DNA of 64,000 nt, from assembly GCA_001650895.1 (NCBI GenBank), contig LXYH01000045.1, positions 186,001 through 250,000 on the forward strand, written 5' to 3'. Below are positions 1-64,000 of the stretch, piece by piece. The stretch comes from Rhodobacteraceae bacterium EhC02. Its GTDB lineage: Bacteria > Pseudomonadota > Alphaproteobacteria > Rhodobacterales > Rhodobacteraceae. A model generated the notes under the pieces. The model made no database searches and was not told the DNA's origin. It worked only from the letters and a program-made list of their open reading frames with translations. The translations under genes and the position numbers were made by a program. How positions within the stretch are numbered: the first letter of the stretch is position 1; every line of letters begins with the position of its first letter.

Positions 1-444
1 GCGAAATACCTGCTGACGCATGAGCGCGAGATGATCGGCGGCGGCGCGCGCGGCTTGCTGGGCGGGCGATCCGTCAGCCAGATCCTGGCCTCGCAGGAGG
101 GTGACGTTCTGGCCGATCCGGTCCTGCGCGCGGAAACGATGCAGCTTGAGGTGGACGCGCTGGCCTTCGGCCTGACGATGGAGCGGTACAAGGATCAGGC
201 CGAAGCCGGGCGCGGTGTGGGCAATGCCAGCGCGATGCTGAAATATTACGGAACCGAACTGAACAAGCGCCGCTACGAGCTGCTGATGGCGACGGCCGGC
301 AGCGAAGGCGTGGAATGGGATGGCCCCCATGGCGGGCTTGCGCCCGAATGGCTGCGGACCAAGGCCAATTCCATCGAGGGCGGCACGACCGAGGTCATGC
401 TGGACATCATCGCCAAGCGCGTGCTGGAGATGCCGAACCAATGA
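1..444 (+). CDS. acyl-CoA dehydrogenase, C-terminal part (5' end outside window)
   Basis: The reading frame is open from base 1 and ends at 442-444, so only the last 147 residues are present. They form the helical C-terminal domain of an acyl-CoA dehydrogenase, the FAD enzyme that makes a trans-2-enoyl-CoA. The conserved IEGGTTEV block sits about 25 residues from the end, where this family carries its GGT(S/T)E motif. Its stop overlaps the ATG of a second acyl-CoA dehydrogenase (ATGA at 441-444), so the two are translationally coupled. Adjacent dehydrogenases of this kind form alpha2-beta2 heterotetramers in steroid catabolism; that arrangement here is inference. Confidence 0.9.
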   Translation, partial: AKYLLTHEREMIGGGARGLLGGRSVSQILASQEGDVLADPVLRAETMQLEVDALAFGLTMERYKDQAEAGRGVGNASAMLKYYGTELNKRRYELLMATAGSEGVEWDGPHGGLAPEWLRTKANSIEGGTTEVMLDIIAKRVLEMPNQ

Positions 445-1583
445 ACGACATGACACCTTCCCTGCTGGATACCGAAGACGAGGTCATGCTGCGCGATGCG
501 GCGCGCGGGTTCATCGCGGATTTCGCGCCGGTGTCTGCCCTGCGCGCCAACCGCGATGCGGGGCGCGCGCATGACCCCGCCTTGTGGGCCGAAATGGCAC
601 AGATGGGCTGGACCGGCGTGCTGGTGCCCGAGGATGCGGGCGGCGCCGACATGGGCCACCGCGCTGCGGGCATCCTGTCCGAAGAGATGGGCCGCACGCT
701 GGCGGCCTCGCCCTTTCTGTCGACTGCCGTGATCGCCGCTTCAGTGCTGCGTGACGCGGGGCCACGCGCACATGGTGCCTTGCAGGCGATTGCGGCGGGT
801 GAGGCGACTTATGCGCTGGCACTTGACGAGGGGCCGAAATTCGCCCCCGCTGCCACGGCACTGCAGGCGGAACGGCAGGGCAATGCGTTCCGGCTGTCCG
901 GGGCCAAGGCGTTTGTCGCGGATGGTTCCACCGCTGGTCGCATTCTGGTTCTGGCGCGCACATCCGGCATGGCTGGCGATGACGCGGGGCTGACGCTTTT
1001 CGATATCGACGCCGCCCGCGCCGGGCTGGATCGGCAAACGCTTTCCACCATCGACAGCCGCGATCATGCGCGTCTGGTCTTTGACGGGGTCGAGGCGACA
1101 GGCGACGACATCATCGGCGATCTGGACAACGGGCTTGCCGCGCTGCGCCCCGGCCTTCAGGCGGGACAGGCGGCACTGGCCGCAGAACTGACGGGCCTCG
1201 CGGGCGGTGCTGCCGCGATCACGCTGGGGTATCTGAAGGATCGCCGCCAGTTCGACCGCACCATCGGCAGCTTTCAGGCCCTGCAGCATCGTGCCGCGCA
1301 TCTGTGGTCCGAGATCGAGGTGACAGCCAGCGCCATCGCCAACGCGGGTCGCTTGCTGGACCATATGCCTGCGGATGCAGGGCTTGCCGTATCGCTCGCC
1401 AAGGCACGTGCGGCGCAGACGGCGAAACTGGCCGTATCCGAGGCGGTACAGATGCATGGCGGTATCGGCATGACCGATGCCCATGACATCGGCTTTTTCA
1501 TGAAGCGCGCCCGCGTGGGGGCCGAATGGCTGGGCGATTACGGCCATCACGCTGCGGTCATCGCCGCGCTGCGCGGATTCTGA
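441..1583 (+). CDS. acyl-CoA dehydrogenase, second subunit/paralogue
   Basis: This 380-residue protein has full family length. The N-terminal helical domain is followed by the beta domain and the C-terminal four-helix domain, with the conserved RRQFDRTIGSFQALQHRAA block and a QMHGGIGMT motif near residue 335. It is expected to oxidise an acyl-CoA with FAD, passing electrons to ETF. The start at 441 overlaps the preceding stop, and an upstream in-frame ATG at 315 would lie deep inside the neighbouring gene. It is probably the partner of the dehydrogenase before it. The substrate cannot be read from the sequence. Confidence 0.9.
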   Translation: MNDMTPSLLDTEDEVMLRDAARGFIADFAPVSALRANRDAGRAHDPALWAEMAQMGWTGVLVPEDAGGADMGHRAAGILSEEMGRTLAASPFLSTAVIAASVLRDAGPRAHGALQAIAAGEATYALALDEGPKFAPAATALQAERQGNAFRLSGAKAFVADGSTAGRILVLARTSGMAGDDAGLTLFDIDAARAGLDRQTLSTIDSRDHARLVFDGVEATGDDIIGDLDNGLAALRPGLQAGQAALAAELTGLAGGAAAITLGYLKDRRQFDRTIGSFQALQHRAAHLWSEIEVTASAIANAGRLLDHMPADAGLAVSLAKARAAQTAKLAVSEAVQMHGGIGMTDAHDIGFFMKRARVGAEWLGDYGHHAAVIAALRGF

Positions 1584-1598
1584 AGGGAAGGACCTGAC

Positions 1599-2429
1599 AT
1601 GACATCGACACTGACACCTGGGCATCTGTTCGACCTGACCGGCAAGGTGGCGCTGGTCACCGGAGGCGCGACAGGCATCGGACGCATGGCCGCAGAAGGA
1701 CTGGCCGCCGCCGGCGCGCGCGTTCTGATCGCCAGCCGCAAGGCGGACGCCTGCGAGGCCGTTGCAGCCGAGATCAACGCCCTGGGTGTCGCGGGTTCCG
1801 CCGAAGGCTTCGGTGGCGATGTCGCGACCGAGGAAGGGATCGCCGCGATGGTGGCCGAGGTCGGGCGCCGCACCGACAGGCTGCATATCCTGATGAATAA
1901 CGCGGGCCGCACCTGGGGCGCACCGCTGGGCGAACATCCCTATGACGCCTGGGACAAGCTCTTGCGCCTCAATGTCACGGGCATGTTTCACCTGACGCAA
2001 AGCCTGCTGCCGCTCCTCCTGGCCGCCAGAACCGAAGGGGACCCCGCCCGCGTGATCAATGTGGGTTCGGTCATGGGCGACATTCCCAAGGGCACGATGA
2101 CCTATTCCTATGCCGTGTCGAAAGGTGCCGTGCATCACATGACGCGTGTCCTGTCCAATGACCTCGCGTCGCAGGGCATCACCGTCAACGCCATCGCTCC
2201 GGGGCCCTTCGTGTCCAAGATGACCGCATTCGCCCTTGCGGACGAGGAAGGCCGCAGGAAATCGGCGCAGGGTGTGCCATTGGGGCGTGTCGGCACGCCC
2301 GAGGATATCGCGGGCGCGCTGCAATACCTGTGCGGACGCGGCGGGGCCTATCTGTCCGGTGCGATCCTGCCGCTGTCGGGCGGCATGCAGTCGAACGCCC
2401 CCGGCAGCCTGTTCAACGAGGACCTGTAA
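1599..2429 (+). CDS. short-chain dehydrogenase/reductase (SDR)
   Basis: This is a 276-residue classical SDR. The cofactor loop TGGATGIG lies at about residues 21-28, NNAG at 100-103, and the catalytic residues appear as Ser157, Tyr171 and Lys175 (YAVSK). It is expected to oxidise or reduce a hydroxy/keto group with NAD(P)(H). A GAAGGGAAGGA stretch precedes the ATG. It sits in an acyl-CoA degradation operon, so a 3-hydroxyacyl-CoA or ring/side-chain alcohol is the likely substrate. The exact role is inferred from context. Confidence 0.9.
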   Translation: MTSTLTPGHLFDLTGKVALVTGGATGIGRMAAEGLAAAGARVLIASRKADACEAVAAEINALGVAGSAEGFGGDVATEEGIAAMVAEVGRRTDRLHILMNNAGRTWGAPLGEHPYDAWDKLLRLNVTGMFHLTQSLLPLLLAARTEGDPARVINVGSVMGDIPKGTMTYSYAVSKGAVHHMTRVLSNDLASQGITVNAIAPGPFVSKMTAFALADEEGRRKSAQGVPLGRVGTPEDIAGALQYLCGRGGAYLSGAILPLSGGMQSNAPGSLFNEDL

Positions 2430-2433
2430 GATC

Positions 2434-2916
2434 ATGACCCTGCCCGTCACGAAAGCCGTCAGCCGTGCAACCTTCGAGTCGATGATCGGCAGCGAAATCG
2501 GCATCTCGGAATGGATCACCATCACGCAGGCCCAGATCGATGCCTTCGCCGATTGCACCTTTGATCACCAGCATATCCATGTCGACCCCGCCGCCGCCGC
2601 ACAGACACCTTTCGGCGGCACCATCGCGCATGGGTTCCTGACCCTGTCTCTGCTGTCGTCGATGGCCTACCAGATGCCATCCATCGAAGGGGCCGTGATG
2701 GGCGTCAACTACGGGTTCAACAAGATACGTTTTGTCTCGCCGGTCAGATCGGGGGCACGGATCCGGGGGCGTTTCACGCTGGCCGAACTCACGGATGTCC
2801 GCCCCGGAGAGGTGCAGTTCATCATGCATGTCACGGTCGAGATCGAAGGACAGGACAAGCCCGCGCTGGTCGCCGAATGGCTGTCACGGCGCTATTTCGA
2901 AGGAACGACAGCATGA
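2434..2916 (+). CDS. MaoC-like (R)-specific enoyl-CoA hydratase
   Basis: The 160-residue protein is a single hotdog domain of the MaoC/R-hydratase family. The hydratase signature is clear: DHQHIHVDPAAA followed by TPFGGTIAHGFLTLSLL, which contains the conserved Asp/His pair of the 2-enoyl-CoA hydratase site. It should hydrate trans-2-enoyl-CoA to (R)-3-hydroxyacyl-CoA. The start at 2434 lies 4 bases after the SDR stop, and its own stop overlaps the next ATG (ATGA, 2913-2916). An R-hydratase next to an MFE-2-like dehydrogenase gives a consistent R-specific beta-oxidation pair. Confidence 0.92.
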   Translation: MTLPVTKAVSRATFESMIGSEIGISEWITITQAQIDAFADCTFDHQHIHVDPAAAAQTPFGGTIAHGFLTLSLLSSMAYQMPSIEGAVMGVNYGFNKIRFVSPVRSGARIRGRFTLAELTDVRPGEVQFIMHVTVEIEGQDKPALVAEWLSRRYFEGTTA

Positions 2917-3845
2917 GCAGCATTCGCTTTGACGGCCGCGTGGCCATCGTGACCGGCGCAGGCGTGGGCCTGGGGCGGTGTCACGCCCTGGGCCTTGCCG
3001 CGCGCGGTGCGCGGGTCGTGGTCAACGACCTGGGGGCATCCACCGACGGGATCGGGCAATCATCCGATGCCGCCCGCGCCGTGGTCGAGGAAATCCGCGC
3101 CATGGGTGGCCGCGCCATCGCCAACGGCGCCGATGTGACGGATGCGGCCCAGGTGCAGGCCATGGTGGACGAGGCGATCGCCGAGTTTGGCCATGTGGAC
3201 ATTCTGGTGAACAATGCGGGCATCCTGCGTGACAAGACCTTTGCCAAGGTCACCATGGAGGATTTCCGCAAGGTGCTGGATGTGCATCTGATGGGGTCGG
3301 TTCACACCACTCATGCGCTGTGGCGGCACATGGTCGAACGCGGCTACGGGCGGATCGTCTACACCACATCGGGGTCGGGGATGTATGGCAATTTCGGCCA
3401 GTCCAACTACGGCGCGGCCAAATCCTCGCTTCTTGGGCTGATGAACGTGCTGGCGCAGGAAGGTGCGAAATACGGCATCCGCGTCAACATGCTGGCCCCG
3501 ACTGCCGCCACGCGGATGACCGAAAGCCTGCTGCCCCCCGAAACGCTGGAGTTGTTGCAGCCCGAAACGATTACCCCCGGTCTTCTGGCGCTGGTGTCCG
3601 AGGATGCGCCGACCAAGATGATCATGGGCGCGGGTGCGGGATGTTTCACCGAGACGAAAATCATGGAAACCGCAGGCGTGGCCCTTCAGGGCGAGGGGCT
3701 GACGCCCGAAGGCGTCATGGCCGCCTTGGCCCAGATCCGCGATCCGCAAGGGCAGTCCGAAATGAAGGACGCCTTTGCACAGACCCGTAAATACGCCCGC
3801 ATGGCAGCCGAGGCCCGTGGCCTGCCGCTGCCGTGGAACGAATGA
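2913..3845 (+). CDS. SDR dehydrogenase, MFE-2/17beta-HSD4-like
   Basis: This 310-residue SDR resembles the dehydrogenase part of peroxisomal multifunctional enzyme type 2. TGAGVGLG occupies residues 14-21, followed by a VVVNDLG segment typical of that group, NNAG at 100-103 and the Tyr166/Lys170 catalytic pair (YGAAK). A C-terminal extension of about 60 residues beyond the Rossmann core is also seen in MFE-2-type enzymes. It likely oxidises (R)-3-hydroxyacyl-CoA made by the MaoC hydratase directly upstream, with which it overlaps by four bases. The coupling of the two genes supports the pairing. Confidence 0.9.
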   Translation: MSSIRFDGRVAIVTGAGVGLGRCHALGLAARGARVVVNDLGASTDGIGQSSDAARAVVEEIRAMGGRAIANGADVTDAAQVQAMVDEAIAEFGHVDILVNNAGILRDKTFAKVTMEDFRKVLDVHLMGSVHTTHALWRHMVERGYGRIVYTTSGSGMYGNFGQSNYGAAKSSLLGLMNVLAQEGAKYGIRVNMLAPTAATRMTESLLPPETLELLQPETITPGLLALVSEDAPTKMIMGAGAGCFTETKIMETAGVALQGEGLTPEGVMAALAQIRDPQGQSEMKDAFAQTRKYARMAAEARGLPLPWNE

Positions 3846-3863
3846 CCCTGAAAGGACAGAACC

Positions 3864-5066
3864 ATGCGTGACGCCGTAATCGTATCCACCGCCCGCACCC
3901 CGATCGGCAAGGCCTATCGCGGTGCCTTCAACAACACCCAGGCGCAGGAGCTGATCGGCCATGCCGTGCGCCATGCCGTGTCGCGCGCCGGTCTGGAAGG
4001 GCACGAGATTTCCGATTGCGTGATCGGCGCCGCGATCCAGCAGGGGTCGACCGGCGGCAACATCGGCCGGCAGGCCGTGATCCGCGCGGGCCTGCCCGTG
4101 ACCATCGCCGGCATGTCGCTGGACCGGCAATGCGCCAGCGGCATGATGGCCATCGCGACCGCCGCCAAGCAGGTGATCCATGACGGCATGGATATCGTGA
4201 TCGGCGGCGGCGTGGAATCGATCAGCCTTGTGCAGAACCAGAACATGCGTACCGACCGGGCGGGCGACCCCTGGATCAAGGACCACAAGCCTGCGCTCTA
4301 CATGTCGATGCTGGAGACCGCCGAAAACGTCGCCTCGCGCTATGGTGTCAGCCGCGAGGATCAGGACGCCTATGCCCTGAAATCGCAGCAGCGCACCGCC
4401 GCGGCACAGGACGCAGGCAAGTTCGACGACGAGATCGTGCCCCTCACCTCGATGATGGGCGTGATGGACAAGGACACCAAGGAAATCTCGTTCAAGGAAG
4501 TGACCCTGACCAGGGACGAAGGCAACCGCCCCTCGACCACGCTGGAAAACCTGCAGGCGCTGGCGCCGGTGTTCAAGGATGGGCAGGTCGTCAAGGAAGG
4601 CAAGTTCATCACCGCGGGCAATGCCTCGCAATTGTCGGACGGGGCATCCGCCTCGGTGGTGATGGAAGCGAAAGAGGCCGAGCGCCGCGGGCTGCAACCG
4701 CTGGGCCGCTATGTCGGCGTGATGGCCGCTGGATGCGAGCCGGACGAGATGGGGATCGGCCCGATCTATGCGGTGCCCAAGCTGCTGGCCGCCCATGGCC
4801 TGACCATGGACGACATCGGCCTGTGGGAACTGAACGAGGCCTTCGCCAGCCAGGTTCTGCAATCGCAGCGCGTTCTGGGCATCCCGGACGAATTGCTGAA
4901 CGTGAACGGCGGCGCGATTTCCATCGGCCACCCCTACGGCATGTCGGGTGCGCGCATGGTCGGCCACGCCCTGATCGAGGGCAAGCGGCGCGGCGCGAAA
5001 TATGTCGTCTGCACCATGTGCGTCGGTGGCGGCATGGGGGCTGCAGGCCTGTTCGAGGTACTTTGA
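3864..5066 (+). CDS. acetyl-CoA acyltransferase (thiolase)
   Basis: This is a 400-residue thiolase of normal length. The nucleophilic cysteine is Cys90 ([10 protein letters not shown]), His356 lies in the [10 protein letters not shown] motif, and the second active-site cysteine is Cys386 ([10 protein letters not shown]). It should cleave 3-ketoacyl-CoA with CoA to release acetyl- or propionyl-CoA, completing the cycle started by the upstream enzymes. AAAGGA lies a few bases before the ATG. The stop shares its last base with the following ATG at 5066. Confidence 0.95.
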
Positions 5067-6049
5067 TGCGTCAGTTGCCCAAACAGTTGCAGGGGCTTCG
5101 GATCCCTGTTGTCGCCTCACCGCTGTTCATCATCTCGAACCCGGATCTGGTGATCGCCCAGTGCAAGGCCGGCGTGGTCGGCAGCTTTCCCGCGCTCAAC
5201 GCGCGGGAAGCGGCGGGCGAACCGATCATGCTTGAGACCTGGCTGAAACGCATCACCGAAGAGCTGGACCGCCACAACCAGTCCAACCCCGATTTCCCGG
5301 CCGCGCCCTTTGCGGTGAACCAGATCGTGCACCGGTCCAACGCGCGGCTGGAACGGGATATCGAGATCTGCCACAAATGGAAGGTGCCGATCTGGATCAC
5401 CAGCCTTGGCGCGCGGGTCGAGGTGAACGAGGCCGCGCATGACTGCGGTGGCATTGCCCTGCATGACATCATCAACAACCGCTTTGCGAAGAAGGCCATC
5501 GAAAAAGGGGCGGACGGTCTGATCGCGGTTGCTGCCGGTGCGGGCGGCCATGCGGGCGCGCAATCACCATTGGCGCTGATCTCGGAAATCCGCGAATGGT
5601 TCGACGGTCCCGTGCTGTTGTCCGGTGCCATATCGACCGGCAGGTCGATCCTGGCCGCGCAGGCGATGGGTGCCGATCTGGCCTATATCGGATCGCCGTT
5701 CATCGCGACCGAAGAGGCGAATGCCGATCAGGCCTACAAGCAGATGATCGTCGACAGCGGTGCCGAGGACATCGTCTATTCCTCGCTGTTCACGGGCGTT
5801 CATGGCAACTACCTCAAGCCATCCATCGTGCGGGCGGGCATGGATCCGGACAACCTTGAGACTGCTGACGCATCCAGCATGAATTTCGGCGAAGGGCGGT
5901 CAAAGCCCAAATCATGGAAGGAAATCTGGGGCGCGGGCCAGGGTATCGGCGCGGTCAAGACTGTTGGCCCCGCGCGCGCGCTGGTGGATCGCCTGGCAAC
6001 CGAATATGCTGCGGCAAAGGCTGAAATGCGCGAGATCGTGAATGGCTGA
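5066..6049 (+). CDS. nitronate monooxygenase / 2-nitropropane dioxygenase-like flavoprotein
   Basis: The 327-residue protein is an FMN TIM-barrel of the NPD family. It shows the N-terminal IPVVASPLFIIS segment, a glycine-rich phosphate-binding stretch (AAGAGGHAG) and GAISTGRSI plus GADLAYIGSPF. Family members oxidise alkyl nitronates, or act as flavin-dependent reductases in fatty-acid and steroid operons. No nitroalkane pathway is visible here, so a role in the acyl-CoA pathway is more likely than detoxification. The ATG at 5066 overlaps the thiolase stop by one base; the in-frame ATG at 4733 lies inside the thiolase gene and was rejected. Confidence 0.85.
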   Translation: MRQLPKQLQGLRIPVVASPLFIISNPDLVIAQCKAGVVGSFPALNAREAAGEPIMLETWLKRITEELDRHNQSNPDFPAAPFAVNQIVHRSNARLERDIEICHKWKVPIWITSLGARVEVNEAAHDCGGIALHDIINNRFAKKAIEKGADGLIAVAAGAGGHAGAQSPLALISEIREWFDGPVLLSGAISTGRSILAAQAMGADLAYIGSPFIATEEANADQAYKQMIVDSGAEDIVYSSLFTGVHGNYLKPSIVRAGMDPDNLETADASSMNFGEGRSKPKSWKEIWGAGQGIGAVKTVGPARALVDRLATEYAAAKAEMREIVNG

Positions 6050-6707
6050 ACTCTGGCTGATCCGACACGCGCAAGCCAGTTTCGGCGCGGCAGATTATGA
6101 CAAGCTGTCCGAGCTGGGGCACGAACAGTCCCGCGAACTGGGCCGGGCGCTTGTGGCTTTGGGCGCAAGGCCGGATGCCGTGTTCATCGGGGCGCAGCGA
6201 CGGCACCGCGAGACATGGGAAGGGATCAACGAAGCCCTTGGCTTTCCGACCGATCCCGGTGTGCTGCCCGGCTTCAACGAGTTTGACTTCGGCGGGTTGC
6301 TGAACGCGCGCTATCGCGGAAAAGAACGCCCTGCGGACCTGCACACGGACCGTCGGCTGCATTTCAAGACCCTGCGCGAAACGGTTCTGGAATGGCAGAA
6401 GGGCGATATCATCGACCCGCCGGAACCTTATGCCGCCTTTGCCGCCCGCGTGCGCGATGCGCGCGCACAGGCCATCGCGCAGGATCATGAACAGGTGATC
6501 GTTGTCACCTCGGGCGGGGCGATCGGGCAATCCGTGGCCGAGGTGATGGACGCCCCCGCCGATGCGATGATCCGGTTGCAGTTGCAGATCAAGAACTGCT
6601 CGCTCTGCCGGATCGTGGTGACGCCGCGCGGCGAACATCTGGGCACGTTCAACGAGACCCCGCATATCACCGCCGCCAATGCCGCGCGGCTGCTGACCTA
6701 TAGCTGA
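6042..6707 (+). CDS. histidine phosphatase family protein
   Basis: The 221-residue protein opens with LWLIRHAQAS, the RHx phosphoacceptor motif of the histidine phosphatase (phosphoglycerate-mutase-like) superfamily, and has a second catalytic-histidine region as VVTSGGAIG near residue 150. It overlaps the preceding gene by eight bases, so it belongs to the same operon. Its substrate is unknown. Genes of this type recur beside ACAD11-like phosphotransferases, and the pair could act in turn on a phosphorylated acyl intermediate, but that is inference from adjacency. Confidence 0.85.
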   Translation: MAELWLIRHAQASFGAADYDKLSELGHEQSRELGRALVALGARPDAVFIGAQRRHRETWEGINEALGFPTDPGVLPGFNEFDFGGLLNARYRGKERPADLHTDRRLHFKTLRETVLEWQKGDIIDPPEPYAAFAARVRDARAQAIAQDHEQVIVVTSGGAIGQSVAEVMDAPADAMIRLQLQIKNCSLCRIVVTPRGEHLGTFNETPHITAANAARLLTYS

Positions 6708-6721
6708 GAAAGGACAGGGCG

Positions 6722-7756
6722 ATGACCACCCATGCCGCAGCCCAGCTTGATACCGATGCCGTCGCCGCTTGGTTGTCGCAACATCTCGAGGGCTTCGAAG
6801 GCCCGGTGACGGCCGAGAAATTCGCAGGTGGGCAAAGCAACCCCACGTTCCGCCTGATCACGCCAAAAGGCCGATACGTGCTGCGCCGCAAGCCGCCGGG
6901 CATCCTGTTGAAATCCGCCCATGCGGTGGAACGCGAATTCCGGGTGCAAAAGGCACTGGCCGGCAGCGATGTGCCCGTGGCGCGGATGCATGTGCTTTGC
7001 GAGGACGTGAGCGTCATCGGTTCGGCCTTTTACGTGATGGACGAGGTGAACGGCCGCCATTTCGACGACCCCCGCCTGCCCGAACTGGCGCGCGCAGACC
7101 GTCGTGCCGTTCAGGACGAGATGAACCGCGTGCTGGCCGCGATCCATTCCGTCGACCTGAACGCGACCGGGCTGAACGACTACGGGCCCGAGGGCAATTA
7201 CTACCGCCGCCAGATCGATCGCTGGACCAAGCAGTATCGCGCCTCGGAGATGGATCATATCGCCCCCATGGAAGAGCTGATCGCCTGGCTGGACAGCAAT
7301 ATTCCGCCCGATGACGGGCAACGCACGCTGGTGCATGGCGACTACCGCATCGACAACATGCTTTTCGCCAAGGACAGCCCGACCTGCCTGGCGGTTCTGG
7401 ATTGGGAACTGTCCACGACCGGGCATCCCTATGCCGATCTGGCCGCTGTCCTGATGCAATGGGGCATGCCGCCCGGCAACGAGGGACGCGGGCTGGCCGG
7501 GGTGGACCGCGCGGCACAGGGCCTGATGACCGACGCAGAGTTCATCGCCGCCTATTGCGACCGGCGCGGGCTGCCGGGGATCGACGGTTTCGGCTTCTAC
7601 CTGGCCTTCGCGTTTTTCCGCATGGGCTGCATCCTGCAAGGCGTGCTGAAACGCGCGGTGGATGGCAATGCATCGAACCCCGAACGGGCACGCAAGCTGG
7701 GCAGCTTCGTGCCGCTTTTTGCGCAAAGCGGGCTGGACGCCGCACGGAAAGGATGA
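6722..7756 (+). CDS. phosphotransferase family protein (ACAD10/11 kinase-domain-like)
   Basis: This 344-residue protein has an aminoglycoside-phosphotransferase/choline-kinase fold. The nucleotide-binding part carries the GGQSNPTF block near residues 36-43, the catalytic loop is HGDYRIDN at 205-212, and the metal site is DWE at 227-229. The closest architecture is the kinase half of ACAD10/ACAD11, which phosphorylates 4-hydroxyacyl-CoAs so that a dehydrogenase partner can remove phosphate. Acyl-CoA dehydrogenases in the same operon fit that idea, though the substrate is inferred. GAAAGGACAGGGCG precedes the ATG. Confidence 0.88.
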   Translation: MTTHAAAQLDTDAVAAWLSQHLEGFEGPVTAEKFAGGQSNPTFRLITPKGRYVLRRKPPGILLKSAHAVEREFRVQKALAGSDVPVARMHVLCEDVSVIGSAFYVMDEVNGRHFDDPRLPELARADRRAVQDEMNRVLAAIHSVDLNATGLNDYGPEGNYYRRQIDRWTKQYRASEMDHIAPMEELIAWLDSNIPPDDGQRTLVHGDYRIDNMLFAKDSPTCLAVLDWELSTTGHPYADLAAVLMQWGMPPGNEGRGLAGVDRAAQGLMTDAEFIAAYCDRRGLPGIDGFGFYLAFAFFRMGCILQGVLKRAVDGNASNPERARKLGSFVPLFAQSGLDAARKG

Positions 7757-7758
7757 CC

Positions 7759-8166
7759 ATGCAGGAACTTGATCCCGCCCTGATCGAAGACCCCTATCCG
7801 CTGCAGGCGCATCTGGGTTTCGTGATGACAGGCTGGTCCGCGGGCTACAGCCGCTTCGAACTGCCGCTGGAACCTTTCCTGATGAACCGTTTCGGCATCC
7901 CGCATGGCGGCGTGCACGCGATGATGCTTGATACCGTGATGGGGTTTTGCGGCTGCCATACGGGTGATCCCGACAACCGGCAAATGGCGATGACACTGTC
8001 AATGACGGTGAACTTCGTCGCGCAGGCCCAAGGCAAGGTGATGATCGGCGAAGGCCACGTCACCGGCGGCGGGCGCAAGACCTTTTTCGCCGAAGGCACG
8101 GTCAAGGACGAGTTGGGAACGCTGATCGCCACGGGCACGGGCGTTTTTCGCTATCGCGGACGCTAG
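7759..8166 (+). CDS. PaaI-type hotdog thioesterase
   Basis: The 135-residue protein is a single hotdog domain of the PaaI/YbgC-like thioesterase type, with the diagnostic NRFGIPHGGVHAMMLDTVMG block that supplies the catalytic Asn/Gly/Asp region. It likely hydrolyses a stalled acyl- or aryl-CoA and so recycles CoA for the operon. The start is set at 7759 because AAGGA lies 5 bases upstream; an ATG two codons earlier (7753) overlaps the previous stop and would leave no room for the ribosome site. Confidence 0.85.
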   Translation: MQELDPALIEDPYPLQAHLGFVMTGWSAGYSRFELPLEPFLMNRFGIPHGGVHAMMLDTVMGFCGCHTGDPDNRQMAMTLSMTVNFVAQAQGKVMIGEGHVTGGGRKTFFAEGTVKDELGTLIATGTGVFRYRGR

Positions 8167-8236
8167 GCCAATCCGTCGACATCACGCATAGGCGCGATCC
8201 GCGAAGGGCGCGCATGACACATGAAGGAGATCACCA

Positions 8237-9280
8237 ATGACCGAGATGATGAAACGCATCGCCCTGGCCCGCAGGCCCAGCGGCTCGCCCGTGCCCGAGG
8301 ATTTCCGCCACGAGGAGGCGCCGATGCCGGTCCCCGGCGAAGGCGAGGTCCTGGTCAAGGTTCTCTACATGTCGCTGGACCCCTACATGCGGGGGCGTAT
8401 GGATGATGCGAAATCCTATGCCAAACCCGTGCCGGTCGGCGGCACCATGGAAGGCGGTGCGGTCGGCGAGGTGATCGCGTCCAACAGCCCGCATTTCAAG
8501 CCGGGCGACATCGCCTTCGGCATGTTCGGCTGGGCCAGCCACGGGTGCCTGCCGGGGCGCGAACTGCGCAAGCTAGACCCGGCCCATGGGCCGGTCACGG
8601 CGGCACTGGGCGTTCTGGGCATGCCCGGCTTCACCGGCTGGTTCGGCCTGACCGAATATGGCAAACCGAAGGAAGGCGAAACGCTGGTCGTCGCCGCCGC
8701 CACCGGGCCTGTCGGCTCGATGGTGGGTCAGATCGCCAAGGCGCGCGGGCTGCGGGTCGTGGGCATCGCAGGCGGGGCCGACAAGTGCAAGCTGGCGGTC
8801 GAAAAATTCGGCTTTGACGTCTGCCTGGATCACCGCGCCCATGCGGACGGGCGCGAAATGCGCGCCGCCCTGGCCGAGGTCTGCCCCAAGGGTATCGACA
8901 TCTATTTCGAGAATGTCGGTGGCAAGGTGCTGGAAGGGGTGATCCCGCTGATGAACGTGGGCGGCCGCATCCCCGTCTGCGGCATGATCAGCTGGTATGA
9001 CCTGGGCGGGCTTGGCGGCGCCTCGGACAGCCCCGGCAAGGACAACCTGCCCAAGCTGTGGCGCACGATCCTGGTGAACCGGATGCATGTGCACGGCTTC
9101 ATCATCTCGGACCATTTCGACCATTTCCCGGCCTTCCTGTCCGAGGTTGGCCCGATGGTCGCAAGCGGCAAGATCGCAGTTCAGGAAGATATCGCCGAAG
9201 GGCTGGAGAACGCGCCGGCGGCCTTCATGCGGATGCTCAAGGGTGGCAATTTCGGAAAGCAGATCGTCAAGGTCGCCTGA
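8237..9280 (+). CDS. NADP-dependent MDR oxidoreductase, CurA / leukotriene B4 dehydrogenase-like
   Basis: This 347-residue zinc-free medium-chain reductase carries SLDPYMRGRM near residues 47-56, typical of the LTB4 12-hydroxydehydrogenase/curcumin reductase group. A Rossmann glycine motif VVAAATGPVGSMVGQIAK follows, and FENVGG is conserved in the same family. It should reduce an alpha,beta-unsaturated carbonyl with NADPH. AAGGAGATCACC gives a strong ribosome site. It is separated by 70 bases from the thioesterase and is probably the last gene of the operon, since a hairpin follows at 9291-9313. Confidence 0.9.
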   Translation: MTEMMKRIALARRPSGSPVPEDFRHEEAPMPVPGEGEVLVKVLYMSLDPYMRGRMDDAKSYAKPVPVGGTMEGGAVGEVIASNSPHFKPGDIAFGMFGWASHGCLPGRELRKLDPAHGPVTAALGVLGMPGFTGWFGLTEYGKPKEGETLVVAAATGPVGSMVGQIAKARGLRVVGIAGGADKCKLAVEKFGFDVCLDHRAHADGREMRAALAEVCPKGIDIYFENVGGKVLEGVIPLMNVGGRIPVCGMISWYDLGGLGGASDSPGKDNLPKLWRTILVNRMHVHGFIISDHFDHFPAFLSEVGPMVASGKIAVQEDIAEGLENAPAAFMRMLKGGNFGKQIVKVA

Positions 9281-9290
9281 TCCGGCATCG

Positions 9291-9313
9291 CCTGCCCTTG
9301 TGGACAGGGCAGG
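9291..9313 (+). terminator. hairpin downstream of the acyl-CoA operon
   Basis: CCTGCCCT and AGGGCAGG form a perfect 8-bp stem around a 7-base loop, 10 bases after the stop of the oxidoreductase gene. No T-run follows directly; instead the repeated extragenic element at 9325-9353 follows. It probably ends or protects the operon transcript. Confidence 0.5.
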
Positions 9314-9324
9314 AGCCTCCGGCG

Positions 9325-9353
9325 GGGATATTTGCAGCAAGAAGAAACGGGGG
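9325..9353 (+). repeat. dispersed extragenic element, copy 1
   Basis: This copy contains GATATTTGCAGCAAGAAGAA flanked by G-runs, just 3' of a GC-rich hairpin and a gene end. A second copy with one base difference in the core lies at 23911-23938 on the opposite strand in the same relation to a gene end. Shared length, sequence and context argue for a dispersed extragenic repeat rather than chance. Confidence 0.65.
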
Positions 9354-9379
9354 GCGGCCTTGACGGGTCGCCCCTGTCG

Positions 9380-10372
9380 TCATTCCGGCTGGCAGATCTC
9401 ACCCGCGCGCATGGCGCGCAAGGTTCTGAACAGAAGGGCGGCAATGATGATGACAAGGCCCCCCATCAGCCCTGTTCCGAACAGGGCATGTACCGCCGAT
9501 CCTGTGCGGTCGGCATAAAGAAAACTGGCGGCGGTCACGGCTGCGAAAGGAAAGGACAGCGCCCAGAAGGACAGTGCGAAGGGCAGCCGGACGATACGCG
9601 GCAGTTGCACGGCCACCAGCAGCGTGAACAGGTAGGCCCCATTCATCAGGATGCGTGCGAACGCGTCGATATCCCCGGTCAGGCGCACCCAGGCCAGAAA
9701 CCCCACGGCGGGCGGCGCGATCAGGATGACCAGCGTGGGTTGCAGCCTGCCGGGCATCGGATCGTGAAAGATCAACCGGTTCATCACGAGGGTCAGCAGC
9801 ACCACCCAGAAGATCAGGCCGACGGACAGGAAATACCAGCTGATCTCGACATAACCCATCTGCACCCCCGCGATCGGGACGATCACGTTGCCGACGGCGG
9901 GAATGAACCAGGCCGGTGACAGGTGCGGCGTCTGAAAGGCGCGGTGGCCGATCCAGCCGGAAATGACGGCGATGGTCAGTGCCCCTTGCAGACCCATGCC
10001 GAACAGCCAGAGCGGTTCGGCCAGTTGGGGCGCACGCGGCAATGTCAGCGTGGCCAGAAGCAGAAGCGAGATCGAGATGGCCGGAAAGAAGGCCAGCCTG
10101 ACGGGATGGTTCCATTCCGCGCGCACCGCCGCCGGGTAGCGCGAGGCCTTCAGCAGGTAGACCGCCGCAATGGCCAGAAAGGCCGCGATGGTCAGCCAGT
10201 AGGTGACGCCCGAGGCCTGAGGCCCCAGGCCATGGGCTTTTTCAAAGGCATGCAGCGCCATGGAGAACCCCGACAGCCCCATCACGATGGCAAAAAATGT
10301 AACCGGGTAATGTTCCAGCTGGCTATGGCTGACGGGTGGCTGGACGGCGGCGGGGCTGGATGGGTGCGTCAT
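9380..10372 (-). CDS. SLAC1/TehA-type (TDT family) membrane transporter
   Basis: The 330-residue protein has about ten hydrophobic segments and the tellurite-resistance/dicarboxylate transporter (TDT) pattern: an N-terminal HYPVTFFAIVMGLSG segment, a central SPAWFIPAVGN motif and a WALSFPFAA segment late in the protein. Family members are anion channels or exporters (SLAC1, TehA, Mae1). The transported ion cannot be read from sequence. It converges with the acyl-CoA operon and lies 96 bases downstream of the amidohydrolase on the same strand, so readthrough from the aromatic operon is possible. Confidence 0.88.
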   Translation of the reverse strand: MTHPSSPAAVQPPVSHSQLEHYPVTFFAIVMGLSGFSMALHAFEKAHGLGPQASGVTYWLTIAAFLAIAAVYLLKASRYPAAVRAEWNHPVRLAFFPAISISLLLLATLTLPRAPQLAEPLWLFGMGLQGALTIAVISGWIGHRAFQTPHLSPAWFIPAVGNVIVPIAGVQMGYVEISWYFLSVGLIFWVVLLTLVMNRLIFHDPMPGRLQPTLVILIAPPAVGFLAWVRLTGDIDAFARILMNGAYLFTLLVAVQLPRIVRLPFALSFWALSFPFAAVTAASFLYADRTGSAVHALFGTGLMGGLVIIIAALLFRTLRAMRAGEICQPE

Positions 10373-10468
10373 GAGGCGAGTCTTTCATCTGCGACGGGTC
10401 TTGCGCGCATTTCATCAGCAAGGCGCGGGATTGTCACGCCCTGCCCTGCAGCCCCGCGTCCCTTTGCC

Positions 10469-11341
10469 CTAGACCATCCCCAGCAGGCGCGCCGCATTGT
10501 TCTTGAGGATGTCGGGGCGCAGTTCGTCCTTGATGTCGATCTTCTCGAAATCCGCCAGCCAACGCTCGGGGCTGATCATGGGCCAGTCCGAACCGAAAAG
10601 GACCTTTTTCCGCAGGATCGAGTTGGCGTAGCGCACCAGGATCGGCGGGAAATACTTGGGCGACCAGCCCGACAGGTCGATATAGACATTGGGCTTGTGC
10701 TGGGCGACGGCCAGCGCCTCTTCCTGCCAGGGGAAGGATGGGTGCGCCATGATGATCTTCATGTCGGGGAAATCCACGGCTACATCATCCAGGTACATCG
10801 GGTTGGAATATTTCAGCCGCATCCCGTTGCCGCCCGGCATCCCCGAACCCACGCCGGTCTGACCGGTGTGAAACAGGGCGATGGCACCCGCCTCCTGGAT
10901 CGCCTCGTAGAGGGGATAGGCGAAACGTTCGTTGGGATAGAAGCCCTGGAATGTCGGGTGGAACTTGAACCCCTTGATCCCGTAATGTTCGACGAGGCGG
11001 CGCGCTTCGCGCACGCCCATCTTGCCCTTGTGCGGATCGATCGAGGCGAAGGGGATCAGCACATCGGAATTCTCGGCGGCCAGTTCGGCCACTTCTTCGT
11101 TCTTGTAGCGCCGATAGCCGGTCTCGCGTTCGGCATCGACCGGAAAGATCACGGCGGCGATGTTCTGCGCGCGGTAATGCGCGGCGGTTTCGGTGATCGT
11201 CGGCGGATGCGACCACGGCGCGCCAAAGTACTTGGCCATGGTGGATTGCAGATCGTCATAGCCGTCGTCGGAATGGCATCCGCAGGGTTCTTCGGCATGG
11301 GTGTGGATATCGATGGCACGGATCTTGTCTAGGTCGATCAT
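10469..11341 (-). CDS. amidohydrolase family 2 protein (ACMSD-like)
   Basis: This 290-residue protein is a metal-dependent TIM-barrel hydrolase/decarboxylase of the amidohydrolase-2 type. It shows the N-terminal metal motif DIHTH, KFHPTFQGFYP for a middle ligand, a further histidine in IMAHPSFPW and the C-terminal GSDWP motif. Family members decarboxylate or hydrolyse aromatic ring-cleavage or hydroxybenzoate-type substrates. The neighbouring feruloyl-CoA-synthetase-like ligase makes a step in hydroxycinnamate breakdown likely, but the reaction is not determined. Confidence 0.85.
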   Translation of the reverse strand: MIDLDKIRAIDIHTHAEEPCGCHSDDGYDDLQSTMAKYFGAPWSHPPTITETAAHYRAQNIAAVIFPVDAERETGYRRYKNEEVAELAAENSDVLIPFASIDPHKGKMGVREARRLVEHYGIKGFKFHPTFQGFYPNERFAYPLYEAIQEAGAIALFHTGQTGVGSGMPGGNGMRLKYSNPMYLDDVAVDFPDMKIIMAHPSFPWQEEALAVAQHKPNVYIDLSGWSPKYFPPILVRYANSILRKKVLFGSDWPMISPERWLADFEKIDIKDELRPDILKNNAARLLGMV

Positions 11342-11426
11342 GGTCAGTCCTTTCGCGGGCTCGGACAGGGCGCTGACGTGGCGCCCCGGACAACAGGGGT
11401 ATTGTGGATCGGGAAGCAGGGATGCC

Positions 11427-13187
11427 TCATAGCTGGATCACCTCGGGGTCGGCGGGCGCATAAAGCCTTTCGACAAGCGCGGCCCTGCGGGTCAGAACCC
11501 GCCTTGTGTTGAGGTTGCCCTTGGCCGTCATCTCGCCCTCGGCAAGGCTGGCGGGTTCGGTCATGACCATGGCGCGGCCGACACGCGTGGCCGAACCGGT
11601 GGCCGCCCTGGACAAGGGACCAAGCCGCTCTGCGATCTGGTCGGCAAGCCCCGGTTCGGGGCGTCCCACCGGAAAGATCAGCACACCCAGCGTGTCGCGG
11701 TCATGCCCGGTGATCACCGCATCGGCGGCAAGCCCGTCAAGCGCGGCAAGGATCTGTCCCCGCAGGCTGGCAACCCGGACCCAGGTACCCGAGGTCAGCT
11801 TGAAATCATCCGAGATACGCCCGTCGAAGGACAGGCCCCTGTCGGGCTGGGCCGGATCGACAAAGCGCACCGCATCGCCCGTGATCAGGAAGCCCTCGTC
11901 GTCGAAGGCTTGCGCCGTCTTTTCAGGATCGTCGAGATAGCCTTTCAGCACATTCGGTCCCTTCACGCGCATCTCGAACCGGCCTTCATCCTCGGGGATC
12001 AGGCAGACCTCGGTGCCCGGCAAGGGAACGCCCACGATCCCGGACCGGTTGATCCGCTCGTGGGTCAGCAGCACGGCCGGGGCGGTTTCGGTCATCCCCC
12101 AGCTCGAGATCATCAACGGCACATCGCCCGTGACCTCGCGCGCCATGTCCGCAAAGCCGGTCCAGACTTCCTGCGGCAGGGACGCGCCCGCGTAGAATGT
12201 CAGATCGAGACCCGTGAAGAAGCGGCGGCGCAGATCGGCATCCGCCTTGAGCGCGGCCAGTTGCCGGGAAAAGCCGATGGGCACGTTGAAGGCTAGCGTG
12301 CCGGTCTGCATCTGCATGTTTTCCAACGTGCGGGGAAACAGGGCGTCCGTCGGCTTGCCATCGTCGATATAGAGCGCGCCGCCATTGGCCAGCATCATGT
12401 TGAAATTATGCGATCCGCCAAACACATGGTTCCACGGCAGCCAGTCCAGGATGCGCGGGCGGCGCGCGCGCAGCAGGGGCAGGACATCGGCGATCTGGGT
12501 CTGGTTCACGCACATCATGCGATGTGTCGTCAGCACGCCCTTGGGCATGGAGGTCGATCCCGAGGTGAACAGGATCTTGCCCAATGTGTCAGGTGTGACG
12601 GCGGCATGGGCGGCGGTCACATCCACCGCCGCATCGCCCTGCAGGGCCTGGTCCATCGACAGGGTCCGGCGCGCAGGGTCGGGGCGGCTTGCGATGACGG
12701 GAATGCCGGCCAGGGCCGGAAGGTCCAGGGCTGCGGCGCAGGTGGCTGGATCATCGACATGGATCAGCGAGGGGCGCACGGCCCGCACGATATGGGACAG
12801 CCGGTCATGGGCGCCGGGGATCAGGGCATATTGCTCGGCCACGGGCACATTCGCCATGCCCACATATTGCGCCGCCAAGGCCAGCAGGCCGTGGTCTACG
12901 GAATTGCCCGACAGCATCAGGACGGGCCCGCTGGCCGCAAATCCCTGCCCGATCAGCCAGCCGCCCAGCGCCTGCACCATCTGCAGCGCGGACCGGTAAT
13001 CCAGTTCGCGCCAGCCCGCGCCCGAACGGTCCGCAAGGAAAATCGCATCAGGCGTTTCCCCTGCCCAGCGATGCAACCAATCCCCCGTGGTGTTGGCCAC
13101 AGGGCCCAGCGGATGGGCCGAGCGCAAGAGGATCCGACCATCTGCGCGGATATCCGAGAGAACCTGCTGCGCAAGACATCCCGTCAT
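11427..13187 (-). CDS. acyl/aryl-CoA ligase, feruloyl-CoA synthetase-like
   Basis: This 586-residue AMP-forming ligase carries the P-loop TSGSTSMPKG around residues 208-217, the adenylate motif SSWGMTETAPA, the hinge region with ITGDAVRF, and a C-terminal TAKGNLN containing the catalytic-lysine-type position. The long linker and the TAKG(N/S)(L/I)N ending are typical of feruloyl-CoA synthetases rather than acetyl-CoA synthetases. It would activate a hydroxycinnamate or similar acid with ATP and CoA. Its ATG overlaps the stop of the MarR gene (ATGA, 13184-13187), so the regulator and ligase are coupled. Confidence 0.85.
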   Translation of the reverse strand: MTGCLAQQVLSDIRADGRILLRSAHPLGPVANTTGDWLHRWAGETPDAIFLADRSGAGWRELDYRSALQMVQALGGWLIGQGFAASGPVLMLSGNSVDHGLLALAAQYVGMANVPVAEQYALIPGAHDRLSHIVRAVRPSLIHVDDPATCAAALDLPALAGIPVIASRPDPARRTLSMDQALQGDAAVDVTAAHAAVTPDTLGKILFTSGSTSMPKGVLTTHRMMCVNQTQIADVLPLLRARRPRILDWLPWNHVFGGSHNFNMMLANGGALYIDDGKPTDALFPRTLENMQMQTGTLAFNVPIGFSRQLAALKADADLRRRFFTGLDLTFYAGASLPQEVWTGFADMAREVTGDVPLMISSWGMTETAPAVLLTHERINRSGIVGVPLPGTEVCLIPEDEGRFEMRVKGPNVLKGYLDDPEKTAQAFDDEGFLITGDAVRFVDPAQPDRGLSFDGRISDDFKLTSGTWVRVASLRGQILAALDGLAADAVITGHDRDTLGVLIFPVGRPEPGLADQIAERLGPLSRAATGSATRVGRAMVMTEPASLAEGEMTAKGNLNTRRVLTRRAALVERLYAPADPEVIQL

Positions 13188-13687
13188 TCCTGTGCCCCCT
13201 GTCCAGAGCGGTCGATGCGGCGCAGCAGGGCAACAAGTGTTGCCCGCTCCTCGGCGTCGAGATCGGCCAGCATCACATCCTCATGCGCCTGAAGCGCGGC
13301 GACAGCCGCGCGGCGGCGGCGGGTTCCGGCCAGGGTCGCGCGGAGCGCGAAGGACCGCCGGTCAGTCAGAACGCGGTGGCGTCCGATCAGGCCTGCCTCT
13401 TCCAGCGCGTCGATGATCAGAACCGTGTTCGACCGTTCCATGTTCAGGCTGGCCGCCAGTTGCGACTGCGTGACATCGGGCGTGTCGCAGATGACCGACA
13501 GCGCGGAAAAGGTGGTGATCCGCAGGCCGAGCGGTTCAAGAACACGGGCGGCATCCGCCATGATGATGTTGGTGGCGCGTTTCATCGTATAGCCAACAAG
13601 GTCGCGCAGGGCACGGTCCAGCCCGAATTGCGCCGTCGTGGCCTCGGCAGGTTTCACATCCGGTGCATGTTTCTGTTTGCTGCTCAT
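13184..13687 (-). CDS. MarR-family transcriptional regulator
   Basis: The 167-residue protein has a MarR winged helix: VTQSQLAASLNMERSNTVLIID is split between the second helix and the recognition helix, and the wing contains TDRRSF. The start is placed at 13687 (MSSKQK), because the longer in-frame start at 13747 would run into the upstream crotonase gene. MarR proteins next to hydroxycinnamoyl-CoA ligases (CouR/FerR type) are repressors released by the aryl-CoA thioester. A matching palindrome in the operon promoter at 18389-18412 is a candidate target; the link is inference. Confidence 0.88.
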   Translation of the reverse strand: MSSKQKHAPDVKPAEATTAQFGLDRALRDLVGYTMKRATNIIMADAARVLEPLGLRITTFSALSVICDTPDVTQSQLAASLNMERSNTVLIIDALEEAGLIGRHRVLTDRRSFALRATLAGTRRRRAAVAALQAHEDVMLADLDAEERATLVALLRRIDRSGQGAQE

Positions 13688-13691
13688 GGCG

Positions 13692-14468
13692 TCACCGGAA
13701 TTGCGGGCTGCGCTTGTCAAGGAAAGCCTTGAGACCCTCCTGCGCATCGGGGCTGGTCTGGGTCAGCGCGGCGCACAGGCTTTCGGTGAACAGCCCGTCG
13801 GCCTTGGACATGTCTTCGATACGGGCCAGTGCATGGATCATCACATAGTTGGACAGGCCCGCGTTGCGCGCGATCTTTTCGGCCAACTCCCGCGCCAGGC
13901 CCATCGCCTCGCCCGGACCGACGCTGTAGTGGCACAGGCCAAGGCGCAGGCCTTCCTCGGCATCGTATTTGCGGCCGGTCAGCATCATCTCGGTCATCCG
14001 ATCCGCACCCAGGATACGGCCAACCCGGACAGAGGCGCCTCCGCCCACGTAGATGCCGCGCCGTCCTTCGGGCAGCTGGAAGATCACCGAAGGTTCGGCG
14101 ATGCGCACATGGGTTGCGGTAGCCAGTTCAAGACCGCCCCCGATCACCGCGCCGAACATGGCCGACACGACCGGCAGGCCCGAATACTGGATCTTGTCCA
14201 TCACCGCATGCCAGGACCGCGAATGGCGCAGCGTGCCTTCGGCATCGCGCGCGACATGCTCGCTCAGATCGAGGCCCGAACAGAAATGGCCCTCTGTGCC
14301 GGTCAGGATCACCACCTTCACCCCTTCCGGTGGCTGCGAAAAGAAGGCATCCAGTTCGGCCAGCAACTGATCGTTCATTGCATTGCGCTTGTCCGGCCGG
14401 TTCATCGTCAGGGTGGCGACCGGTCCGTCGATCTCGAGTTTCAGGGTCTGTAACGGCTTTCTGGTCAT
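13692..14468 (-). CDS. crotonase / enoyl-CoA hydratase family protein
   Basis: The 258-residue protein is a crotonase. It shows TMNRPDKRNAMN in the first half, an oxyanion-hole region with GTEGHFCSGLDLSE, a second at FGAVIGGGLELA, and the YVGGGASVRVGRILG segment. It should hydrate an enoyl-CoA; with a feruloyl-CoA-type ligase next to it, hydration or hydration/retro-aldol cleavage of a hydroxycinnamoyl-CoA is plausible. The start at 14468 (MTRKPL) follows AAAAAGG; in-frame ATGs at 14495 and 14528 are alternatives. It overlaps nothing and sits 5 bases from the MarR gene. Confidence 0.88.
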   Translation of the reverse strand: MTRKPLQTLKLEIDGPVATLTMNRPDKRNAMNDQLLAELDAFFSQPPEGVKVVILTGTEGHFCSGLDLSEHVARDAEGTLRHSRSWHAVMDKIQYSGLPVVSAMFGAVIGGGLELATATHVRIAEPSVIFQLPEGRRGIYVGGGASVRVGRILGADRMTEMMLTGRKYDAEEGLRLGLCHYSVGPGEAMGLARELAEKIARNAGLSNYVMIHALARIEDMSKADGLFTESLCAALTQTSPDAQEGLKAFLDKRSPQFR

Positions 14469-14568
14469 TGGCTGGCCTTTTTGGCTATGTGTCATAACTA
14501 TCTGGACGAGAACGGCCCGGGATTTCATCCGGCGCCACCGTCAGCAGGGGGCGCCGGACGCGTCGTGG

Positions 14569-15894
14569 TCAGTAGAGAAGGCGCAGGGCGAACAGGGTAA
14601 TGCCCGGAAACAGAACAAGAATGATCACGCGAATGATATCGGAGGCCACGAAATACATCACCGCCTTGTAGGTCTCGATCATCGGGGTCAACCGGTCCAT
14701 CGAGTTGATGACGAAAAGGTTCATGCCCACAGGCGGGGTGATCAACCCCACTTCGACGACGATCAGCACCAGGATGCCGAACCAGATCGCCACTTCCTCG
14801 GGGGTCATGCCGAAATCAAGGGCGCTGATGATCGGGAAGAAGATCGGGATCGTCAGCAGGATCATCGACAGGCTGTCCATCACCGCGCCGAAGACAAGGT
14901 AAAGCAGCAGGATCACTGTCAGGACCATCCACGGGCTCAATCCCAGCTCGGCGACATAGGTGGACAGCGATTGCGGCAACTGGGTCAGCGCCAGAAAGCC
15001 GTTATAGAACGCAGCCCCCAGGACGATGAAGAAGATCATCGCGGTGGAACGGGCCGTCGCCATGAAGCTTTCCACAAAACTGTGCCGGTTCAGGCCACCG
15101 TTCACAATCGCGATCAGACCGGTACCCAATGCGCCGACGGCGGCCCCTTCCGTGGGGGTGAAGACACCAAGGTAGATCCCGCCGACAACGACCAGGAAGA
15201 CGGTCAGCACCGGCCAGACATCGCGCAGCGCACGCAGCCGGTCGGCATAGGGCATGGGCTCGCGGGCGGTTCCGGCACGATCGGGATGAATGCGCGCATA
15301 GACGGCAATCGTGATCATGTAGCCGATGGCCGCCAGAATGCCCGGCACGAAGGCCGACAGGAACAGCTTGGCGATGTTCTGTTCCGTCAGGATGGCATAG
15401 ACCACGAGGATCACGGAGGGTGGGATCAGGATGCCCAGGGTGCCGCCGGCCGCCAGCGTTGCCGTCGAAAAGCCACCTGCATAGCCGTAGCGGCGCAGTT
15501 CCGGCAGGGCGACCTGGCTCATGGTGGCGGCAGTCGCCAGGGACGACCCGCAGATCGCACCGAAACCGGCACAGGCGCCGACGGCGGACATGGCGACGCC
15601 GCCCTTGCGGTGACCAAGCCAGGCCTCGGCGGCCTTGAAAAGCGATTGCGACATGCCGCCCAGGGTCGCGAAATGGCCCATCAGCAGGAACATCGGGATG
15701 ATCGACAGCGAATAGCTGGAAAAGGTCGAATAGGTTTCGGACTTCAGGCGCGAAAACGCCATGTTGAAGCTGCCGGTGGTGAAATAGAGACCGAACAACC
15801 CCACAAGGAACATGGCCAACCCGATCGGCACACGCAGGAAGATCAGTGTCAGCAGGACGGGAAAGGAGGCCATCCCGATTTCAAGGTTGGTCAA
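14569..15894 (-). CDS. TRAP transporter large permease subunit (DctM-like)
   Basis: The 441-residue protein has twelve or so hydrophobic segments and the DctM signatures: FLRVPIGLAMFLVG at the start, GACAGFGAICGSSLATAATM, a GTLGILIPPSV motif and GLITPPVGMNLFV near the end. It is the sodium-coupled membrane channel of a TRAP system. A TTG start at 15894 is chosen because TTGA overlaps the stop of dctQ and GGGGGAG lies upstream; the in-frame ATG at 15873 would trim 7 residues. It works with DctQ and DctP just upstream. Confidence 0.92.
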   Translation of the reverse strand: MTNLEIGMASFPVLLTLIFLRVPIGLAMFLVGLFGLYFTTGSFNMAFSRLKSETYSTFSSYSLSIIPMFLLMGHFATLGGMSQSLFKAAEAWLGHRKGGVAMSAVGACAGFGAICGSSLATAATMSQVALPELRRYGYAGGFSTATLAAGGTLGILIPPSVILVVYAILTEQNIAKLFLSAFVPGILAAIGYMITIAVYARIHPDRAGTAREPMPYADRLRALRDVWPVLTVFLVVVGGIYLGVFTPTEGAAVGALGTGLIAIVNGGLNRHSFVESFMATARSTAMIFFIVLGAAFYNGFLALTQLPQSLSTYVAELGLSPWMVLTVILLLYLVFGAVMDSLSMILLTIPIFFPIISALDFGMTPEEVAIWFGILVLIVVEVGLITPPVGMNLFVINSMDRLTPMIETYKAVMYFVASDIIRVIILVLFPGITLFALRLLY

Positions 15895-16472
15895 TGGTCT
15901 GCTCCCCCGATGGACAGGATTGTACGGTTGCCGAAAAACTCGCCCATGCGGATGATTGCGATATAGACGCTCACGATGGCGGACACGACCGCAGCGACAA
16001 GGCTTGCGGCGTAGGACCACCAGACGGGGAACTGCAACAGGAACGTGGTTTCGCGATATTGCATCTTGGACAGCATGCCCTCGTAGAGTTGCATCGCGAT
16101 CAGGATCAGGACGCCTGCGAATACGATATCGATCACCATCTGCAGCAGGCGGTTCGCCTTGAGCGGCAGCATGGAGGTAAAGATGTCCACCGTCGCATGA
16201 CCGCCGGTGATCTGGCAGAAAGGTATGAAGGCGAAGATCGCAAAGGCGACGCCGGCCTCGACCAGTTCGAAGTCGCCCAGGATCGGCCCGACGCCCGCAT
16301 CAAGCAGCGTCTTGGCGAAATCACCCAGAACAGCAACGACCGGCTCGGAATGCAGAAACCCGTTCAGCGTACGCCCCAGCACCGACACGCAAACAAGAAT
16401 GATCAGCGCGGTCAGAACGATACCGCCCAGTATCGCCATGAAACGCGACAGATTGGTCATGAACCTCTGCAT
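15891..16472 (-). CDS. TRAP transporter small permease subunit (DctQ-like)
   Basis: This 193-residue protein has four predicted membrane helices: near residues 12-32, 68-88, 108-128 and 148-170. It carries the typical VSVLGRT... segment after helix 1 and GGHATVDIF before helix 3. DctQ supports the large permease in TRAP uptake. It is a little longer than the usual 160-180 residues. Its stop overlaps the TTG start of dctM, and a hairpin at 16513-16538 separates it from dctP. Confidence 0.9.
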   Translation of the reverse strand: MQRFMTNLSRFMAILGGIVLTALIILVCVSVLGRTLNGFLHSEPVVAVLGDFAKTLLDAGVGPILGDFELVEAGVAFAIFAFIPFCQITGGHATVDIFTSMLPLKANRLLQMVIDIVFAGVLILIAMQLYEGMLSKMQYRETTFLLQFPVWWSYAASLVAAVVSAIVSVYIAIIRMGEFFGNRTILSIGGADH

Positions 16473-16512
16473 GTGTGCCCCTGCCTTGTCGAACTGTGGA
16501 AGCCATAGGAAA

Positions 16513-16538
16513 GTCCCGCGACGATAGCGCCGCGGGAC
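16513..16538 (-). terminator. intercistronic hairpin between dctP and dctQ
   Basis: GTCCCGCG and CGCGGGAC form a perfect 8-bp stem around a 10-base loop, 14 bases downstream of the dctP stop. A short TTT follows on the minus strand. It probably acts as a partial terminator or mRNA stabiliser, giving more of the binding protein than of the membrane subunits, as is common in TRAP operons. Confidence 0.6.
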
Positions 16539-16551
16539 CCTTTGTCACGTA

Positions 16552-17586
16552 TTACTTCGTGTGCTTTGCGATCAGCGCACGGGCCTGATCGACGACAGCC
16601 TGACCATCAAGACCCGTCTTGTTCAGGTCTTCGATCCAGGCAGCCTCGACGCCGGAGGCTGCGGCTTTCCACTCGGCAACCTGCTCGGGTGTCAGGTTGA
16701 TGATGTTGTTGCCACGATCCATCGCCAGCTTCATCGACGGCTCGTCGGCACCGGCCATGGTCTTGCCCGCGAAAGCCGAGAACTCCATGCCCGAATTGTT
16801 GTCGATCACCGCTTTCAGGTCATCGGGGAGGCTGTTGTACTTGTCCTTGTTCATCGCGAAGATGAAAGAGGTCGTGTACAGCGCATCATCGCCGAAGGTC
16901 GTGTGGTTGCCCACCAGTTCCGCCACTTTCAGCGCGGCGGTCACTTCCCACGGAATGACCGTCGCATCGATCACGCCCTTGGACAGCGATTCCGGGATCG
17001 CAGGCACCGGCATGCCGATCGGGGTCGCGCCCAGTTCGGTGAACAGCTTGGTCGTGGTGCGCGTGGGTGCGCGCAGTTTCACACCGTTCAGATCCGCGAC
17101 CGAGGTGATCGGGTTCTTGGAATGGATGATGCCGGGACCATGGACCCAGACGGCCAGCGTCTTGAAATCCTTGTAGTCGGTTTCAAGCATGTTGGCTTCG
17201 GCGAATTCCCAATAGGCGCGGCTTGTCGCTTCGGCATTGGTCATGATGAAGGGCAGTTCGAACACTTCGGCCTGCGGGAAGCGGCCCGGCGTATAGCCCG
17301 CAACGGTCCAGACGATGTCGGCCACGCCGTCGATCACCTGGTTGATCAGTTCGGGCGGGGTGCCACCCAGCTGCATCGAGGGGAAACGCTCGATCTTGAT
17401 GCGGCCATTGCTGTCCGCCTCGACCTTGTCGGCCCAGACGTCCAGGACCAACTTCGGCACGTTGGCCTGTGCCGGCAGGAACTGGTGCAGCTTCAATGTC
17501 ACTTCCTGCGCATGGGCGGCCACGCTCATGCCGGCCAGCATGGCGGCTGCGGCGACACTGCGAAGCGCCGTTTTCATGAAAGTCAT
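16552..17586 (-). CDS. TRAP transporter substrate-binding protein (DctP-like)
   Basis: The 344-residue periplasmic protein has a Sec signal peptide ending near AHAQ/EVTLK and the DctP fold, with RWAD-like VWADKVEADSNGRIKIERFPSMQLGG and the arginine-bearing LNGVKLRAPTRTT block that contacts the substrate carboxylate. It should deliver an organic acid to the DctQM permease. The start at 17586 is preceded by GGGAGGATAACAG; the longer open frame upstream has no such site. The neighbouring ligase, MarR and GST make an aromatic acid a likely substrate, by inference. Confidence 0.92.
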   Translation of the reverse strand: MTFMKTALRSVAAAAMLAGMSVAAHAQEVTLKLHQFLPAQANVPKLVLDVWADKVEADSNGRIKIERFPSMQLGGTPPELINQVIDGVADIVWTVAGYTPGRFPQAEVFELPFIMTNAEATSRAYWEFAEANMLETDYKDFKTLAVWVHGPGIIHSKNPITSVADLNGVKLRAPTRTTTKLFTELGATPIGMPVPAIPESLSKGVIDATVIPWEVTAALKVAELVGNHTTFGDDALYTTSFIFAMNKDKYNSLPDDLKAVIDNNSGMEFSAFAGKTMAGADEPSMKLAMDRGNNIINLTPEQVAEWKAAASGVEAAWIEDLNKTGLDGQAVVDQARALIAKHTK

Positions 17587-17671
17587 TCTGTTATCCTCCC
17601 TAGGATGTTGTGATACCGTCCGGCGTTGCCCCCGGTGCGGGTCTTCAATGACCGGATGACGTCCTGATGGA

Positions 17672-18316
17672 TCAGGTTTCGAAATCCGGCTGGCGTGCGG
17701 GGTGCGCTTCGGCAAATGCCGCAAGCGCCTCGCAGCGCGCATTTATATCCATGATCCTTTCAAGGTGGCTGATATCCACCCCGAAGCGTTGCGCCGAAAA
17801 GACCTGTGGAACAAGGCATATATCGGCCAGACCCGGCGCATCCCCGAAACAGAACGGCGTTTCGCGGTCACGCTTGGCCAGCAGCGCCTCGCAGGCTTCC
17901 AGCCCTTCGGTCAGCCAGCGGGACAGCCAGCGCGTTGTCGCATCGGCATCGGCACCGAACTCATCGGCCAGGTACTTCAGCACCCGCAGGTTCTGCAGCG
18001 GATGGATCTCGCAGGCGATGACCTGGGCGAAGGCGCGGACACGGGCACGCTCCAGCGGATCGGCGGGCAGAATCGCGGGATCGGGATGCGTTTCGTCCAG
18101 CCATTCGAGAATCGCCAGCGACTGGATCAGCTCTGCGCCGTCATCGGTGACAAGCGCAGGCAGCAGGCGCTGCGGGTTGATCGCGGCGAAGGCGGGGCTT
18201 TTCTGCGCGCCCTGCTTCAGGTGGACCGACACGAAGTCGTAATCCAACCCCTTGAGATTGAACGCGATACGGCAGCGATAGGAGGATGAGCTGCGGAAAT
18301 AGCCGTAGAATTTCAT
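17672..18316 (-). CDS. zeta-class glutathione S-transferase / maleylacetoacetate isomerase-like
   Basis: The 214-residue protein starts with MKFYGYFRSSSSYRCRIAF, the zeta-class active-site motif SSxxYRxRIA. It has NPQRLLPAL and a helical C-terminal domain with LPADPLERARVRAFAQ. Family members isomerise maleylacetoacetate or maleylpyruvate after ring cleavage, using glutathione. It heads the TRAP/ligase gene set, 85 bases upstream of dctP, so it may handle a ring-cleavage product. In-frame ATGs at 18322 and 18346 are possible; 18316 is chosen by similarity to the family N-terminus and GCGGG spacing. Confidence 0.88.
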   Translation of the reverse strand: MKFYGYFRSSSSYRCRIAFNLKGLDYDFVSVHLKQGAQKSPAFAAINPQRLLPALVTDDGAELIQSLAILEWLDETHPDPAILPADPLERARVRAFAQVIACEIHPLQNLRVLKYLADEFGADADATTRWLSRWLTEGLEACEALLAKRDRETPFCFGDAPGLADICLVPQVFSAQRFGVDISHLERIMDINARCEALAAFAEAHPARQPDFET

Positions 18317-18388
18317 GACCATTTGCCCGCAAGGGCACTGACGCAAGTCTGAATCATGAGCCCTCCTCCCAAAGGTTCCCGCGATTAG

Positions 18389-18412
18389 GATGCATACTAA
18401 TAATTATGCATC
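18389..18412. promoter_or_regulatory. perfect 24-bp palindromic operator
   Basis: GATGCATA and TATGCATC are exact inverted repeats separated by CTAATAAT. The palindrome lies 73 bp upstream of the GST gene, in the spacer and -10 region of the predicted promoter at 18391-18419, the classic position for a repressor site. The MarR regulator of the same gene set is the obvious candidate, but a GntR-type protein encoded elsewhere cannot be excluded. Confidence 0.65.
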
Positions 18413-18419
18413 ATGTCAA
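18391..18419 (-). promoter_or_regulatory. promoter of the GST-TRAP-aromatic operon
   Basis: Reading the minus strand, TTGACA (bases 18414-18419) is a consensus -35, followed by 17 bases and a -10-like TATGCA (18391-18396). It reads toward the GST gene about 75 bases away. No other promoter is evident as far as the ligase gene, so it may drive all eight minus-strand genes from the GST to the amidohydrolase. Confidence 0.5.
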
Positions 18420-18601
18420 TTTACGATACCTTATCTCCGATCACCCGAAAAGAACGTTTCGCGACCGGACACGGATCGGGATCGACAGCCATCAAAACCG
18501 ACCGCTTGGTTGACTTTGCGATCACAGGAGGGACCTGTCAATACCCAAGTCGATGCCGCGGCAATGGGCCATCCCTTGGTCGGCCGCGTTTGCGCATGGA
18601 A

Positions 18602-18627
18602 AAAGGGCCGGCTTTCACCGGCCCTTT
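18602..18627 (-). terminator. Rho-independent terminator of the pyrimidine ABC operon
   Basis: AAAGGGCCGG and CCGGCCCTTT form a perfect 10-bp stem around CTTTCA. On the minus strand the stem is followed by further Ts. It lies 23 bases after the stop of the substrate-binding protein gene and ends the minus-strand operon. Confidence 0.8.
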
Positions 18628-18650
18628 CACAAAGGAGCATCCGAAGAAGA

Positions 18651-19640
18651 TCAGTTCAGCGCCGCATCGCTGATCACATGGGTCCATGCGCCTTCGGGCT
18701 GCTTGGTGATCACAGGATCCGAACCCGCAGCAAGAAGTGTCGCGACGGTCCGCTCGTAATCTGCCGGGTCCAGCGCGCCATTCGACCCTGCGGTCAGCTT
18801 GGCCACCTCGCCCATCATCCGCTTCTGATGCGCTTCGGTCTGGGCACCGGTCTGGTCATTGTCCAGAACGATCATTGCCGCCTCGTCCGGGTTTTCCTCG
18901 GCGTATTTCCAACCCTTCATGGACGCACGCACGAAACGGGCCATCTTGTCGACGAAGGCCGGGTCGGACAGGTTTTCTTCCAGCACATAAAGACCATCCT
19001 CAAGCGTGGCGACGCCCTGATCCTCGTACTTGAAGGTCACCAGTTCCTCGGGCGTCACGCCCGCGTCGATCACCTGCCAGTACTCGTTATAGGTCATGGT
19101 CGAGATGCAGTCGGCCTGCCGCTGGATCAGCGGATCGACGTTGAAACCCTGCTTCAGGACCTCGACGCCGTTCTCGCCCTTGCCATCGGTGGAAATGCCC
19201 AACTGGCTCATCCAGCTCATGAAGGGGAACTCGTTGCCGAAGAACCAGACGCCCAGCGTGCGGTTCTTCAGATCGGCGGGGGTGGCAATCCCTGCATCTT
19301 TCCAGCAGGTCAGCATCATCCCCGAGGATTTGAAGGGCTGTGCGATGTTCACCATCGGCAGACCCTTTTCGCGCGCGGCCAGTGCGGCGGGCATCCATTC
19401 CACCGTCACATCAGCGCCACCACCGGCCAGAACCTGTGTCGGCGCAATATCGGGACCGCCCGGCAGGATGGTCACGTTCAGGTCTTCTTCTCCATAGAAG
19501 CCCTTGTCGAGCGCCACGTAGTAGCCTGCGAACTGGGCTTGCGTCACCCATTTCAGTTGCAGCGTCACATCATCTGCGGCCCATGCAGGAGCGCTGGCCA
19601 ACCCCATGGCAAGGACGGCTCCGGTCATCAATTTCCTCAT
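18651..19640 (-). CDS. ABC transporter substrate-binding protein, NMT1/ThiY-like
   Basis: The 329-residue periplasmic protein has a signal peptide (to about PAWA/ADDVT) and the NMT1/THI5 fold: LQLKWVTQAQFAGYYVALDKGFY matches the pyrimidine-precursor binding family (the stretch is interrupted after KGFY). A later FKYEDQGVATLEDGLYV block is also typical. Known relatives bind formyl-aminopyrimidine, hydroxymethylpyrimidine or riboflavin-like heterocycles. It shares an operon with dihydropyrimidinase and ureidopropionase homologues, so uracil/thymine, hydantoin or a related pyrimidine is the inferred ligand. AAGGAG precedes the ATG. Confidence 0.88.
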   Translation of the reverse strand: MRKLMTGAVLAMGLASAPAWAADDVTLQLKWVTQAQFAGYYVALDKGFYGEEDLNVTILPGGPDIAPTQVLAGGGADVTVEWMPAALAAREKGLPMVNIAQPFKSSGMMLTCWKDAGIATPADLKNRTLGVWFFGNEFPFMSWMSQLGISTDGKGENGVEVLKQGFNVDPLIQRQADCISTMTYNEYWQVIDAGVTPEELVTFKYEDQGVATLEDGLYVLEENLSDPAFVDKMARFVRASMKGWKYAEENPDEAAMIVLDNDQTGAQTEAHQKRMMGEVAKLTAGSNGALDPADYERTVATLLAAGSDPVITKQPEGAWTHVISDAALN

Positions 19641-19706
19641 GTTTCATACTCCTTGTTGAACTTTTGTTGTGCCCGGCCTCAACGGCTTCTTTTTTTGACG
19701 GCTTGT

Positions 19707-20552
19707 TTATCTGCGCTGGGACGGATGCCAGAAGGTCACCGCCCTTTCGATCCATACCACGATACCATAGAAGGCTGTCCCGGCGATGGCCGCGACAAAG
19801 ATTTCGGCCCAGACCAGATCGATCGACAGGCTGCCGACGCCGGTCGAGATGCGGAACCCCATTCCCCGTGTGGGCGAGCCGAAATATTCGGCGACGATCG
19901 CGCCGATCAGCGCCAGCGTGGTCGCGATCTTCAACCCGTTGAAAACGAAAGGCATCGCCGCAGGCAGGCGCAGCTTCAACAGCGTCTGCATGTAGCCCGC
20001 CGCATAGGTGCGCATCAGGTCGCGCTGCATGGTATCGGTCTCGCGCAGGCCCTGCACCGTGTTCACGAGGATCGGAAAGAAGACCATGACAACCACGACA
20101 GCCGCCTTGGATTGCCAGTCAAAGCCGAACCAGCTGACCAGGATGGGGGCGATGCCCACGATGGGAAGGGCCGCCACGAAATTGCCCACGGGCAGAAGGC
20201 CGCGTGTCAGGAAGGCCGATCTGTCGATCAGGATGGCCGTGACAAGGGCCGCCGCGCTGCCGATGGCAAAACCGGTCAGCGCCCCCTTGAGGACGGTCTG
20301 TCGGAAATCCTCCCACAACAGGTCGGTCGATGCCGCGAAGGTCTGCGCCACGGTCGAAGGGGCCGGCAGGATGACGGGCGACACGCCCAGACCGCGCACC
20401 AGCCCTTCCCACAGCACCAGCAACGTGATCCCGAAGATGACCGGCACCGCGATCCGCGCGGTGCGTTGACCGCCCCAGCGCGAATTGGCCAGCCAGGCGT
20501 TGAAGGCCCAGGCGCCAAGCCAGAAGACAAGGGCGATGACAAGCCAGGTCAT
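19707..20552 (-). CDS. ABC transporter permease (SsuC/ThiX-like)
   Basis: The 281-residue protein has six hydrophobic segments of the BPD-transport type. The EAA-like loop is DLMRTYAAGYMQTLLKLRLP near residue 175, followed by PFVFNGLKIATTLALIGAIVAEYFG. It forms the membrane channel of the heterocycle importer with the second permease, whose stop it overlaps by four bases. The two permeases suggest a heterodimeric channel. ATPase and binding protein flank them in the same operon. Confidence 0.9.
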   Translation of the reverse strand: MTWLVIALVFWLGAWAFNAWLANSRWGGQRTARIAVPVIFGITLLVLWEGLVRGLGVSPVILPAPSTVAQTFAASTDLLWEDFRQTVLKGALTGFAIGSAAALVTAILIDRSAFLTRGLLPVGNFVAALPIVGIAPILVSWFGFDWQSKAAVVVVMVFFPILVNTVQGLRETDTMQRDLMRTYAAGYMQTLLKLRLPAAMPFVFNGLKIATTLALIGAIVAEYFGSPTRGMGFRISTGVGSLSIDLVWAEIFVAAIAGTAFYGIVVWIERAVTFWHPSQRR

Positions 20553-21481
20553 GGCGCCATCCCCATGCGGCGCAGTGTGACGCGCTGCGCGATATCCAGC
20601 AGGGTAACAAGCACACCCGCCAGAACCGCCGCCGCCACAAGGGCCGCCCAGATCGCCAGCGGGGTGCCGAACTGATCCCCGATCAGGATGCGCGCGCCCA
20701 GCCCGCTGATGGCACCCGTCGGCAGTTCGCCCACGATGGTGCCCACCAGCGCCGCCGCGATCCCCACCTTCAGCGAGGTGAACAGATAAGGCACCGAGGC
20801 CGGAAGCCGCAGCTTCAGAAAGGCCTGAAAGCCCGAGGCGTTGTAAGTCTTGAGAAGGTCAAGCTGCGCATGGGCTGGCGAGCGCAGGCCCTTCACCATC
20901 CCCACCAGCACCGGGAAGTAACACAGATAGGCCGATATGATGGCCTTGGGCACGGCCCTGTCCTGAATGCCAAGCTGCGATGACACGACGATGATCATCG
21001 GGGCAAGCGCCACGATCGGGACCGTCTGGCTGATGATCGCCCAGGGCATCAAGCTCATGTTCACGACGCGCGAATAAACGATGGCGACCGCCCCCAGGAT
21101 GCCCAGCGCCGTGCCCAGCGCAAAGCCCCAAAGCGTGGATTGCAGGGTGATCCAGCCATGATAGATCAGCGAACGTTTCGACATCGCCCGCCCGTTCAGG
21201 GCCATCTCGCCCGTGGTGCTCCACAGTTCGGTGGCAACCTGCCCCGGTGTGGGCAGGCGCGGCCGCTCCATCGCGTAGGTCTGCCCGATCTGCGCGGAAT
21301 TGCGCAGCATCAGCGACCAGACCGATACCTCCTGGCGTTCCAGGGCCGTCTCGGGTTGCAGGACCGCGCCGGCGCGCTGCGCCTGGTCCAGCGCGACACG
21401 GATATTCATGGGGGCCACGGCCACATACCAGATCGCGAGGATCGCGATCAGAACCGTCAGGACCGGCAAGGCATTTCTCAT
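20549..21481 (-). CDS. ABC transporter permease (SsuC/ThiX-like), second subunit
   Basis: The 310-residue permease has an N-terminal membrane anchor, a periplasmic stretch of about 80 residues and then five or six membrane segments. Its cytoplasmic EAA loop reads LLKTYNASGFQAFLKLRLPA, and it ends in PTGAISGLGARIL and a final helix. It is longer at the N-terminus than its neighbour. It pairs with the 281-residue permease downstream, with ATGA coupling, to form the transport channel. Confidence 0.9.
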   Translation of the reverse strand: MRNALPVLTVLIAILAIWYVAVAPMNIRVALDQAQRAGAVLQPETALERQEVSVWSLMLRNSAQIGQTYAMERPRLPTPGQVATELWSTTGEMALNGRAMSKRSLIYHGWITLQSTLWGFALGTALGILGAVAIVYSRVVNMSLMPWAIISQTVPIVALAPMIIVVSSQLGIQDRAVPKAIISAYLCYFPVLVGMVKGLRSPAHAQLDLLKTYNASGFQAFLKLRLPASVPYLFTSLKVGIAAALVGTIVGELPTGAISGLGARILIGDQFGTPLAIWAALVAAAVLAGVLVTLLDIAQRVTLRRMGMAP

Positions 21482-21517
21482 GCAAGCCTCCCGTTGCGAC
21501 GCGAAAGGCGCTCAGGC

Positions 21518-22318
21518 TCAATCATCATAGGCATGTCCCGCGCGCAGGCCCTCGCGAACGCGATGTGCAATCTCAAGAAATTCCGGCGTATCGCGGATCT
21601 CCAGCGGGCGCACCCTTGGCAGCGGACTGTCGATCACATCGGTGATCCGGCCAGGCCGCGGCGACATCACGACGATCTTGGTCGACAGATAGACCGCCTC
21701 GGGGATCGAATGGGTCACGAAGCAGATCGTCTTGTCGGTCCGATCCCAGAGCTTCAGAAGCTGCTCGTTCAGGTGATCGCGCACAATCTCGTCCAGCGCG
21801 CCGAAAGGCTCGTCCATCAGCAGGATATCGGCATCAAATGCCAGCGCCCGTGCGATGCTGGCGCGCTGCTGCATGCCGCCCGACAGCTGCCAGGGATATT
21901 TCTTCTCGAATCCGCCCAGCTCCACCAGGTCAAGAACGCGCGCGACGCGTGCATCCTGATCGGCCCGGTCATATCCCATGATCTCCAGCGGCAGGCGGAT
22001 ATTGCCCCCGATCGTGCGCCAGGGGTAAAGCCCGGCCGCCTGAAAGACATAGCCATAGGCGCGCGCCTTGCGTGCCGCTTCGGGCGAGGTGCCGTTGACC
22101 GTGATCTGCCCCGCCGTCGGCTGCTCCAGATCCGCCATCACCCGCAGGAATGTCGTCTTGCCGCAGCCAGAGGGGCCGATGAAGCTGACGAAATCCCCCT
22201 TGCCGATGTCGAGGGACACATCGCGCAAGGCATGCACCGGCCCGTCGCCGGTCTGAAAGGTCAGATCAAGCCCCTTGGCACTTATCACGGGGGCGTTGAT
22301 CGCGGGTTGGATGGTCAC
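21518..22318 (-). CDS. ABC transporter ATP-binding protein (SsuB/TauB-like)
   Basis: This 266-residue ATPase has a Walker A GPSGCGKTT at about residues 48-56, the signature LSGGMQQR, Walker B ILLMDEPFGALD and the H-loop FVTHSIPEA. It powers the two SsuC-like permeases downstream. A GTG start at 22318 is chosen because AGGAG lies 9 bases upstream; a longer in-frame ATG at 22396 adds 26 unconserved residues. The group corresponds to nitrate/taurine/pyrimidine-precursor importers. Confidence 0.9.
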   Translation of the reverse strand: MTIQPAINAPVISAKGLDLTFQTGDGPVHALRDVSLDIGKGDFVSFIGPSGCGKTTFLRVMADLEQPTAGQITVNGTSPEAARKARAYGYVFQAAGLYPWRTIGGNIRLPLEIMGYDRADQDARVARVLDLVELGGFEKKYPWQLSGGMQQRASIARALAFDADILLMDEPFGALDEIVRDHLNEQLLKLWDRTDKTICFVTHSIPEAVYLSTKIVVMSPRPGRITDVIDSPLPRVRPLEIRDTPEFLEIAHRVREGLRAGHAYDD

Positions 22319-22411
22319 GTCTGTCTTCTCCTGCTGGCAGCAGTATTGGGTGGCGGCAAGGTCCCGGATCAAGTCCGAACCCCCGTTGGTCCGCATGAAA
22401 TCCGGTGTGGA

Positions 22412-23872
22412 TCAGATCCCTGCCGGAATATTCAGCGGATCGCGCCTGATCATCTTGGGCGCTGTCAGCTCCTTCCACTTGCTCAGCGCGACATTGGCCG
22501 AAGGGAATGCGGGGCGCGGCACGAAACGGCCGCGTCCGGGTTGCGGCTGGCTGTTCTGCCCCCAGGCCCAGATCACCTCGCCCCGGCTGAGGGTATAGCG
22601 GGACTGCGCCTTCACCTCGAAACCCTCGAAGACGTTGTAATCCAGAACCGAATGGTGGTTCGAGGCGCTGATCGTCTTGCTGATCTTGGGGTCCCAGACC
22701 ACGATATCGGCATCCGCCCCTTCGACGATCGCCCCCTTCTTGGGATAGATGTTCAGGATCTTGGCGACATTGGTGCTGGTGGCCGCGACGAATTCGTTGG
22801 GCGTCAGGCGTCCGGTTTCGACCCCTTCTGTCCAAAGCACGGCCAGACGCTCCTCCAGACCGTTCGACCCGTTCGGGATGATGCGGAAATCATGCCTACC
22901 CGCGCGCTTCTGTTCGGTGCTGAAGGCGGCGTGATCGGTGGCGACAACCTGCAAGGACCCGGCCTGCAACCCGGCCCAGAGGCTGTCCTGATGCGCCTTG
23001 TTGCGGAATGGGGGCGACATCACGCGCCGCGCGGCATGGTCCCAGTCGGTGTTGAAATACTCGCTCTCGTCCAGCGTCAGGAACTGGATCAGCGGCTCGC
23101 CGTAAACGCGCATCCCCTTCTGGCGCGCGCGCCGGATCGCCTCATGCGCCTGCTCGCAGGAGACATGCACGATATAAAGCGGCACGCCCGCCGCATCGGC
23201 GATGGTGATCGCGCGGTTCGCGGCCTCGCCCTCGAATTCAGGCGGGCGCGAATAGGCGTGACCCTCCGGCCCGGTGATCCCCTGGTCAAAGTATTTCTGC
23301 TGCATCTCTGCGACCAGGTCGCCATTCTCGGCATGCACCATCGGCAGCGCGCCCAGTTCCGCGCAGCGCTTGAACGAGGCGAACATCTCGTCGTCCTCGA
23401 TCATCAGCGCGCCCTTGTAGGCCATGAAATGCTTGAAGCTGTTGACCCCCATGTCGACCGCGTCCTTCATCTCGTTGAAGACGCTCTCGTTCCAGCCGGT
23501 GATCGCCATGTGATAGCCCACGTCGGAACAGATCTGCGGCGCGCTCTTGCGGTGCCATTCGTTGATCGCGTTCCTGATGCTGCCATCCGCGCCGGGCAGG
23601 CAGAAATCCACCACCATCGTGGTGCCGCCCACGGCTGCGGCCCAAGTGCCGCTCTCGAAGGTTTCGGCCGCCGTGGTGCCCATGAAAGGCATTTCAAGAT
23701 GCGTATGCGGGTCGATCCCGCCGGGGATGACATAAGCGCCTTCCGCGTCGATATACGTGTCGCCCGTCAGGTTCTCGCCGATCTGCTTGATGGTTTCACC
23801 CTCGATCAGCACATCGGCCTTCCAGGTGCGGTCCGCCGTGCAGACCATGCCGCCCTTGATCACCTTGGTCAT
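22412..23872 (-). CDS. hydA: dihydropyrimidinase
   Basis: The 486-residue cyclic amidohydrolase has the binuclear zinc site of dihydropyrimidinases: PHTHLEMPF near residue 58, the carboxylated lysine region FKHFMAYKG, HAENGD, YIVHVSCEQA and the Asp in VATDHAAFS. It opens dihydrouracil or dihydrothymine to N-carbamoyl-beta-alanine derivatives, the second step of reductive pyrimidine catabolism. The start at 23872 (MTKVIKGG) matches the family; the longer frame upstream is unconserved. The hydrolase for the next step is encoded directly upstream. Confidence 0.95.
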   Translation of the reverse strand: MTKVIKGGMVCTADRTWKADVLIEGETIKQIGENLTGDTYIDAEGAYVIPGGIDPHTHLEMPFMGTTAAETFESGTWAAAVGGTTMVVDFCLPGADGSIRNAINEWHRKSAPQICSDVGYHMAITGWNESVFNEMKDAVDMGVNSFKHFMAYKGALMIEDDEMFASFKRCAELGALPMVHAENGDLVAEMQQKYFDQGITGPEGHAYSRPPEFEGEAANRAITIADAAGVPLYIVHVSCEQAHEAIRRARQKGMRVYGEPLIQFLTLDESEYFNTDWDHAARRVMSPPFRNKAHQDSLWAGLQAGSLQVVATDHAAFSTEQKRAGRHDFRIIPNGSNGLEERLAVLWTEGVETGRLTPNEFVAATSTNVAKILNIYPKKGAIVEGADADIVVWDPKISKTISASNHHSVLDYNVFEGFEVKAQSRYTLSRGEVIWAWGQNSQPQPGRGRFVPRPAFPSANVALSKWKELTAPKMIRRDPLNIPAGI

Positions 23873-23910
23873 CTCAACCCTCCTTGTCGCGCGAAACCAG
23901 GCTCCGTGGC

Positions 23911-23938
23911 CCCCGTTTCTTCTTGCTTCAAATATCCC
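23911..23938 (-). repeat. dispersed extragenic element, copy 2
   Basis: On the minus strand this reads GATATTTGAAGCAAGAAGAA between G-runs, differing by one base in the core from the copy at 9325-9353. It stands between the stop of hyuC and the start of hydA, directly after a GC-rich hairpin, mirroring the layout of copy 1. Confidence 0.65.
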
Positions 23939-23940
23939 GG

Positions 23941-23965
23941 GGGTCCGGGGGTTGGCCCCCGGCCC
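23941..23965 (-). terminator. GC-rich hairpin after hyuC
   Basis: CCGGGGG and CCCCCGG form a 7-bp stem with a TTGG loop, extended by three further G-C pairs past a bulged T. It lies about 11 bases beyond the hyuC stop on the minus strand and is followed by the extragenic repeat, not by a T-run. It may attenuate or process the hyuC-hydA transcript. Confidence 0.45.
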
Positions 23966-23975
23966 TGTCCTTTCG

Positions 23976-25226
23976 TCACTCGGCGATGCCCGCCGTCTCG
24001 ACCACCGCGTGCAGCAGAACGTCGCAACCGGCGCGGGCCCAGTCCTTGGTGATCTCTTCGGCCTCGTTATGGCTAAGGCCATCGACACAGGGCGTCATGA
24101 TCATCGCCGTCGGCGCGACCCGGTTGATCCAGCAGGCATCGTGCCCCGCGCCCGAAATCACGTCCATATGGCTGTAGCCCAGCGTTTCGCAGGCCTTGCG
24201 TATCGCGGTCACGCAGCCCTCGTCAAAGGCGGGCGGATCAAAGGCGCCCACCACCTCGGCCTCGAAGGCGCAACCCAGCGCCTCGCAAATCCCCGGCGCT
24301 TTCTCGTGCAGCTCGGCCACCATCGCCTCCAGCGTGTCCAGCACATGACTGCGGAAATCGACCGTGAAGACAACCTTCTCGGGGATCACGTTCCGGCTGT
24401 TGGGATAGACGTCGATATGCCCGATCGCGCCCACGGCGGCGGGCTGATGCTTCATCGCGATCTCATGCACCAGTTCGGTGACCTGTGCCAGTCCGCGCCC
24501 CGCGTTGCGGCGCATCTTCATCGGCGTTGATCCGGTGTGCTGGCCCTTGCCCGTCACCGTGCATTGCACCCAGCGCAGGCCTTGCCCATGGGTGACGACA
24601 CCCACATCCTTGGCTTCCGCCTCCAGGATGGGACCCTGTTCGATATGCAGCTCGTAATAGGCATGCATCTTGCGCGCGCCCACAGGCTCGTCGCCTTCCC
24701 AGCCGATCCGCTTCAACTCGTCGCCAAAGCGCTTGCCCTTGGCATCGACACGGTCCTTGGCCCAATCCTCTTCCAGCACGCCCGCGAAGACGCCGGATGA
24801 CAGCATGGCGGGGGCAAAGCGCGTGCCTTCCTCGTTGGTCCAGTTCACGGCCACGATGGGATGGCGGGTGCGGATGCTTAGATCGTTCAGCGTGCGGATC
24901 ACCTCCAGCCCGCCCAGAACACCCAGCACCCCGTCGTATTTGCCGCCCGTCGGCTGCGTATCCAGATGCGATCCGACATAGACCGGCAGCGCGTCGGGGT
25001 CCGTGCCTTCGCGCCGGGCGAACATGTTGCCCATCGTGTCCAGACCCATGGTGCAGCCCGCCTCCTCGCACCAGCGCTGGAACAGGGCGCGGCCTTCGGC
25101 ATCCTCGTCCGTCAGGGTCTGGCGGTTGTTGCCACCCGCGATCCCGGGGCCGATCGTGGCCATCTCCATCAGACTGTCCCACAGCCGGTCCGGGTTGATC
25201 TTGAGGTTTTCACCGGGTGCAGCCAT
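23976..25226 (-). CDS. hyuC: Zn-dependent hydrolase, N-carbamoyl-beta-alanine amidohydrolase-like
   Basis: The 416-residue M20-family amidase has GSHLDTQPTGGKYDG near residue 85 for the first metal ligands, NEEGTRFAPAM for the catalytic glutamate, and GAGHDACWI plus GLSHNEAE for the later ligands. It should hydrolyse N-carbamoyl-beta-alanine or its methyl derivative to the beta-amino acid, CO2 and ammonia, the third step after PreTA and HydA. It heads the minus-strand operon and is divergent from rutR, with a RutR-type operator between them. Confidence 0.92.
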   Translation of the reverse strand: MAAPGENLKINPDRLWDSLMEMATIGPGIAGGNNRQTLTDEDAEGRALFQRWCEEAGCTMGLDTMGNMFARREGTDPDALPVYVGSHLDTQPTGGKYDGVLGVLGGLEVIRTLNDLSIRTRHPIVAVNWTNEEGTRFAPAMLSSGVFAGVLEEDWAKDRVDAKGKRFGDELKRIGWEGDEPVGARKMHAYYELHIEQGPILEAEAKDVGVVTHGQGLRWVQCTVTGKGQHTGSTPMKMRRNAGRGLAQVTELVHEIAMKHQPAAVGAIGHIDVYPNSRNVIPEKVVFTVDFRSHVLDTLEAMVAELHEKAPGICEALGCAFEAEVVGAFDPPAFDEGCVTAIRKACETLGYSHMDVISGAGHDACWINRVAPTAMIMTPCVDGLSHNEAEEITKDWARAGCDVLLHAVVETAGIAE

Positions 25227-25333
25227 CGTATTCTTTCCCTGTCTTGACCGTCATGGACGCCGTGTCAGCACATTCAGGCGTCGCCTTGCAGGCCGCCATC
25301 AGCAATGTCGAAGGACTTGCGCCTTGTCGCTTT

Positions 25334-25349
25334 TTTACCAATTGGTAAA
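25334..25349. promoter_or_regulatory. RutR-type operator, hyuC/rutR divergent region
   Basis: TTTACCAATTGGTAAA is a perfect 16-bp palindrome. It matches the known RutR operator TTGACCANNTGGTCAA at all but one position per half. It lies centrally, about 108 bp from the start of hyuC and 110 bp from rutR, so one site could control both. A near copy stands before preT at 31020-31035. Confidence 0.8.
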
Positions 25350-25458
25350 TTGACGATTGCAACCTGCGTCACCTGTGTCAAGATTTGTCTTGAACCGCCG
25401 GTCTGGACGCAAGGGGGCACATCCGCTAGCGATGAATTTCGCAGCAGAGAGGGGGCTG

Positions 25459-26103
25459 ATGAAAGACGCAGGAAAGAGTGGCGGACCCTTGCGCGCGCAG
25501 CCTGCCGTCAAGCGCAGCCGCATCCAGACGCGCAATCGCAAGCGGATTCTGGACGCCGCGCTCGAGGTGTTTTCCGCCCATGGGTTTCGCGGGGCGACGC
25601 TGGACCAGATCGCGGCCGAGGCGGGGCTGTCCAAGCCCAATATCCTCTATTACTTCGACGGCAAGGAAGCGATCCATGTCACGCTGCTGAACCAGCTAAT
25701 GGAGACCTGGCTTGACCCGCTGGAGCAGATGAACCCGGAGGGCGAGCCGCTGGAAGAGATCATCGCCTATGTGCAACGAAAGCTGGATATGGCGCAGGCC
25801 TATCCGCGCGAGAGCCGGCTGTTTGCAAACGAGATCCTGCAGGGCGCGCCCCGGATGGGCCCGCACCTGGAGAAGCGGCTGAAACCGCTGGTGGACCAGA
25901 AGGCCACGCTGATCGCTGGCTGGGCGGCGGCGGGGCGGATCGCGCCGGTCGATCCCCGGCACCTGATCTTTTCGATCTGGGCGACCACCCAGCACTATGC
26001 GGATTTCGAGGCCCAGGTGAACGTGTTGATGCCTGAAGGCGGGGTGTTCCCCGGCGCGGCCACCTATCTCGAGACGATGTTCCGCCGGATGCTCAAGGTC
26101 TGA
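25459..26103 (+). CDS. rutR: TetR-family regulator of pyrimidine catabolism, RutR-like
   Basis: The 214-residue protein has a TetR helix-turn-helix (TLDQIAAEAGLSKPNILYYF, about residues 38-57) and RutR-like features downstream: GKEAIHVTLLNQLMETWLDPL and IWATTQHYADFEAQV. RutR represses pyrimidine-degradation genes and is released by uracil or thymine. The start at 25459 follows AGAGAGGGGG; in-frame ATGs at 25357 and 25432 lack such a site. It is divergent from hyuC, with a matching operator between. Confidence 0.9.
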   Translation: MKDAGKSGGPLRAQPAVKRSRIQTRNRKRILDAALEVFSAHGFRGATLDQIAAEAGLSKPNILYYFDGKEAIHVTLLNQLMETWLDPLEQMNPEGEPLEEIIAYVQRKLDMAQAYPRESRLFANEILQGAPRMGPHLEKRLKPLVDQKATLIAGWAAAGRIAPVDPRHLIFSIWATTQHYADFEAQVNVLMPEGGVFPGAATYLETMFRRMLKV

Positions 26104-26112
26104 TCCAAGGAG

Positions 26113-26129
26113 TGTCCCATGATGGGACA
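26113..26129 (+). terminator. palindrome after rutR
   Basis: TGTCCCAT and ATGGGACA flank a single G, 10 bases after the rutR stop, and AATTTT follows. It may be a weak terminator for rutR. It also marks the left boundary of the AT-rich DUF5131-TcmP segment, so an integration scar is another reading. Confidence 0.4.
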
Positions 26130-26327
26130 ATTTTCGAGACCAATCATTTCAACGGGTTGGCCGTGAGCGTTAACCAAATCTTAAGATTTCGGTATGCAAT
26201 ATGGCATTGCGTGTTGAAGCTTAAATCATTCGGAAAGCTTTCAGTGGGGACTGCTATCAGGGGAAGTTTGTTCCCGACTTGACAGTTGTGATGTAGAGTA
26301 AGCGCAAAGAAAAAAAGAACGAGCAGC

Positions 26328-27086
26328 ATGGCACAGAAATCTGAAATCGAATGGACTGATGCAACGTGGAATCCCGTTACGGGATGCACGAAAGTCGGTC
26401 CAGGTTGCGACCATTGCTATGCAGAACGATTTGCTGAGCGCTGGCGCGGAACCCAAGGGCATCCATACGAGCAGGGGTTCGATATGCGCCTCTGGCCCTC
26501 GCGCCTTGGCCAGCCCGCGCTCTGGAGAAAACCACGCATGATTTTCGTCAACTCGATGAGTGATCTGTTCCACAAGGACATTCCGCGTGAGTTTATTGAT
26601 CGAGTGTTCGACACAATGGAAGCGGCCCCTTGGCATGTCTATCAGGTGCTCACAAAGCGCTCGTCGCTAATGCGAAACTATGTGCGGCAGCGCTACGATG
26701 ACAATCGCGTGCCATCTCACATCTGGCTCGGCGTTTCGGTCGAGGACTCGGCACACAAAGGGCGGATTGAACATCTGCGTCAGATCAATTCGGAAGCGCG
26801 TTTCATCTCTTTTGAACCGCTCCTAGGCCCCATTGGTGAGATAGACCTAACTGGGATCGCCTGGGCGATTGTCGGGGGCGAGAGTGGGCCCGGTGCGCGA
26901 CCGATGGAAGCTGCATGGGCGACCGAATTGCGTATAGCTTGTGAGCGCTATGGTGTGGCTTTCTTCTTCAAGCAATGGGGAGGGGCGCGTCCGAAGTCCG
27001 GCGGTCGTTTACTCGAAGGCGAAGAATGGAACGGTTTCCCTTGGCGGATTGTGCCAAAAGCGATCATTAACGAGTTAAGGCAATAA
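26328..27086 (+). CDS. DUF5131 (phage Gp37/Gp68) family 'three-Cys-motif' protein
   Basis: The 252-residue protein has the family's hallmark cluster Cys20-x6-Cys27-x2-Cys30-Tyr (GC..GPGCDHCYA). Conserved blocks follow: IFVNSMSDLFH, VLTKR, LGVSVED, SFEPLLGP, GGESGPGARP and FFKQWGG. The cysteine spacing and the beta-strand/loop pattern resemble a radical-SAM or metal-binding TIM barrel, but no function is established to my knowledge. It lies 10 bases upstream of tcmP, its known genomic partner. Its base composition is lower in G+C than the flanking pyrimidine genes, which suggests transfer. Confidence 0.85.
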   Translation: MAQKSEIEWTDATWNPVTGCTKVGPGCDHCYAERFAERWRGTQGHPYEQGFDMRLWPSRLGQPALWRKPRMIFVNSMSDLFHKDIPREFIDRVFDTMEAAPWHVYQVLTKRSSLMRNYVRQRYDDNRVPSHIWLGVSVEDSAHKGRIEHLRQINSEARFISFEPLLGPIGEIDLTGIAWAIVGGESGPGARPMEAAWATELRIACERYGVAFFFKQWGGARPKSGGRLLEGEEWNGFPWRIVPKAIINELRQ

Positions 27087-27095
27087 AAGGCGATT

Positions 27096-28244
27096 ATGAA
27101 AACAAATTTAGATCTTTATAGAAAAAGAGAACAGTCTTTTATTAAGCATCAATTTCTGACAAGATATTTGCAAAAAGCTGCATATAAGACCCTTCAAGGG
27201 CGTTCGCCCATTTTCAATTTCGTAGATGCATTTGCTGGCCCTTGGCGAGTATCGGATGATGCTAAGTATTCCGACGCATCGTTTGATCAGGCAATAAACA
27301 CCTTAGAAGCTGTTCGCATCGACCTAGAACAGCGAGGTGTTAGTGGTTTGAAAATCAGGTTTTGCTTCTGTGAACAACGGCCAGAAGCAGTCACTCGCCT
27401 AAAAGAATATGCAAAAAATATGGATCGTTTCGAAATCCACGTATTCGAGGGCGCTTTTGAGAACAATCTCGATGCTATCGCCACCAAGCTAACTAGCGGG
27501 TTTACGTTTACCTTCATAGATCCAACCGGATGGAACATTCGAAATGAAGATGTGTTCCGCTTTTTGCGTGACCAAAAAGGTGAGTTTATGCTTAATTTCA
27601 TGTCGGACCATATCAATCGACATGCGGAGTATCCCGAAGTTGAAGCATCCTTTGGTCGCTTTTTGGCAGATGCAGAATGGGCAGATGATTTCGCACGCCT
27701 GCCTGCCGAATGGGGCAACGAGAAGAAAATGCTACATCTGATGAAAAGCGCCATGCGAACGAACAAGGTCGCAACCTACCTTCCTGACTTCTCGATCATG
27801 GTTCCAAGGCGGGAAAGAGTGAAGATGCGCCTGATCCTTGGGACGCATAGCGCGGCAGGTTTGGAGGTGTTTCGGGATGTTCAAGAGAAGGTCGAGAAGC
27901 AAGAGATTGAGATGCGACATAATCTCCGAACGGGTGAGAACCCGCAGGTTTTTCTGTTCTCCTCGGCTGATCTTGCGGAGATAGAACAAGACCGTAAAGG
28001 CGTTGGCTGCAAGGCCTATCGGTCACAAGCTGAGTCAATAATTGTCGAATACCTAGTTGGGCGAGAATACGCGTTTCCCGGATTATTGATCAACTTGGCG
28101 ATGGAAGCCGTTCCAATTCGTCGAACACAACTTAATAAACTTCTAATTGATATGAGAGATCGTGAAATTATCGGTTTCACTCTTCCAGAGAGGAAACGTG
28201 TCCCTCAAAGCGATACGAGGATTACGCTGACTCTAGCGATATAG
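27096..28244 (+). CDS. tcmP: three-Cys-motif partner protein TcmP
   Basis: The 382-residue protein matches TcmP. It shows SFIKHQFLTRYLQ near residue 14, a methyltransferase-like motif I FVDAFAGPW at 42-50, an acidic position after strand 2 (FCEQRPEA) and motif IV-like FIDPTGW at 140-146. The last 70 residues, with PIRRTQLNKLLIDMRDREI, look like a winged helix. A SAM-dependent methyltransferase or nucleic-acid-acting role is inference. AAAAGG lies 9 bases before the ATG. The gene is strikingly AT-rich: bases 27121-27180 contain only 18 G/C of 60, by eye count. Confidence 0.85.
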   Translation: MKTNLDLYRKREQSFIKHQFLTRYLQKAAYKTLQGRSPIFNFVDAFAGPWRVSDDAKYSDASFDQAINTLEAVRIDLEQRGVSGLKIRFCFCEQRPEAVTRLKEYAKNMDRFEIHVFEGAFENNLDAIATKLTSGFTFTFIDPTGWNIRNEDVFRFLRDQKGEFMLNFMSDHINRHAEYPEVEASFGRFLADAEWADDFARLPAEWGNEKKMLHLMKSAMRTNKVATYLPDFSIMVPRRERVKMRLILGTHSAAGLEVFRDVQEKVEKQEIEMRHNLRTGENPQVFLFSSADLAEIEQDRKGVGCKAYRSQAESIIVEYLVGREYAFPGLLINLAMEAVPIRRTQLNKLLIDMRDREIIGFTLPERKRVPQSDTRITLTLAI

Positions 28245-28256
28245 CCCCTCCCCCAA

Positions 28257-28293
28257 AACAAAAAACGCGGCCACCGGGAGGATGGTGACCGCG
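28257..28293 (-). terminator. Rho-independent terminator of preT-preA
   Basis: On the minus strand CGCGGTCACC and GGTGGCCGCG pair over 10 bp, with one G-U wobble in RNA, around an 8-base loop. TTTTTTGTTTT follows directly. It sits 23 bases after the preA stop and also separates preA from the convergent tcmP gene. Confidence 0.85.
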
Positions 28294-28316
28294 CAAGGCG
28301 CCTCAGGGAGAGAGCG

Positions 28317-29621
28317 TTATTCCGCCGCCACAGCGCCGGGGTTGTTCGGATGCGTGGTCCAGTTGGCGTAATCGCCCTCGACCACCTTGCCGGTGCGGGG
28401 GTCTACGGTACCCGGCGCCATCGCCTCCATCGTGATGCAGTCCTGCACGGGGCAGACGTTGACGCACAGATTGCAGGCCACGCATTCATCATCCTTGACG
28501 GTGAAGACGCGATCCTCGGACATGGCGATGGCCTGGTGGCTGGTATCCTCACAGGCCGCAAAGCAGCGGCCGCAGCTGATGCAGAGGTCCTGATTGATCT
28601 TGGCCTTGGCCACGTAGTTCAGGTTCAGGTGCTGCCAGTCCGAGCAGTTGGGCACGGCGCGGCGCACGATGTCGGCGGTGCGTTCGATCCCCTTCTCGTC
28701 CATCCACTGGCTGAGGCCGCTGATCATTTCCTGCACGATCTTGAAGCCATAGGTCATGGCCGCCGTGCAGACCTGCACGTTGCCCGCGCCCAGCACCATG
28801 AATTCGGCCGCATCGCGCCATGTGGTGACGCCGCCGATGCCGCTGATCGGCAGATGCGCCAGTTCCGGCGTGCGGGCGATTTCGGCCACCATGTTCAGCG
28901 CGATGGGTTTGACCGCCGGGCCGCAGTAGCCGCCATGCGCGCCCTTGCCGTCGATGGTGGGTTCGGGCGCGAAAAGGTCGAGGTTCACGGAAGTGATCGA
29001 GTTGATCGTGTTGATCAGGCTGACCGCATCGGCCCCGCCAGCATGGGCGGCGGCGGCGGGTTTGCGGATGTCGGTGATATTGGGCGTGAGTTTGACGATC
29101 ACGGGCATGCGGGTGTTCTGCTTGCACCAGCGGGTGACCATCTCGATATATTCGGGGACCTGGCCCACGGCGCTGCCCATGCCGCGTTCGGACATGCCAT
29201 GCGGGCAGCCGAAGTTCAGTTCGATCCCGTCGGCGCCGGTTTCCTCGACCAGGGGCAGGATGGCTTTCCACGCCTCTTCGACGCAGGGCACCATGAGGGA
29301 GACGACCATGGCGCGGTCAGGGTAGTCGCGTTTGACCGATTTGATCTCTTGCAGGTTCACCTCGAGCGGGCGGTCGGTGATCAGTTCGATGTTGTTGAGG
29401 CCCAGAAGCCGGCGATCCGCGCCCCAGATCGCGCCGTAGCGCGGGCCGTTGACGTTGACCACCGGGGGGCCAGCCTCGCCCAGCGTTTTCCACACGACCC
29501 CGCCCCAGCCTGCCTCAAAGGCGCGGCGGACGTTGTATTCCTTGTCGGTGGGCGGCGCGGAGGCCAGCCAGAAGGGGTTGGGGGATTTGATCCCTGCGAA
29601 TTCGGATGCGAGATTGGCCAT
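28317..29621 (-). CDS. preA: NAD-dependent dihydropyrimidine dehydrogenase subunit PreA
   Basis: The 434-residue protein has an FMN-binding TIM barrel like dihydroorotate dehydrogenase (NFGCPHGMSERGMG, KLTPNITDI, GIGGVTTW) and a C-terminal ferredoxin domain with two 4Fe-4S motifs, CISCGRCFAAC and CVACNLCVNVCP. It reduces uracil or thymine to the dihydro form, taking electrons from PreT. In mammalian DPD the catalytic cysteine lies in LACGQ; the aligned position here reads SAVGQ, so the proton donor may differ. It is 23 bases downstream of preT. Confidence 0.93.
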   Translation of the reverse strand: MANLASEFAGIKSPNPFWLASAPPTDKEYNVRRAFEAGWGGVVWKTLGEAGPPVVNVNGPRYGAIWGADRRLLGLNNIELITDRPLEVNLQEIKSVKRDYPDRAMVVSLMVPCVEEAWKAILPLVEETGADGIELNFGCPHGMSERGMGSAVGQVPEYIEMVTRWCKQNTRMPVIVKLTPNITDIRKPAAAAHAGGADAVSLINTINSITSVNLDLFAPEPTIDGKGAHGGYCGPAVKPIALNMVAEIARTPELAHLPISGIGGVTTWRDAAEFMVLGAGNVQVCTAAMTYGFKIVQEMISGLSQWMDEKGIERTADIVRRAVPNCSDWQHLNLNYVAKAKINQDLCISCGRCFAACEDTSHQAIAMSEDRVFTVKDDECVACNLCVNVCPVQDCITMEAMAPGTVDPRTGKVVEGDYANWTTHPNNPGAVAAE

Positions 29622-29644
29622 TCTGCTGGTCTCCCTTTGGGCGG

Positions 29645-30970
29645 TTAGCCCATCAATGCGCTGTGGATGTCCATGGCGGCGTCGCGGCCTTCGGCCACGG
29701 CTGTCACGGTCAGGTCATCGCCGCCGGTGGCGCAATCGCCGCCCGCCCAGATGCCGGGTGTCGAGGTGCGGCCCGCGCCGGTGACGGCGATCTTGCCGTT
29801 TTGCAGGTTGGGCAGGTTTGCGCCTGTCAGGGTCTGGCCGATGGCCTTGAAGACCTGATCGGCGGCCAGGCGGACGCGTTGGCCGGTTGGTTTGAGATCG
29901 TTGTCGGTATATTCGAATTCGATCTCGCGCACCGATCCATTGCCGTGGATGGCGACGGGGCTGGCGTTGGTGATGATGCGCACGCCTTTGGAGGCGGCCA
30001 GATCCTGCTCATAGGGGCTGGCGTTCATGCGGTCGCGGCCGCGGCGGTAGACCAGGCTGACGTTCAGCGCGCCCAGCAGTTTCGCCTGCACGGCGGCGTC
30101 CACGGCGGTCATGCCGCCGCCGATGACCACCACGTCGCGCCCGATGGGCAGTTGTGCAAGATCGGTGGACTGGCGCAGGTCCTCGATGAAATCGACGGCG
30201 TCCAGCACGCCCACCTTGTCGGCACCCTCGACCCCCAGCGCGTTGACGCCGCCAAGACCCATGCCCAGAAAGACAGCGTCGTGATCGGCCTGCAATTCGG
30301 CCAGCGTCACGTCGCGGCCAAGGGCGGCGCCGGTCTTGATGGTGATGCCACCGATCTTGAGAAGCCAGTTCACCTCGGCCTCGGCGAAGCCGTCCACGGA
30401 TTTATAGGCGGCGATACCGTATTCGTTCAGGCCGCCCGCCTTGGACCGGGCGTCGAACACCGTCACGTCATGGCCCAGCATGGCGAGGCGATGCGCGCAG
30501 GACAGGCCCGCAGGACCCGCGCCGACGACCGCGACACGCTTGCCGGTGGTGGCGGCGCGGGTGAAAGGGTGCACGCCCTGCGCCATCAGCGTGTCGGTGG
30601 CATAGCGCTGCAACTGGCCGATCAGGACGGGCTTGCCTTCGGCCTTTTCGCGCACGCAGGCCTGTTCGCACAGGGTTTCGGTGGGACAGACGCGGGCGCA
30701 CATGCCGCCCAGGATGTTCTGGTCGAAGATGGTTTTCGCTGCCGCCTCGGGTGTGCCCGTGGCGATCTGGCGGATGAACAGGGGAATGTCGATGTCGGTC
30801 GGACAGGCGGTGATGCAGGGCGCGTCATGACAGAAATAGCAGCGATCCGCCGCCACCAGTGCTTCGTGATCGTCCAGCGGCGGGTGCAGGTCCGCGAAAT
30901 GATCGGCATAGGCTGCGGGGTCAAGCCGCCCTGCCACGATCCCTTCTGCAAGGGGATTTGCAGTCATCAA
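29645..30970 (-). CDS. preT: NAD(P)-dependent dihydropyrimidine dehydrogenase subunit PreT
   Basis: The 441-residue protein resembles the glutamate-synthase small subunit. An N-terminal Fe-S region contains CYFCHDAPC..ACP and CARVCPTETLCEQAC, then an FAD motif VAVVGAGPAGLSCAH, an NAD site with VVIGGGMTAVDAA and a final GDCATGGDDL. It feeds electrons from NAD(P)H into PreA. Its own promoter overlaps a RutR-type operator at 31020-31035, so the pair forms a second transcription unit of the same regulon. Confidence 0.93.
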   Translation of the reverse strand: MMTANPLAEGIVAGRLDPAAYADHFADLHPPLDDHEALVAADRCYFCHDAPCITACPTDIDIPLFIRQIATGTPEAAAKTIFDQNILGGMCARVCPTETLCEQACVREKAEGKPVLIGQLQRYATDTLMAQGVHPFTRAATTGKRVAVVGAGPAGLSCAHRLAMLGHDVTVFDARSKAGGLNEYGIAAYKSVDGFAEAEVNWLLKIGGITIKTGAALGRDVTLAELQADHDAVFLGMGLGGVNALGVEGADKVGVLDAVDFIEDLRQSTDLAQLPIGRDVVVIGGGMTAVDAAVQAKLLGALNVSLVYRRGRDRMNASPYEQDLAASKGVRIITNASPVAIHGNGSVREIEFEYTDNDLKPTGQRVRLAADQVFKAIGQTLTGANLPNLQNGKIAVTGAGRTSTPGIWAGGDCATGGDDLTVTAVAEGRDAAMDIHSALMG

Positions 30971-30999
30971 GGCCTCTCCTGTGTTCAGTCGTCACAGGC

Positions 31000-31027
31000 A
31001 GTATTCCACGATTCCATTTTTTATCAA
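31000..31027 (-). promoter_or_regulatory. preT promoter
   Basis: On the minus strand TTGATA (31022-31027) and AATACT (31000-31005) are separated by 16 bases and point at preT, whose ATG is about 30 bases beyond the -10. The -35 lies inside the RutR-type operator, so a bound repressor would block polymerase. Confidence 0.5.
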
Positions 31028-31035
31028 CTGGTAAA
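31020..31035. promoter_or_regulatory. RutR-type operator before preT
   Basis: TTTATCAACTGGTAAA differs from the palindrome at 25334-25349 by two bases and keeps the TTTA..CA-N2-TGGTAAA frame. It covers the predicted preT -35. The shared site ties preTA to the hyuC-hydA-ABC operon although the two are 5.7 kb apart. Confidence 0.7.
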
Positions 31036-31141
31036 ATTTAGGCAGTTTGAAAACACATGGGTCAGCCAGCGCGCGCCCTTTCGAAAAAAGGATCGGAGCA
31101 GCCCGAACGGGCGACTGGCGCACCGGGGGATTGCACGCGGC

Positions 31142-32560
31142 CTAGTAGCGAGTGGCGGCTTGCGGCGCCTGTTGCGCGGGCAGGCTTTGTCGCAAAGGCT
31201 GGGCCTGGTTCTGCCCCGGCAAGGCGACGTCGATCCCCGCCTCTCCCAGCAGACGATAGACTTCGGCAAAGGATTGATCCGCGGACATTGCCTCGTGCTT
31301 GCGCTGGGTCAGGAATGCTTCCAGAGGATCCGCAAAGCGGATGGCAGCATCGATATCCGGGTCGGACCCCGGTTTGTAGGCGCCCATGCGGATCAACTCT
31401 TCCATGTCGACATATTTCGCGATCACCCGCCGTGCGGCCGCCAGCACCGCGTATTCCGCAGGCTGATGGCAATCCGGCAGCATCCGCGACACGCTTTTCA
31501 GCAGATTGATCGCCGGGAAGCGGCCACGCTCGGCGATCTGGCGATCAAGAACGACATGCCCGTCAAGGATCCCCCGCACGCTATCGGCGATCGGGTCATT
31601 CATGTCGTCCCCATCCACGAGGACAGTATAAATGCCCGTGATGTCGCCACCTTTCCCGTTACCAGGTCCTGCACGCTCCATCAGTTGCGGCAGTTCGGCG
31701 AAGACCGTGGGCGGATAGCCCTTTGCGGTGGGCGGCTCGCCCGCGGCAAGGCCGATTTCACGCTGCGCCATGGCGAACCGCGTGACGCTGTCGATCAGCA
31801 GCAAGACCTGAAGGCCGGCGTCGCGGAAATGCTCGGCCACGGCGGTGGCGGTCCAGGCGGCCTGGCGGCGCATCAGGGGCGGTTCGTTCCCTGTCGAGAC
31901 AACAAGCACGCAGCGCGTCATGGCCTCTGGCCCCAGATCGCCCTGGATGAAATCCTGCACCTCGCGACCGCGTTCGCCCACCAGTCCCACGACAATCACA
32001 TCCGCCTGCGCGCCGCGCGCCAGCATCGCCATCAGAGAGGATTTGCCCACGCCGGACCCGGCGAAGACGCCCATGCGCTGGCCCCGGCAAAGGGGCGTGA
32101 AGATGTCCATGGTCTTGATCCCGGTGTCGATGCGCGCGCCGACGCGGCGGCGATCGAAAGCGGGCGGCGGGGGCGACTTGACCGCGCGCGCCTCGGTCCC
32201 GTCGAACAGCGGGCCGCGCCCGTCGATCGGCGCGCCAAGCGCGTCCACGACGCGCCCGACCCAGCCCATGGTGGGGCGCACCACGTCGCCGCGCGGGCTG
32301 CTGGTGATGGGATCGCCCACGACGACACCATCCCATGTGCCGAACGGCAGAACGGATACGCCGCCTGCATCGACGGCCACGACCTCGCCCAGGACGGGAC
32401 CGCGCGCGCCATGCACGGTACAGCGCGCGCCGATGCCCAAGGCACGCTCGACCCCCTTGGCGGTCAGGGTCAGGCCCAGAACTCCGCTGACCGTGCCCGC
32501 GATCCGCGAGCCTTCGATCTGTCGTGCCGCGCCAGCAAGGCCAGAAAATGCCGTTTTCAT
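31142..32560 (-). CDS. fliI: flagellum-specific ATPase FliI
   Basis: The 472-residue protein is a rotary-ATPase-like export ATPase. Walker A GSGVGKSS lies near residues 168-175, Walker B LLLIDSVTRFA, and conserved blocks such as GYPPTVFAELPQLMERAG and the DDMNDPIADSVRGILDGH motif follow. It drives export of rod, hook and filament proteins. The start at 32560 (MKTAFSG) is preferred over 32593, which adds 11 unconserved residues. It is divergent from flgB across a 68-bp AT-rich gap that holds a TTTCATGAAA palindrome. Confidence 0.95.
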   Translation of the reverse strand: MKTAFSGLAGAARQIEGSRIAGTVSGVLGLTLTAKGVERALGIGARCTVHGARGPVLGEVVAVDAGGVSVLPFGTWDGVVVGDPITSSPRGDVVRPTMGWVGRVVDALGAPIDGRGPLFDGTEARAVKSPPPPAFDRRRVGARIDTGIKTMDIFTPLCRGQRMGVFAGSGVGKSSLMAMLARGAQADVIVVGLVGERGREVQDFIQGDLGPEAMTRCVLVVSTGNEPPLMRRQAAWTATAVAEHFRDAGLQVLLLIDSVTRFAMAQREIGLAAGEPPTAKGYPPTVFAELPQLMERAGPGNGKGGDITGIYTVLVDGDDMNDPIADSVRGILDGHVVLDRQIAERGRFPAINLLKSVSRMLPDCHQPAEYAVLAAARRVIAKYVDMEELIRMGAYKPGSDPDIDAAIRFADPLEAFLTQRKHEAMSADQSFAEVYRLLGEAGIDVALPGQNQAQPLRQSLPAQQAPQAATRY

Positions 32561-32597
32561 GCATAAAACCTGTAGCCAGCAAAAACTATCCATGTTA

Positions 32598-32607
32598 TTT
32601 CATGAAA
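32598..32607. promoter_or_regulatory. TTTCATGAAA palindrome in fliI/flgB gap
   Basis: This perfect 10-bp palindrome lies 22 bp before flgB in the divergent gap. TTCATGAA or close forms recur in the flgI/ftcR and flgF upstream gaps, which makes it a candidate site for a flagellar regulator such as FtcR. The link is inference. Confidence 0.4.
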
Positions 32608-32628
32608 ATACTAGTGGGGGAATATAAA

Positions 32629-33036
32629 ATGAAGCTGAATTCCATGTCTTTTTTTCAGCTCGCGTCGCAACGGATGTCATGGCTCAGCGCCAACCAGCGT
32701 GTGGTAGCCGAAAACATCGCCAATGCCGATACGCCCGGCTTCAAGGCGCGCGAGGTCAGTCCTTTTGAAACGCTTGTCGACGGGTCCCGTACCGGCGGCG
32801 TCAGGACGACCCATGCCGGCCATATTCAGGGCGGCGGACACGCAGGCGGGCAAGCCAGCGGTCTGCGCACAACGGCAGACAGCGCGGCATGGGAAACCAC
32901 CATCGACGGCAATACCGTGGTGCTGGAACAGCAGACCCTCAAGGCCGCCGAAATCAGCGAAAGCTATCGGCTGGCCGCGCAGCTTTACGGCAAGGGGCAC
33001 CAGTTGCTCAGCCTGGCCGTCGTCGGTCAGCGTTAA
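32629..33036 (+). CDS. flgB: flagellar basal-body rod protein FlgB
   Basis: The 135-residue rod protein has the N-terminal rod signature (LSANQRVVAENIANADTPGFKARE) in the first 50 residues, written here in two overlapping parts of the ANNIANxxTPGFK pattern, and a helical C-terminus ending with LAAQLYGKGHQLLSLAV. It forms the proximal rod with FlgC. The start at 32629 follows GGGGGAATATAAA; the longer upstream frame overlaps fliI on the other strand and is unconserved. It opens an eight-gene operon. Confidence 0.93.
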   Translation: MKLNSMSFFQLASQRMSWLSANQRVVAENIANADTPGFKAREVSPFETLVDGSRTGGVRTTHAGHIQGGGHAGGQASGLRTTADSAAWETTIDGNTVVLEQQTLKAAEISESYRLAAQLYGKGHQLLSLAVVGQR

Positions 33037-33048
33037 GGAGGGGCTGTC

Positions 33049-33459
33049 ATGGACCCGTTGAGATCCATCAGCGCCGTCGCCGCAAGCGGCATGCATGCAC
33101 AGGGAGAGCGACTCAAGGTCGTGGCCGAGAACGTGGCGAATGCCGGCTCCACCGGCACCGTTCCGGGGGCAGATCCCTACCGCCGCAAGACCCTGGCCTT
33201 CGAGGAAATGATCGACCGCGACAGCGGTGTGTCGATGGTGCGGGTGGCAGCCCTTGGGCGCGATCTGGCCGCTTTCGGTCGCGATTACGATCCGGCCCAT
33301 CCCGCCGCCGATGCCGAGGGTTTCGTCAAGACATCCAACGTCAATCCGCTGCTGGAAATGAGCAACATGCGCGAGGCATCGCGCAGCTACGAGGCAAACA
33401 TGAACATGTTCGAGGCAGGCCGCCAGATGCGCCGCCAGGTTCTCGATCTGCTGCGATAG
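33049..33459 (+). CDS. flgC: flagellar basal-body rod protein FlgC
   Basis: This 136-residue rod protein shows the FlgC N-terminus with SGMHAQGERLKVVAENVANA, then DPYRRKTLAFEEM, and the C-terminal SNVNPLLEMSNMREASRSYE motif needed for rod polymerisation. TAAGGAGGGGCTGTC gives a strong ribosome site. It lies 12 bases after flgB and 9 before fliE, consistent with stoichiometric rod-gene expression. Confidence 0.95.
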   Translation: MDPLRSISAVAASGMHAQGERLKVVAENVANAGSTGTVPGADPYRRKTLAFEEMIDRDSGVSMVRVAALGRDLAAFGRDYDPAHPAADAEGFVKTSNVNPLLEMSNMREASRSYEANMNMFEAGRQMRRQVLDLLR

Positions 33460-33468
33460 GGGGTTCAG

Positions 33469-33795
33469 ATGGTTGAAATCAATGCGATGTCGGTCGCGGC
33501 AAATGGCGTGCGCGGTGCATATCGCCATGCGCAGGACCTTGGGGGTGCCGCCCTTCCGGCAGCGGATGCGCCTGAAGCCGCCAGCTTCGCCGATCTGGTA
33601 CGCAATGCGGCCCAGGACGCGGTGGCCACGATCCGCGAGGGCGACATGGCCGCCCAGCGCGGCCTGACCGGCGAGATGGGGACGCAACAGGTCGTCGAGG
33701 CGACCCTGGCGCTTGAATCCACCGTCAAGACCGTGGTCGCGATGCGCGACAAGTTCGTTGAAGCTTATCAAGAGGTTCTGCGCATGCCCGTCTGA
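33469..33795 (+). CDS. fliE: flagellar hook-basal body complex protein FliE
   Basis: The 108-residue protein is small and alanine-rich with the FliE C-terminal pattern: a GEMGTQQVVEATLALESTVKTVVAMRDK region (shown by its motif) and a final EAYQEVLRMPV. It joins the MS ring to the rod. The first 40 residues vary, as usual in the family. It lies between flgC and fliQ in the rod/export operon. Confidence 0.92.
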   Translation: MVEINAMSVAANGVRGAYRHAQDLGGAALPAADAPEAASFADLVRNAAQDAVATIREGDMAAQRGLTGEMGTQQVVEATLALESTVKTVVAMRDKFVEAYQEVLRMPV

Positions 33796-33846
33796 CCGTG
33801 CCAGCGGTCATGACGCGCAGGACAGGACCGAAAAGGACCGGACCCA

Positions 33847-34116
33847 TTGGATGCCACCGACACCTACGCGATCCTGTCCGAGATGATCGTTGCGGTCCTT
33901 CTGGGATCGGGTCCGGTGTTGGCGCTGGCACTTGTCGTCGGGTTGGTGATCGCGTTTTTCCAGGCGCTGACGCAGGTTCAGGAAATGACGTTGACCTTCG
34001 TGCCCAAGATCGTCGCGATCTTTCTGGGCATTCTGGCATCAAGCCCGTTCATCTACGCCACCCTGCGCGGGTTGTCGGACCGCGTGTTCGACCTGATCGC
34101 AAGCGGGGCACTCTGA
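33847..34116 (+). CDS. fliQ: flagellar export gate protein FliQ
   Basis: The 89-residue protein has two membrane helices, around residues 14-38 and 50-72. It carries ALTQVQEMTLTFVPKI between them, the FliQ hallmark. It is part of the FliPQR export gate. The start is TTG at 33847, preceded by AAAAGGA nine bases away; an ATG at 33851 is out of frame and no in-frame ATG precedes MIVAV. Its stop overlaps the next gene's ATG. Confidence 0.92.
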   Translation: MDATDTYAILSEMIVAVLLGSGPVLALALVVGLVIAFFQALTQVQEMTLTFVPKIVAIFLGILASSPFIYATLRGLSDRVFDLIASGAL

Positions 34117-35066
34117 TGCGGGGGGGGCTGTCATGCACCCTGGGGCTGGCCCTCGCCCTGGGTGGTGCGGCCCCCGCCGCGCTGGCGGATTGGGGCGCGT
34201 TCTACCAAGGCACGACACCTGCCGCGCCGCGCACGCAGGCCGTGACCCTGTCGGACCGGACGGGCATGCATCCGCAGGCCAACCGCCGGACCTTCCCACG
34301 GCTGAGCGCGCCGCAATTCGCGGTCGCGCCGCCGATGATGCCCGCCATGCCCTTTGTGACCAATGGCGATCCGACCAGCATCTGCGTGGCCGAAATCCTG
34401 CGGGCGCAGGCGCGCTACGGCATTCCGGACAACATGCTTCTGGGGATCGGACTGCAGGAGGCGGGCGTGTCCCGTGGCGGGCGTCTGACCGTGTGGCCCT
34501 GGGCCGTGAATGCGGCAGGCGAGGGACGCATCTTCGAAAACCGGGACGCCGCGATGGCATGGGTGCGCGAGCGGCAGGCCGCCGGTGTGCAATCCATCGA
34601 TGTGGGCTGCATGCAGATCAACCTGCGCTGGCATCCGGGCGCTTTCGCGAGCCTCGAGGAAGGGTTCGACCCGGTCATCAACATCGACTACGCCGCGCGC
34701 TTTCTTGCGGGGCTTTACGCGGAAACCGGCGACTGGATGCGGGCGGGCGGGGCCTATCATTCGCGCACACCCGAAAAGGCCGGGATATACCTGTCATCCC
34801 TCAGGCGGAACGTGGCGGTCGCGAATGACAGGATCGACACGTTTCGCGGCATGGCGGGCGCAGGTCCCGCACCGGACATGCCCCCCGAGGCCATTCCCGC
34901 CGCCGCCTACAGTCCTGATGACATCGAACAGCTGCAGGCAGATCCGGTCATGCCCTGGGATCACGGATACTGGTCCACCCAGCAGGCGGATCCGGGCGGG
35001 GTCTACGGCATCTACAGCCGCGAGCGGCTGGAGCCGGTGCTGCCACGTTTCCTGCAAGACTTCTGA
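34116..35066 (+). CDS. flagellar lytic transglycosylase (SltF-like)
   Basis: The 316-residue exported protein has a signal peptide ending at ALA/DWG (about residue 24) and a lysozyme-like domain from residue 85 to 240. The catalytic glutamate is Glu115 in GIGLQEAG, followed by WPWAVNAAG and the substrate-binding DVGCMQINLRWHPGAF. Such enzymes open the peptidoglycan for the rod; SltF does this in Rhodobacter. A C-terminal stretch of 80 residues beyond the domain could bind rod proteins. ATGA couples it to fliQ. Confidence 0.88.
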   Translation: MRGGLSCTLGLALALGGAAPAALADWGAFYQGTTPAAPRTQAVTLSDRTGMHPQANRRTFPRLSAPQFAVAPPMMPAMPFVTNGDPTSICVAEILRAQARYGIPDNMLLGIGLQEAGVSRGGRLTVWPWAVNAAGEGRIFENRDAAMAWVRERQAAGVQSIDVGCMQINLRWHPGAFASLEEGFDPVINIDYAARFLAGLYAETGDWMRAGGAYHSRTPEKAGIYLSSLRRNVAVANDRIDTFRGMAGAGPAPDMPPEAIPAAAYSPDDIEQLQADPVMPWDHGYWSTQQADPGGVYGIYSRERLEPVLPRFLQDF

Positions 35067-35077
35067 CGGAGAGCGGC

Positions 35078-37177
35078 ATGGCGATGACATCTTCCACGCA
35101 ACAACGCAACGACCGCATGGTCGCCTTCGGCTTCGCCAACCGCGACGTGGCCTTTGCGATCGGCGTGATCCTTGTGCTGGGCATGTTGTTCGTGCCATTG
35201 CCGCCGGTGATCCTGGACTTCGGGCTTGCCGTGTCGCTGTCCTTGTCGGTGCTGATCCTGATGGTCGCCCTCTGGATACCCAGGCCGCTTGAGTTCAACA
35301 GCTTTCCGACCCTTCTGCTGGTCGTGACCATGTTGCGGCTGGCCCTGAACGTGGCCTCGACCCGGCTGATCCTGAGCGAGGGACACACCGGGCCAGGCGC
35401 CGCCGGCGGGGTGATCGAAGGGTTCTCGCGCTTCATCGTGTCGGGCAATTTCGTGATCGGGATCGTGGTCTTCACGATCCTTGTGGTGATCAACTTCGTC
35501 GTCATCACCAAGGGTTCGACCCGCATTGCCGAGGTTTCGGCGCGGTTCTACCTGGATGCGATGCCGGGCAAGCAGATGGCTGTCGATGCTGACCTGGGCG
35601 CTGGCCTGATCGACGAGGCCGAAGCCCGTCACCGCCGCAAGGAACTTGAGGACGAAAGCAGCTTTTTCGGTGCGATGGACGGTGCCTCGAAATTCGTGCG
35701 CGGCGATGCGATCGCGGGGATCATCATCACGCTGATCAACGTGATCGGCGGCATTCTGATCGGTGTCGTGCAACACGGGCTGGGTGTCGGCGAGGCCGCC
35801 AATGTCTATACGATCCTGACGATCGGCGATGGGCTTGTGACACAGATCCCCGCGTTGATCGTGTCGCTGGCCGCCGGTCTGATCGTGACCAAGGGCGGCA
35901 CGGTCGGTGCCGCGAACGAGGCCGTCCTGCAGCAGCTGGGCCGCTTTCCCAAGGCGCTTTACATGGCGGCGGGCCTTTTGCTGGGCATCGGCATGCTGCC
36001 CGGATTTCCGATCGGGGTCTTCGTGGCGATGGCCGTGACGCTGGCAGGCCTCGGCCTGTTCATGCAGCGGCAGGCCGCAGCCGCCGCGCGCGACGAAACC
36101 CGCACCACCGCCGAGGCCGAAACCGCCGCCGCCGCAAGCTCGCGCGATGACATTTCCGAGACGCTGAAGCTGGACGATCTGCGGCTGGAACTGGGCGCGG
36201 CGCTGGTGCCGCTGATCAGCAGCCCCGAGGCGGCACTGCCCGGCAAGATCAAGAGCCTGCGCCAGTTGTTTGCCCGCGACTACGGCTTCGTGCTGCCTGC
36301 CGTGCGGATCAAGGACGAACCGACCCTGCCCGCCAACGGTTATGCGATCCTGGTGCAGGGCGTGCAGGCCGCGCGGGGCGAGGTGCGGCCGCGCGCGATG
36401 ATGGTCCTCAACCCCGGCGATGCGCCGCTTGACCTGCCCGGCGAGCGGACCAAGGACCCGACCTTCGGGCTGGATGCCGTCTGGGTGGACGCCGAACGCG
36501 CGGCCGAGGCCGAGACGCTGGGCTGCACCGTGGTCGATCCCGAAAGCGTGGTGATCACCCACCTGACCGAGGTCATCAAGCAGCACATGCCCGAGTTGCT
36601 GACCTATGGCGCCACGCAGTCCCTGATCGACGGACTGGCGCGCGAGTACCAGAAACTGGTGGGCGACATCACCACCAATGCCCCCGCGATCCTGGTGCAG
36701 CATGTCCTGCAAGCGCTGCTGACCGAGCGTGTGTCGATCCGCAACCTGCCCCTGATCGTCGAGGCCATCGCCGAGGCCAGCCGCAACACCGCCAATGTGA
36801 CCACGATCACCGAACATGTGCGGCGGCGTCTGTCGAACCAGATCTGCCAGGCCCTGGCCGACGAGACCGGTTTCGTGTCGGTCATCACCATGTCGGCGGC
36901 ATGGGAATCCGAATTCAACGCCGCCGTGCGCGTGACGGGGGACGAGCGCAATTTCCTGATGTCGCCGCAGCGCGTGCAGGAATTCGTCCTCGAGGCGCGC
37001 AAGGAGATCCAGAAATTCGCGCAGCGCGATGAATGGCCCGCGCTTCTGGTCAGCCCCGAGGTGCGCAGCTTTGTCCGCTCGATGCTGGAACGGGTCAGCC
37101 CGATGACTCAGGTCATCTCGCATAACGAGGTGCATCGCAAGGCATCGCTGCGCACCGTCGCGACGATCGGCGGCTAG
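35078..37177 (+). CDS. flhA: flagellar biosynthesis protein FlhA
   Basis: The 699-residue export-gate protein has eight N-terminal membrane helices within residues 20-330 and a large cytoplasmic domain. The FHIPEP signature is clear (FPTLLLVVTMLRLALNVAST and nearby GKQMAVDADL, GAMDGASKFVRGDAIAG). It conducts protons and docks export chaperones. Acidic-rich TAEAETAAAAS forms the linker to the cytoplasmic domain. It lies 11 bases after sltF and 2 before fliR. Confidence 0.96.
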   Translation: MAMTSSTQQRNDRMVAFGFANRDVAFAIGVILVLGMLFVPLPPVILDFGLAVSLSLSVLILMVALWIPRPLEFNSFPTLLLVVTMLRLALNVASTRLILSEGHTGPGAAGGVIEGFSRFIVSGNFVIGIVVFTILVVINFVVITKGSTRIAEVSARFYLDAMPGKQMAVDADLGAGLIDEAEARHRRKELEDESSFFGAMDGASKFVRGDAIAGIIITLINVIGGILIGVVQHGLGVGEAANVYTILTIGDGLVTQIPALIVSLAAGLIVTKGGTVGAANEAVLQQLGRFPKALYMAAGLLLGIGMLPGFPIGVFVAMAVTLAGLGLFMQRQAAAAARDETRTTAEAETAAAASSRDDISETLKLDDLRLELGAALVPLISSPEAALPGKIKSLRQLFARDYGFVLPAVRIKDEPTLPANGYAILVQGVQAARGEVRPRAMMVLNPGDAPLDLPGERTKDPTFGLDAVWVDAERAAEAETLGCTVVDPESVVITHLTEVIKQHMPELLTYGATQSLIDGLAREYQKLVGDITTNAPAILVQHVLQALLTERVSIRNLPLIVEAIAEASRNTANVTTITEHVRRRLSNQICQALADETGFVSVITMSAAWESEFNAAVRVTGDERNFLMSPQRVQEFVLEARKEIQKFAQRDEWPALLVSPEVRSFVRSMLERVSPMTQVISHNEVHRKASLRTVATIGG

Positions 37178-37179
37178 AC

Positions 37180-37935
37180 GTGGACCTGGACCTTTTCCTG
37201 ACCTCGCAATTCCTGTCCGTAGGGCTGGTCTTTGCCCGCATCGGAAGCGCGCTTGCCTTCATGCCGGGTTTCGGGGAACGGTCCGTGCCGCTGCGCTTTC
37301 GGCTGCTGCTGGCCGTCGTGATGGCAGCGGCACTTGCGCCTGCAACACCTGTCGGGCCACTGACCATCGACAATCCGCTCATGCTGCTGCCGATACTGGC
37401 GATCGAGGTGACGCTGGGCATCTGGATCGGCGTCACCGCGCGGATCATCATGACGGCGCTGCAATTCGCCGGGTACCAGATCGGGCTGGTCTCCGGCCTT
37501 GCCAACGCATTTGCCCCGGAAACCGGATCCTTCCAGGGTTCAACCATGATCGCCGACGCGCTGATGATGGCGGGCGTCGCCCTGATCTTCGCAAGCGATC
37601 TGCATCACGTGATCATCGGCGCGCTGCTCATGAGCTATGATGTGTTCCCGCCCGGACAGATGATGGCGGGGGACCTCGCCCAGCAGGCGGTCAAGGCGGT
37701 CGCGGCAAGCTTTTACATCGGGTTCGCCCTGACGGTGCCGTTTCACGTGATGGGCCTTGTTCTGAACCTCGGCATGGGGCTGGCGAACCGGATGATGCCG
37801 GCGCTGCCGGTGTTCTTCGTGGCCACGCCCGTGCTGATCGGTGCGGGGATACTGGTGCTGGTCATGGCGGCACCCGCCGTTCTTGACGGTTTCATCCAGC
37901 GCTTTGCCACTTGGCTTGGCACACTGACGTTCTAG
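37180..37935 (+). CDS. fliR: flagellar biosynthetic protein FliR
   Basis: The 251-residue protein has six to seven membrane segments and FliR motifs: FARIGSALAFMPGFGE at the start, GYQIGLVSGLANAF and SFYIGFALTVPFHV. It completes the FliPQR gate with FlhB. The start codon is GTG at 37180, two bases after flhA's stop. The family length (about 250-260) fits. Confidence 0.95.
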   Translation: MDLDLFLTSQFLSVGLVFARIGSALAFMPGFGERSVPLRFRLLLAVVMAAALAPATPVGPLTIDNPLMLLPILAIEVTLGIWIGVTARIIMTALQFAGYQIGLVSGLANAFAPETGSFQGSTMIADALMMAGVALIFASDLHHVIIGALLMSYDVFPPGQMMAGDLAQQAVKAVAASFYIGFALTVPFHVMGLVLNLGMGLANRMMPALPVFFVATPVLIGAGILVLVMAAPAVLDGFIQRFATWLGTLTF

Positions 37936-37944
37936 GGCGGTGGC

Positions 37945-39066
37945 ATGAGCGAAGAAGACGACAGCAGCAAAACCGAGGAACCGACCGAGCGCAAACTGCG
38001 CAAGGCGCGCGAGAAGGGCGATGTGCCCTCTTCGCGCGAAACCGGCAACCTGATGTGCGTGTTCTCTCTGCTGGCCATCACGCTGTTCCTGCTGCCCCAG
38101 GTGATGCCCGATCTTGCCGGCGTGCTGCGGGGCCTGTTCCAGATGGCCGGACAGATCGAGATCGGCGAGGACGCGGCCGGGCTTGCCGATCTCGGGCAGG
38201 TGTCCGACCAGTTGACGCGCGGCGTTGCCGCGACCCTGGGGCCGGTGGTTCTGGTGATGGTTCTGGCCGCATTGTTCGGCGTCATGATCCAGGGCGAAAC
38301 CGCGGTGGCGCTGGAAAGGATCAAACCCGAGATTTCCAAGATCTCGCCGATAGCGGGGTTCAAGCGGCTGTTCTCGCTCGATGCGCTGGTGGAGTTCCTC
38401 AAGAACGTAGCCAAGGTTCTTGTGGTGGGCGCGATCACGCTGTTCATCGCAAAGCAAGCCGTGACGGCCATCTGGCAGGTGCCCGACGCCCTGCCCGAGG
38501 CGTTCCTGGGCCATGTCCGCCAGATCGTCATACGCCTGATGATCATCACGACCGTATTCCTGGCCGTTCTGGCGGTGGCCGACATCCTGTGGAAACGGGC
38601 GCAGTGGCTGAAGAAGCAGCGCATGAGCATCCGCGAGCTGCGCGATGAATTCAAGGACAGCGAAGGCGACCCGCATATCAAGGCCAAGCGCGGCGAAATA
38701 CGGCGCAAGCGCGCCCGCCAGCGCATCGCCGTCGCCGTTCCCACGGCAACCCTGGTACTGACCAACCCCACCCACTATGCGGTCGCGCTGAAATATGTGC
38801 CCGGCGTCGACCGGGCGCCTGTCTGCGTCGCCAAGGGAACGGGGCTGATGGCCGCGCAGATCCGCCGCATCGCCCGCGAGAACGACGTGACCATCGTCGA
38901 GAACCGCCCCCTCGCCCGTGCGCTGCACGCCATCGTCGAAGTGGATAGCGCGATCCCGGTCGAACATTGGCAGGCCGTGGCCGAAATCATCGGATATGTC
39001 ATGGATCTGCGCCGCAACATCCGGCGTAAACCGCCCGCAGGCTCGCAGCTTCGCGATTTCGATTGA
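37945..39066 (+). CDS. flhB: flagellar biosynthetic protein FlhB
   Basis: The 373-residue protein has four membrane helices and the cytoplasmic autocleavage motif NPTH at 274-277 (LTNPTHYAVALKY). It controls the switch from rod/hook to filament export, working with FliK. The N-terminal KTEEPTERKLRKAREKGDVP motif is conserved. It ends the flgB operon and converges with motE across 19 bases. Confidence 0.96.
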   Translation: MSEEDDSSKTEEPTERKLRKAREKGDVPSSRETGNLMCVFSLLAITLFLLPQVMPDLAGVLRGLFQMAGQIEIGEDAAGLADLGQVSDQLTRGVAATLGPVVLVMVLAALFGVMIQGETAVALERIKPEISKISPIAGFKRLFSLDALVEFLKNVAKVLVVGAITLFIAKQAVTAIWQVPDALPEAFLGHVRQIVIRLMIITTVFLAVLAVADILWKRAQWLKKQRMSIRELRDEFKDSEGDPHIKAKRGEIRRKRARQRIAVAVPTATLVLTNPTHYAVALKYVPGVDRAPVCVAKGTGLMAAQIRRIARENDVTIVENRPLARALHAIVEVDSAIPVEHWQAVAEIIGYVMDLRRNIRRKPPAGSQLRDFD

Positions 39067-39085
39067 CGGTCCCGGCGCGCTGAAC

Positions 39086-39733
39086 TCAGTTCAGGCGGAT
39101 GCGGTCAAGGCGGCGATCACCCGGCAGTTTTGCCCGTTCCAGCAGGATCAGCGACAGCGCGCGTGCCCGGACGGGGTTCAGCGCCGCAAGGATCGGCGCC
39201 GCGTTCCGCTCTGCCATGGTGCCCAGGACGGTGACGGTCACCTCGAGATCCAGATCGTCCATGATCGCGGCGGCGTCCTTTGGCTTCATGTTGCTGTAAA
39301 GGGCGACAAGCCGGTCGACATCGGCGACATGGGCCATGCTGGCGCGTTCCAGAAGTGCTTCGACCTCCTGCTTGAGCTCTTCCAGTCGGGCGGTCTCGAT
39401 CGCCAGCATCTCTTTCGCCAGATCGATCTCGGCCGCGCGCTGCGCCAGCACGGAACGCTGGTTTTCCAGCAGTTCACGCTCGGCGGTGACGGCGGCCAGC
39501 ATCTCGTCCGGGGTGCCCTCTGGCGGGCCTGCAAGCGGCGGGGCTTCGGTGGGCGCCGCGGTGGGCTCCTCGGTCGCGGCGGATGCGGCCGTCACGAAAT
39601 AGGACGATCCGAAATCGGCCCCCGACAAGGCATGACCCGGCTGCACATAGGACATTGCCGACAGGCCCAGCTTGGCAACGCCCGCCAGAACGAGGGTGCT
39701 AAAGACGACAGTGACGGAACGGGGCGGTTTCAT
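39086..39733 (-). CDS. motE: MotE-like flagellar protein (MgtE N-terminal domain)
   Basis: The 215-residue protein has an N-terminal membrane anchor (about residues 8-28), a Pro/Ala/Glu-rich linker, a coiled coil from about 85 to 130 (LAQRAAEIDLAKEMLAIETA) and a C-terminal MgtE-N-like region (YSNMKPKDAAAIMDDLDLEV). It matches MotE, the periplasmic chaperone of MotC in rhizobia, though no motC homologue was recognised with certainty. Its ATG overlaps the upstream gene's stop, in the fliL-fliM operon. Confidence 0.85.
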   Translation of the reverse strand: MKPPRSVTVVFSTLVLAGVAKLGLSAMSYVQPGHALSGADFGSSYFVTAASAATEEPTAAPTEAPPLAGPPEGTPDEMLAAVTAERELLENQRSVLAQRAAEIDLAKEMLAIETARLEELKQEVEALLERASMAHVADVDRLVALYSNMKPKDAAAIMDDLDLEVTVTVLGTMAERNAAPILAALNPVRARALSLILLERAKLPGDRRLDRIRLN

Positions 39734-40170
39734 GCCTCGCGGCTCCGGATCGTTTCAAAGAAGCTGCGCACCAGATCGGCCTTGTCGGTCACACGGGCCA
39801 TGCCGGGCGGCAGCTGCACGGGGCGCGTGGCCGCGGGGCGCTGCGACAGGAAGAAGGGCCCAAGATCAAGGCAGGCTTCGCCCGCGACCGAAGGGGCGGG
39901 TGCCTTGGGCACGTAGGTGGCGGCAGCCGTGCGCGTCAGGGGCGGTTCCTCGTCGCGCTTGGGCGCAGGCCGGGCTTGCGCTTCGGTGCGCAGGGATTTG
40001 ACCGAATTCTCGGTCCGGTCCACCGCCACGGAAAACTGATCCACGACAGGCTGCAACTCCCGCATCGCCAGAACCAGGGTACGCACCCTGCGATCCACAA
40101 GGAATGCATAGGCCAGCGTTCCGATCAGAAGCAGCATGATGATCAGGTCAATCAAGAGCGCCATTTGCAT
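39730..40170 (-). CDS. single-TM flagellar-operon protein, DUF6468-like
   Basis: The 146-residue protein has one N-terminal membrane helix (about residues 4-24), a short coiled stretch (LRELQPVVDQFSVAVDRTENSV-like), and a Pro-rich, variable C-terminus. I recognise it only as the type of small protein that follows fliM in alphaproteobacterial clusters. It overlaps fliM by 23 bases and motE by 4, so it is co-translated with them. A role at the motor or export gate is likely from position, but unproven. Confidence 0.75.
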   Translation of the reverse strand: MQMALLIDLIIMLLLIGTLAYAFLVDRRVRTLVLAMRELQPVVDQFSVAVDRTENSVKSLRTEAQARPAPKRDEEPPLTRTAAATYVPKAPAPSVAGEACLDLGPFFLSQRPAATRPVQLPPGMARVTDKADLVRSFFETIRSREA

Positions 40171-41140
40171 TCTCCTCTTCTTTCTCTTCGAATGTCGCTG
40201 TCACGCGCAACGCGACCGAGCCGTTCTTTCTGCGGCCGATGGCGGCGCGGAACATGTCCTTTCCGCTGCAGGCGACCGTCACCTCATGCGTGCCGTCGAT
40301 CCCGAGGTTCAGGACCTGCCCCGGTTTCCAGCCCAGCACATCCGCCAGCGGCACGTCCCGTTCATGCAGCACCGCCGTCAGCGTGACCGGCGTATGGTTG
40401 AGCGATTGTGACAACAGCGCCCGTGATCCCGGATCGCTGCCCAATTGCGCCACGCTGCGCGATTGCGCCAACTGGGGGCGCACACTGTCCATGGTCCGGT
40501 GCGGCACGATCAGGCACATCAGGCCGCCCCGGCCGTTCAGGTCGATGCGCAACGTGACGCGGGCGCAGGCCGCGTCGACCGGCGCCAGCATGACATCGCG
40601 CGGCCCGCTTTCCATCGCGCCGGCCGTGAAGGACACTTTTTCAAGCGGCTCGAAGGCCGTCGCGACCTCGTGCAGGGCAAGGCCCACAAGCCGCCCGGCC
40701 AGACGCTTTTCGATGGCGGTGAAGGCGCGCGGCTGCCATGCGGCAGCGCCGGAGCCTTCCGTCGCATCGGCGCTGGCCGCAGCGGGATCGGGCGCACCCA
40801 GCATGATTTCAAGGGCCGAGAACAGCAGATCGGGATCAATCGTGACCGCCAGCGCGCCATCCCAGGGAGAGGCATTCACCAGCGCGATCAACCCCGGATC
40901 GGGGGCCGCGGCCAGCGCATCGCCACAGGCCAGGTAATCGACCGCCTGCAAGGTCACGTCCGCCTGCACGTTCAGCGCGGCGCGCAGCGTGGGGCCAAGG
41001 GCCTGCACCGCACGATCCATCACGACCTCGAACAGCGGCAGGCGTTCGTAGCTGCGCGTGGCGATGCGAATGATCTCTTCCTGCACCTGGGCGGTCATGC
41101 CGCCATGGCCGGGTACGGCAGTTGTCTGTGTCTGCGTCAT
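40148..41140 (-). CDS. fliM: flagellar motor switch protein FliM
   Basis: The 330-residue protein has a FliM middle domain and a C-terminal SpoA domain (LADVLGWKPGQVLNLGIDG and later GRRKNGSVALRV). It forms the C-ring with FliG and FliN. The N-terminus (MTQTQTTAVPGHGG) lacks the short SQxEIDALL-type peptide that binds CheY-P in model FliM, and the middle-domain GGIG loop is not obvious. It overlaps fliL by 4 bases. This divergence is reported separately. Confidence 0.88.
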   Translation of the reverse strand: MTQTQTTAVPGHGGMTAQVQEEIIRIATRSYERLPLFEVVMDRAVQALGPTLRAALNVQADVTLQAVDYLACGDALAAAPDPGLIALVNASPWDGALAVTIDPDLLFSALEIMLGAPDPAAASADATEGSGAAAWQPRAFTAIEKRLAGRLVGLALHEVATAFEPLEKVSFTAGAMESGPRDVMLAPVDAACARVTLRIDLNGRGGLMCLIVPHRTMDSVRPQLAQSRSVAQLGSDPGSRALLSQSLNHTPVTLTAVLHERDVPLADVLGWKPGQVLNLGIDGTHEVTVACSGKDMFRAAIGRRKNGSVALRVTATFEEKEEENANGALD

Positions 41141-41721
41141 TGGATCACAAGCCCCATGATCAGCACCTCATGTGGCGCATCGTTGCCGGCAATCGCCCGC
41201 GCGCGGCGCAAAAGCTCGCCCTTCACGGTGACAAGACCAAGCGTTCCGTCAAGATCGCGCTCGGCCAGTTGCCGAAGGTAGTCCTGGAATGCATCGCGCA
41301 GAAAGACGTGGCGCATTTCCACCATGCCACCTTCGTCCTGCGTCCTGTCATAGACCAGCGCCAGATCCAGTTTCAGAAAGCGGCTTGTCTGCCGCCCCGA
41401 GGCCGCCGTTGCGGTGATGTTCACGATCATTTCCTCGAATGGCATGACGACCATGTCAGCGCCCGGCGGGGCCGGGTTTTCACCCTCCGCCTGCGGGGCC
41501 GCCACATCTTCATGCGGCGCGCTGCCGCTCAGCATCGCCAACAGGTTGCCCGGCCCGACCGCCGCGACAAGACCCCCGACCAGTGCCACGACCGACAGCA
41601 GAACAAGCCCAAGGATCATGCCGATCTTGCGACGCGATCCGCCTTTCGGGGCGACGTCAGCACCTGCATCGACGCCTGCGGGCGCCGCGTCCCCCTCGGG
41701 CAATGCTTTCTTCTTGAACAT
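41137..41721 (-). CDS. fliL: flagellar basal body-associated protein FliL
   Basis: The 194-residue protein has a cytoplasmic Lys/Gly/Ala-rich head, one membrane helix (about residues 33-55) and a periplasmic FliL domain starting at MPFEEMIVNI and ending in MGLVIQ. FliL supports stator function at high load. It is first in a minus-strand operon with fliM and is divergent from fliF. A second FliL-like protein is encoded at 61509-62114. Confidence 0.92.
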   Translation of the reverse strand: MFKKKALPEGDAAPAGVDAGADVAPKGGSRRKIGMILGLVLLSVVALVGGLVAAVGPGNLLAMLSGSAPHEDVAAPQAEGENPAPPGADMVVMPFEEMIVNITATAASGRQTSRFLKLDLALVYDRTQDEGGMVEMRHVFLRDAFQDYLRQLAERDLDGTLGLVTVKGELLRRARAIAGNDAPHEVLIMGLVIQ

Positions 41722-41837
41722 GAGCCACCCAACTATCCGACCAGAACAGCGTAAAACTGCATGATCAATATGTAAAATTCATCTCTGATAGGCAAGAACT
41801 AAAAACAAACTATACTTGCTATTCTTGATTTGTTACG

Positions 41838-41852
41838 TTTAAGTCTGGTTAA
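41838..41852 (+). promoter_or_regulatory. CtrA-like box upstream of fliF
   Basis: TTTA-N7-TTAA matches the CtrA recognition pattern TTAA-N7-TTAA with one mismatch, 25 bases before the fliF start. The same bases also read TTAA-N6-TTAA. CtrA controls flagellar genes in alphaproteobacteria, but a single imperfect box is weak evidence. Confidence 0.35.
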
Positions 41853-41876
41853 TTTCACCTGTTCCGGATTCAGACT

Positions 41877-43562
41877 TTGCAGCCGATACTCAATAATCTC
41901 GTCGCGCTTGGGCGAACCCGACTGATTGCACTCGGCGTCACCGGCGTCGGGCTTGTGCTGGCCCTGTTTTTTGGTCTCAACGCGGTCATGAAACCGACTT
42001 TCGTGCCGCTTTACAGCGACCTGTCGCTTGCTGGGGCGGGGCGCGTGGTGGCGGCGCTGGAACAGGAAGGCTTTGCCGTCGAACTGGGCGGCGGCGGGTC
42101 GATCGTGTCGGTCGCGCAAGAAGACGTGGCGCGCGCACGGATGGCCCTGGCCGAACAGGGACTACCCGGAGAGGGCGCGCCGGGCTGGGAAATCTTCGAC
42201 AATGCCAGCGGGCTGGGCATGAACAGTTTCATGCAGCAGGTCAGCCGCATGCGCGCGCTGGAGGGCGAACTGGCGCGCTCGATCCTGACGATCGACGGCA
42301 TCGACGCGGCCCGCGTGCACCTGGTTCTGCCGGACCGCGAGGCGTTCTCGCGCACGCGTCCCGAGCCCAGCGCATCCGTCATCGTGCGCGGGCGCACGAC
42401 GCAGACGATCGGCCGCCGCCAGGCCGAGGCGATCCGCGCGCTGGTGGCATCCGCCGTGCCGGACCTTGCGCCGTCGCGCGTGACGGTCCTGACCGCCAGC
42501 GGCGAGACGATCCTGTCCGAAGAGCTACCCGGAGAGGCGGCTCTGGGTGCGGCGGGATCGGCCATCGAGGACCGCATGTCCCGCAGCATCACCGAGATCC
42601 TGACCGCGCGGGTGGGCGCCGGCAATGCGCGCGTGCAGGTCAATGTCAGCCTGAGCAGCGAACGCCAGGTGATCCGCAGCCAGACCTTCGATCCGCAGCA
42701 GCAGGTCGTCCGGTCGACCGAAAGCCGCGAGGAAACCCGCGAGGACCGCAATGCGGCGGGCGGCGACCTTGGCGTGGCGGGCAACCTGCCGGCCGAGCTG
42801 GCGGATGCGGGGCCTGGACAGCAATCGGCCAACAACTCGGCGCGCACCGATGAGATCGTGAACTACGAGATCGGGTCGACTCAGAGCGAGACGGTGCGCG
42901 AACCGGGTGACGTGACGCGGATCTCGGTCGCGGTGCTGGTCAATGGCATCTACAACGTGGCCGAGGACGGCACCGTCACCTATGAAGAGCGCCCCGCCGA
43001 AGAACTGGAGCGGCTTGCAGCGCTGGTGCGCTCTGCCGTGGGTTTCGATGCGGAACGCGGTGACACCGTGTCGGTCGACAGCTTGCGGTTCATCGACTAC
43101 TCGCTCGAGGTTGGCGCCCCGCCGGGCATGTCGGTCATGGAAGTGCTGACCGCGAACCTCATGTCGATCCTGCGCAGCCTTTTCGCTTTGGCGCTGGTTG
43201 CGGTGGTTCTGATTTTCGGCGTCACGCCGCTGCTGCGCAAGCTGTCCGCCGAGGGTGGTCTGGCGCTGGCGGGTCCGGGCATGCAGGGCGCGCCTGCGCT
43301 GGCCGGAAACGGTGCCGTGCCGCAGGTGGCGAACCGCGCCCCTGCCGCCGCCCTGTCGGGGCCCGCGCGCACGCAACCCATGGCGGGATCGATCGACGTG
43401 ATGAGCCCGATGGAGGGCGAGCTTCAGGACGATCTCGTGACGCTTGCCTCGGTCTCGGGCGGGGTGCGGCGCGGGCGGATCAACGTGATCGGCCAGCTTG
43501 TCGAGAACGAACCGACCGAGGCGCTGCGCGTCATGCAGAACTGGCTGTCAGAAGAGGCATGA
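41877..43562 (+). CDS. fliF: flagellar MS-ring protein FliF
   Basis: The 561-residue MS-ring protein has two membrane helices (about residues 15-35 and 430-450), ring-building motifs such as VPLYSDLSLAGAGRVVAALE, MRALEGELARSI and SASVIVRG, and a C-terminal FliG-binding tail (VRRGRINVIGQLVENEP-like). A TTG start at 41877 is the only reasonable choice: the frame opens at 41853 with no ATG or GTG, and the ribosome site is weak. It opens the fliF-fliH-fliN-fliP-fliG operon. Confidence 0.95.
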   Translation: MQPILNNLVALGRTRLIALGVTGVGLVLALFFGLNAVMKPTFVPLYSDLSLAGAGRVVAALEQEGFAVELGGGGSIVSVAQEDVARARMALAEQGLPGEGAPGWEIFDNASGLGMNSFMQQVSRMRALEGELARSILTIDGIDAARVHLVLPDREAFSRTRPEPSASVIVRGRTTQTIGRRQAEAIRALVASAVPDLAPSRVTVLTASGETILSEELPGEAALGAAGSAIEDRMSRSITEILTARVGAGNARVQVNVSLSSERQVIRSQTFDPQQQVVRSTESREETREDRNAAGGDLGVAGNLPAELADAGPGQQSANNSARTDEIVNYEIGSTQSETVREPGDVTRISVAVLVNGIYNVAEDGTVTYEERPAEELERLAALVRSAVGFDAERGDTVSVDSLRFIDYSLEVGAPPGMSVMEVLTANLMSILRSLFALALVAVVLIFGVTPLLRKLSAEGGLALAGPGMQGAPALAGNGAVPQVANRAPAAALSGPARTQPMAGSIDVMSPMEGELQDDLVTLASVSGGVRRGRINVIGQLVENEPTEALRVMQNWLSEEA

Positions 43563-43566
43563 TCCC

Positions 43567-44223
43567 ATGAGCCTGGTATTCGACCGAGATTTCGACCTGG
43601 AACTGGCGCGCGAGAACCGGCAGGTCCTGCGCGACGGGCAGGCCTATTACAGCCAGGACGCATTGCTTGAGGCGGTAAGCGAGGCACGCGCCACCGCATT
43701 TGCGGAAGGCCGGCGCACGGGCCATGCCGAAGGGCTGGCCGAGGCAGCGGGGCTGGACGGTGCAAGACGCGCGGCGGCGCTGGAGGTTCTGGGACCGCAG
43801 ATGGCGGCGCTGATCCAGGCGGCGGACGAGCACCGTGCGGCGCTTGAGGCGCAGCTGCTGGATTTCTCGCTGTCGGTGTGCGAGCAGGTCTTCCCGGAAT
43901 TGCTGCAGCACCGCGCGCATGACCGGGCGCTGGCGCAGGTGCGCCGCGCCCTCAGCGTCGGGCTTGGCAGTGCGACGTTGCAGGTGTCGCTATCCCCAGA
44001 CGGGCTGCGTCTGCTGCGCGAGGAACTGGACAGCACCATCAGCGAATTCGGTCTGATAGGCCGCGTCGCATTGCGTGCCGATCCTGACCTGGCCGACGGC
44101 GACACACGGGTCGCCTGGGACAGCGGATTCCTTGAATACAGCTTCTCATCAATCTGCGACCGCATCCTTGGCGCCTTGCGCGATGCGCGGTCCGCTGTCC
44201 CCACCCACCTTCTGGAGCGCTGA
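43567..44223 (+). CDS. fliH: FliH-like export ATPase regulator
   Basis: The 218-residue protein has an Ala/Glu-rich helical N-terminal half with GRRTGHAEGLAEA and a C-terminal domain like FliH/HrpE. It regulates FliI and delivers substrates. Its position between fliF and fliN supports the call; sequence similarity is low, as usual for FliH. The ATG at 43567 lies 4 bases after the fliF stop. Confidence 0.8.
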   Translation: MSLVFDRDFDLELARENRQVLRDGQAYYSQDALLEAVSEARATAFAEGRRTGHAEGLAEAAGLDGARRAAALEVLGPQMAALIQAADEHRAALEAQLLDFSLSVCEQVFPELLQHRAHDRALAQVRRALSVGLGSATLQVSLSPDGLRLLREELDSTISEFGLIGRVALRADPDLADGDTRVAWDSGFLEYSFSSICDRILGALRDARSAVPTHLLER

Positions 44224-44225
44224 GC

Positions 44226-44663
44226 ATGGCCGACGAACCCACCGAGCACACGGTTGACCCCACATCCGACGAGGCGACCGTTCCCGCAAGCGGGGCCGCG
44301 CCACAGAAAAGCGCATCGCCCCTGTCCGAGGCCTTTCCCGAGCTTGACGCCCCAGCCGCGCCAGCAGGCAGCGTGGTTGCGGGCGGATCCCAGGCCAAGT
44401 CGCAGGCCGGGCGCAACATCGAGGCGATGCTGAACGTCGATCTGCGCGTTCAGGTCATCCTGGGCCATGCGCGGATGCCCATCTCGCAGCTGTTGAAGCT
44501 GTCGCGCGGATCGGTGATCGAACTGGATCGCCAGATCGGCGAACCGGTCGACTTGGTCATCAATGACAGGCTGGTGGCCAGGGGTGACCTTGTGAAGCTG
44601 GATGATGACCGGATCGGCGTCACCCTGACCGAGATCGTCAAAGACTACGTGTCGGACAACTGA
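44226..44663 (+). CDS. fliN: flagellar motor switch protein FliN
   Basis: The 145-residue protein has an acidic, variable N-terminal 65 residues and a SpoA domain: LNVDLRVQVILGHARMPISQLL, then GEPVDLVINDRLVARGDLV (split across the domain). It builds the lower C-ring with FliM. The length fits FliN with an extended head. It lies 2 bases after fliH and 6 before fliP. Confidence 0.93.
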   Translation: MADEPTEHTVDPTSDEATVPASGAAPQKSASPLSEAFPELDAPAAPAGSVVAGGSQAKSQAGRNIEAMLNVDLRVQVILGHARMPISQLLKLSRGSVIELDRQIGEPVDLVINDRLVARGDLVKLDDDRIGVTLTEIVKDYVSDN

Positions 44664-44669
44664 CCGCGC

Positions 44670-45497
44670 ATGCGCCGCCTGCCGTCCCCCACAATGCGCC
44701 TTGCGGCCATCCTTGGCCTGCTGCTTTTGTGCGTGGCGGCAGTACCAGCCTTTGCGCAGGATGCGGGCGGGTTGCTTGAATCGCTGTCGGGCGCGCTCAG
44801 CGATGCGCCCATCGGATCGGACGAGCGCGCAACGCTGAGCGGGCGCATCCTGCAACTGATCGCCCTGATGACGGTGCTGAGCATTGCGCCCGGCCTTCTG
44901 ATCATCATGACCTGTTTCACGGGCTTCGTGATCGTGTTCTCGATCCTGCGCTCGGCGCTTGGCCTCAACCAGACCCCCCCGAACATGGTGCTGACCAGCA
45001 TGGCGCTGTTCATGACCTTTTTCGTGATGCAACCCGTGTTCGAGGATGCATGGGAGGGCGGCCTGCGTCCGCTGCTGAACAATGCCATCACCGAGGAACA
45101 GGCGATCCAGCGGGTGGGCGCCCCCTTCAAGACCTTCATGTTCGCCAATACCCGCCCCAAGGATCTTGCGCTGTTCCGCGACCTGACCCGGCGCGACGAT
45201 GACACCGACGCCGCCGCCCTGCCCGCGCCGCAGACCGCCGAGGAGGCCGGCTGGCGCGAACTGGTCCCGGCCTTCATGATCTCGGAATTGCGCCGCGCCT
45301 TCACCATCGGGTTCCTGGTCTACCTGCCCTTCGTGGCGATCGACCTGATCGTCGCCTCGATCCTGATGAGTGCCGGCATGATGATGCTGCCCCCTGTCCT
45401 GATTTCGCTGCCCTTCAAGATCATCTTCTTCGTGCTGATCGACGGCTGGTACATGCTGGCCGGAAGCCTGATGGAAAGTTACCTGCCGCCCGGCTGA
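44670..45497 (+). CDS. fliP: flagellar export gate protein FliP
   Basis: The 275-residue protein has a cleavable signal peptide (to about AFA/QD), four membrane helices and FliP motifs: LSIAPGLLIIMTCFTGFVIV, NQTPPNMVLTSMALFMTFFV, and PAFMISELRRAFTIGFLVYLP. It is the core of the FliPQR gate, whose partners are encoded in the flgB operon. No fliO precedes it. The segment 185-200 is a short acidic insert. Confidence 0.95.
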   Translation: MRRLPSPTMRLAAILGLLLLCVAAVPAFAQDAGGLLESLSGALSDAPIGSDERATLSGRILQLIALMTVLSIAPGLLIIMTCFTGFVIVFSILRSALGLNQTPPNMVLTSMALFMTFFVMQPVFEDAWEGGLRPLLNNAITEEQAIQRVGAPFKTFMFANTRPKDLALFRDLTRRDDDTDAAALPAPQTAEEAGWRELVPAFMISELRRAFTIGFLVYLPFVAIDLIVASILMSAGMMMLPPVLISLPFKIIFFVLIDGWYMLAGSLMESYLPPG

Positions 45498-45550
45498 TGG
45501 CCCGGCCGGAGTTATGTCTGACGCCCAGTTAAGCCAAAAGGATCATCCCC

Positions 45551-46603
45551 ATGAGCACCACCACGATCGAACTCAGCGGCAACACACCTTCGGTGCGCGG
45601 TGGGCGCAAATTGCGGGGGCCCGAAAAGGCGGCGATCCTGTTTCTGTGCCTGGGCGAAAAGCGCGGGTCCGAGCTGATGAAGAAGCTTGACGATATCGAC
45701 ATCCAGAAGATCACGCGCGCGGTGTCCGGGCTTGGCGTCGTTCCTGCCCCGATGGTCGAGGAAGTGATGAGCGAATTCTCCGAGTCCATCGCAAACGGCG
45801 GCAGCGTCATCGGGTCGCTGTCCATCGCAGAGAACATGCTGCGCAGCTTCCTGCCGCCCGAGCAGGTGACATCGATCCTCAAGGAAATCCGCGGCCCACT
45901 GCAGGAACGCGATCTGTGGTCGCGGCTTGGCGCGATGAACGAGACGGTGCTGGCCGACTATCTGGACGGCGAGCATGATCAGACCGCCGCGGTGATCCTG
46001 TCCAAGCTTCCGACCGAGATTGCGGCCAAGGCCCTGACCCGGATGACCCCGGCCCGGATGCAGACCATCGTCGAGCGGATGATCACGATGAAGGCGGTAC
46101 CCGCCGACACGATGCGCCAGATCGAAGAGACCTTGCAGCAGGATCTGGTGGCCACCGCTGGTCAGCCCGGCGCCGCCGAGATGCAGCAGCGCATGGCGGA
46201 TCTGTTCAACAAGCTGGACCGAGACACGTTCGAGGCGCTGTCGGCCTCGCTTGAAAAGCGGATCCCGCAGGATTTCGGCACCATCCGGCAGAAGATGTTC
46301 ACCTTCGACGACCTCATGAAGCTGGACCTGCAAAGCCTTGCGCGGGTGATGCGCGGCCTGCAGGGCAATACCTTGCCATTGGCGCTGCGCGGCGCATCGA
46401 AGGAAATCCGGGATCAGTTCCTCGAGGCGCTTCCCGCCCGGTCGCGCGACATGCTGCTGGACGAGATGAACACCATGGGCGCCGTGCGGGGGCGCGATGT
46501 GCGCGCGGCGCAGGCCGCGATCGTGGATTGCGCGCGCGATCTTGCCGCGCAGGATGTCATCCGCCTGCCCAGCCTCGAGGACGAGGACGAGCTGATCGAA
46601 TGA
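45551..46603 (+). CDS. fliG: flagellar motor switch protein FliG
   Basis: The 350-residue protein has the N-terminal FliF-binding domain (KAAILFLCLGEKRGSELMKKL), the armadillo-like middle domain and a torque domain with FDDLMKLDLQSLARVMRGL and EALPARSRDMLLDEM, whose charged residues face the stator. It couples torque to the MS ring. It ends the fliF operon and converges, with a 6-base gap, on the DUF1217 gene. Confidence 0.95.
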   Translation: MSTTTIELSGNTPSVRGGRKLRGPEKAAILFLCLGEKRGSELMKKLDDIDIQKITRAVSGLGVVPAPMVEEVMSEFSESIANGGSVIGSLSIAENMLRSFLPPEQVTSILKEIRGPLQERDLWSRLGAMNETVLADYLDGEHDQTAAVILSKLPTEIAAKALTRMTPARMQTIVERMITMKAVPADTMRQIEETLQQDLVATAGQPGAAEMQQRMADLFNKLDRDTFEALSASLEKRIPQDFGTIRQKMFTFDDLMKLDLQSLARVMRGLQGNTLPLALRGASKEIRDQFLEALPARSRDMLLDEMNTMGAVRGRDVRAAQAAIVDCARDLAAQDVIRLPSLEDEDELIE

Positions 46604-46609
46604 TGCGCC

Positions 46610-47440
46610 TTAACGGTAGGGTTGGCGCGGCAGGCTGCTGATGACGCTGATATCAAGGGTGATGGGCACGAATTGCCCGCCGCCCGTGGCTGCGGTGACC
46701 ACACCGGACATGATCTGCACGGCGGCGTTCTGCGACACGCGCGCCGGATCGCGCGCATCAGCCGTGATCGCGTAAAGACGCTCCAGCCGCGCCCGTTCGT
46801 CCGGGTCCTGCAGTTTCTCCAGATCGTATTTCTTGGCGAAAAGCGCCGCCTGCTTGTCCACGTCGAGGCGCACCAATTCGTCGCTCAGGCCCAGTGCAGT
46901 GCGCATGAAGGCCGCCATGCCCCGATCCTTGAGAACATCGAACCATGTCTGGACATCGGGGGCCTTCTGCCGGAACTCCAGCACCTCGGCGACCCGTTCG
47001 CTGCGGACAGCCTCGGCGTTGATGAACTGCCTCTCGACATAGCGCGCAATGATGCCCTGCTGCCAGGACTGGTCATTGACCGAGCTGTTGCCCACGCCCT
47101 CGGGCCCGAAGCCCAGTTCGCGGTGCAATTCAAGGAAACGCGGATCCGTCAGACGCCTGACCAGCGAGGTGGAATCCCCCGGATCGCTTTCCAGCACCTT
47201 GCGGATCATGGCCTTGCCGAAGATCTGATCCTCGAGATCGAAGGCCTTCATCACGAAGACATAAAGCTCGCGGTCCGCGATCAGGTCATCGACCGTGCGG
47301 ATATCGCCGATCCGCTCGCGGAAGGCGGATATGGCCCGGCTGTGTTCGGCGCTGTCGCGAATGGCGGTGACGCGCGCGTCGCGCGTTGCATCGGCGATCT
47401 TGACCCCAAGCAGGGTTGAAACGCCGATGGCCCCTGTCAT
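46610..47440 (-). CDS. DUF1217 flagellar-cluster protein
   Basis: The 276-residue protein is mostly helical and matches the DUF1217 family, found with flagellar genes in alphaproteobacteria. Conserved-looking blocks include DLIADRELYVFVMKAFDLED, VRRLTDPRFLELH and AFMRTALGLSDELVRLDVDKQ. No membrane helix or signal peptide is visible. Some related proteins are exported by the flagellar system. Its ATG overlaps the flbT stop, so it is read with the flagellin-control genes. The function is unknown. Confidence 0.85.
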   Translation of the reverse strand: MTGAIGVSTLLGVKIADATRDARVTAIRDSAEHSRAISAFRERIGDIRTVDDLIADRELYVFVMKAFDLEDQIFGKAMIRKVLESDPGDSTSLVRRLTDPRFLELHRELGFGPEGVGNSSVNDQSWQQGIIARYVERQFINAEAVRSERVAEVLEFRQKAPDVQTWFDVLKDRGMAAFMRTALGLSDELVRLDVDKQAALFAKKYDLEKLQDPDERARLERLYAITADARDPARVSQNAAVQIMSGVVTAATGGGQFVPITLDISVISSLPRQPYR

Positions 47441-47916
47441 GGCCGCGCCGCCGTGGACATCAGTTCGGTGGCGGCAGACAGCTTGGGCGCCATCGGCGGC
47501 GGTGACTCGCCATCCGCCGCCTTCACGCGCATGCGTTCGAACAGGTCTTCCTCGTGGCGCATCACGGGACGCAGGGCGCGCAGGGCCTTGTAATAGTCGC
47601 CGATGCTGACGAAGTTCGCCGCCTCGAAGATCAGGCCCATGTTGGCGCCGCCGAAAACCGTTGCCAGAACGGCAAGTTGCTTCTGGATCGGCGTGACCAG
47701 ATCATCGCGCAGATCGGCCCGTGTCAGGGCCGTCTGGATCAGGAAATAGACCAGCCGCACGGGTGTCGCGATGCCATCGGGATCAAGCAGGTCCTGCCCA
47801 CGGATCACGTCGGCCTGGCTTTCGATGGTCAGCACATGGCGACGGCCCGAGTTGCAGATCGCGCAGCCGTTGACGATGATCCGCTCGTCCGGCTTGAGGG
47901 TCAGTTTCAGCGCCAT
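47437..47916 (-). CDS. flbT: flagellin post-transcriptional regulator FlbT
   Basis: The 159-residue protein matches FlbT: MALKLTLKPDERIIVNGC, the LTIESQADVIRGQDLL block and ALRALRPVM near the C-terminus. FlbT binds the flagellin mRNA 5' leader and lowers translation until the hook is done. It lies 4 bases from flaF and close to the flagellin gene, whose leader holds a stem-loop at 49365-49381. An upstream open frame in the same phase lies within flaF and was rejected as the start. Confidence 0.93.
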   Translation of the reverse strand: MALKLTLKPDERIIVNGCAICNSGRRHVLTIESQADVIRGQDLLDPDGIATPVRLVYFLIQTALTRADLRDDLVTPIQKQLAVLATVFGGANMGLIFEAANFVSIGDYYKALRALRPVMRHEEDLFERMRVKAADGESPPPMAPKLSAATELMSTAARP

Positions 47917-47920
47917 GGTG

Positions 47921-48370
47921 TCACCTGCCCTGATAGGCGGGCTGCGCCGCGACCACGGGTTGAGGCGCCTCGGCGGCGGGTGTGGCCGAAAGCCCGGCCA
48001 GGATCGACCGGTTGATTTCGGCAAGGGCCCGCACACCCGGCTTGCCGCCCATGATGTCGGCAGTCTGCCGGTCGACCCAGATGGCCAGCGACACCAGTCC
48101 GGCGCGCAAATCGGGCGACAGCGCGTTTCCGGGCAGGGCAAGGTCGTATTTCAGTTCGGTCCAGAATTTCTGGTTCTCGGCCAGCGCGTCGCGCAGCCCG
48201 CCCGAGAGGATGCCCAGGCGGTCGGCTGCGGTGGTGGCCGTATCGAAGGCGCAATGCGCCTCGAGTGCGCCCGTCAGGCGCGACAGGATGCGGCGTTCGA
48301 TCTGGCGGGGGGATTCACTGTGACGGATCGTGGTCTTGTAGGCTGCAAGGCTCATGCGTTCTGCTTTCAT
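47921..48370 (-). CDS. flaF: flagellin-secretion regulator FlaF
   Basis: The 149-residue protein matches FlaF. It shows AAYKTTIRHSESPRQIERRIL near the start, the LTGALEAHCAFDT block, and LRAGLVSLAIWVDRQTADIM. FlaF promotes flagellin synthesis or secretion and works against FlbT. An internal ATG at 48355 (MSLAAYK) is an alternative start. It stands between flbT and the flagellin gene. Confidence 0.9.
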   Translation of the reverse strand: MKAERMSLAAYKTTIRHSESPRQIERRILSRLTGALEAHCAFDTATTAADRLGILSGGLRDALAENQKFWTELKYDLALPGNALSPDLRAGLVSLAIWVDRQTADIMGGKPGVRALAEINRSILAGLSATPAAEAPQPVVAAQPAYQGR

Positions 48371-48447
48371 GTCGTCCCGGTCTTCTGATCGGGATGTTTC
48401 GGGGAACTGTTCCGGGCGACCTGCCTGTCAGTTCTTATGTCCGAGGT

Positions 48448-48476
48448 GGCAGGGGGCCCGATCAAGGCCCCCCGCC
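48448..48476 (-). terminator. hairpin downstream of flagellin gene
   Basis: On the minus strand GGCGGGGGGCC and GGCCCCCTGCC pair over 11 bases with one G-U wobble in RNA, around a 7-base loop, 37 bases after the flagellin stop. No T-run follows. It may stabilise the abundant flagellin mRNA and reduce readthrough to flaF-flbT. Confidence 0.5.
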
Positions 48477-48511
48477 TGTGCCTGTATGTCTGCTCTAGCT
48501 CAGATCAACGT

Positions 48512-48532
48512 CCTCAGCGAAAAAGGCTGAGG
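48512..48532 (-). other. stem-loop across the flagellin stop codon
   Basis: CCTCAGC and GCTGAGG form a perfect 7-bp stem with a 7-base loop of Ts on the minus strand, covering the last codons and stop of the flagellin gene. It may act in mRNA stability. No T-run follows, so it is not a classical terminator. Confidence 0.35.
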
Positions 48533-49332
48533 ATGTTCTGCGGGTTCTGGTTGGCGATCGCCAGGGACTGCGTGGCCAGCTGCTGCTGGACCTGCAGCGC
48601 CTGCAGGCGCGCCGCCTCTGCTTCCATGTCCGCATCGACCATGCCGCCGATACCGCTATCCAGACGATCGGTCAGCGTCGCCAGGAAGCTCTGCTGGTTC
48701 TCGATGGCCTTTTCCGTGATACCAAGGTCGGTCGCGTAAGCGATCATCAAGTCAAGCTGATCGCGCGAGGTGTTCACACCGGCTGCGTCAAACGTCGCCG
48801 TTGCCGGAATCAGTGCGGTCACCAGGGCGCTTACGTCGACCGTGGTCAGGGTCAGTGTGCTTGCCTCAAGTGCGGCAGCACCGCGGAACAAGCCCGTGGT
48901 CACGGTCTTGGTGCCGGCAGTTGCCGTAACAAGATCTTCACCGTTGAAATTGGACTGATCCAGGATGTTTTGCATCTGCGCTGCAAGAGCCACCAGTTCT
49001 TCGCGGACCAGCGCCTGATCAGCCGTCGGCAGGTTGACCGCGAAAGTCTGGCGGTCGATGTACTGCTTGGCCAGATCGACCACGGCCTCGACACCCAGAC
49101 GCGCGGTGGCGACCGAGTTCTTGGCCAGGGTCATGCCTTCATTCACAGATTTGTTCAGCGAACTGTCCGAGTTCATCGTCTCGGAAATCGAAAAATACGC
49201 CGCGTTGTCCTTGGCAGTGCTGACCTTGAGGCCAGAGCTGACCCGGTCCTGCGTGCTGGTGAGGCTGTTGTTGATGTTGCGCAGCGTGGTCAGCGCGTTC
49301 ATCGCGGCGGAGTTGGTAATGATCGAGCTCAT
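48514..49332 (-). CDS. fliC: flagellin
   Basis: The 272-residue flagellin has the conserved D0/D1 regions: MSSIITNSAAMNALTTLRNI at the start, then STAKDNAAYFSISETM, and the C-terminal LQVQQQLATQSLAIANQNPQ followed by LFR. The variable middle is short (about 60 residues), so the filament surface domain is minimal, as in other alphaproteobacteria. The 5' leader holds a stem-loop at 49365-49381. GGGGAATT precedes the ATG. It sits upstream of flaF-flbT. Confidence 0.95.
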   Translation of the reverse strand: MSSIITNSAAMNALTTLRNINNSLTSTQDRVSSGLKVSTAKDNAAYFSISETMNSDSSLNKSVNEGMTLAKNSVATARLGVEAVVDLAKQYIDRQTFAVNLPTADQALVREELVALAAQMQNILDQSNFNGEDLVTATAGTKTVTTGLFRGAAALEASTLTLTTVDVSALVTALIPATATFDAAGVNTSRDQLDLMIAYATDLGITEKAIENQQSFLATLTDRLDSGIGGMVDADMEAEAARLQALQVQQQLATQSLAIANQNPQNILSLFR

Positions 49333-49364
49333 GGTAATTCCCCTTCTAGGGCTGTGATGTTGAA

Positions 49365-49381
49365 ATCGTCATTCTGACGAT
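49365..49381 (-). promoter_or_regulatory. stem-loop in flagellin leader
   Basis: ATCGTCA and TGACGAT form a perfect 7-bp stem with a 3-base loop, 32 bases before the flagellin ATG. FlbT is known to bind flagellin leader RNA in Caulobacter; this structure is a candidate site here. That use is inference. Confidence 0.4.
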
Positions 49382-49454
49382 AGACGGCAGGGACCTTGAT
49401 GGGCTTTTGCCGTGAAGGGAGATTGGCCGCGGGGGTTAAGGCCGGGTTAACGTT

Positions 49455-49850
49455 TCAGACAGAACGGTCGAGACGCTCCAGCGGGACCGGTTCAGCGGCG
49501 CGCGCCTTGCCCTTTTCACCGTAGATCCCGCCCAATCCATGCCGATCCCGGATGCGGATGATCTCGGACAGCATCGCGGCTGTGGCCTGGGTCATGCGCT
49601 CCAGAAGCATCCGGTCCGTCTCGATCAGTTCCTGCAGGTTCGCGATGCGCCCGCGCAGCGCCATATCTGGCGGGTCAGCCGCAAGGGCTTCGGCGATGGA
49701 GGGGCCGGCGGCCTCGAGCGTGGCGCTCAACTCGGCCTTGCGGGCAGCAAAGGCGTCCACCTGCCCCAGATCGCCGCGACGGATCGCCACGATCTCGTCC
49801 TGCAGGAGCCGCATCAATGCATCCAGCGCCTGTCTGTCTATGTCCGTCAT
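49455..49850 (-). CDS. small helical flagellar protein, possibly FlgN-like chaperone
   Basis: The 131-residue protein is acidic and helical, with LDALMRLLQDEIVAIRRGDL near the start and LQELIETDRMLLERMTQATA in the middle, the two-helix pattern of FlgN-type chaperones for FlgK/FlgL. Similarity is weak and the call rests on pattern and place. Its ATG overlaps the stop of the FlgJ-like gene. FlgK and FlgL are encoded nearby. It could instead be an unrelated coiled-coil protein. Confidence 0.6.
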   Translation of the reverse strand: MTDIDRQALDALMRLLQDEIVAIRRGDLGQVDAFAARKAELSATLEAAGPSIAEALAADPPDMALRGRIANLQELIETDRMLLERMTQATAAMLSEIIRIRDRHGLGGIYGEKGKARAAEPVPLERLDRSV

Positions 49851-50155
49851 TCTTCCCCCTTGCCTGCGCGATAGGCGTCAATGCCTGCTTCTATGCTGCG
49901 GGCGATGCCGGTGCCGCCGTGGCTGGCGATTTCTTCGGCAAAGGCCCGCGCCAGGAAACTGCGCCAGGTGTCTTCGCCATGACCGCCGCCGAATTCACCG
50001 GCTGTGGTGCCGCGCATCATTTCCTCGACTGCCTGCGACAGGAACACGACCTCGAACTCAAAGGCCGCGCGGGCGGCATCGGTCGCGGCGCTGCGGGTGG
50101 TCGATATGGTGGTCTGCTGCACGGGGCGGGCAGGCTGCGGGCCTGTCGTCTCCAT
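49847..50155 (-). CDS. rod-binding protein, FlgJ N-terminal domain only
   Basis: The 102-residue protein matches the rod-binding half of FlgJ: AAFEFEVVFLSQAVEEMMRG and a C-terminal FLARAFAEEIASHGGTGIAR. There is no muramidase half; the separate SltF-like enzyme at 34116-35066 would supply that activity, as in Rhodobacter. It caps the growing rod. It is coupled by ATGA overlaps to flgI upstream and the FlgN-like gene downstream. Confidence 0.85.
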   Translation of the reverse strand: METTGPQPARPVQQTTISTTRSAATDAARAAFEFEVVFLSQAVEEMMRGTTAGEFGGGHGEDTWRSFLARAFAEEIASHGGTGIARSIEAGIDAYRAGKGEE

Positions 50156-51282
50156 CAGATGATCTCCAGATCGGCATGCAGGGCGCCGGCGGCCTTGATC
50201 GCCTGCAGGATCGAGATTGTCTGCGTCGCGCCCAAGCCGATGGCGTTGAGCCCATCCACAAGGCGCTGCAGGCTCACGTCGCCTTCCAGCACGGTGAATT
50301 GCGTCTCGCGTTCCTGCACTTGCACGTTGGTCTGCGGCACAACGACCGTTTCACCGATCGAGAAGGGTTCGGGTTGGCTGACCTCGATTTCCTCGCGGAC
50401 GATGACGGTCAGACCGCCTTGGCTGACCGCGACATTGGCGATCCTGACCTCTGAACCGATGACGATGGTGCCTGATCGCGCGTCGATCACCACCTTGGCG
50501 ATGCTGTCCGGTTCGACCCGCAGGGATTCGATCTGGGACATCAGGCCGAAGATGTCGGCCTTGCCGTTGGGGCGCACTTCGACGGTGCCTGGATCAAGCG
50601 CAATGGCGCTGCCGGGACCGACCGAACGGTTGATGGCCTCTTCGACCCGCGCGGCTGTCGTGAAATCGGGCGTTCTGAGCGCGATACGAATGCTGTTGAG
50701 CGAGTTGAAGGCCAGCTCGACCTCGTTCTCGACGGTGGCGCCGTTTTCGATCCGGGCGACGGTCGGCACGCCCTCGACGATGCTGGCGTTGATGCCTTGC
50801 GCGGCATATCCGGCCACGGCGATCGGCCCCTGCGCCACGGCATAGACGGCACCATCCGCACCGGCCAGCGGCGTCACGATCAGCGTGCCACCCCGCAAGG
50901 ACGAGGCATCGCCCAGAGATGACACGACAACGTCGATGGTCGATCCGCGCCGCGCGAAAGGCGGCAACATCGCGGTGACCATGACGGCGGCGGTGTTTTC
51001 GGTGCGCATCGTTTCATTGGACAGGTTGCCCACGCCCAGACGCTCCAGCATGCCTTCGATGGATCGCTGGGTGAAGGGGCTGTTGCGCAGACGGTCGCCG
51101 GTGCCGTTCAGACCGACCACAAGGCCGTAGCCGACCAGCTGGTTCTCGCGCACGCCTTCGAAAACGGCGATGTCCTTGATCCGCACATCAGCCTGAACCG
51201 GCGCCGGGGCACTGCCCACGGCCAATGCAATCGCCACGAGCGTGGCAATCAAACGTTTCGAATGGCGCATTTCTGAACGCAT
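50155..51282 (-). CDS. flgI: flagellar P-ring protein FlgI
   Basis: The 375-residue exported protein has a signal peptide to about VQA/DVRIK and FlgI motifs: ENQLVGYGLVVGLNGTGD, a long region with TAAVMVTAMLPPFARRGS, and a conserved C-terminal LNAIGLGATQTISILQAIKAAGAL. It forms the P ring. The start at 51282 is chosen over 51270 and over a far-upstream ATG at 51375 in the AT-rich promoter. It leads a seven-gene minus-strand block. Confidence 0.93.
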   Translation of the reverse strand: MRSEMRHSKRLIATLVAIALAVGSAPAPVQADVRIKDIAVFEGVRENQLVGYGLVVGLNGTGDRLRNSPFTQRSIEGMLERLGVGNLSNETMRTENTAAVMVTAMLPPFARRGSTIDVVVSSLGDASSLRGGTLIVTPLAGADGAVYAVAQGPIAVAGYAAQGINASIVEGVPTVARIENGATVENEVELAFNSLNSIRIALRTPDFTTAARVEEAINRSVGPGSAIALDPGTVEVRPNGKADIFGLMSQIESLRVEPDSIAKVVIDARSGTIVIGSEVRIANVAVSQGGLTVIVREEIEVSQPEPFSIGETVVVPQTNVQVQERETQFTVLEGDVSLQRLVDGLNAIGLGATQTISILQAIKAAGALHADLEII

Positions 51283-51479
51283 GGCGGTCGCCGTCCCCTG
51301 CGGCCCCGGACAGGGGCCACCTTGATTGAAGTAAAACAATGAGTTCATGATAAATTCAAGTATAGATTTAAACAATGCTTGTGTTTTTTTCCTATATAGT
51401 CATGTATAGTGATGATTAACAATGTCGGCACGGGATTTATATATGCCTCGCTGCCGATCGGCAGCGAAGGGCAAGCAGG
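51283..51479. promoter_or_regulatory. divergent flgI/ftcR control region with TCATG motifs
   Basis: This 197-bp gap is AT-rich from about 51330 to 51450. It holds TTCATGAT at 51344-51351 and TCATGTATA at 51400-51408, related to TTTCATGAAA before flgB and TCATGTATA before flgF. It should contain the promoters of both flanking operons. No clear -35/-10 pair was assigned. Confidence 0.45.
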
Positions 51480-52268
51480 ATGCACATCTACCTTTACGAG
51501 CCACGCGACGATCGTGCGGCCAGCATCTCAGCCGAACTGCGCACCGCAAGGATGATACCGGTCCGCATCGCAGATACGTTCTTTCAGCGCGACCTGGGGT
51601 TGTTGAACCGCGAAGGGCATGACACGCGCCCGCTTCTTCTGGCCGACAGCAGCGCCGTTCTTGACCAGATCGGCAGGCTGCGGGGCGCGGGGTGCCGCAA
51701 TCCGATCATCGTCATGCGGGATCTGCGCAATGCACGCGCGGCGGCACAGGTGCTTGATCATGGGGCCGATGATGTCATCGTCATCCCCCTCAAGGGGGTC
51801 GAGCTGCGCTCGCGCATCAATTCGATCATGCGCCGCGCCCACGGGCATGCCGCGCAAAGCGTCAGGATCGGCGCGGTCACGGCCTATTTCGACGGGCGCG
51901 ACCCCGAGGTCGCCGGGGAACGGGTGTTCCTTTCGGGACGCGAACATGCGGTTTTCACGCAGCTGGCGCTGAACGCGCGCAAGGTCGTGTCCAAGGCCGC
52001 GATCTATGACGCGGTCTACGGGATGGCCGAAGAACAACCCTTCGACAAGGTGATCGACGTCTACATCTGCAAGATCCGCAAGAAGTTCGACTCGGCCGCA
52101 GGCCCCGGACACCGCTATATCGAAACGGTGCATGGCCGGGGCTACAAGCTGTCCGCGCCCAAGCAGACGGTGGATGATATGGACCTGCATGCGGACACCA
52201 TTCCCGGCGTGCCGGACGGCGTCAGCGCGCGGGCGCTGAAAACCCGTTTACATGAAGTTCAGGAATGA
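51480..52268 (+). CDS. ftcR: OmpR-type flagellar regulator, FtcR/Rem-like
   Basis: The 262-residue protein has a receiver-like domain (1-115) and a winged-helix DNA-binding domain (about 125-228, with LSGREHAVFTQLALN and HGRGYKLS). It matches FtcR of Brucella and Rem of Sinorhizobium, activators of flagellar genes. The receiver keeps an aspartate at position 56, but the conserved lysine of strand 5 is Ile102 (GADDVIVIPL), so phosphorylation control is doubtful. It is divergent from flgI and overlaps the flgL end by 21 bases. Confidence 0.85.
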   Translation: MHIYLYEPRDDRAASISAELRTARMIPVRIADTFFQRDLGLLNREGHDTRPLLLADSSAVLDQIGRLRGAGCRNPIIVMRDLRNARAAAQVLDHGADDVIVIPLKGVELRSRINSIMRRAHGHAAQSVRIGAVTAYFDGRDPEVAGERVFLSGREHAVFTQLALNARKVVSKAAIYDAVYGMAEEQPFDKVIDVYICKIRKKFDSAAGPGHRYIETVHGRGYKLSAPKQTVDDMDLHADTIPGVPDGVSARALKTRLHEVQE

Positions 52269-53333
52269 CAGCCGCGACAGCCGCGACGTGACGGCATATG
52301 TGGCCTCAAGCTGGGTTTGCAGGCTGTTGAGGCGCGTCGCCGCTTCATAAGGGTCCACCCCTTCCAGCGACAGAACCTGGCTGTTGTAGAGGTCCTGACG
52401 ATCGCGCTGCGTGGACAGGGTCTGCTCGACCACCTGTTGCTGGGTGCCAAGACGGGTTTCCACGTCGAGCAGACCGGAAATGCCATCGGACACCGCGTTG
52501 ACGGCCGCCCCGACCCAGACGCGGTAGGCCTCGGGATCGGCGATTTCGGCGGGATCGGTCGTGGCGATCATCGCAAGCCCGCGCAACAGGTCGGTAAAGG
52601 CCGGATCATTCGCCTGGATACCGTAGGCCAGCACCGTCGTCTCGTCGAGGCGGGCCGTCACGCGGGGCGAGGGCGAACCGTCGGTTGCGACAAGGGGCGT
52701 TCCGTTGAAGAATGTGCTTTCGAACCGCTCTTCGGCAGGCAGCACGGTGGCGGCGCTGGCATAGATTTCGGCCAGGCGCGCGGCCTTGGCGGTGGCATCG
52801 GCGGCGTCCGTGATACCCGCCCCGATCGTCGTGGCCAGCACGTCGCGCGGCGCAAGACCGGTGTCGGGGTTCACGGCATCCCATCGCTGCAGCGGCAGTT
52901 GCGCACTGTCGGTCCCGGCAAAGAGGGGCACACCCAGGAACGAGGTGTTGATCTGCCCTGTCAGCCGTTCCAGCACAACCCGCGCCGCGCGCTGCAATTC
53001 ACCCGCCGTCTGTGTCGGCGATTCAAGATTGCTGGCGGCAAGGTCCAGGAACCCCTGTGCCGTGTCCCGCGCCTGTCGCAGGGTCAGGGCCGTCAGGTCC
53101 AGCCGGTTGGCCAGCATCTCGTTCGAGGAAATGAACGTCTCGTTCCGGGCCATGCTGGAGCGCAGCGCCAGCGCCTCGGACGAGCGCATGCCGAGGGCGC
53201 GGAAGATATCCGCCTTCATTCCGGTCGTGGCTTCCTGCCCGGCCTGCGTCAGCCGCTGGTTCAGGTCAGCCGCCACCCTGCGCTGCGAGACAAGCGCATC
53301 AAGGGTGGACATCGTGCGAACGGTTCCGATCAT
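52248..53333 (-). CDS. flgL: hook-filament junction protein FlgL
   Basis: The 361-residue protein has flagellin-like ends: STLDALVSQRRVAADLNQRL near the start and LQTQLEATYAVTSRLSRLSF at the end, with a conserved GVPLFAGTD block. It links hook-associated FlgK to the filament. The start at 53333 is chosen because the longer frame upstream overlaps flgK and is unconserved. Its last 21 bases overlap the end of ftcR on the other strand. Confidence 0.9.
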   Translation of the reverse strand: MIGTVRTMSTLDALVSQRRVAADLNQRLTQAGQEATTGMKADIFRALGMRSSEALALRSSMARNETFISSNEMLANRLDLTALTLRQARDTAQGFLDLAASNLESPTQTAGELQRAARVVLERLTGQINTSFLGVPLFAGTDSAQLPLQRWDAVNPDTGLAPRDVLATTIGAGITDAADATAKAARLAEIYASAATVLPAEERFESTFFNGTPLVATDGSPSPRVTARLDETTVLAYGIQANDPAFTDLLRGLAMIATTDPAEIADPEAYRVWVGAAVNAVSDGISGLLDVETRLGTQQQVVEQTLSTQRDRQDLYNSQVLSLEGVDPYEAATRLNSLQTQLEATYAVTSRLSRLSFLNFM

Positions 53334-53350
53334 GATCCTGTCCTTTCCGG

Positions 53351-54766
53351 TCAGAAGGCCGCCAGCAATGTGTCGACCATTTCGCCAAGCGTTCGCATCA
53401 TGATTGCGTTCGCGCCGTAGCTTTGCTCGATGGCGACCAGTTGCTGCAATTCGTCGTCGACATTGACGCCCTGAAAGCCCAGCCGCGCGGTTTCCAGCAC
53501 CTGCGCGCCGGCCCGCAGGGATTCTGCCCGGTTCTGTGCCGAACTGTGGCTGACCTTCTGATCGGCGATCATGGTGGGCACGAAATCCGACAGGCGCCCC
53601 TGGGCACCCAGGCCTGCCTCTGGCGACAGGGTGTAGACAGTGCTGAACGAGGCGATCATCGCCTCGATCCGGGTGCTGTCGCTTTGCGGGCCGGGGGCCG
53701 TGGCCCCGATTCCGTCGCGCATCCGCCACAGCGTATCGCCGCCCGGCCCGCGCACCGCCTCGTTGATCGTGATCCGCGCCGCCAGACCCGCAGCCGCCAA
53801 CGGATCGAAGGCCGCGCCGGCATCGGTGAAAAGCCCCGGCTGGCCCGGTGCCAGGGTGGTATCGGCGGTTGTGAAGGATTCCACCAGCATGCGCGCGGCT
53901 TCGTCCAGCTGGGTCTGCATGCGCGGCAGCACATCATTCAGCAGCGCGATCCGTCCGGCCAGTCGGCCGTCCTCGAAACCGCGCGCGCCGGACACGCCGG
54001 GTGTGATCTCGGCATCGCCCGCAAAGAGCCGCCCGTCAGCTGCGGAAAAGGTGACGGCATTGACATCGCGCCCTTCCAGCAGGGGTGTTCCCCCCGCCGT
54101 GTAGATCACGATGCCGCCGTCCGGCTGGCGTTGCACCCGCAGGTCGACGATTTGCGACATCTCGTCCAGCTTGGCGGCAAGGGTATCCTCAAGCGCAGCG
54201 GCGTCGCGGGTGCCCGGCTCGCGCAGGGCGATCTGGCGGTTGATCTCGGCGGTTTCCGACAACAGCCGGTTCAGCGTGACGACATCCGATGCAATGCCTT
54301 CACGGGTATTCGCCGCCGTTTCGCTCAGGCGTCCGGACGTCGTGTTCAGCGTCGAGGCCACGCTGGCCGCCGCATCGAGCGCGGCGCGCTGCAAGCCGGG
54401 TTGCGCCGGATCGTTGGACAATTCGTCCAGCCGCGACTGCAAGGCGCTGATCCGCCCCTGAAGCGACAGCGGGTCACCCGGTTCGCCCAGAAGGGCGGCA
54501 TGAACCTTCAGGCCGTCGGCCACCGCGTCCTGCGTGGCCGTCCGGGACATTTCCTGGCGGTGCATCCGGTCAAGGGCCCCGTCCACCTCGCGCCGCAGCC
54601 CTTCGACCTGCACGCCGCTGCCGGTGGGCCCGCTGGTCAGCAGGATACTGCGCCGCACATAGTCGGCCCGGTCGGCGTTGGCGATGTTGTTGGAGGTCAC
54701 TTCGGACCATGCAGCCGTCGCGGCAAGGCCGCTGCGGCTGCTGATGAAAGCGTTCGTGATACTCAT
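53351..54766 (-). CDS. flgK: hook-associated protein FlgK
   Basis: The 471-residue protein begins with a rod/hook-type motif (WSEVTSNNIANADRADYVRR) and ends with FQGVNVDDELQQLVAIEQSY, the FlgK C-terminal signature. It forms the first hook-filament junction zone. It is shorter than the enteric protein, as is common in this lineage. It lies 17 bases upstream of flgL and 21 downstream of flgE on the minus strand. Confidence 0.92.
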   Translation of the reverse strand: MSITNAFISSRSGLAATAAWSEVTSNNIANADRADYVRRSILLTSGPTGSGVQVEGLRREVDGALDRMHRQEMSRTATQDAVADGLKVHAALLGEPGDPLSLQGRISALQSRLDELSNDPAQPGLQRAALDAAASVASTLNTTSGRLSETAANTREGIASDVVTLNRLLSETAEINRQIALREPGTRDAAALEDTLAAKLDEMSQIVDLRVQRQPDGGIVIYTAGGTPLLEGRDVNAVTFSAADGRLFAGDAEITPGVSGARGFEDGRLAGRIALLNDVLPRMQTQLDEAARMLVESFTTADTTLAPGQPGLFTDAGAAFDPLAAAGLAARITINEAVRGPGGDTLWRMRDGIGATAPGPQSDSTRIEAMIASFSTVYTLSPEAGLGAQGRLSDFVPTMIADQKVSHSSAQNRAESLRAGAQVLETARLGFQGVNVDDELQQLVAIEQSYGANAIMMRTLGEMVDTLLAAF

Positions 54767-54787
54767 GGCCCCTGCCCTTTATGCTGA

Positions 54788-56098
54788 TCAGCGCTTGATC
54801 CGCAGGGTTTCGTCCAGCATCTCATCGGCGGTGGTGATGATCTTGGCGTTGGACGAATACGCGCGCTGCGTCTGGATGAGATCGGTCAGTTCCCGCGTCA
54901 CTTCGACGTTGGAACTTTCCAGTGCGCCCGCCGTGATGCTTCCGGCCGAGCCAACCTCGGCGTTGCTCAGACGCAGGCTGCCCGAGGCGCGCGACAACAG
55001 GAAGGCGTTGCCATCCGCCGTCAACAGGCCATTCGGGTTCGGCACCTCGGCCAAGGGGATATTGTACAGGGCGCGGCGCAGACCGTTGTCGAACACCCCG
55101 TAGACATCGCCACGTTCGTCGATTTCGGTCCTGACCAGCATGCCGGTCTGCGATCCGTCCGCCCCGATGGTCAGCGGCGCATAGTCACCGGCGAACTGGG
55201 TCATGCCGGTAAAGGTGCCCGGTGCACCGAAATCCAGCGTGATGTTCTGCGCAGGCGTGCCAACGGCAACCGTGGCCTGACCCGTCGCGGGATCAGAGCC
55301 CGCGAATCCGGTGAAGGTATAGGCCTGCGGCGAGCCGGCCTCGGGGCCGGTGGCGTTGAAGGTCACGTTCGCCGTGCCAAGCGTCGCGCCGGCGGGATCG
55401 GTCACTGTCACGTCCCAGACGTTGGCCACGCCCGTCGGCTGCCAGGCGAATTGAAGACGGGCGGCGGCGCCAAGCGGTGAAAAGAATTCGGCCGAGGAGA
55501 GGAAGGGGTCACCCGGCACGGCCAGGCCTGTCTGCTGGGCCGGCACGTTGCCACCGAATGTGATCGCCGTCGTGGGCGATCCGTTCATCTGGATGTCGCC
55601 GACCTTGACTGTCTGAAGATCGCCGAAACCGTTGCGGTCCAGGGCACCCAGCGTGCCATCTTCGTTATAGGGAAAACCGGCCAGGTAGTAGCCTGCCGCA
55701 TTGCGCAGATAACCGTTTTCGTCCGGCAGGAAAGATCCGGCCCGCGTCAGACGGTAATTCGACTCGACCAGTTCGTCAGGGTTGCGGGACACGACGAAGA
55801 ACCCCGATCCGCTGATCGCAAGGTCGGTCGGGCGGCCCGTCGGGCGCAACACGCCGTCGACCGACACATCCGTGCCCTGCACGGCCTTGACGCCGGCAGC
55901 CGCAAGTCCGGTGGTTCCGCCGGTGGTGTTGGTGGCCACGACGGTGTTGCTGGTCGTGGTGGTGGTCACCATCTGCGCGAAACTGCGCCGGTAGCCATCC
56001 GTGTTCGCGTTCGCGATATTGTCCGCGATACGGTCGACAGCGGTCGAATTGGCGCGCAGACCGCTGACCCCGGTCTGCATCGAGTTGGAAATGCTCAT
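54788..56098 (-). CDS. flgE: flagellar hook protein FlgE
   Basis: The 436-residue protein has the axial N-terminal motif (AVDRIADNIANANTDGYRR), DLAISGSGFFVV, NGLLTADGNAFLL and the C-terminal SNVEVTRELTDLIQTQRAYS block. It builds the hook. A Thr-rich stretch (about residues 45-65) is unusual in composition. It has a 117-bp upstream gap with TTAA-containing AT-rich spots, so it may have its own promoter. Confidence 0.92.
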   Translation of the reverse strand: MSISNSMQTGVSGLRANSTAVDRIADNIANANTDGYRRSFAQMVTTTTTSNTVVATNTTGGTTGLAAAGVKAVQGTDVSVDGVLRPTGRPTDLAISGSGFFVVSRNPDELVESNYRLTRAGSFLPDENGYLRNAAGYYLAGFPYNEDGTLGALDRNGFGDLQTVKVGDIQMNGSPTTAITFGGNVPAQQTGLAVPGDPFLSSAEFFSPLGAAARLQFAWQPTGVANVWDVTVTDPAGATLGTANVTFNATGPEAGSPQAYTFTGFAGSDPATGQATVAVGTPAQNITLDFGAPGTFTGMTQFAGDYAPLTIGADGSQTGMLVRTEIDERGDVYGVFDNGLRRALYNIPLAEVPNPNGLLTADGNAFLLSRASGSLRLSNAEVGSAGSITAGALESSNVEVTRELTDLIQTQRAYSSNAKIITTADEMLDETLRIKR

Positions 56099-56215
56099 GT
56101 TAAAGCGTCCTTCTTGTTGGTTGCCACCAGCGCCTGACAGAATTGCCTCATTGTTATATATTGGCGGCGGAGTTTTCGGTGCGGTTAAGGATTTCTTCGG
56201 TCGTCATCGCAGATG

Positions 56216-58186
56216 TCATGGCATGGCGCTGCTCCCGACGGATTGAAGCATGCGCAAGGCATTGTCGGCCTTTTCCACCCTTTGCCGGGCAGAAGCGTCG
56301 CGCAGCGGCAGCACATCGGGCGCCTCGGCGGTCAGCCCCTCGGCCAGGGCGGCCCAGCGGTCCCCCAGTTCCGGAAAGCTGCGGGTCAATTCGCGCAGAC
56401 GGTCGGGATCGCCGCTGCGGAAGGTGGCAAGCAGCAGGTTGATCCGATCCTCGGCCTGCATGCCGGGACCAAGGCGGCGCAACAGCAGTTCATAGGCCTC
56501 GCGCGCCACGTCCCATTCGCCCAGTTCGAAAGCAGCCTCGGCGCGCAGTCGGCGGTAGGCGTCGCTTGGCGCGACCATCCGGGTGGTCAGAACATCGGCG
56601 GGCCTGTCGGTCGCGGCGAAAAGCGCAGCACGCAGGAAGTTGTAGCGGTCCTGCAGCAACGGGTCGGCGGCGGTGACCGGTTCGGCAAGCAGCGCCTCGG
56701 CCTCGGACAGGCGCCCACCCTGCTGCAAGGCCGCCGCATGTTTCAGGCGCAGCCGGTCACTGGCCAGGTCTTGCGCCGCCATCGCCGCCACATCGGCAGG
56801 GCCGGGATCTTCCACGGGGCTTTCCTGCGCGTCGATCTGCGCCCGCAACGCCGCATATTCGGCGGCGGCCAGACCGCTGGCCCCGCTTTCGGCCAGAAGA
56901 TCGGCGAAAGCCTCGGCCAGCGGGGGGAACATCTGATCAAAGCGATAGTCACGCGCGATGGCACGGTGCGCAGACACCATTTCCGCAAGGGGAATATCGC
57001 CAGCCAGCCCCCGTTCATAGATCGCCGCGATCATCGCATGGGCCTGCCGGACGGCGGCTTCGGCCTCGCGCGTGTCGGGATGCAGCCGGATGATATCGGC
57101 CAATGCATCCAGCGCAGGCAGGTCACGCCGCTCGGCCAGTTCCAGCCCGGCGATACGTTGCAGCGTCGCAAGGCCCAGCGCGTCCCCGGTCCAGAGGGCG
57201 CGGGTCTGCTGCAGCAATTGCCGCGCGTCATCCGTCTGCAAGGTGCCAGTGGTGCGCCCGATGTCGATCAGCGCAAGACGGGACCGTTGCGCCCATACAT
57301 CCGTGCCGGCCGCCGCCAGTGCGTGATTGTCGAAGGCGGCCACGAGGTCGCCGCCAAGCGCCGCAGCGCGCCCCAGAAGATAGCGATAGGCGCTGCTCGG
57401 ACCCTTGTCCTCGCGCGGGGCAAGCCGGGTGGCCAGATCCCGCGCCACATCCCATGCACCGCTTTCGATCGCAGCCATCAGAAGCGGCGGCAAGGCCGCA
57501 TCGGACAGCGCGACAGGATACCCCCTGAGCACGGCAGCCGCCTTGGGCAGCAAGGGGCGCGCCGCGTCGAAATTGCCCGCCGCCACATGGTGCAGCGCAT
57601 CGAAAAGCGGCGCATCGGCCCATCCTTCGGGCGCAAGCCCGGGGGATGCGCCAAAGCCGTCCAGTGCGGCGCCCAGCGCGGCGGCACGCCCGGCCTGGGT
57701 CGGCGCCAGTTGCGGGCTGCCTGCGGATAGGCCACCCTTTGCGTCGGGCACGGCATGCAGAAAGGACCGCGCCTCGGGCAACATGCGTTGCGACAGGTGC
57801 AGCGCGGCCAGATCAAGCAGCAGGTCTATCTCCGTCGGGGCGGGGCGGATCGCGGTTTGCAGCCGGTCCCGCAGATCCGCAAGTGCCCGGGTCAACCTTT
57901 GCCGGTCCTCAAGGAAAAGAGCCGGATCGAACCGCGCGATTTCCGGGGCAAGGGGCGGCAAGGACAGATGCCGCGCGGGCGCACGCGACGCAGGCGGATA
58001 GGGGATGTTCTGGGCCAGACGCCCAGCCACCTCATCGTCAGGGCTGGCCGCAGCAGGCGACAGGCCCACCGCTGACAGTGCAAGCACCAGGCAAAGCGCA
58101 AACACGGCACGCCCGGACCCGCCGCAGGCGGGATCTGCACCTTGGGGCGCACATGAACATCCATGTTGAAGGGCTACAAAATCCAC
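56216..58186 (-). CDS. large exported helical-repeat protein in flagellar cluster, unknown function
   Basis: The 656-residue protein has a long signal-like N-terminus (hydrophobic stretch about residues 27-47, ending PAAA) and is then almost wholly helical, Ala/Leu-rich, with repeated AAxxL...A..L segments like degenerate TPR or SEL1 repeats. Examples are LPEARSFLHAVPDAKGG and ELGEWDVAREAYELLLRRLG. I do not recognise the family. Position between flgE and flgF and the exported helical fold recall rhizobial MotC, but no clear similarity is seen. A periplasmic scaffold role is a guess. Confidence 0.8.
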   Translation of the reverse strand: MDFVALQHGCSCAPQGADPACGGSGRAVFALCLVLALSAVGLSPAAASPDDEVAGRLAQNIPYPPASRAPARHLSLPPLAPEIARFDPALFLEDRQRLTRALADLRDRLQTAIRPAPTEIDLLLDLAALHLSQRMLPEARSFLHAVPDAKGGLSAGSPQLAPTQAGRAAALGAALDGFGASPGLAPEGWADAPLFDALHHVAAGNFDAARPLLPKAAAVLRGYPVALSDAALPPLLMAAIESGAWDVARDLATRLAPREDKGPSSAYRYLLGRAAALGGDLVAAFDNHALAAAGTDVWAQRSRLALIDIGRTTGTLQTDDARQLLQQTRALWTGDALGLATLQRIAGLELAERRDLPALDALADIIRLHPDTREAEAAVRQAHAMIAAIYERGLAGDIPLAEMVSAHRAIARDYRFDQMFPPLAEAFADLLAESGASGLAAAEYAALRAQIDAQESPVEDPGPADVAAMAAQDLASDRLRLKHAAALQQGGRLSEAEALLAEPVTAADPLLQDRYNFLRAALFAATDRPADVLTTRMVAPSDAYRRLRAEAAFELGEWDVAREAYELLLRRLGPGMQAEDRINLLLATFRSGDPDRLRELTRSFPELGDRWAALAEGLTAEAPDVLPLRDASARQRVEKADNALRMLQSVGSSAMP

Positions 58187-58305
58187 GATTTATCCCATGC
58201 TTACATCCTCCTTTTCATGTATAAACAAAAAATAATCAACAACAGTGTTTGATTTGTTCATGAAGCATGCCTATTCTGCGGCGGAAACATCACTGGGGTC
58301 ATGCC
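58187..58305. promoter_or_regulatory. divergent control region before flgF with TCATG motifs
   Basis: This AT-rich gap lies between the unknown exported protein and flgF. It contains TCATGTATA at 58215-58223, identical to the 9-mer at 51400-51408, and the palindrome TTCATGAA at 58257-58264, matching the core before flgB. These are candidate regulator sites for both operons. Confidence 0.45.
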
Positions 58306-59058
58306 TTGGACAATTCGACCTATGTCTCGCTTTCGCTTGCAACCGCCCTCCGGCGCGAGATGGACGTTGCCGCAAACAACATGGCGAATGCCAACACGAC
58401 CGGCTTCAAGGCCGAGCGGGTGGTCTTTTCTTCTTATCTGCACAGCGATCCGGCGGCGGCGACGGGCGACACCAATTTCCTGATCGACCAGGGATCCTAT
58501 GTGGATGCGCGACAGGGTGCCCTGTCGCAGACCGGCAACCTGCTGGACGTGGCGCTGAAGGGCGATGGCTGGTTCGGCTATGAAACGCCGCAGGGGCAGC
58601 GGGCCTATGGGCGCGAAGGAAGCCTTGCGGTCGATGCGCAGGGCAATCTTGTCACCCTGACAGGCGCGCGGGTTCTGGATATCGGGGGCAATCCGATTGC
58701 CCTGCCGCCCGATGTGGGCGCTGACCTGGCGATTTCGCGTTCCGGCGTCATTTCCAGCCTGAACAACGGGGTGATCGGCCAGATCGGTGTCTTCGGGCTT
58801 CCCGATCTTCAGGTCTACGAGCGGATCGGCAACGGCATGTTCGTGCCACCGGATGTCGAAGGCATTCGCCCACCCGTGCCCGACACCGTGACCGAGGTCA
58901 TCCAGGGCGCCATCGAGGGCAGCAACATCCAGCCGGTGGTCGAGATGACACGCATGATGTCGATCCAGAAAGCCTATGAGCGCGCCGTCCAGCTGATGAA
59001 CAGCGAAGACGAGTTGCGGCGCGACATGCTGCGCCGGATCGGCAGCCCGTCGGGGTAA
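58306..59058 (+). CDS. flgF: flagellar basal-body rod protein FlgF
   Basis: The 250-residue rod protein begins DNSTYVSLSLATALRREMD, which aligns with the alphaproteobacterial FlgF start MDNS.Y..LS. The TTG at 58306 is therefore the likely start although an ATG at 58267 opens the frame earlier. ANNMANANTTGFKAE and the C-terminal SNIQPVVEMTRMMSIQKAYE are the rod motifs. It leads the flgF-flgG-flgA-flgH operon. Confidence 0.92.
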   Translation: MDNSTYVSLSLATALRREMDVAANNMANANTTGFKAERVVFSSYLHSDPAAATGDTNFLIDQGSYVDARQGALSQTGNLLDVALKGDGWFGYETPQGQRAYGREGSLAVDAQGNLVTLTGARVLDIGGNPIALPPDVGADLAISRSGVISSLNNGVIGQIGVFGLPDLQVYERIGNGMFVPPDVEGIRPPVPDTVTEVIQGAIEGSNIQPVVEMTRMMSIQKAYERAVQLMNSEDELRRDMLRRIGSPSG

Positions 59059-59134
59059 CAGACCGGGCCGGGACGCAGCAGCACCAGACAAGTGACAGGG
59101 GCCAACCCTCGTCAGGACAAAGGAAGGGCAGGAC

Positions 59135-59920
59135 ATGAAGGCACTTGGCATTGCGGCGACGGGCATGCTGGCACAGCAGACCAATGTCGACGTCATCTCG
59201 AACAACATCGCGAACGCCAATACGACCGGCTTCAAAAGCAGCCGCGCCGCGTTCCAGGACCTGATCTACGAGACGCAGCGCCGCGAGGGGTCGCTGACGT
59301 CGGACGCAGGCACCCTGCGCCCCACCGGGGTTGATGTTGGCCTTGGCGTGCAGACGGTGGGCACCGTGCGGCTGAACACGCAAGGCGGGTTGCTGGCCAC
59401 CGAGAACCAGCTTGATCTTGCCATCGACGGGCGCGGCTTCTTCACGGTGAACCTGCCCGACGGCGGGCAGGCCTTCACCCGCGACGGCGCCTTCCAGCTG
59501 TCGCCCGAAGGCCAGATCGTCACGCTGCAGGGCTATGAGCTGGATCCGGGGATCGTGCTGCCGGAAAACACCGTCAACATCGCGGTGGGCGAAACCGGCA
59601 CGGTCATGGCCTATGTCGAGAACGATCCCGTTCCCGTAGATCTGGGGCGGATCACCATGGCCACCTTTGTGAACGAGGCCGGGATGCGTACGCTTGGCAA
59701 CAACCTGTTGCAGGCGACAACCGCGTCGGGCGACCCGCTGCAGGCCAATCCGGGCGATCCAGGCGTCGGGATCATCCGGCAGGGCTATCTCGAGAATTCG
59801 AACGTCAACATCATCCAGCAGATCACCGACCTCATCTCGGCGCAGCGCGCCTACGAGATGAACTCCAAGGCGATCTCGACCGCGGATCAGATGATGTCCA
59901 CCGCGAACCAGATCAGGTGA
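59135..59920 (+). CDS. flgG: flagellar distal rod protein FlgG
   Basis: The 261-residue protein matches FlgG at normal length. It starts MKALGIAATGMLAQQTNVDV, contains ISNNIANANTTGFK and DLAIDGRGFFTV, and ends with SNVNIIQQITDLISAQRAYE. It forms the distal rod through the P and L rings. GGAAGGGCAGGAC precedes the ATG. Only one base separates its stop from flgA. Confidence 0.95.
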   Translation: MKALGIAATGMLAQQTNVDVISNNIANANTTGFKSSRAAFQDLIYETQRREGSLTSDAGTLRPTGVDVGLGVQTVGTVRLNTQGGLLATENQLDLAIDGRGFFTVNLPDGGQAFTRDGAFQLSPEGQIVTLQGYELDPGIVLPENTVNIAVGETGTVMAYVENDPVPVDLGRITMATFVNEAGMRTLGNNLLQATTASGDPLQANPGDPGVGIIRQGYLENSNVNIIQQITDLISAQRAYEMNSKAISTADQMMSTANQIR

Positions 59921-59921
59921 C

Positions 59922-60647
59922 ATGCAGATGCTGCCCGTCATGACCATTCGCACAGCAGGACGCGCCGCACGGGCTGCCGCCTTGCGGGCGGGGCATGTCC
60001 TGGCGGCGCTGGCCTGCCTGACCACCGGTCCCGCGCTGGCAGGAACGGTGCCGCTGGAACAGCTGATCGAGGAAAAGGCCCGCGACAGCGCCGGTCCCGC
60101 CATGCCGCCGCGCGGGCGCTTCGATATCTCGGTTCAGTCCGGCGCGCCAAGCGATGCGCTGCTGATCTCGGCCTGGTGGAACGATCCGGCCACGGGACGG
60201 TTCGCGGCCAATGTCGTGACCGATGCGGGCGACGTGCGCCGCGTAAACGGTCTGGCCACGCTGATCGTGCCTGTGCCGGTGCCGACGCGCCGCCTGATGC
60301 CCGGCGATATCGTCAGCGAAACCGATCTGGGCATGGTCGACCTGCCGGCAAGCCGGATCGGCGCCTTCACGATAACCGACCCTGCCGAACTTGTCGGGAT
60401 GCAGGTGCGCAGCCTTCTGACCGAAGGGCGCGCCGTCACGGTGCAAGCCGTCATGCAGCCTCTGGTGATCGGGCGCGGCAGTCTGGTCTCGATCCGCTAT
60501 TCCGACGGCGCGCTTGAGCTGTCTGCGCCCGGTCGGGCGCTTGGCGACGCCCATCGCGGCCAGGAAGTACGGATCGTCAATCTTGTCAGCAACACAGCCC
60601 TGGTGGGGATCGCCACCGCAGAAGGCATAGTAGAGGTCAGACGGTGA
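59922..60647 (+). CDS. flgA: P-ring assembly chaperone FlgA
   Basis: The 241-residue protein has a signal peptide ending near ALA/GTVPL and a C-terminal SAF domain: RRLMPGDIVSETDLGMVDLP, GMQVRSLLTEGRAVTVQAVM and ALVGIATAEGIVEVRR. It helps FlgI form the P ring. The flgI gene lies elsewhere in the cluster, at 50155-51282. In-frame starts at 59922 and 59940 are both possible. Confidence 0.92.
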   Translation: MQMLPVMTIRTAGRAARAAALRAGHVLAALACLTTGPALAGTVPLEQLIEEKARDSAGPAMPPRGRFDISVQSGAPSDALLISAWWNDPATGRFAANVVTDAGDVRRVNGLATLIVPVPVPTRRLMPGDIVSETDLGMVDLPASRIGAFTITDPAELVGMQVRSLLTEGRAVTVQAVMQPLVIGRGSLVSIRYSDGALELSAPGRALGDAHRGQEVRIVNLVSNTALVGIATAEGIVEVRR

Positions 60648-61444
60648 GCATCGAAACGTCCCGCCCCGCGCATCAATCGCGCAACAGATCAATCACGCGC
60701 GGCATGCGCTGCAACCCAACGCTTGGTGCGCGCCTGGGCGCGGCACTTGCCGCCCTTGCCCTGGTGTCGGCCTGCGGCGATCCGCGCGATGCGTTCAACC
60801 GCGATCCGCAGGTGTCCGACATTTCGGTGTCCAACGGCACGATCCCCGAGGCCTCTTTCGTGCAGGTCCCCATGCCCCCGCCTGACGCACCGCGCACCTA
60901 TCAGCGGGCAGAAGCCTCGTCCCTGTGGCAGCGCAGTTCGGGCGGTTTCTTTGCCGATCAGCGCGCCTCGCGCGTGGGCGACATCCTGACCATCGACATC
61001 CGCATCGACGACCGGGCGCAGTTGCGCAACGCCAGCCAGAGGGAAAGATCAGGCTCGGGCAATGCGGGTTTTCCGGGCCTTCTTGGCCTCGACAACTTGC
61101 CGACCGGTGACATCATCGACATGAGTTCGACATTCGAGGCGTCAGGTTCAGGGTCCATAAACCGCGGGGAATCCATCGACCTCAAGGTGGCCGCACTGGT
61201 CGTTCAGAAACTGCCGAACGGCAATCTGGTCATCGCGGGACGCCAAGAAGTGAAGGTCAACCAAGAGTTGCGCGAACTGCGGGTCGCGGGAATCATCCGC
61301 CCGCAGGACATCCGCATGAACAATACGATCCCCTACGACAAGGTGGCCGAGGCACGGATCACCTATGGTGGACGTGGGCAATTGTCGCGCCAGCAGCAGC
61401 GCAGCTATGGCGAAGACGTGGTAGACATCATTTTGCCCTACTAA
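60644..61444 (+). CDS. flgH: flagellar L-ring lipoprotein FlgH
   Basis: The 266-residue protein has a lipobox LVSAC with Cys44 and the FlgH core: RASRVGDILTIDIRIDDRAQ, LVIAGRQEVKVNQELRELRV and IPYDKVAEARITYGGRG. It forms the outer-membrane L ring. The GTG start at 60644 overlaps the flgA stop; an ATG at 60704 would give a more usual 23-residue lipoprotein signal and is a fair alternative. Confidence 0.92.
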   Translation: MSIETSRPAHQSRNRSITRGMRCNPTLGARLGAALAALALVSACGDPRDAFNRDPQVSDISVSNGTIPEASFVQVPMPPPDAPRTYQRAEASSLWQRSSGGFFADQRASRVGDILTIDIRIDDRAQLRNASQRERSGSGNAGFPGLLGLDNLPTGDIIDMSSTFEASGSGSINRGESIDLKVAALVVQKLPNGNLVIAGRQEVKVNQELRELRVAGIIRPQDIRMNNTIPYDKVAEARITYGGRGQLSRQQQRSYGEDVVDIILPY

Positions 61445-61475
61445 GGCTGAAGTCTGACCGCATTCCCGTGCGATC

Positions 61476-61495
61476 CCTCCGAGAGGAATCGGAGG
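61476..61495 (+). promoter_or_regulatory. hairpin covering the GGAGG before the FliL-like gene
   Basis: CCTCCGA and TCGGAGG form a perfect 7-bp stem with a 6-base loop between flgH and the next gene. The GGAGG of the right arm lies 13 bases before the ATG at 61509, so the stem could limit translation. It could also act as a partial terminator or mRNA 3' stabiliser for flgH. Confidence 0.4.
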
Positions 61496-61508
61496 CTCGG
61501 GTCACGGA

Positions 61509-62114
61509 ATGAAGCTATTCCCCATCGTCGCGGTCGTTGCCGTCGGCACATTTGCGTCTGCAGGGTATTTTGCAGGCAGCCTTATCGCAGGCGCACATCC
61601 TGTGGATGCATCCGCCATGCATGAGGCAGCACCCGCAGCACATGACAGCACGACACCGGCCGACCCGGCGGCATCATCCGCAGCCGAAGCGGATGCGATC
61701 CTGCGCGCGGCGGAATCCAGCATCAACGCGGCAGCCGCCGAAAAGCCCGCACCGGATGAGGTGGAAAAATCCCCCGCCCCGGCAACACCCGGCCCGCATC
61801 TGATCAAGATGGAAAGTGTGACCATGCCGGTGCGCAAGCGGGAAAGCGTGACCTTTGTCGTCGCGGATGTGGCAGTCGCAGTGGCCGACGCGGAACGCGC
61901 CGCGCATTACAAGATCCCGCAGAATGCGGCGCTGCTGCAGGCGGCGATCGAAAGCGCGATGGCCCGCGCGGCAGAAACCCCGGTCCTGCGTGGTGTCGCC
62001 ATCGATTCACAGCTTCTGTCGGGCAGCATCAAGTCGGACCTCCAGGAAGAGTTCGCCGACGTCGAGGACGTGTTGTTCCTGACCCTTTACAAGCACGACG
62101 TCGGCTTCAACTGA
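61509..62114 (+). CDS. second FliL-like single-TM periplasmic protein
   Basis: The 201-residue protein has an N-terminal membrane helix (about residues 4-28), an Ala/Pro-rich linker to residue 95, and a C-terminal domain from HLIKMESVTMPVRKRESVTF to FLTLYKHDVGF, which resembles FliL in its helix-strand ending. FliL beside flgH occurs in rhizobial clusters. It is a likely FliL paralogue, but the match is by pattern only. It converges with flgD across 16 bases. Confidence 0.65.
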   Translation: MKLFPIVAVVAVGTFASAGYFAGSLIAGAHPVDASAMHEAAPAAHDSTTPADPAASSAAEADAILRAAESSINAAAAEKPAPDEVEKSPAPATPGPHLIKMESVTMPVRKRESVTFVVADVAVAVADAERAAHYKIPQNAALLQAAIESAMARAAETPVLRGVAIDSQLLSGSIKSDLQEEFADVEDVLFLTLYKHDVGFN

Positions 62115-62130
62115 TCCGCGCGCCGCAGCG

Positions 62131-62799
62131 TCAGCGCACGGCGGTCACGGTTCCGGCAAAGGCCGTGTCACCATTGCGCAGCAACATGGTCGTGACGCCC
62201 CCGGCAAAGCTCAGCTGTTCGACGCGGGTTGTCGATGACGTGTCATACGGCACGGCGTTGTCGGCGGAATCCCGCGCCAGCACCTCGACACGGAACACGC
62301 CATCGGGCACCGGCAGGCCATCGACATCTCGCCCATCCCATGTGACGGCATGATCCGTGCCGCCGATGCCGGGCTGGCCCGTCATTTCGCGCAGGACCGT
62401 TCCATCCGCCGTCATGACCCGGATGGCGACATCGGTCGCATCACGCGACAAGGCATAGGTGAAGGCGGCCTGACCATCGCGCAACTCGACCCGGTCCGTG
62501 GGAACGGTCACGTCGCGCCCGATCAGCTGCACATCCGAGAGCGACTCGACATTGCTCAGCCTCGTGTCGATCTTTTCGAGATTGGCATTGGTCACGATCG
62601 ATTGCTCGACCTGCGTCAACTGGGCCAGCTGCGACACGAATGTCGTGGAATCCATCGGTTCCAGCGGATCCTGGTTCGACACCTGCGCAATCAGAAGCTT
62701 CAGGAAACTCTGGTAGTCGGTATCAAGCTTGTCCTTGGCGATGTTCGAGTCGGTTGTCGTCGTCAGGCCACCGGTTGCCGTGCTGGGTGAAATTTCCAT
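62131..62799 (-). CDS. flgD: hook capping protein FlgD
   Basis: The 222-residue protein has the FlgD N-terminal motif (FLKLLIAQVSNQDPLEPMDS) and QLAQLTQVEQS, then a tudor/FlgD-Ig-like middle with TWDGRDVDGLPVPDGVF. It caps the hook during assembly and is replaced by FlgK. It lies 10 bases downstream of fliK on the minus strand, the usual hook-length operon order. Confidence 0.95.
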   Translation of the reverse strand: MEISPSTATGGLTTTTDSNIAKDKLDTDYQSFLKLLIAQVSNQDPLEPMDSTTFVSQLAQLTQVEQSIVTNANLEKIDTRLSNVESLSDVQLIGRDVTVPTDRVELRDGQAAFTYALSRDATDVAIRVMTADGTVLREMTGQPGIGGTDHAVTWDGRDVDGLPVPDGVFRVEVLARDSADNAVPYDTSSTTRVEQLSFAGGVTTMLLRNGDTAFAGTVTAVR

Positions 62800-62809
62800 G
62801 GCTTGTCCT

Positions 62810-64000
62810 TTAGGTTAACATGTCCAGCCTGCCGGCCCCGATGATCCTGCGGGGTTCCGCACCGATCGGGGCGGCAGGTTCGATACCGCGTTCCGGGCTG
62901 CGGCCCCGCGGTGCTTCTGTCTCTTCGGCATCACGGCGGTGCCGCTGGCTGAAATCCTCGAAACCGAGATCGGCGTCCCGCACATCCGCCCCGCCCTGCG
63001 ACAGGGCCAGAAGAAGGCCATCACGGTCGCCGCGCAGCGCGTGCAGCACTGCGGGATTTTCCGCGCGCAAGATGATGCGCAGGTTTCCCGCCTCGTCGGG
63101 ACCCATGTCGATCTCGATCTCGCCCAGCCCGCGCGGGGCCAGGGCGATGCGCGTCGTCCCCTCGGTCAGGGTCGCGCTGCGGATCTGCTGGGCAAGGTTG
63201 CGCGCGAAACCAGAGGCCGGTGGTTGCCCGGCTTCGGACGGTCGCGCCATATCCGCCGGGCTTGCGCCCATGGGGCTGACGGCCAGAGGGCGCGCGTCAG
63301 ATGGCGGCGTGGGTATCGGCAGCGCATCGCCCTCGGCGCCGCCGCCTGCGTTCGCCAGCGCAGTGGCGACGATGGCGCGCACATCAAAGCGCGCCTCGGC
63401 CGGTGTTGCGGCTTGCAGTGATGCTGCAACCTTGTCCATTGCCGGAACGGGCTGCATCCCGACATCGCGGCTGGCGAAGACCTGCTCGCCCTCTCTCGTC
63501 TTCGGCATGATCAAGGGGGCGGGGCGTTTCGGTTCGCCCTGGGCCGGCAATACACCCTCTTTCGGGTCCGACAGGGAACGCGCCAGCCATCCGGGGTTAT
63601 CCGCAACCGGGATGCCGACAAGACCGGCCAACGCCTCGAGAAGCGATGCGGGATCGGTGGCGGCCTCTTCCATCCGGGCAAGGCCCGCCGCTTCCAGCCC
63701 TTCAAGGCCTGCCCCCAGCACTTGCATGGCATCCCCGCCGGTTGCCGCGTCGAATTGCTGCAACAGGGCCACGAAAGCCGCCACGACATCGTCGGGCGCA
63801 GGCGTTCCCGGCTCTGCCAGGAAAGACGCCGCTAGCGCCTTGGTCTCGGCGGCTAGATCGGCAAGAGCGGCACCGCGCGTCGCGGCATCGCCGGGCAACG
63901 CGATCTGAACCTGCCCCGGCGCAAGGGTCGATGCCCCCTTCAACCGTCCAGCAGCCAGCAGTTGCGCAAATTGCACGACCTGGTCCGGGTCTGCCTTGGG
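62810..64000 (-). CDS. fliK: flagellar hook-length control protein FliK, C-terminal part (start outside window)
   Basis: The frame is open to the window end, so only the last 396 residues are seen. They are Ala/Pro/Gly-rich and end in a FliK core: RIALAPRGLGEIEIDMGP, then LRIILRAENPAVLHALRGDR and a DADLGFEDFSQR motif before a charged tail. FliK measures hook length and signals to FlhB. The flgD gene follows at 10 bases. The N-terminal export region is missing here. Confidence 0.9.
   Translation of the reverse strand, partial: PKADPDQVVQFAQLLAAGRLKGASTLAPGQVQIALPGDAATRGAALADLAAETKALAASFLAEPGTPAPDDVVAAFVALLQQFDAATGGDAMQVLGAGLEGLEAAGLARMEEAATDPASLLEALAGLVGIPVADNPGWLARSLSDPKEGVLPAQGEPKRPAPLIMPKTREGEQVFASRDVGMQPVPAMDKVAASLQAATPAEARFDVRAIVATALANAGGGAEGDALPIPTPPSDARPLAVSPMGASPADMARPSEAGQPPASGFARNLAQQIRSATLTEGTTRIALAPRGLGEIEIDMGPDEAGNLRIILRAENPAVLHALRGDRDGLLLALSQGGADVRDADLGFEDFSQRHRRDAEETEAPRGRSPERGIEPAAPIGAEPRRIIGAGRLDMLT

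What the first reader, a model, noticed from the sequence alone, without database searches (positions are those of the whole stretch)
26328..28244. DUF5131 three-Cys protein plus TcmP: an unexplained two-gene system of foreign composition
Seen: two co-directional genes 10 bases apart, AT-richer than everything around them. They lie in a gap between rutR and the preTA terminator. The first has Cys20-x6-Cys27-x2-Cys30-Tyr. The second has FVDAFAGPW and IDPTGW motifs like a SAM methyltransferase and a possible winged-helix tail. Known: the families are recorded as genomic partners, but I know of no established function. Inference: the pair may be a mobile cargo, perhaps a nucleic-acid modifying or anti-phage system in which a metal- or radical-SAM-like barrel works with a methyltransferase-like partner.
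Basis: partly seen in the sequence, partly recalled or inferred. Interest (0 to 1): 0.8.

Follow-up and report, generated by a model that had tools for sequence, protein, structure and literature searches.

The report
Radical enzyme paired with swappable methyltransferase
A small mobile two-gene cassette seems to pair an enzyme built like a spore DNA-repair lyase with an exchangeable methyltransferase built like an adenine-modifying RNA enzyme; it is often found near bacterial immune genes, and what it does has not been tested.

Summary
In detail: DUF5131 (26328-27086) and TcmP (27096-28244) form a low-G+C pair (49.3%; minimum of 579 overlapping stretches elsewhere in the window 58.6%) inserted between a rutR-like gene and preA. 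Two congeners carry other genes in that slot.

The DUF5131 model's only PDB matches with E<=0.001 are six spore photoproduct lyase (SPL) structures; its three cysteines are invariant in 81 of 81 relatives. The TcmP model's best match is RlmJ, an adenine-N6 rRNA methyltransferase; RlmJ's catalytic Lys and Asp align with residues invariant in 77 of 77 TcmPs.

New here: of 54 TcmP places in the phylum of a Desulfarculaceae genome, 39 have DUF5131, 8 an SPL-like enzyme, 5 another radical-SAM protein (three of these 13 fused to TcmP), 2 none. So TcmP's partner is an SPL-type radical enzyme. TcmP is exchanged: DUF5131 proteins 91% alike carry TcmPs 14% alike.

Type I restriction genes lie near 17 of 115 distinct loci. 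PADLOC already lists the pair as a phage-defence candidate (PDC-M30). Best reading: a mobile nucleic-acid modification system, probably defensive; substrate, product and phenotype untested.

The parts
26328..27086 (+). DUF5131 protein (252 aa), SPL-type radical-SAM-like barrel
   Evidence: PF07505 319.7 bits; AF2 pLDDT 93.0, pTM 0.90; only PDB matches with E<=0.001 are six spore photoproduct lyase structures
26385..26417 (+). Cys20-x6-Cys27-x2-Cys30, putative 4Fe-4S motif
   Evidence: sequence; invariant in 81 of 81 aligned relatives
26874..26888 (+). Gly183-Gly-Glu-Ser-Gly187, invariant motif at the end of a barrel strand
   Evidence: invariant in 81 of 81; strand 179-183 in the model
27096..28244 (+). 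TcmP (382 aa), RlmJ-like class I methyltransferase
   Evidence: TIGR04474 105.2 bits over cut-off 53; AF2 pLDDT 94.0, pTM 0.92; RlmJ 6qe5 is the best PDB match; hhalign to five RlmJ-like proteins E 2.3e-6
27129..27149 (+). motif X, EQSFIKH; Lys17 aligns with catalytic Lys18 of RlmJ
   Evidence: Lys17 invariant in 77 of 77
27219..27245 (+). motif I, FVDAFAGPW, putative SAM-binding loop
   Evidence: Asp44 and Gly48 invariant in 77 of 77
27513..27533 (+). motif IV, FIDPTGW; Asp142 aligns with the motif IV Asp of RlmJ (Asp164 in E. coli)
   Evidence: Asp142 invariant in 77 of 77
28011..28229 (+). C-terminal winged-helix-like tail of TcmP (residues 306-378)
   Evidence: secondary structure of the model; weak Hop2 match E 0.58
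26186..28242 (.). approximate inserted DNA between the end of the rutR-like gene and the preA terminator
   Evidence: homology to congeners L048 and L049 stops and resumes here

Best explanation
The pair is a mobile two-enzyme nucleic-acid modification system, most likely a defence module. TcmP is a SAM-dependent methyltransferase of the RlmJ type that recognises its target (DNA is favoured because of the tail and the neighbours) and acts on a base, probably adenine. DUF5131 is a radical-SAM enzyme of the spore-photoproduct-lyase type that makes a second, radical change at the same target. TcmP is the exchangeable, target-setting part, as HsdS is in type I restriction, and the radical enzyme is the conserved chemistry. 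The result is a chemically altered nucleic acid that hinders an invader without a nuclease of its own. Supported here by sequence and model: both folds, the cysteine and catalytic-type residues, near-obligate pairing, replacement of DUF5131 by SPL-like enzymes, fusions, TcmP exchange, defence-gene neighbours of a part of the pairs. Inferred: joint action on one target, DNA as substrate, adenine as base, TcmP as specificity part, and defence as purpose.
For: DUF5131 fold = SPL; TcmP fold and catalytic-type residues = RlmJ. Pairing: 77 of 80 TcmP loci (the best 80 of 156 found) have DUF5131 within 800 bp; 19 of 19 genomes with TcmP over cut-off, the window's included, have DUF5131 within about 130 bp, against 33 of 299 with any DUF5131. 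Partner replaced by an SPL-like or other radical-SAM enzyme in 13 of 54 places, three of them fusions; the four SPL-like partners tested match only SPL in the PDB. TcmP exchange. Defence neighbours: type I R-M in 18 of 117 loci, 17 of 115 without two duplicate places; other R-M, DISARM and Cas3 models; prophage slot between integrase and repressor.
Against: No activity, substrate or phenotype is known. DUF5131 and SPL are not convincingly related by sequence: hhalign prob 0.7% against 2 SPL-like rows and 5.3%, E 0.0073, against 8. Foldseek TM-scores are modest (query-normalised 0.45-0.50 for DUF5131 vs SPL; 0.38/0.51 for TcmP vs RlmJ). TcmP motif IV is DPTGW (or D[PQ]xG), not the DPP[YF] of N6-adenine enzymes, so the methylated atom is unsure. 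RlmJ acts on RNA and showed no activity on single-stranded DNA (passage), so RNA is possible. Nearest neighbours outside the type I R-M loci are mixed, with many housekeeping-type families. DUF5131 occurs without a recognised TcmP in 40 of 80 viral loci and in 14 of 33 genomes no TcmP was over cut-off.
Confidence: 0.5

Rival explanations
1. Self-protection of mobile elements: the pair modifies the DNA of the plasmid, conjugative element or phage that carries it and so blocks host restriction (anti-restriction).
For: Two Sulfitobacter plasmids carry a 79%-identical TcmP near DUF932 and RadC genes, one also with an SSB gene just upstream; P. aeruginosa plasmid typed conjugative; DUF5131 in 161 of 50,697 phage records, some near DNA methylase genes.
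Against: Pairs adjacent to restriction systems, and copies such as the window's between chromosomal metabolic genes with no element genes beside it.
Confidence: 0.2
2. DNA repair: the radical enzyme reverses a lesion or adduct as SPL does, and TcmP assists, under damage control.
For: SPL-type fold; lexA directly upstream of SPL-tcmP in L143; a LexA-like ORF, by my reading of the sequence, also upstream in L275/L321.
Against: Patchy occurrence (TcmP in 34 of 394 family genomes, 23 over cut-off), exchange of one partner, and restriction neighbours are not what a repair pair needs.
Confidence: 0.12
3. RNA modification: TcmP and the radical enzyme modify rRNA or tRNA, during infection or as a resistance or toxin device.
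For: RlmJ and Trm1, among the fold matches, are RNA enzymes.
Against: Winged-helix-like tail, restriction neighbours; SPL is a DNA enzyme; a fixed RNA target would not call for exchange of TcmP.
Confidence: 0.1
4. Small-molecule defence like viperin: DUF5131 makes an altered nucleotide that TcmP methylates.
For: A radical-SAM precedent in phage defence (prokaryotic viperins, recalled, no call).
Against: No viperin among the titles of the 50 listed fold matches; all six with E<=0.001 are SPL. A winged-helix-like tail and TcmP exchange fit a polymer substrate better.
Confidence: 0.05

Closest known systems
PADLOC candidate systems PDC-M30 / PDC-M41
   Same: Window proteins hit PDC-M30B and PDC-M41B (DUF5131; 5.8e-99, 9.3e-101) and PDC-M30A (TcmP; 8e-11)
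   Different: Only a predicted candidate. Two papers of the listing name PDC-M30; the one passage seen (PMC10855318) gives a count, 32 P. aeruginosa strains of which 68.8% phage-resistant, and no mechanism; PMC11878078 was not read
Spore photoproduct lyase (radical-SAM DNA repair enzyme)
   Same: Fold of DUF5131, three cysteines followed by Tyr; SPL-like proteins replace DUF5131 beside TcmP
   Different: Cysteine spacing x6,x2 where the SPL-like partners have x3,x2; DUF5131 is 252 aa against about 340 in the structures; sequence-level match weak; TcmP partner
RlmJ (23S rRNA A2030-N6 methyltransferase)
   Same: Fold, KH motif X, D.FAG-type motif I, motif IV Asp
   Different: DPTGW instead of DPP[YF]; extra C-terminal tail; radical-SAM partner; patchy and mobile
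NCBIfam TIGR04471/TIGR04470 radical SAM mobile pair A/B
   Same: DUF5131 matches pair protein A (78.5 bits); the radical-SAM parts of L305, L307, L311, L297 and L317 match pair protein B weakly
   Different: All far below the cut-offs (355 and 410 bits); by the names, the partner there is a second radical-SAM protein
Type I restriction-modification (HsdRMS)
   Same: Neighbour in 17 of 115 distinct loci; exchangeable part beside a conserved one
   Different: No nuclease or translocase in the pair itself

Membership tests
TcmP (TIGR04474) | score over curated cut-off | tested here: met
   105.2 bits, cut-off 53
DUF5131 (PF07505) | score over gathering cut-off | tested here: met
   319.7 bits, cut-off 28.9
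Radical SAM superfamily | three-Cys cluster motif | tested here: met
   Cys20, 27, 30 invariant in 81 of 81; spacing x6,x2, not the usual x3,x2 (usual spacing recalled)
Radical SAM superfamily | radical-SAM TIM-type barrel | tested here: met
   six SPL structures are the only PDB matches with E<=0.001; 7bi7 (NifB by recall) at E 0.035
Radical SAM superfamily | binds 4Fe-4S and cleaves SAM | not testable with these tools
   needs spectroscopy and assay
Spore photoproduct lyase | sequence-level homology (TIGR04070/TIGR03886) | tested here: not met
   no such hit for the window protein; hhalign prob 0.7% and 5.3%
RlmJ-type methyltransferase | fold and profile similarity | tested here: met
   (E 2.3e-6, prob 89)
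RlmJ-type methyltransferase | catalytic Lys and Asp | tested here: met
   Lys17 and Asp142 align with Lys18 and the motif IV Asp, invariant in 77 of 77
RlmJ-type methyltransferase | motif IV DPP[YF] | tested here: not met
   DPTGW; most other classes D[PQ]xG
PDC-M30 defence candidate | both components adjacent | tested here: met
   9 bases apart
PDC-M30 defence candidate | protects against phage | not testable with these tools
   needs phage challenge
Restriction-modification system | nuclease component | tested here: not met
   no nuclease family in either protein; no further gene between rutR and preA evident in the ORF list

The most novel reading that the evidence does not exclude
A class of immune systems in which a spore-photoproduct-lyase-type radical enzyme and an exchangeable adenine-type methyltransferase together write an unknown hypermodification into invading DNA. 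The radical partner can be DUF5131, a true SPL-like enzyme or a third radical-SAM type, and TcmP is traded like a specificity subunit.
Probability: 0.3. Interest if true: 0.92.

Novelty: new variant of a known kind. Interest (0 to 1): 0.72.

Why it matters
The families are widespread and listed as a phage-defence candidate without mechanism. Naming both folds, the replacement of DUF5131 by SPL-like enzymes, the fusions and the exchange of TcmP turn 'function unknown' into directly testable chemistry: SAM cleavage by one partner, SAM binding by the other, and a new modified nucleoside. If true, radical chemistry on nucleic acids would join methylation and cleavage as an immune tool.

Tried and rejected
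Rejected: an ordinary chromosomal locus (DUF5131 absent from 6 of 7 genus genomes, other cargo in the slot of two); a restriction system (no nuclease); DUF5131 as a member of SPL by sequence. Led nowhere: PDB search by profile for DUF5131 (none at E<=1) and for TcmP (only a ribosomal S7 and a Hop2 match, E 0.0081 and 0.58); viral structure library for TcmP (poor matches); window TcmP against phage records (none at E<=1e-3); VIA-align not available; single-linkage classes of TcmP merged 127 of 130, so average linkage was used. The closest congener G006 (rutR 95% identical) gave no empty site: its contig ends 36 bases past that gene and preA was not found at E<=1e-100. Paper searches (terms for DUF5131, PF07505, TcmP, PDC-M30, radical SAM with phage or defence, SPL with defence) showed no mechanism for the pair in their listings; only that library, without preprints, was searched, one search listed 20 of 314 papers and one search listed 8 of 156. 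Of papers I saw: passages of PMC12445080, PMC12429752, PMC10855318 and PMC3814359; the rest as listings.

Dropped rows: one search left out L068, L071, L069, L067 and L162, and one search also L173 and L176, as copies of places already counted. One search showed two more near-copies that stayed in: L065/L166 and L104/L158; counts without them are given. Of 155 nearest neighbours, 150 from 88 loci went on, scanned as 75+75. The PADLOC and Pfam outputs list only the 25 commonest families and do not say which protein matched.

Full report
What is there. Two ORFs at 26328-27086 and 27096-28244 on the + strand, 9 bases apart, are DUF5131 (PF07505) and TcmP (TIGR04474). The pair has 49.3% G+C; 579 overlapping stretches of equal length elsewhere in the window have 58.6% or more. 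The left neighbour matches RutR models below their cut-offs, the right one is PreA over cut-off. Alignments with two congeners end at 26162-26185 and resume at 28243-28260, so about 2.06 kb is inserted. In those congeners the slot holds other genes: an XRE/IrrE-type protein with a 207-aa ORF, and a 299-aa ORF without a Pfam match. DUF5131 is in 1 of 7 genus genomes. TcmP is in 34 of 394 family genomes, 23 over cut-off; five of the weak hits that I read are RlmJ-like. This is mobile cargo in a small exchange slot.

DUF5131. The AF2 model is confident (pLDDT 93.0, pTM 0.90). In the PDB six chains match at E<=0.001, all spore photoproduct lyase. NCBIfam's 'radical SAM mobile pair protein A' matches at 78.5 bits, far below its cut-off of 355. 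Profile comparison with SPL-like proteins is weak (prob 0.7%; prob 5.3%, E 0.0073, though that alignment keeps the last two cysteines and the LTK segment in register).

TcmP. The model has pLDDT 94.0 and pTM 0.92. Its best PDB match is E. coli RlmJ with SAH; hhalign with five RlmJ-like proteins gives E 2.3e-6, prob 89, with Lys17 on RlmJ Lys18 and Asp142 on the motif IV Asp. RlmJ needs Tyr4, His6, Lys18 and Asp164 (PMC3814359, passages). Lys17, Tyr24, Asp44, Gly48 and Asp142 are invariant in 77 of 77 TcmPs. Motif IV is DPTGW here and FLDPYG-like or LDQxG in other classes, unlike DPP[YF].

Pairing, and its exceptions. Of 80 TcmP loci in named genomes (the best 80 of 156), 77 have DUF5131 within 800 bp, 76 of them co-directional. 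Of the three others, two begin within 150 bases of a contig end (L132, L153). The third, L143 of a Desulfarculaceae genome, has about 20 bases upstream a gene whose protein matches only spore photoproduct lyase in the PDB (2.9e-17), a lexA gene before it and a Cas3 gene after TcmP; no DUF5131 was found in that genome. In a 299-genome sample, 19 of 19 genomes with TcmP over cut-off, the window's own included, have DUF5131 adjacent, while 33 of 299 have DUF5131. A sample of 395 genomes of the phylum of the L143 genome gave 54 TcmP places over cut-off in 52 genomes. I examined all 54 (L265-L318): 39 with DUF5131, 8 with an SPL-like partner (L273, L275, L279, L286, L291, L308, L313, L315), 5 with a PA0069/mobile-pair-B-like radical-SAM protein (L297, L305, L307, L311, L317), 2 with none (L289 on a 3.4-kb contig; L312 at a contig end). 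Caveats: L291 is the L143 place, through which the phylum was chosen; L266 and L302 are two TcmPs around one DUF5131; the partners in L279 and L316 are cut by contig ends. The partners in L143, L273, L275 and L286 match only SPL in the PDB. In L308 (698 aa) TcmP and the SPL part are one open frame, and in L305 and L307 (589, 590 aa) TcmP and the other radical-SAM type are. L305, L307 and L311 have a Cx3Cx3C-like motif by eye. So the partner of TcmP is an SPL-type radical enzyme, of which DUF5131 is the commonest form.

Exchange of TcmP. Among 130 pairs (129 different), DUF5131 at 85% identity or more goes with TcmP identity under 25% in 58 of 311 comparisons; the window and L063 share 91% in DUF5131 and 14% in TcmP, and their DNA similarity stops 19 bases before the end of DUF5131. 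On the DUF5131 tree the nine TcmP classes need 34 changes (least possible 8; shuffled mean 44.7, 0 of 200 as low), and one clade for the window's class is rejected (p-AU 1.2e-59; quick tree, 56 of 126 inner branches drawn open). L057 and L104 align at 81.2% over 7,632 bp up to the end of hsdS and at 80.3% over 1,114 bp from DUF5131 outward, with no similarity in between, where TcmP lies. L057 and L094 share HsdR-HsdM at 95.3% over 5,112 bp and DUF5131 with its upstream part at 94.0% over 1,129 bp; there hsdS is diverged too (77% over 709 bp), so hsdS and tcmP may have been exchanged together. Some loci place two TcmPs around one DUF5131 (L129, L149; L302; P. aeruginosa plasmid L250, where DUF5131 is in two pieces).

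Neighbours. In 18 of 117 loci type I restriction genes lie within 9 kb, HsdM in 14 (examples checked by Pfam; the L110 protein matched only the general N6_Mtase family). L104/L158 and L065/L166 proved near-copies, which leaves 17 of 115 and HsdM in 13. Of the 17, 12 have a restriction gene next to the pair, 4 have one listed ORF between (L057, L139, L142, L152), one is farther off (L110); in L101, L108 and L114 only HsdS is seen. Background: 65 HsdM rows by my count, fragments included, in 100 family genomes, 36 of which have any, so about 0.3 would be expected in 115 stretches of 18 kb (my arithmetic, about 390 Mb). The 17 are not independent: L057, L073, L094, L104, L157 and L159 share one gene order; by order and orientation I count at least five arrangements. 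Among 150 nearest neighbours from 88 other loci, PADLOC and Pfam list models of type III, IIG/MmeI, Eco57I and NotI restriction, DISARM, DarG, Cas3 (the L143 neighbour is one such) and PD-Lambda-4, mostly one protein each, with transposases and many housekeeping families. No matched control set was run for these. Phage Fairfaxidum carries DUF5131 and a convergent TcmP between integrase and immunity repressor. In S. meliloti a TcmP gene, SMa2243, is listed beside hna, SMa2245 (PMC12445080, passage).

Reading. Folds and partnership are well supported; joint action on DNA, exchange as specificity, and defence are inferred. The window copy itself has no defence gene beside it.

Noticed in passing
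L048:5687-7383 (congener G002): The rutR-preA slot holds an XRE/IrrE (Peptidase_M78) gene and an overlapping 207-aa ORF without Pfam match, possibly a toxin-antitoxin-like or defence pair.
   Followed up: partly
L049:8365-9264 (congener G004): Same slot, 299-aa ORF, membrane-like by eye, no Pfam match.
   Followed up: partly
L305, L307, L308: Single open frames that join TcmP to radical-SAM enzymes of two different types.
   Followed up: partly
L143:6237-11908: lexA, SPL-like gene, tcmP and cas3 in a row; possible damage-controlled operon.
   Followed up: partly
L168-L247: 40 of 80 viral DUF5131 loci have no recognised TcmP; 13 of these 40 DUF5131s exceed 300 aa, against 0 of the 40 paired ones. 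Partner or substrate unknown.
   Followed up: partly
L129, L149, L302, L250: Two TcmPs around one DUF5131 (in L250 in two pieces).
   Followed up: partly
L249:6518-10101: In one Sulfitobacter plasmid an IS1380-type transposase gene lies between DUF5131 and tcmP.
   Followed up: no
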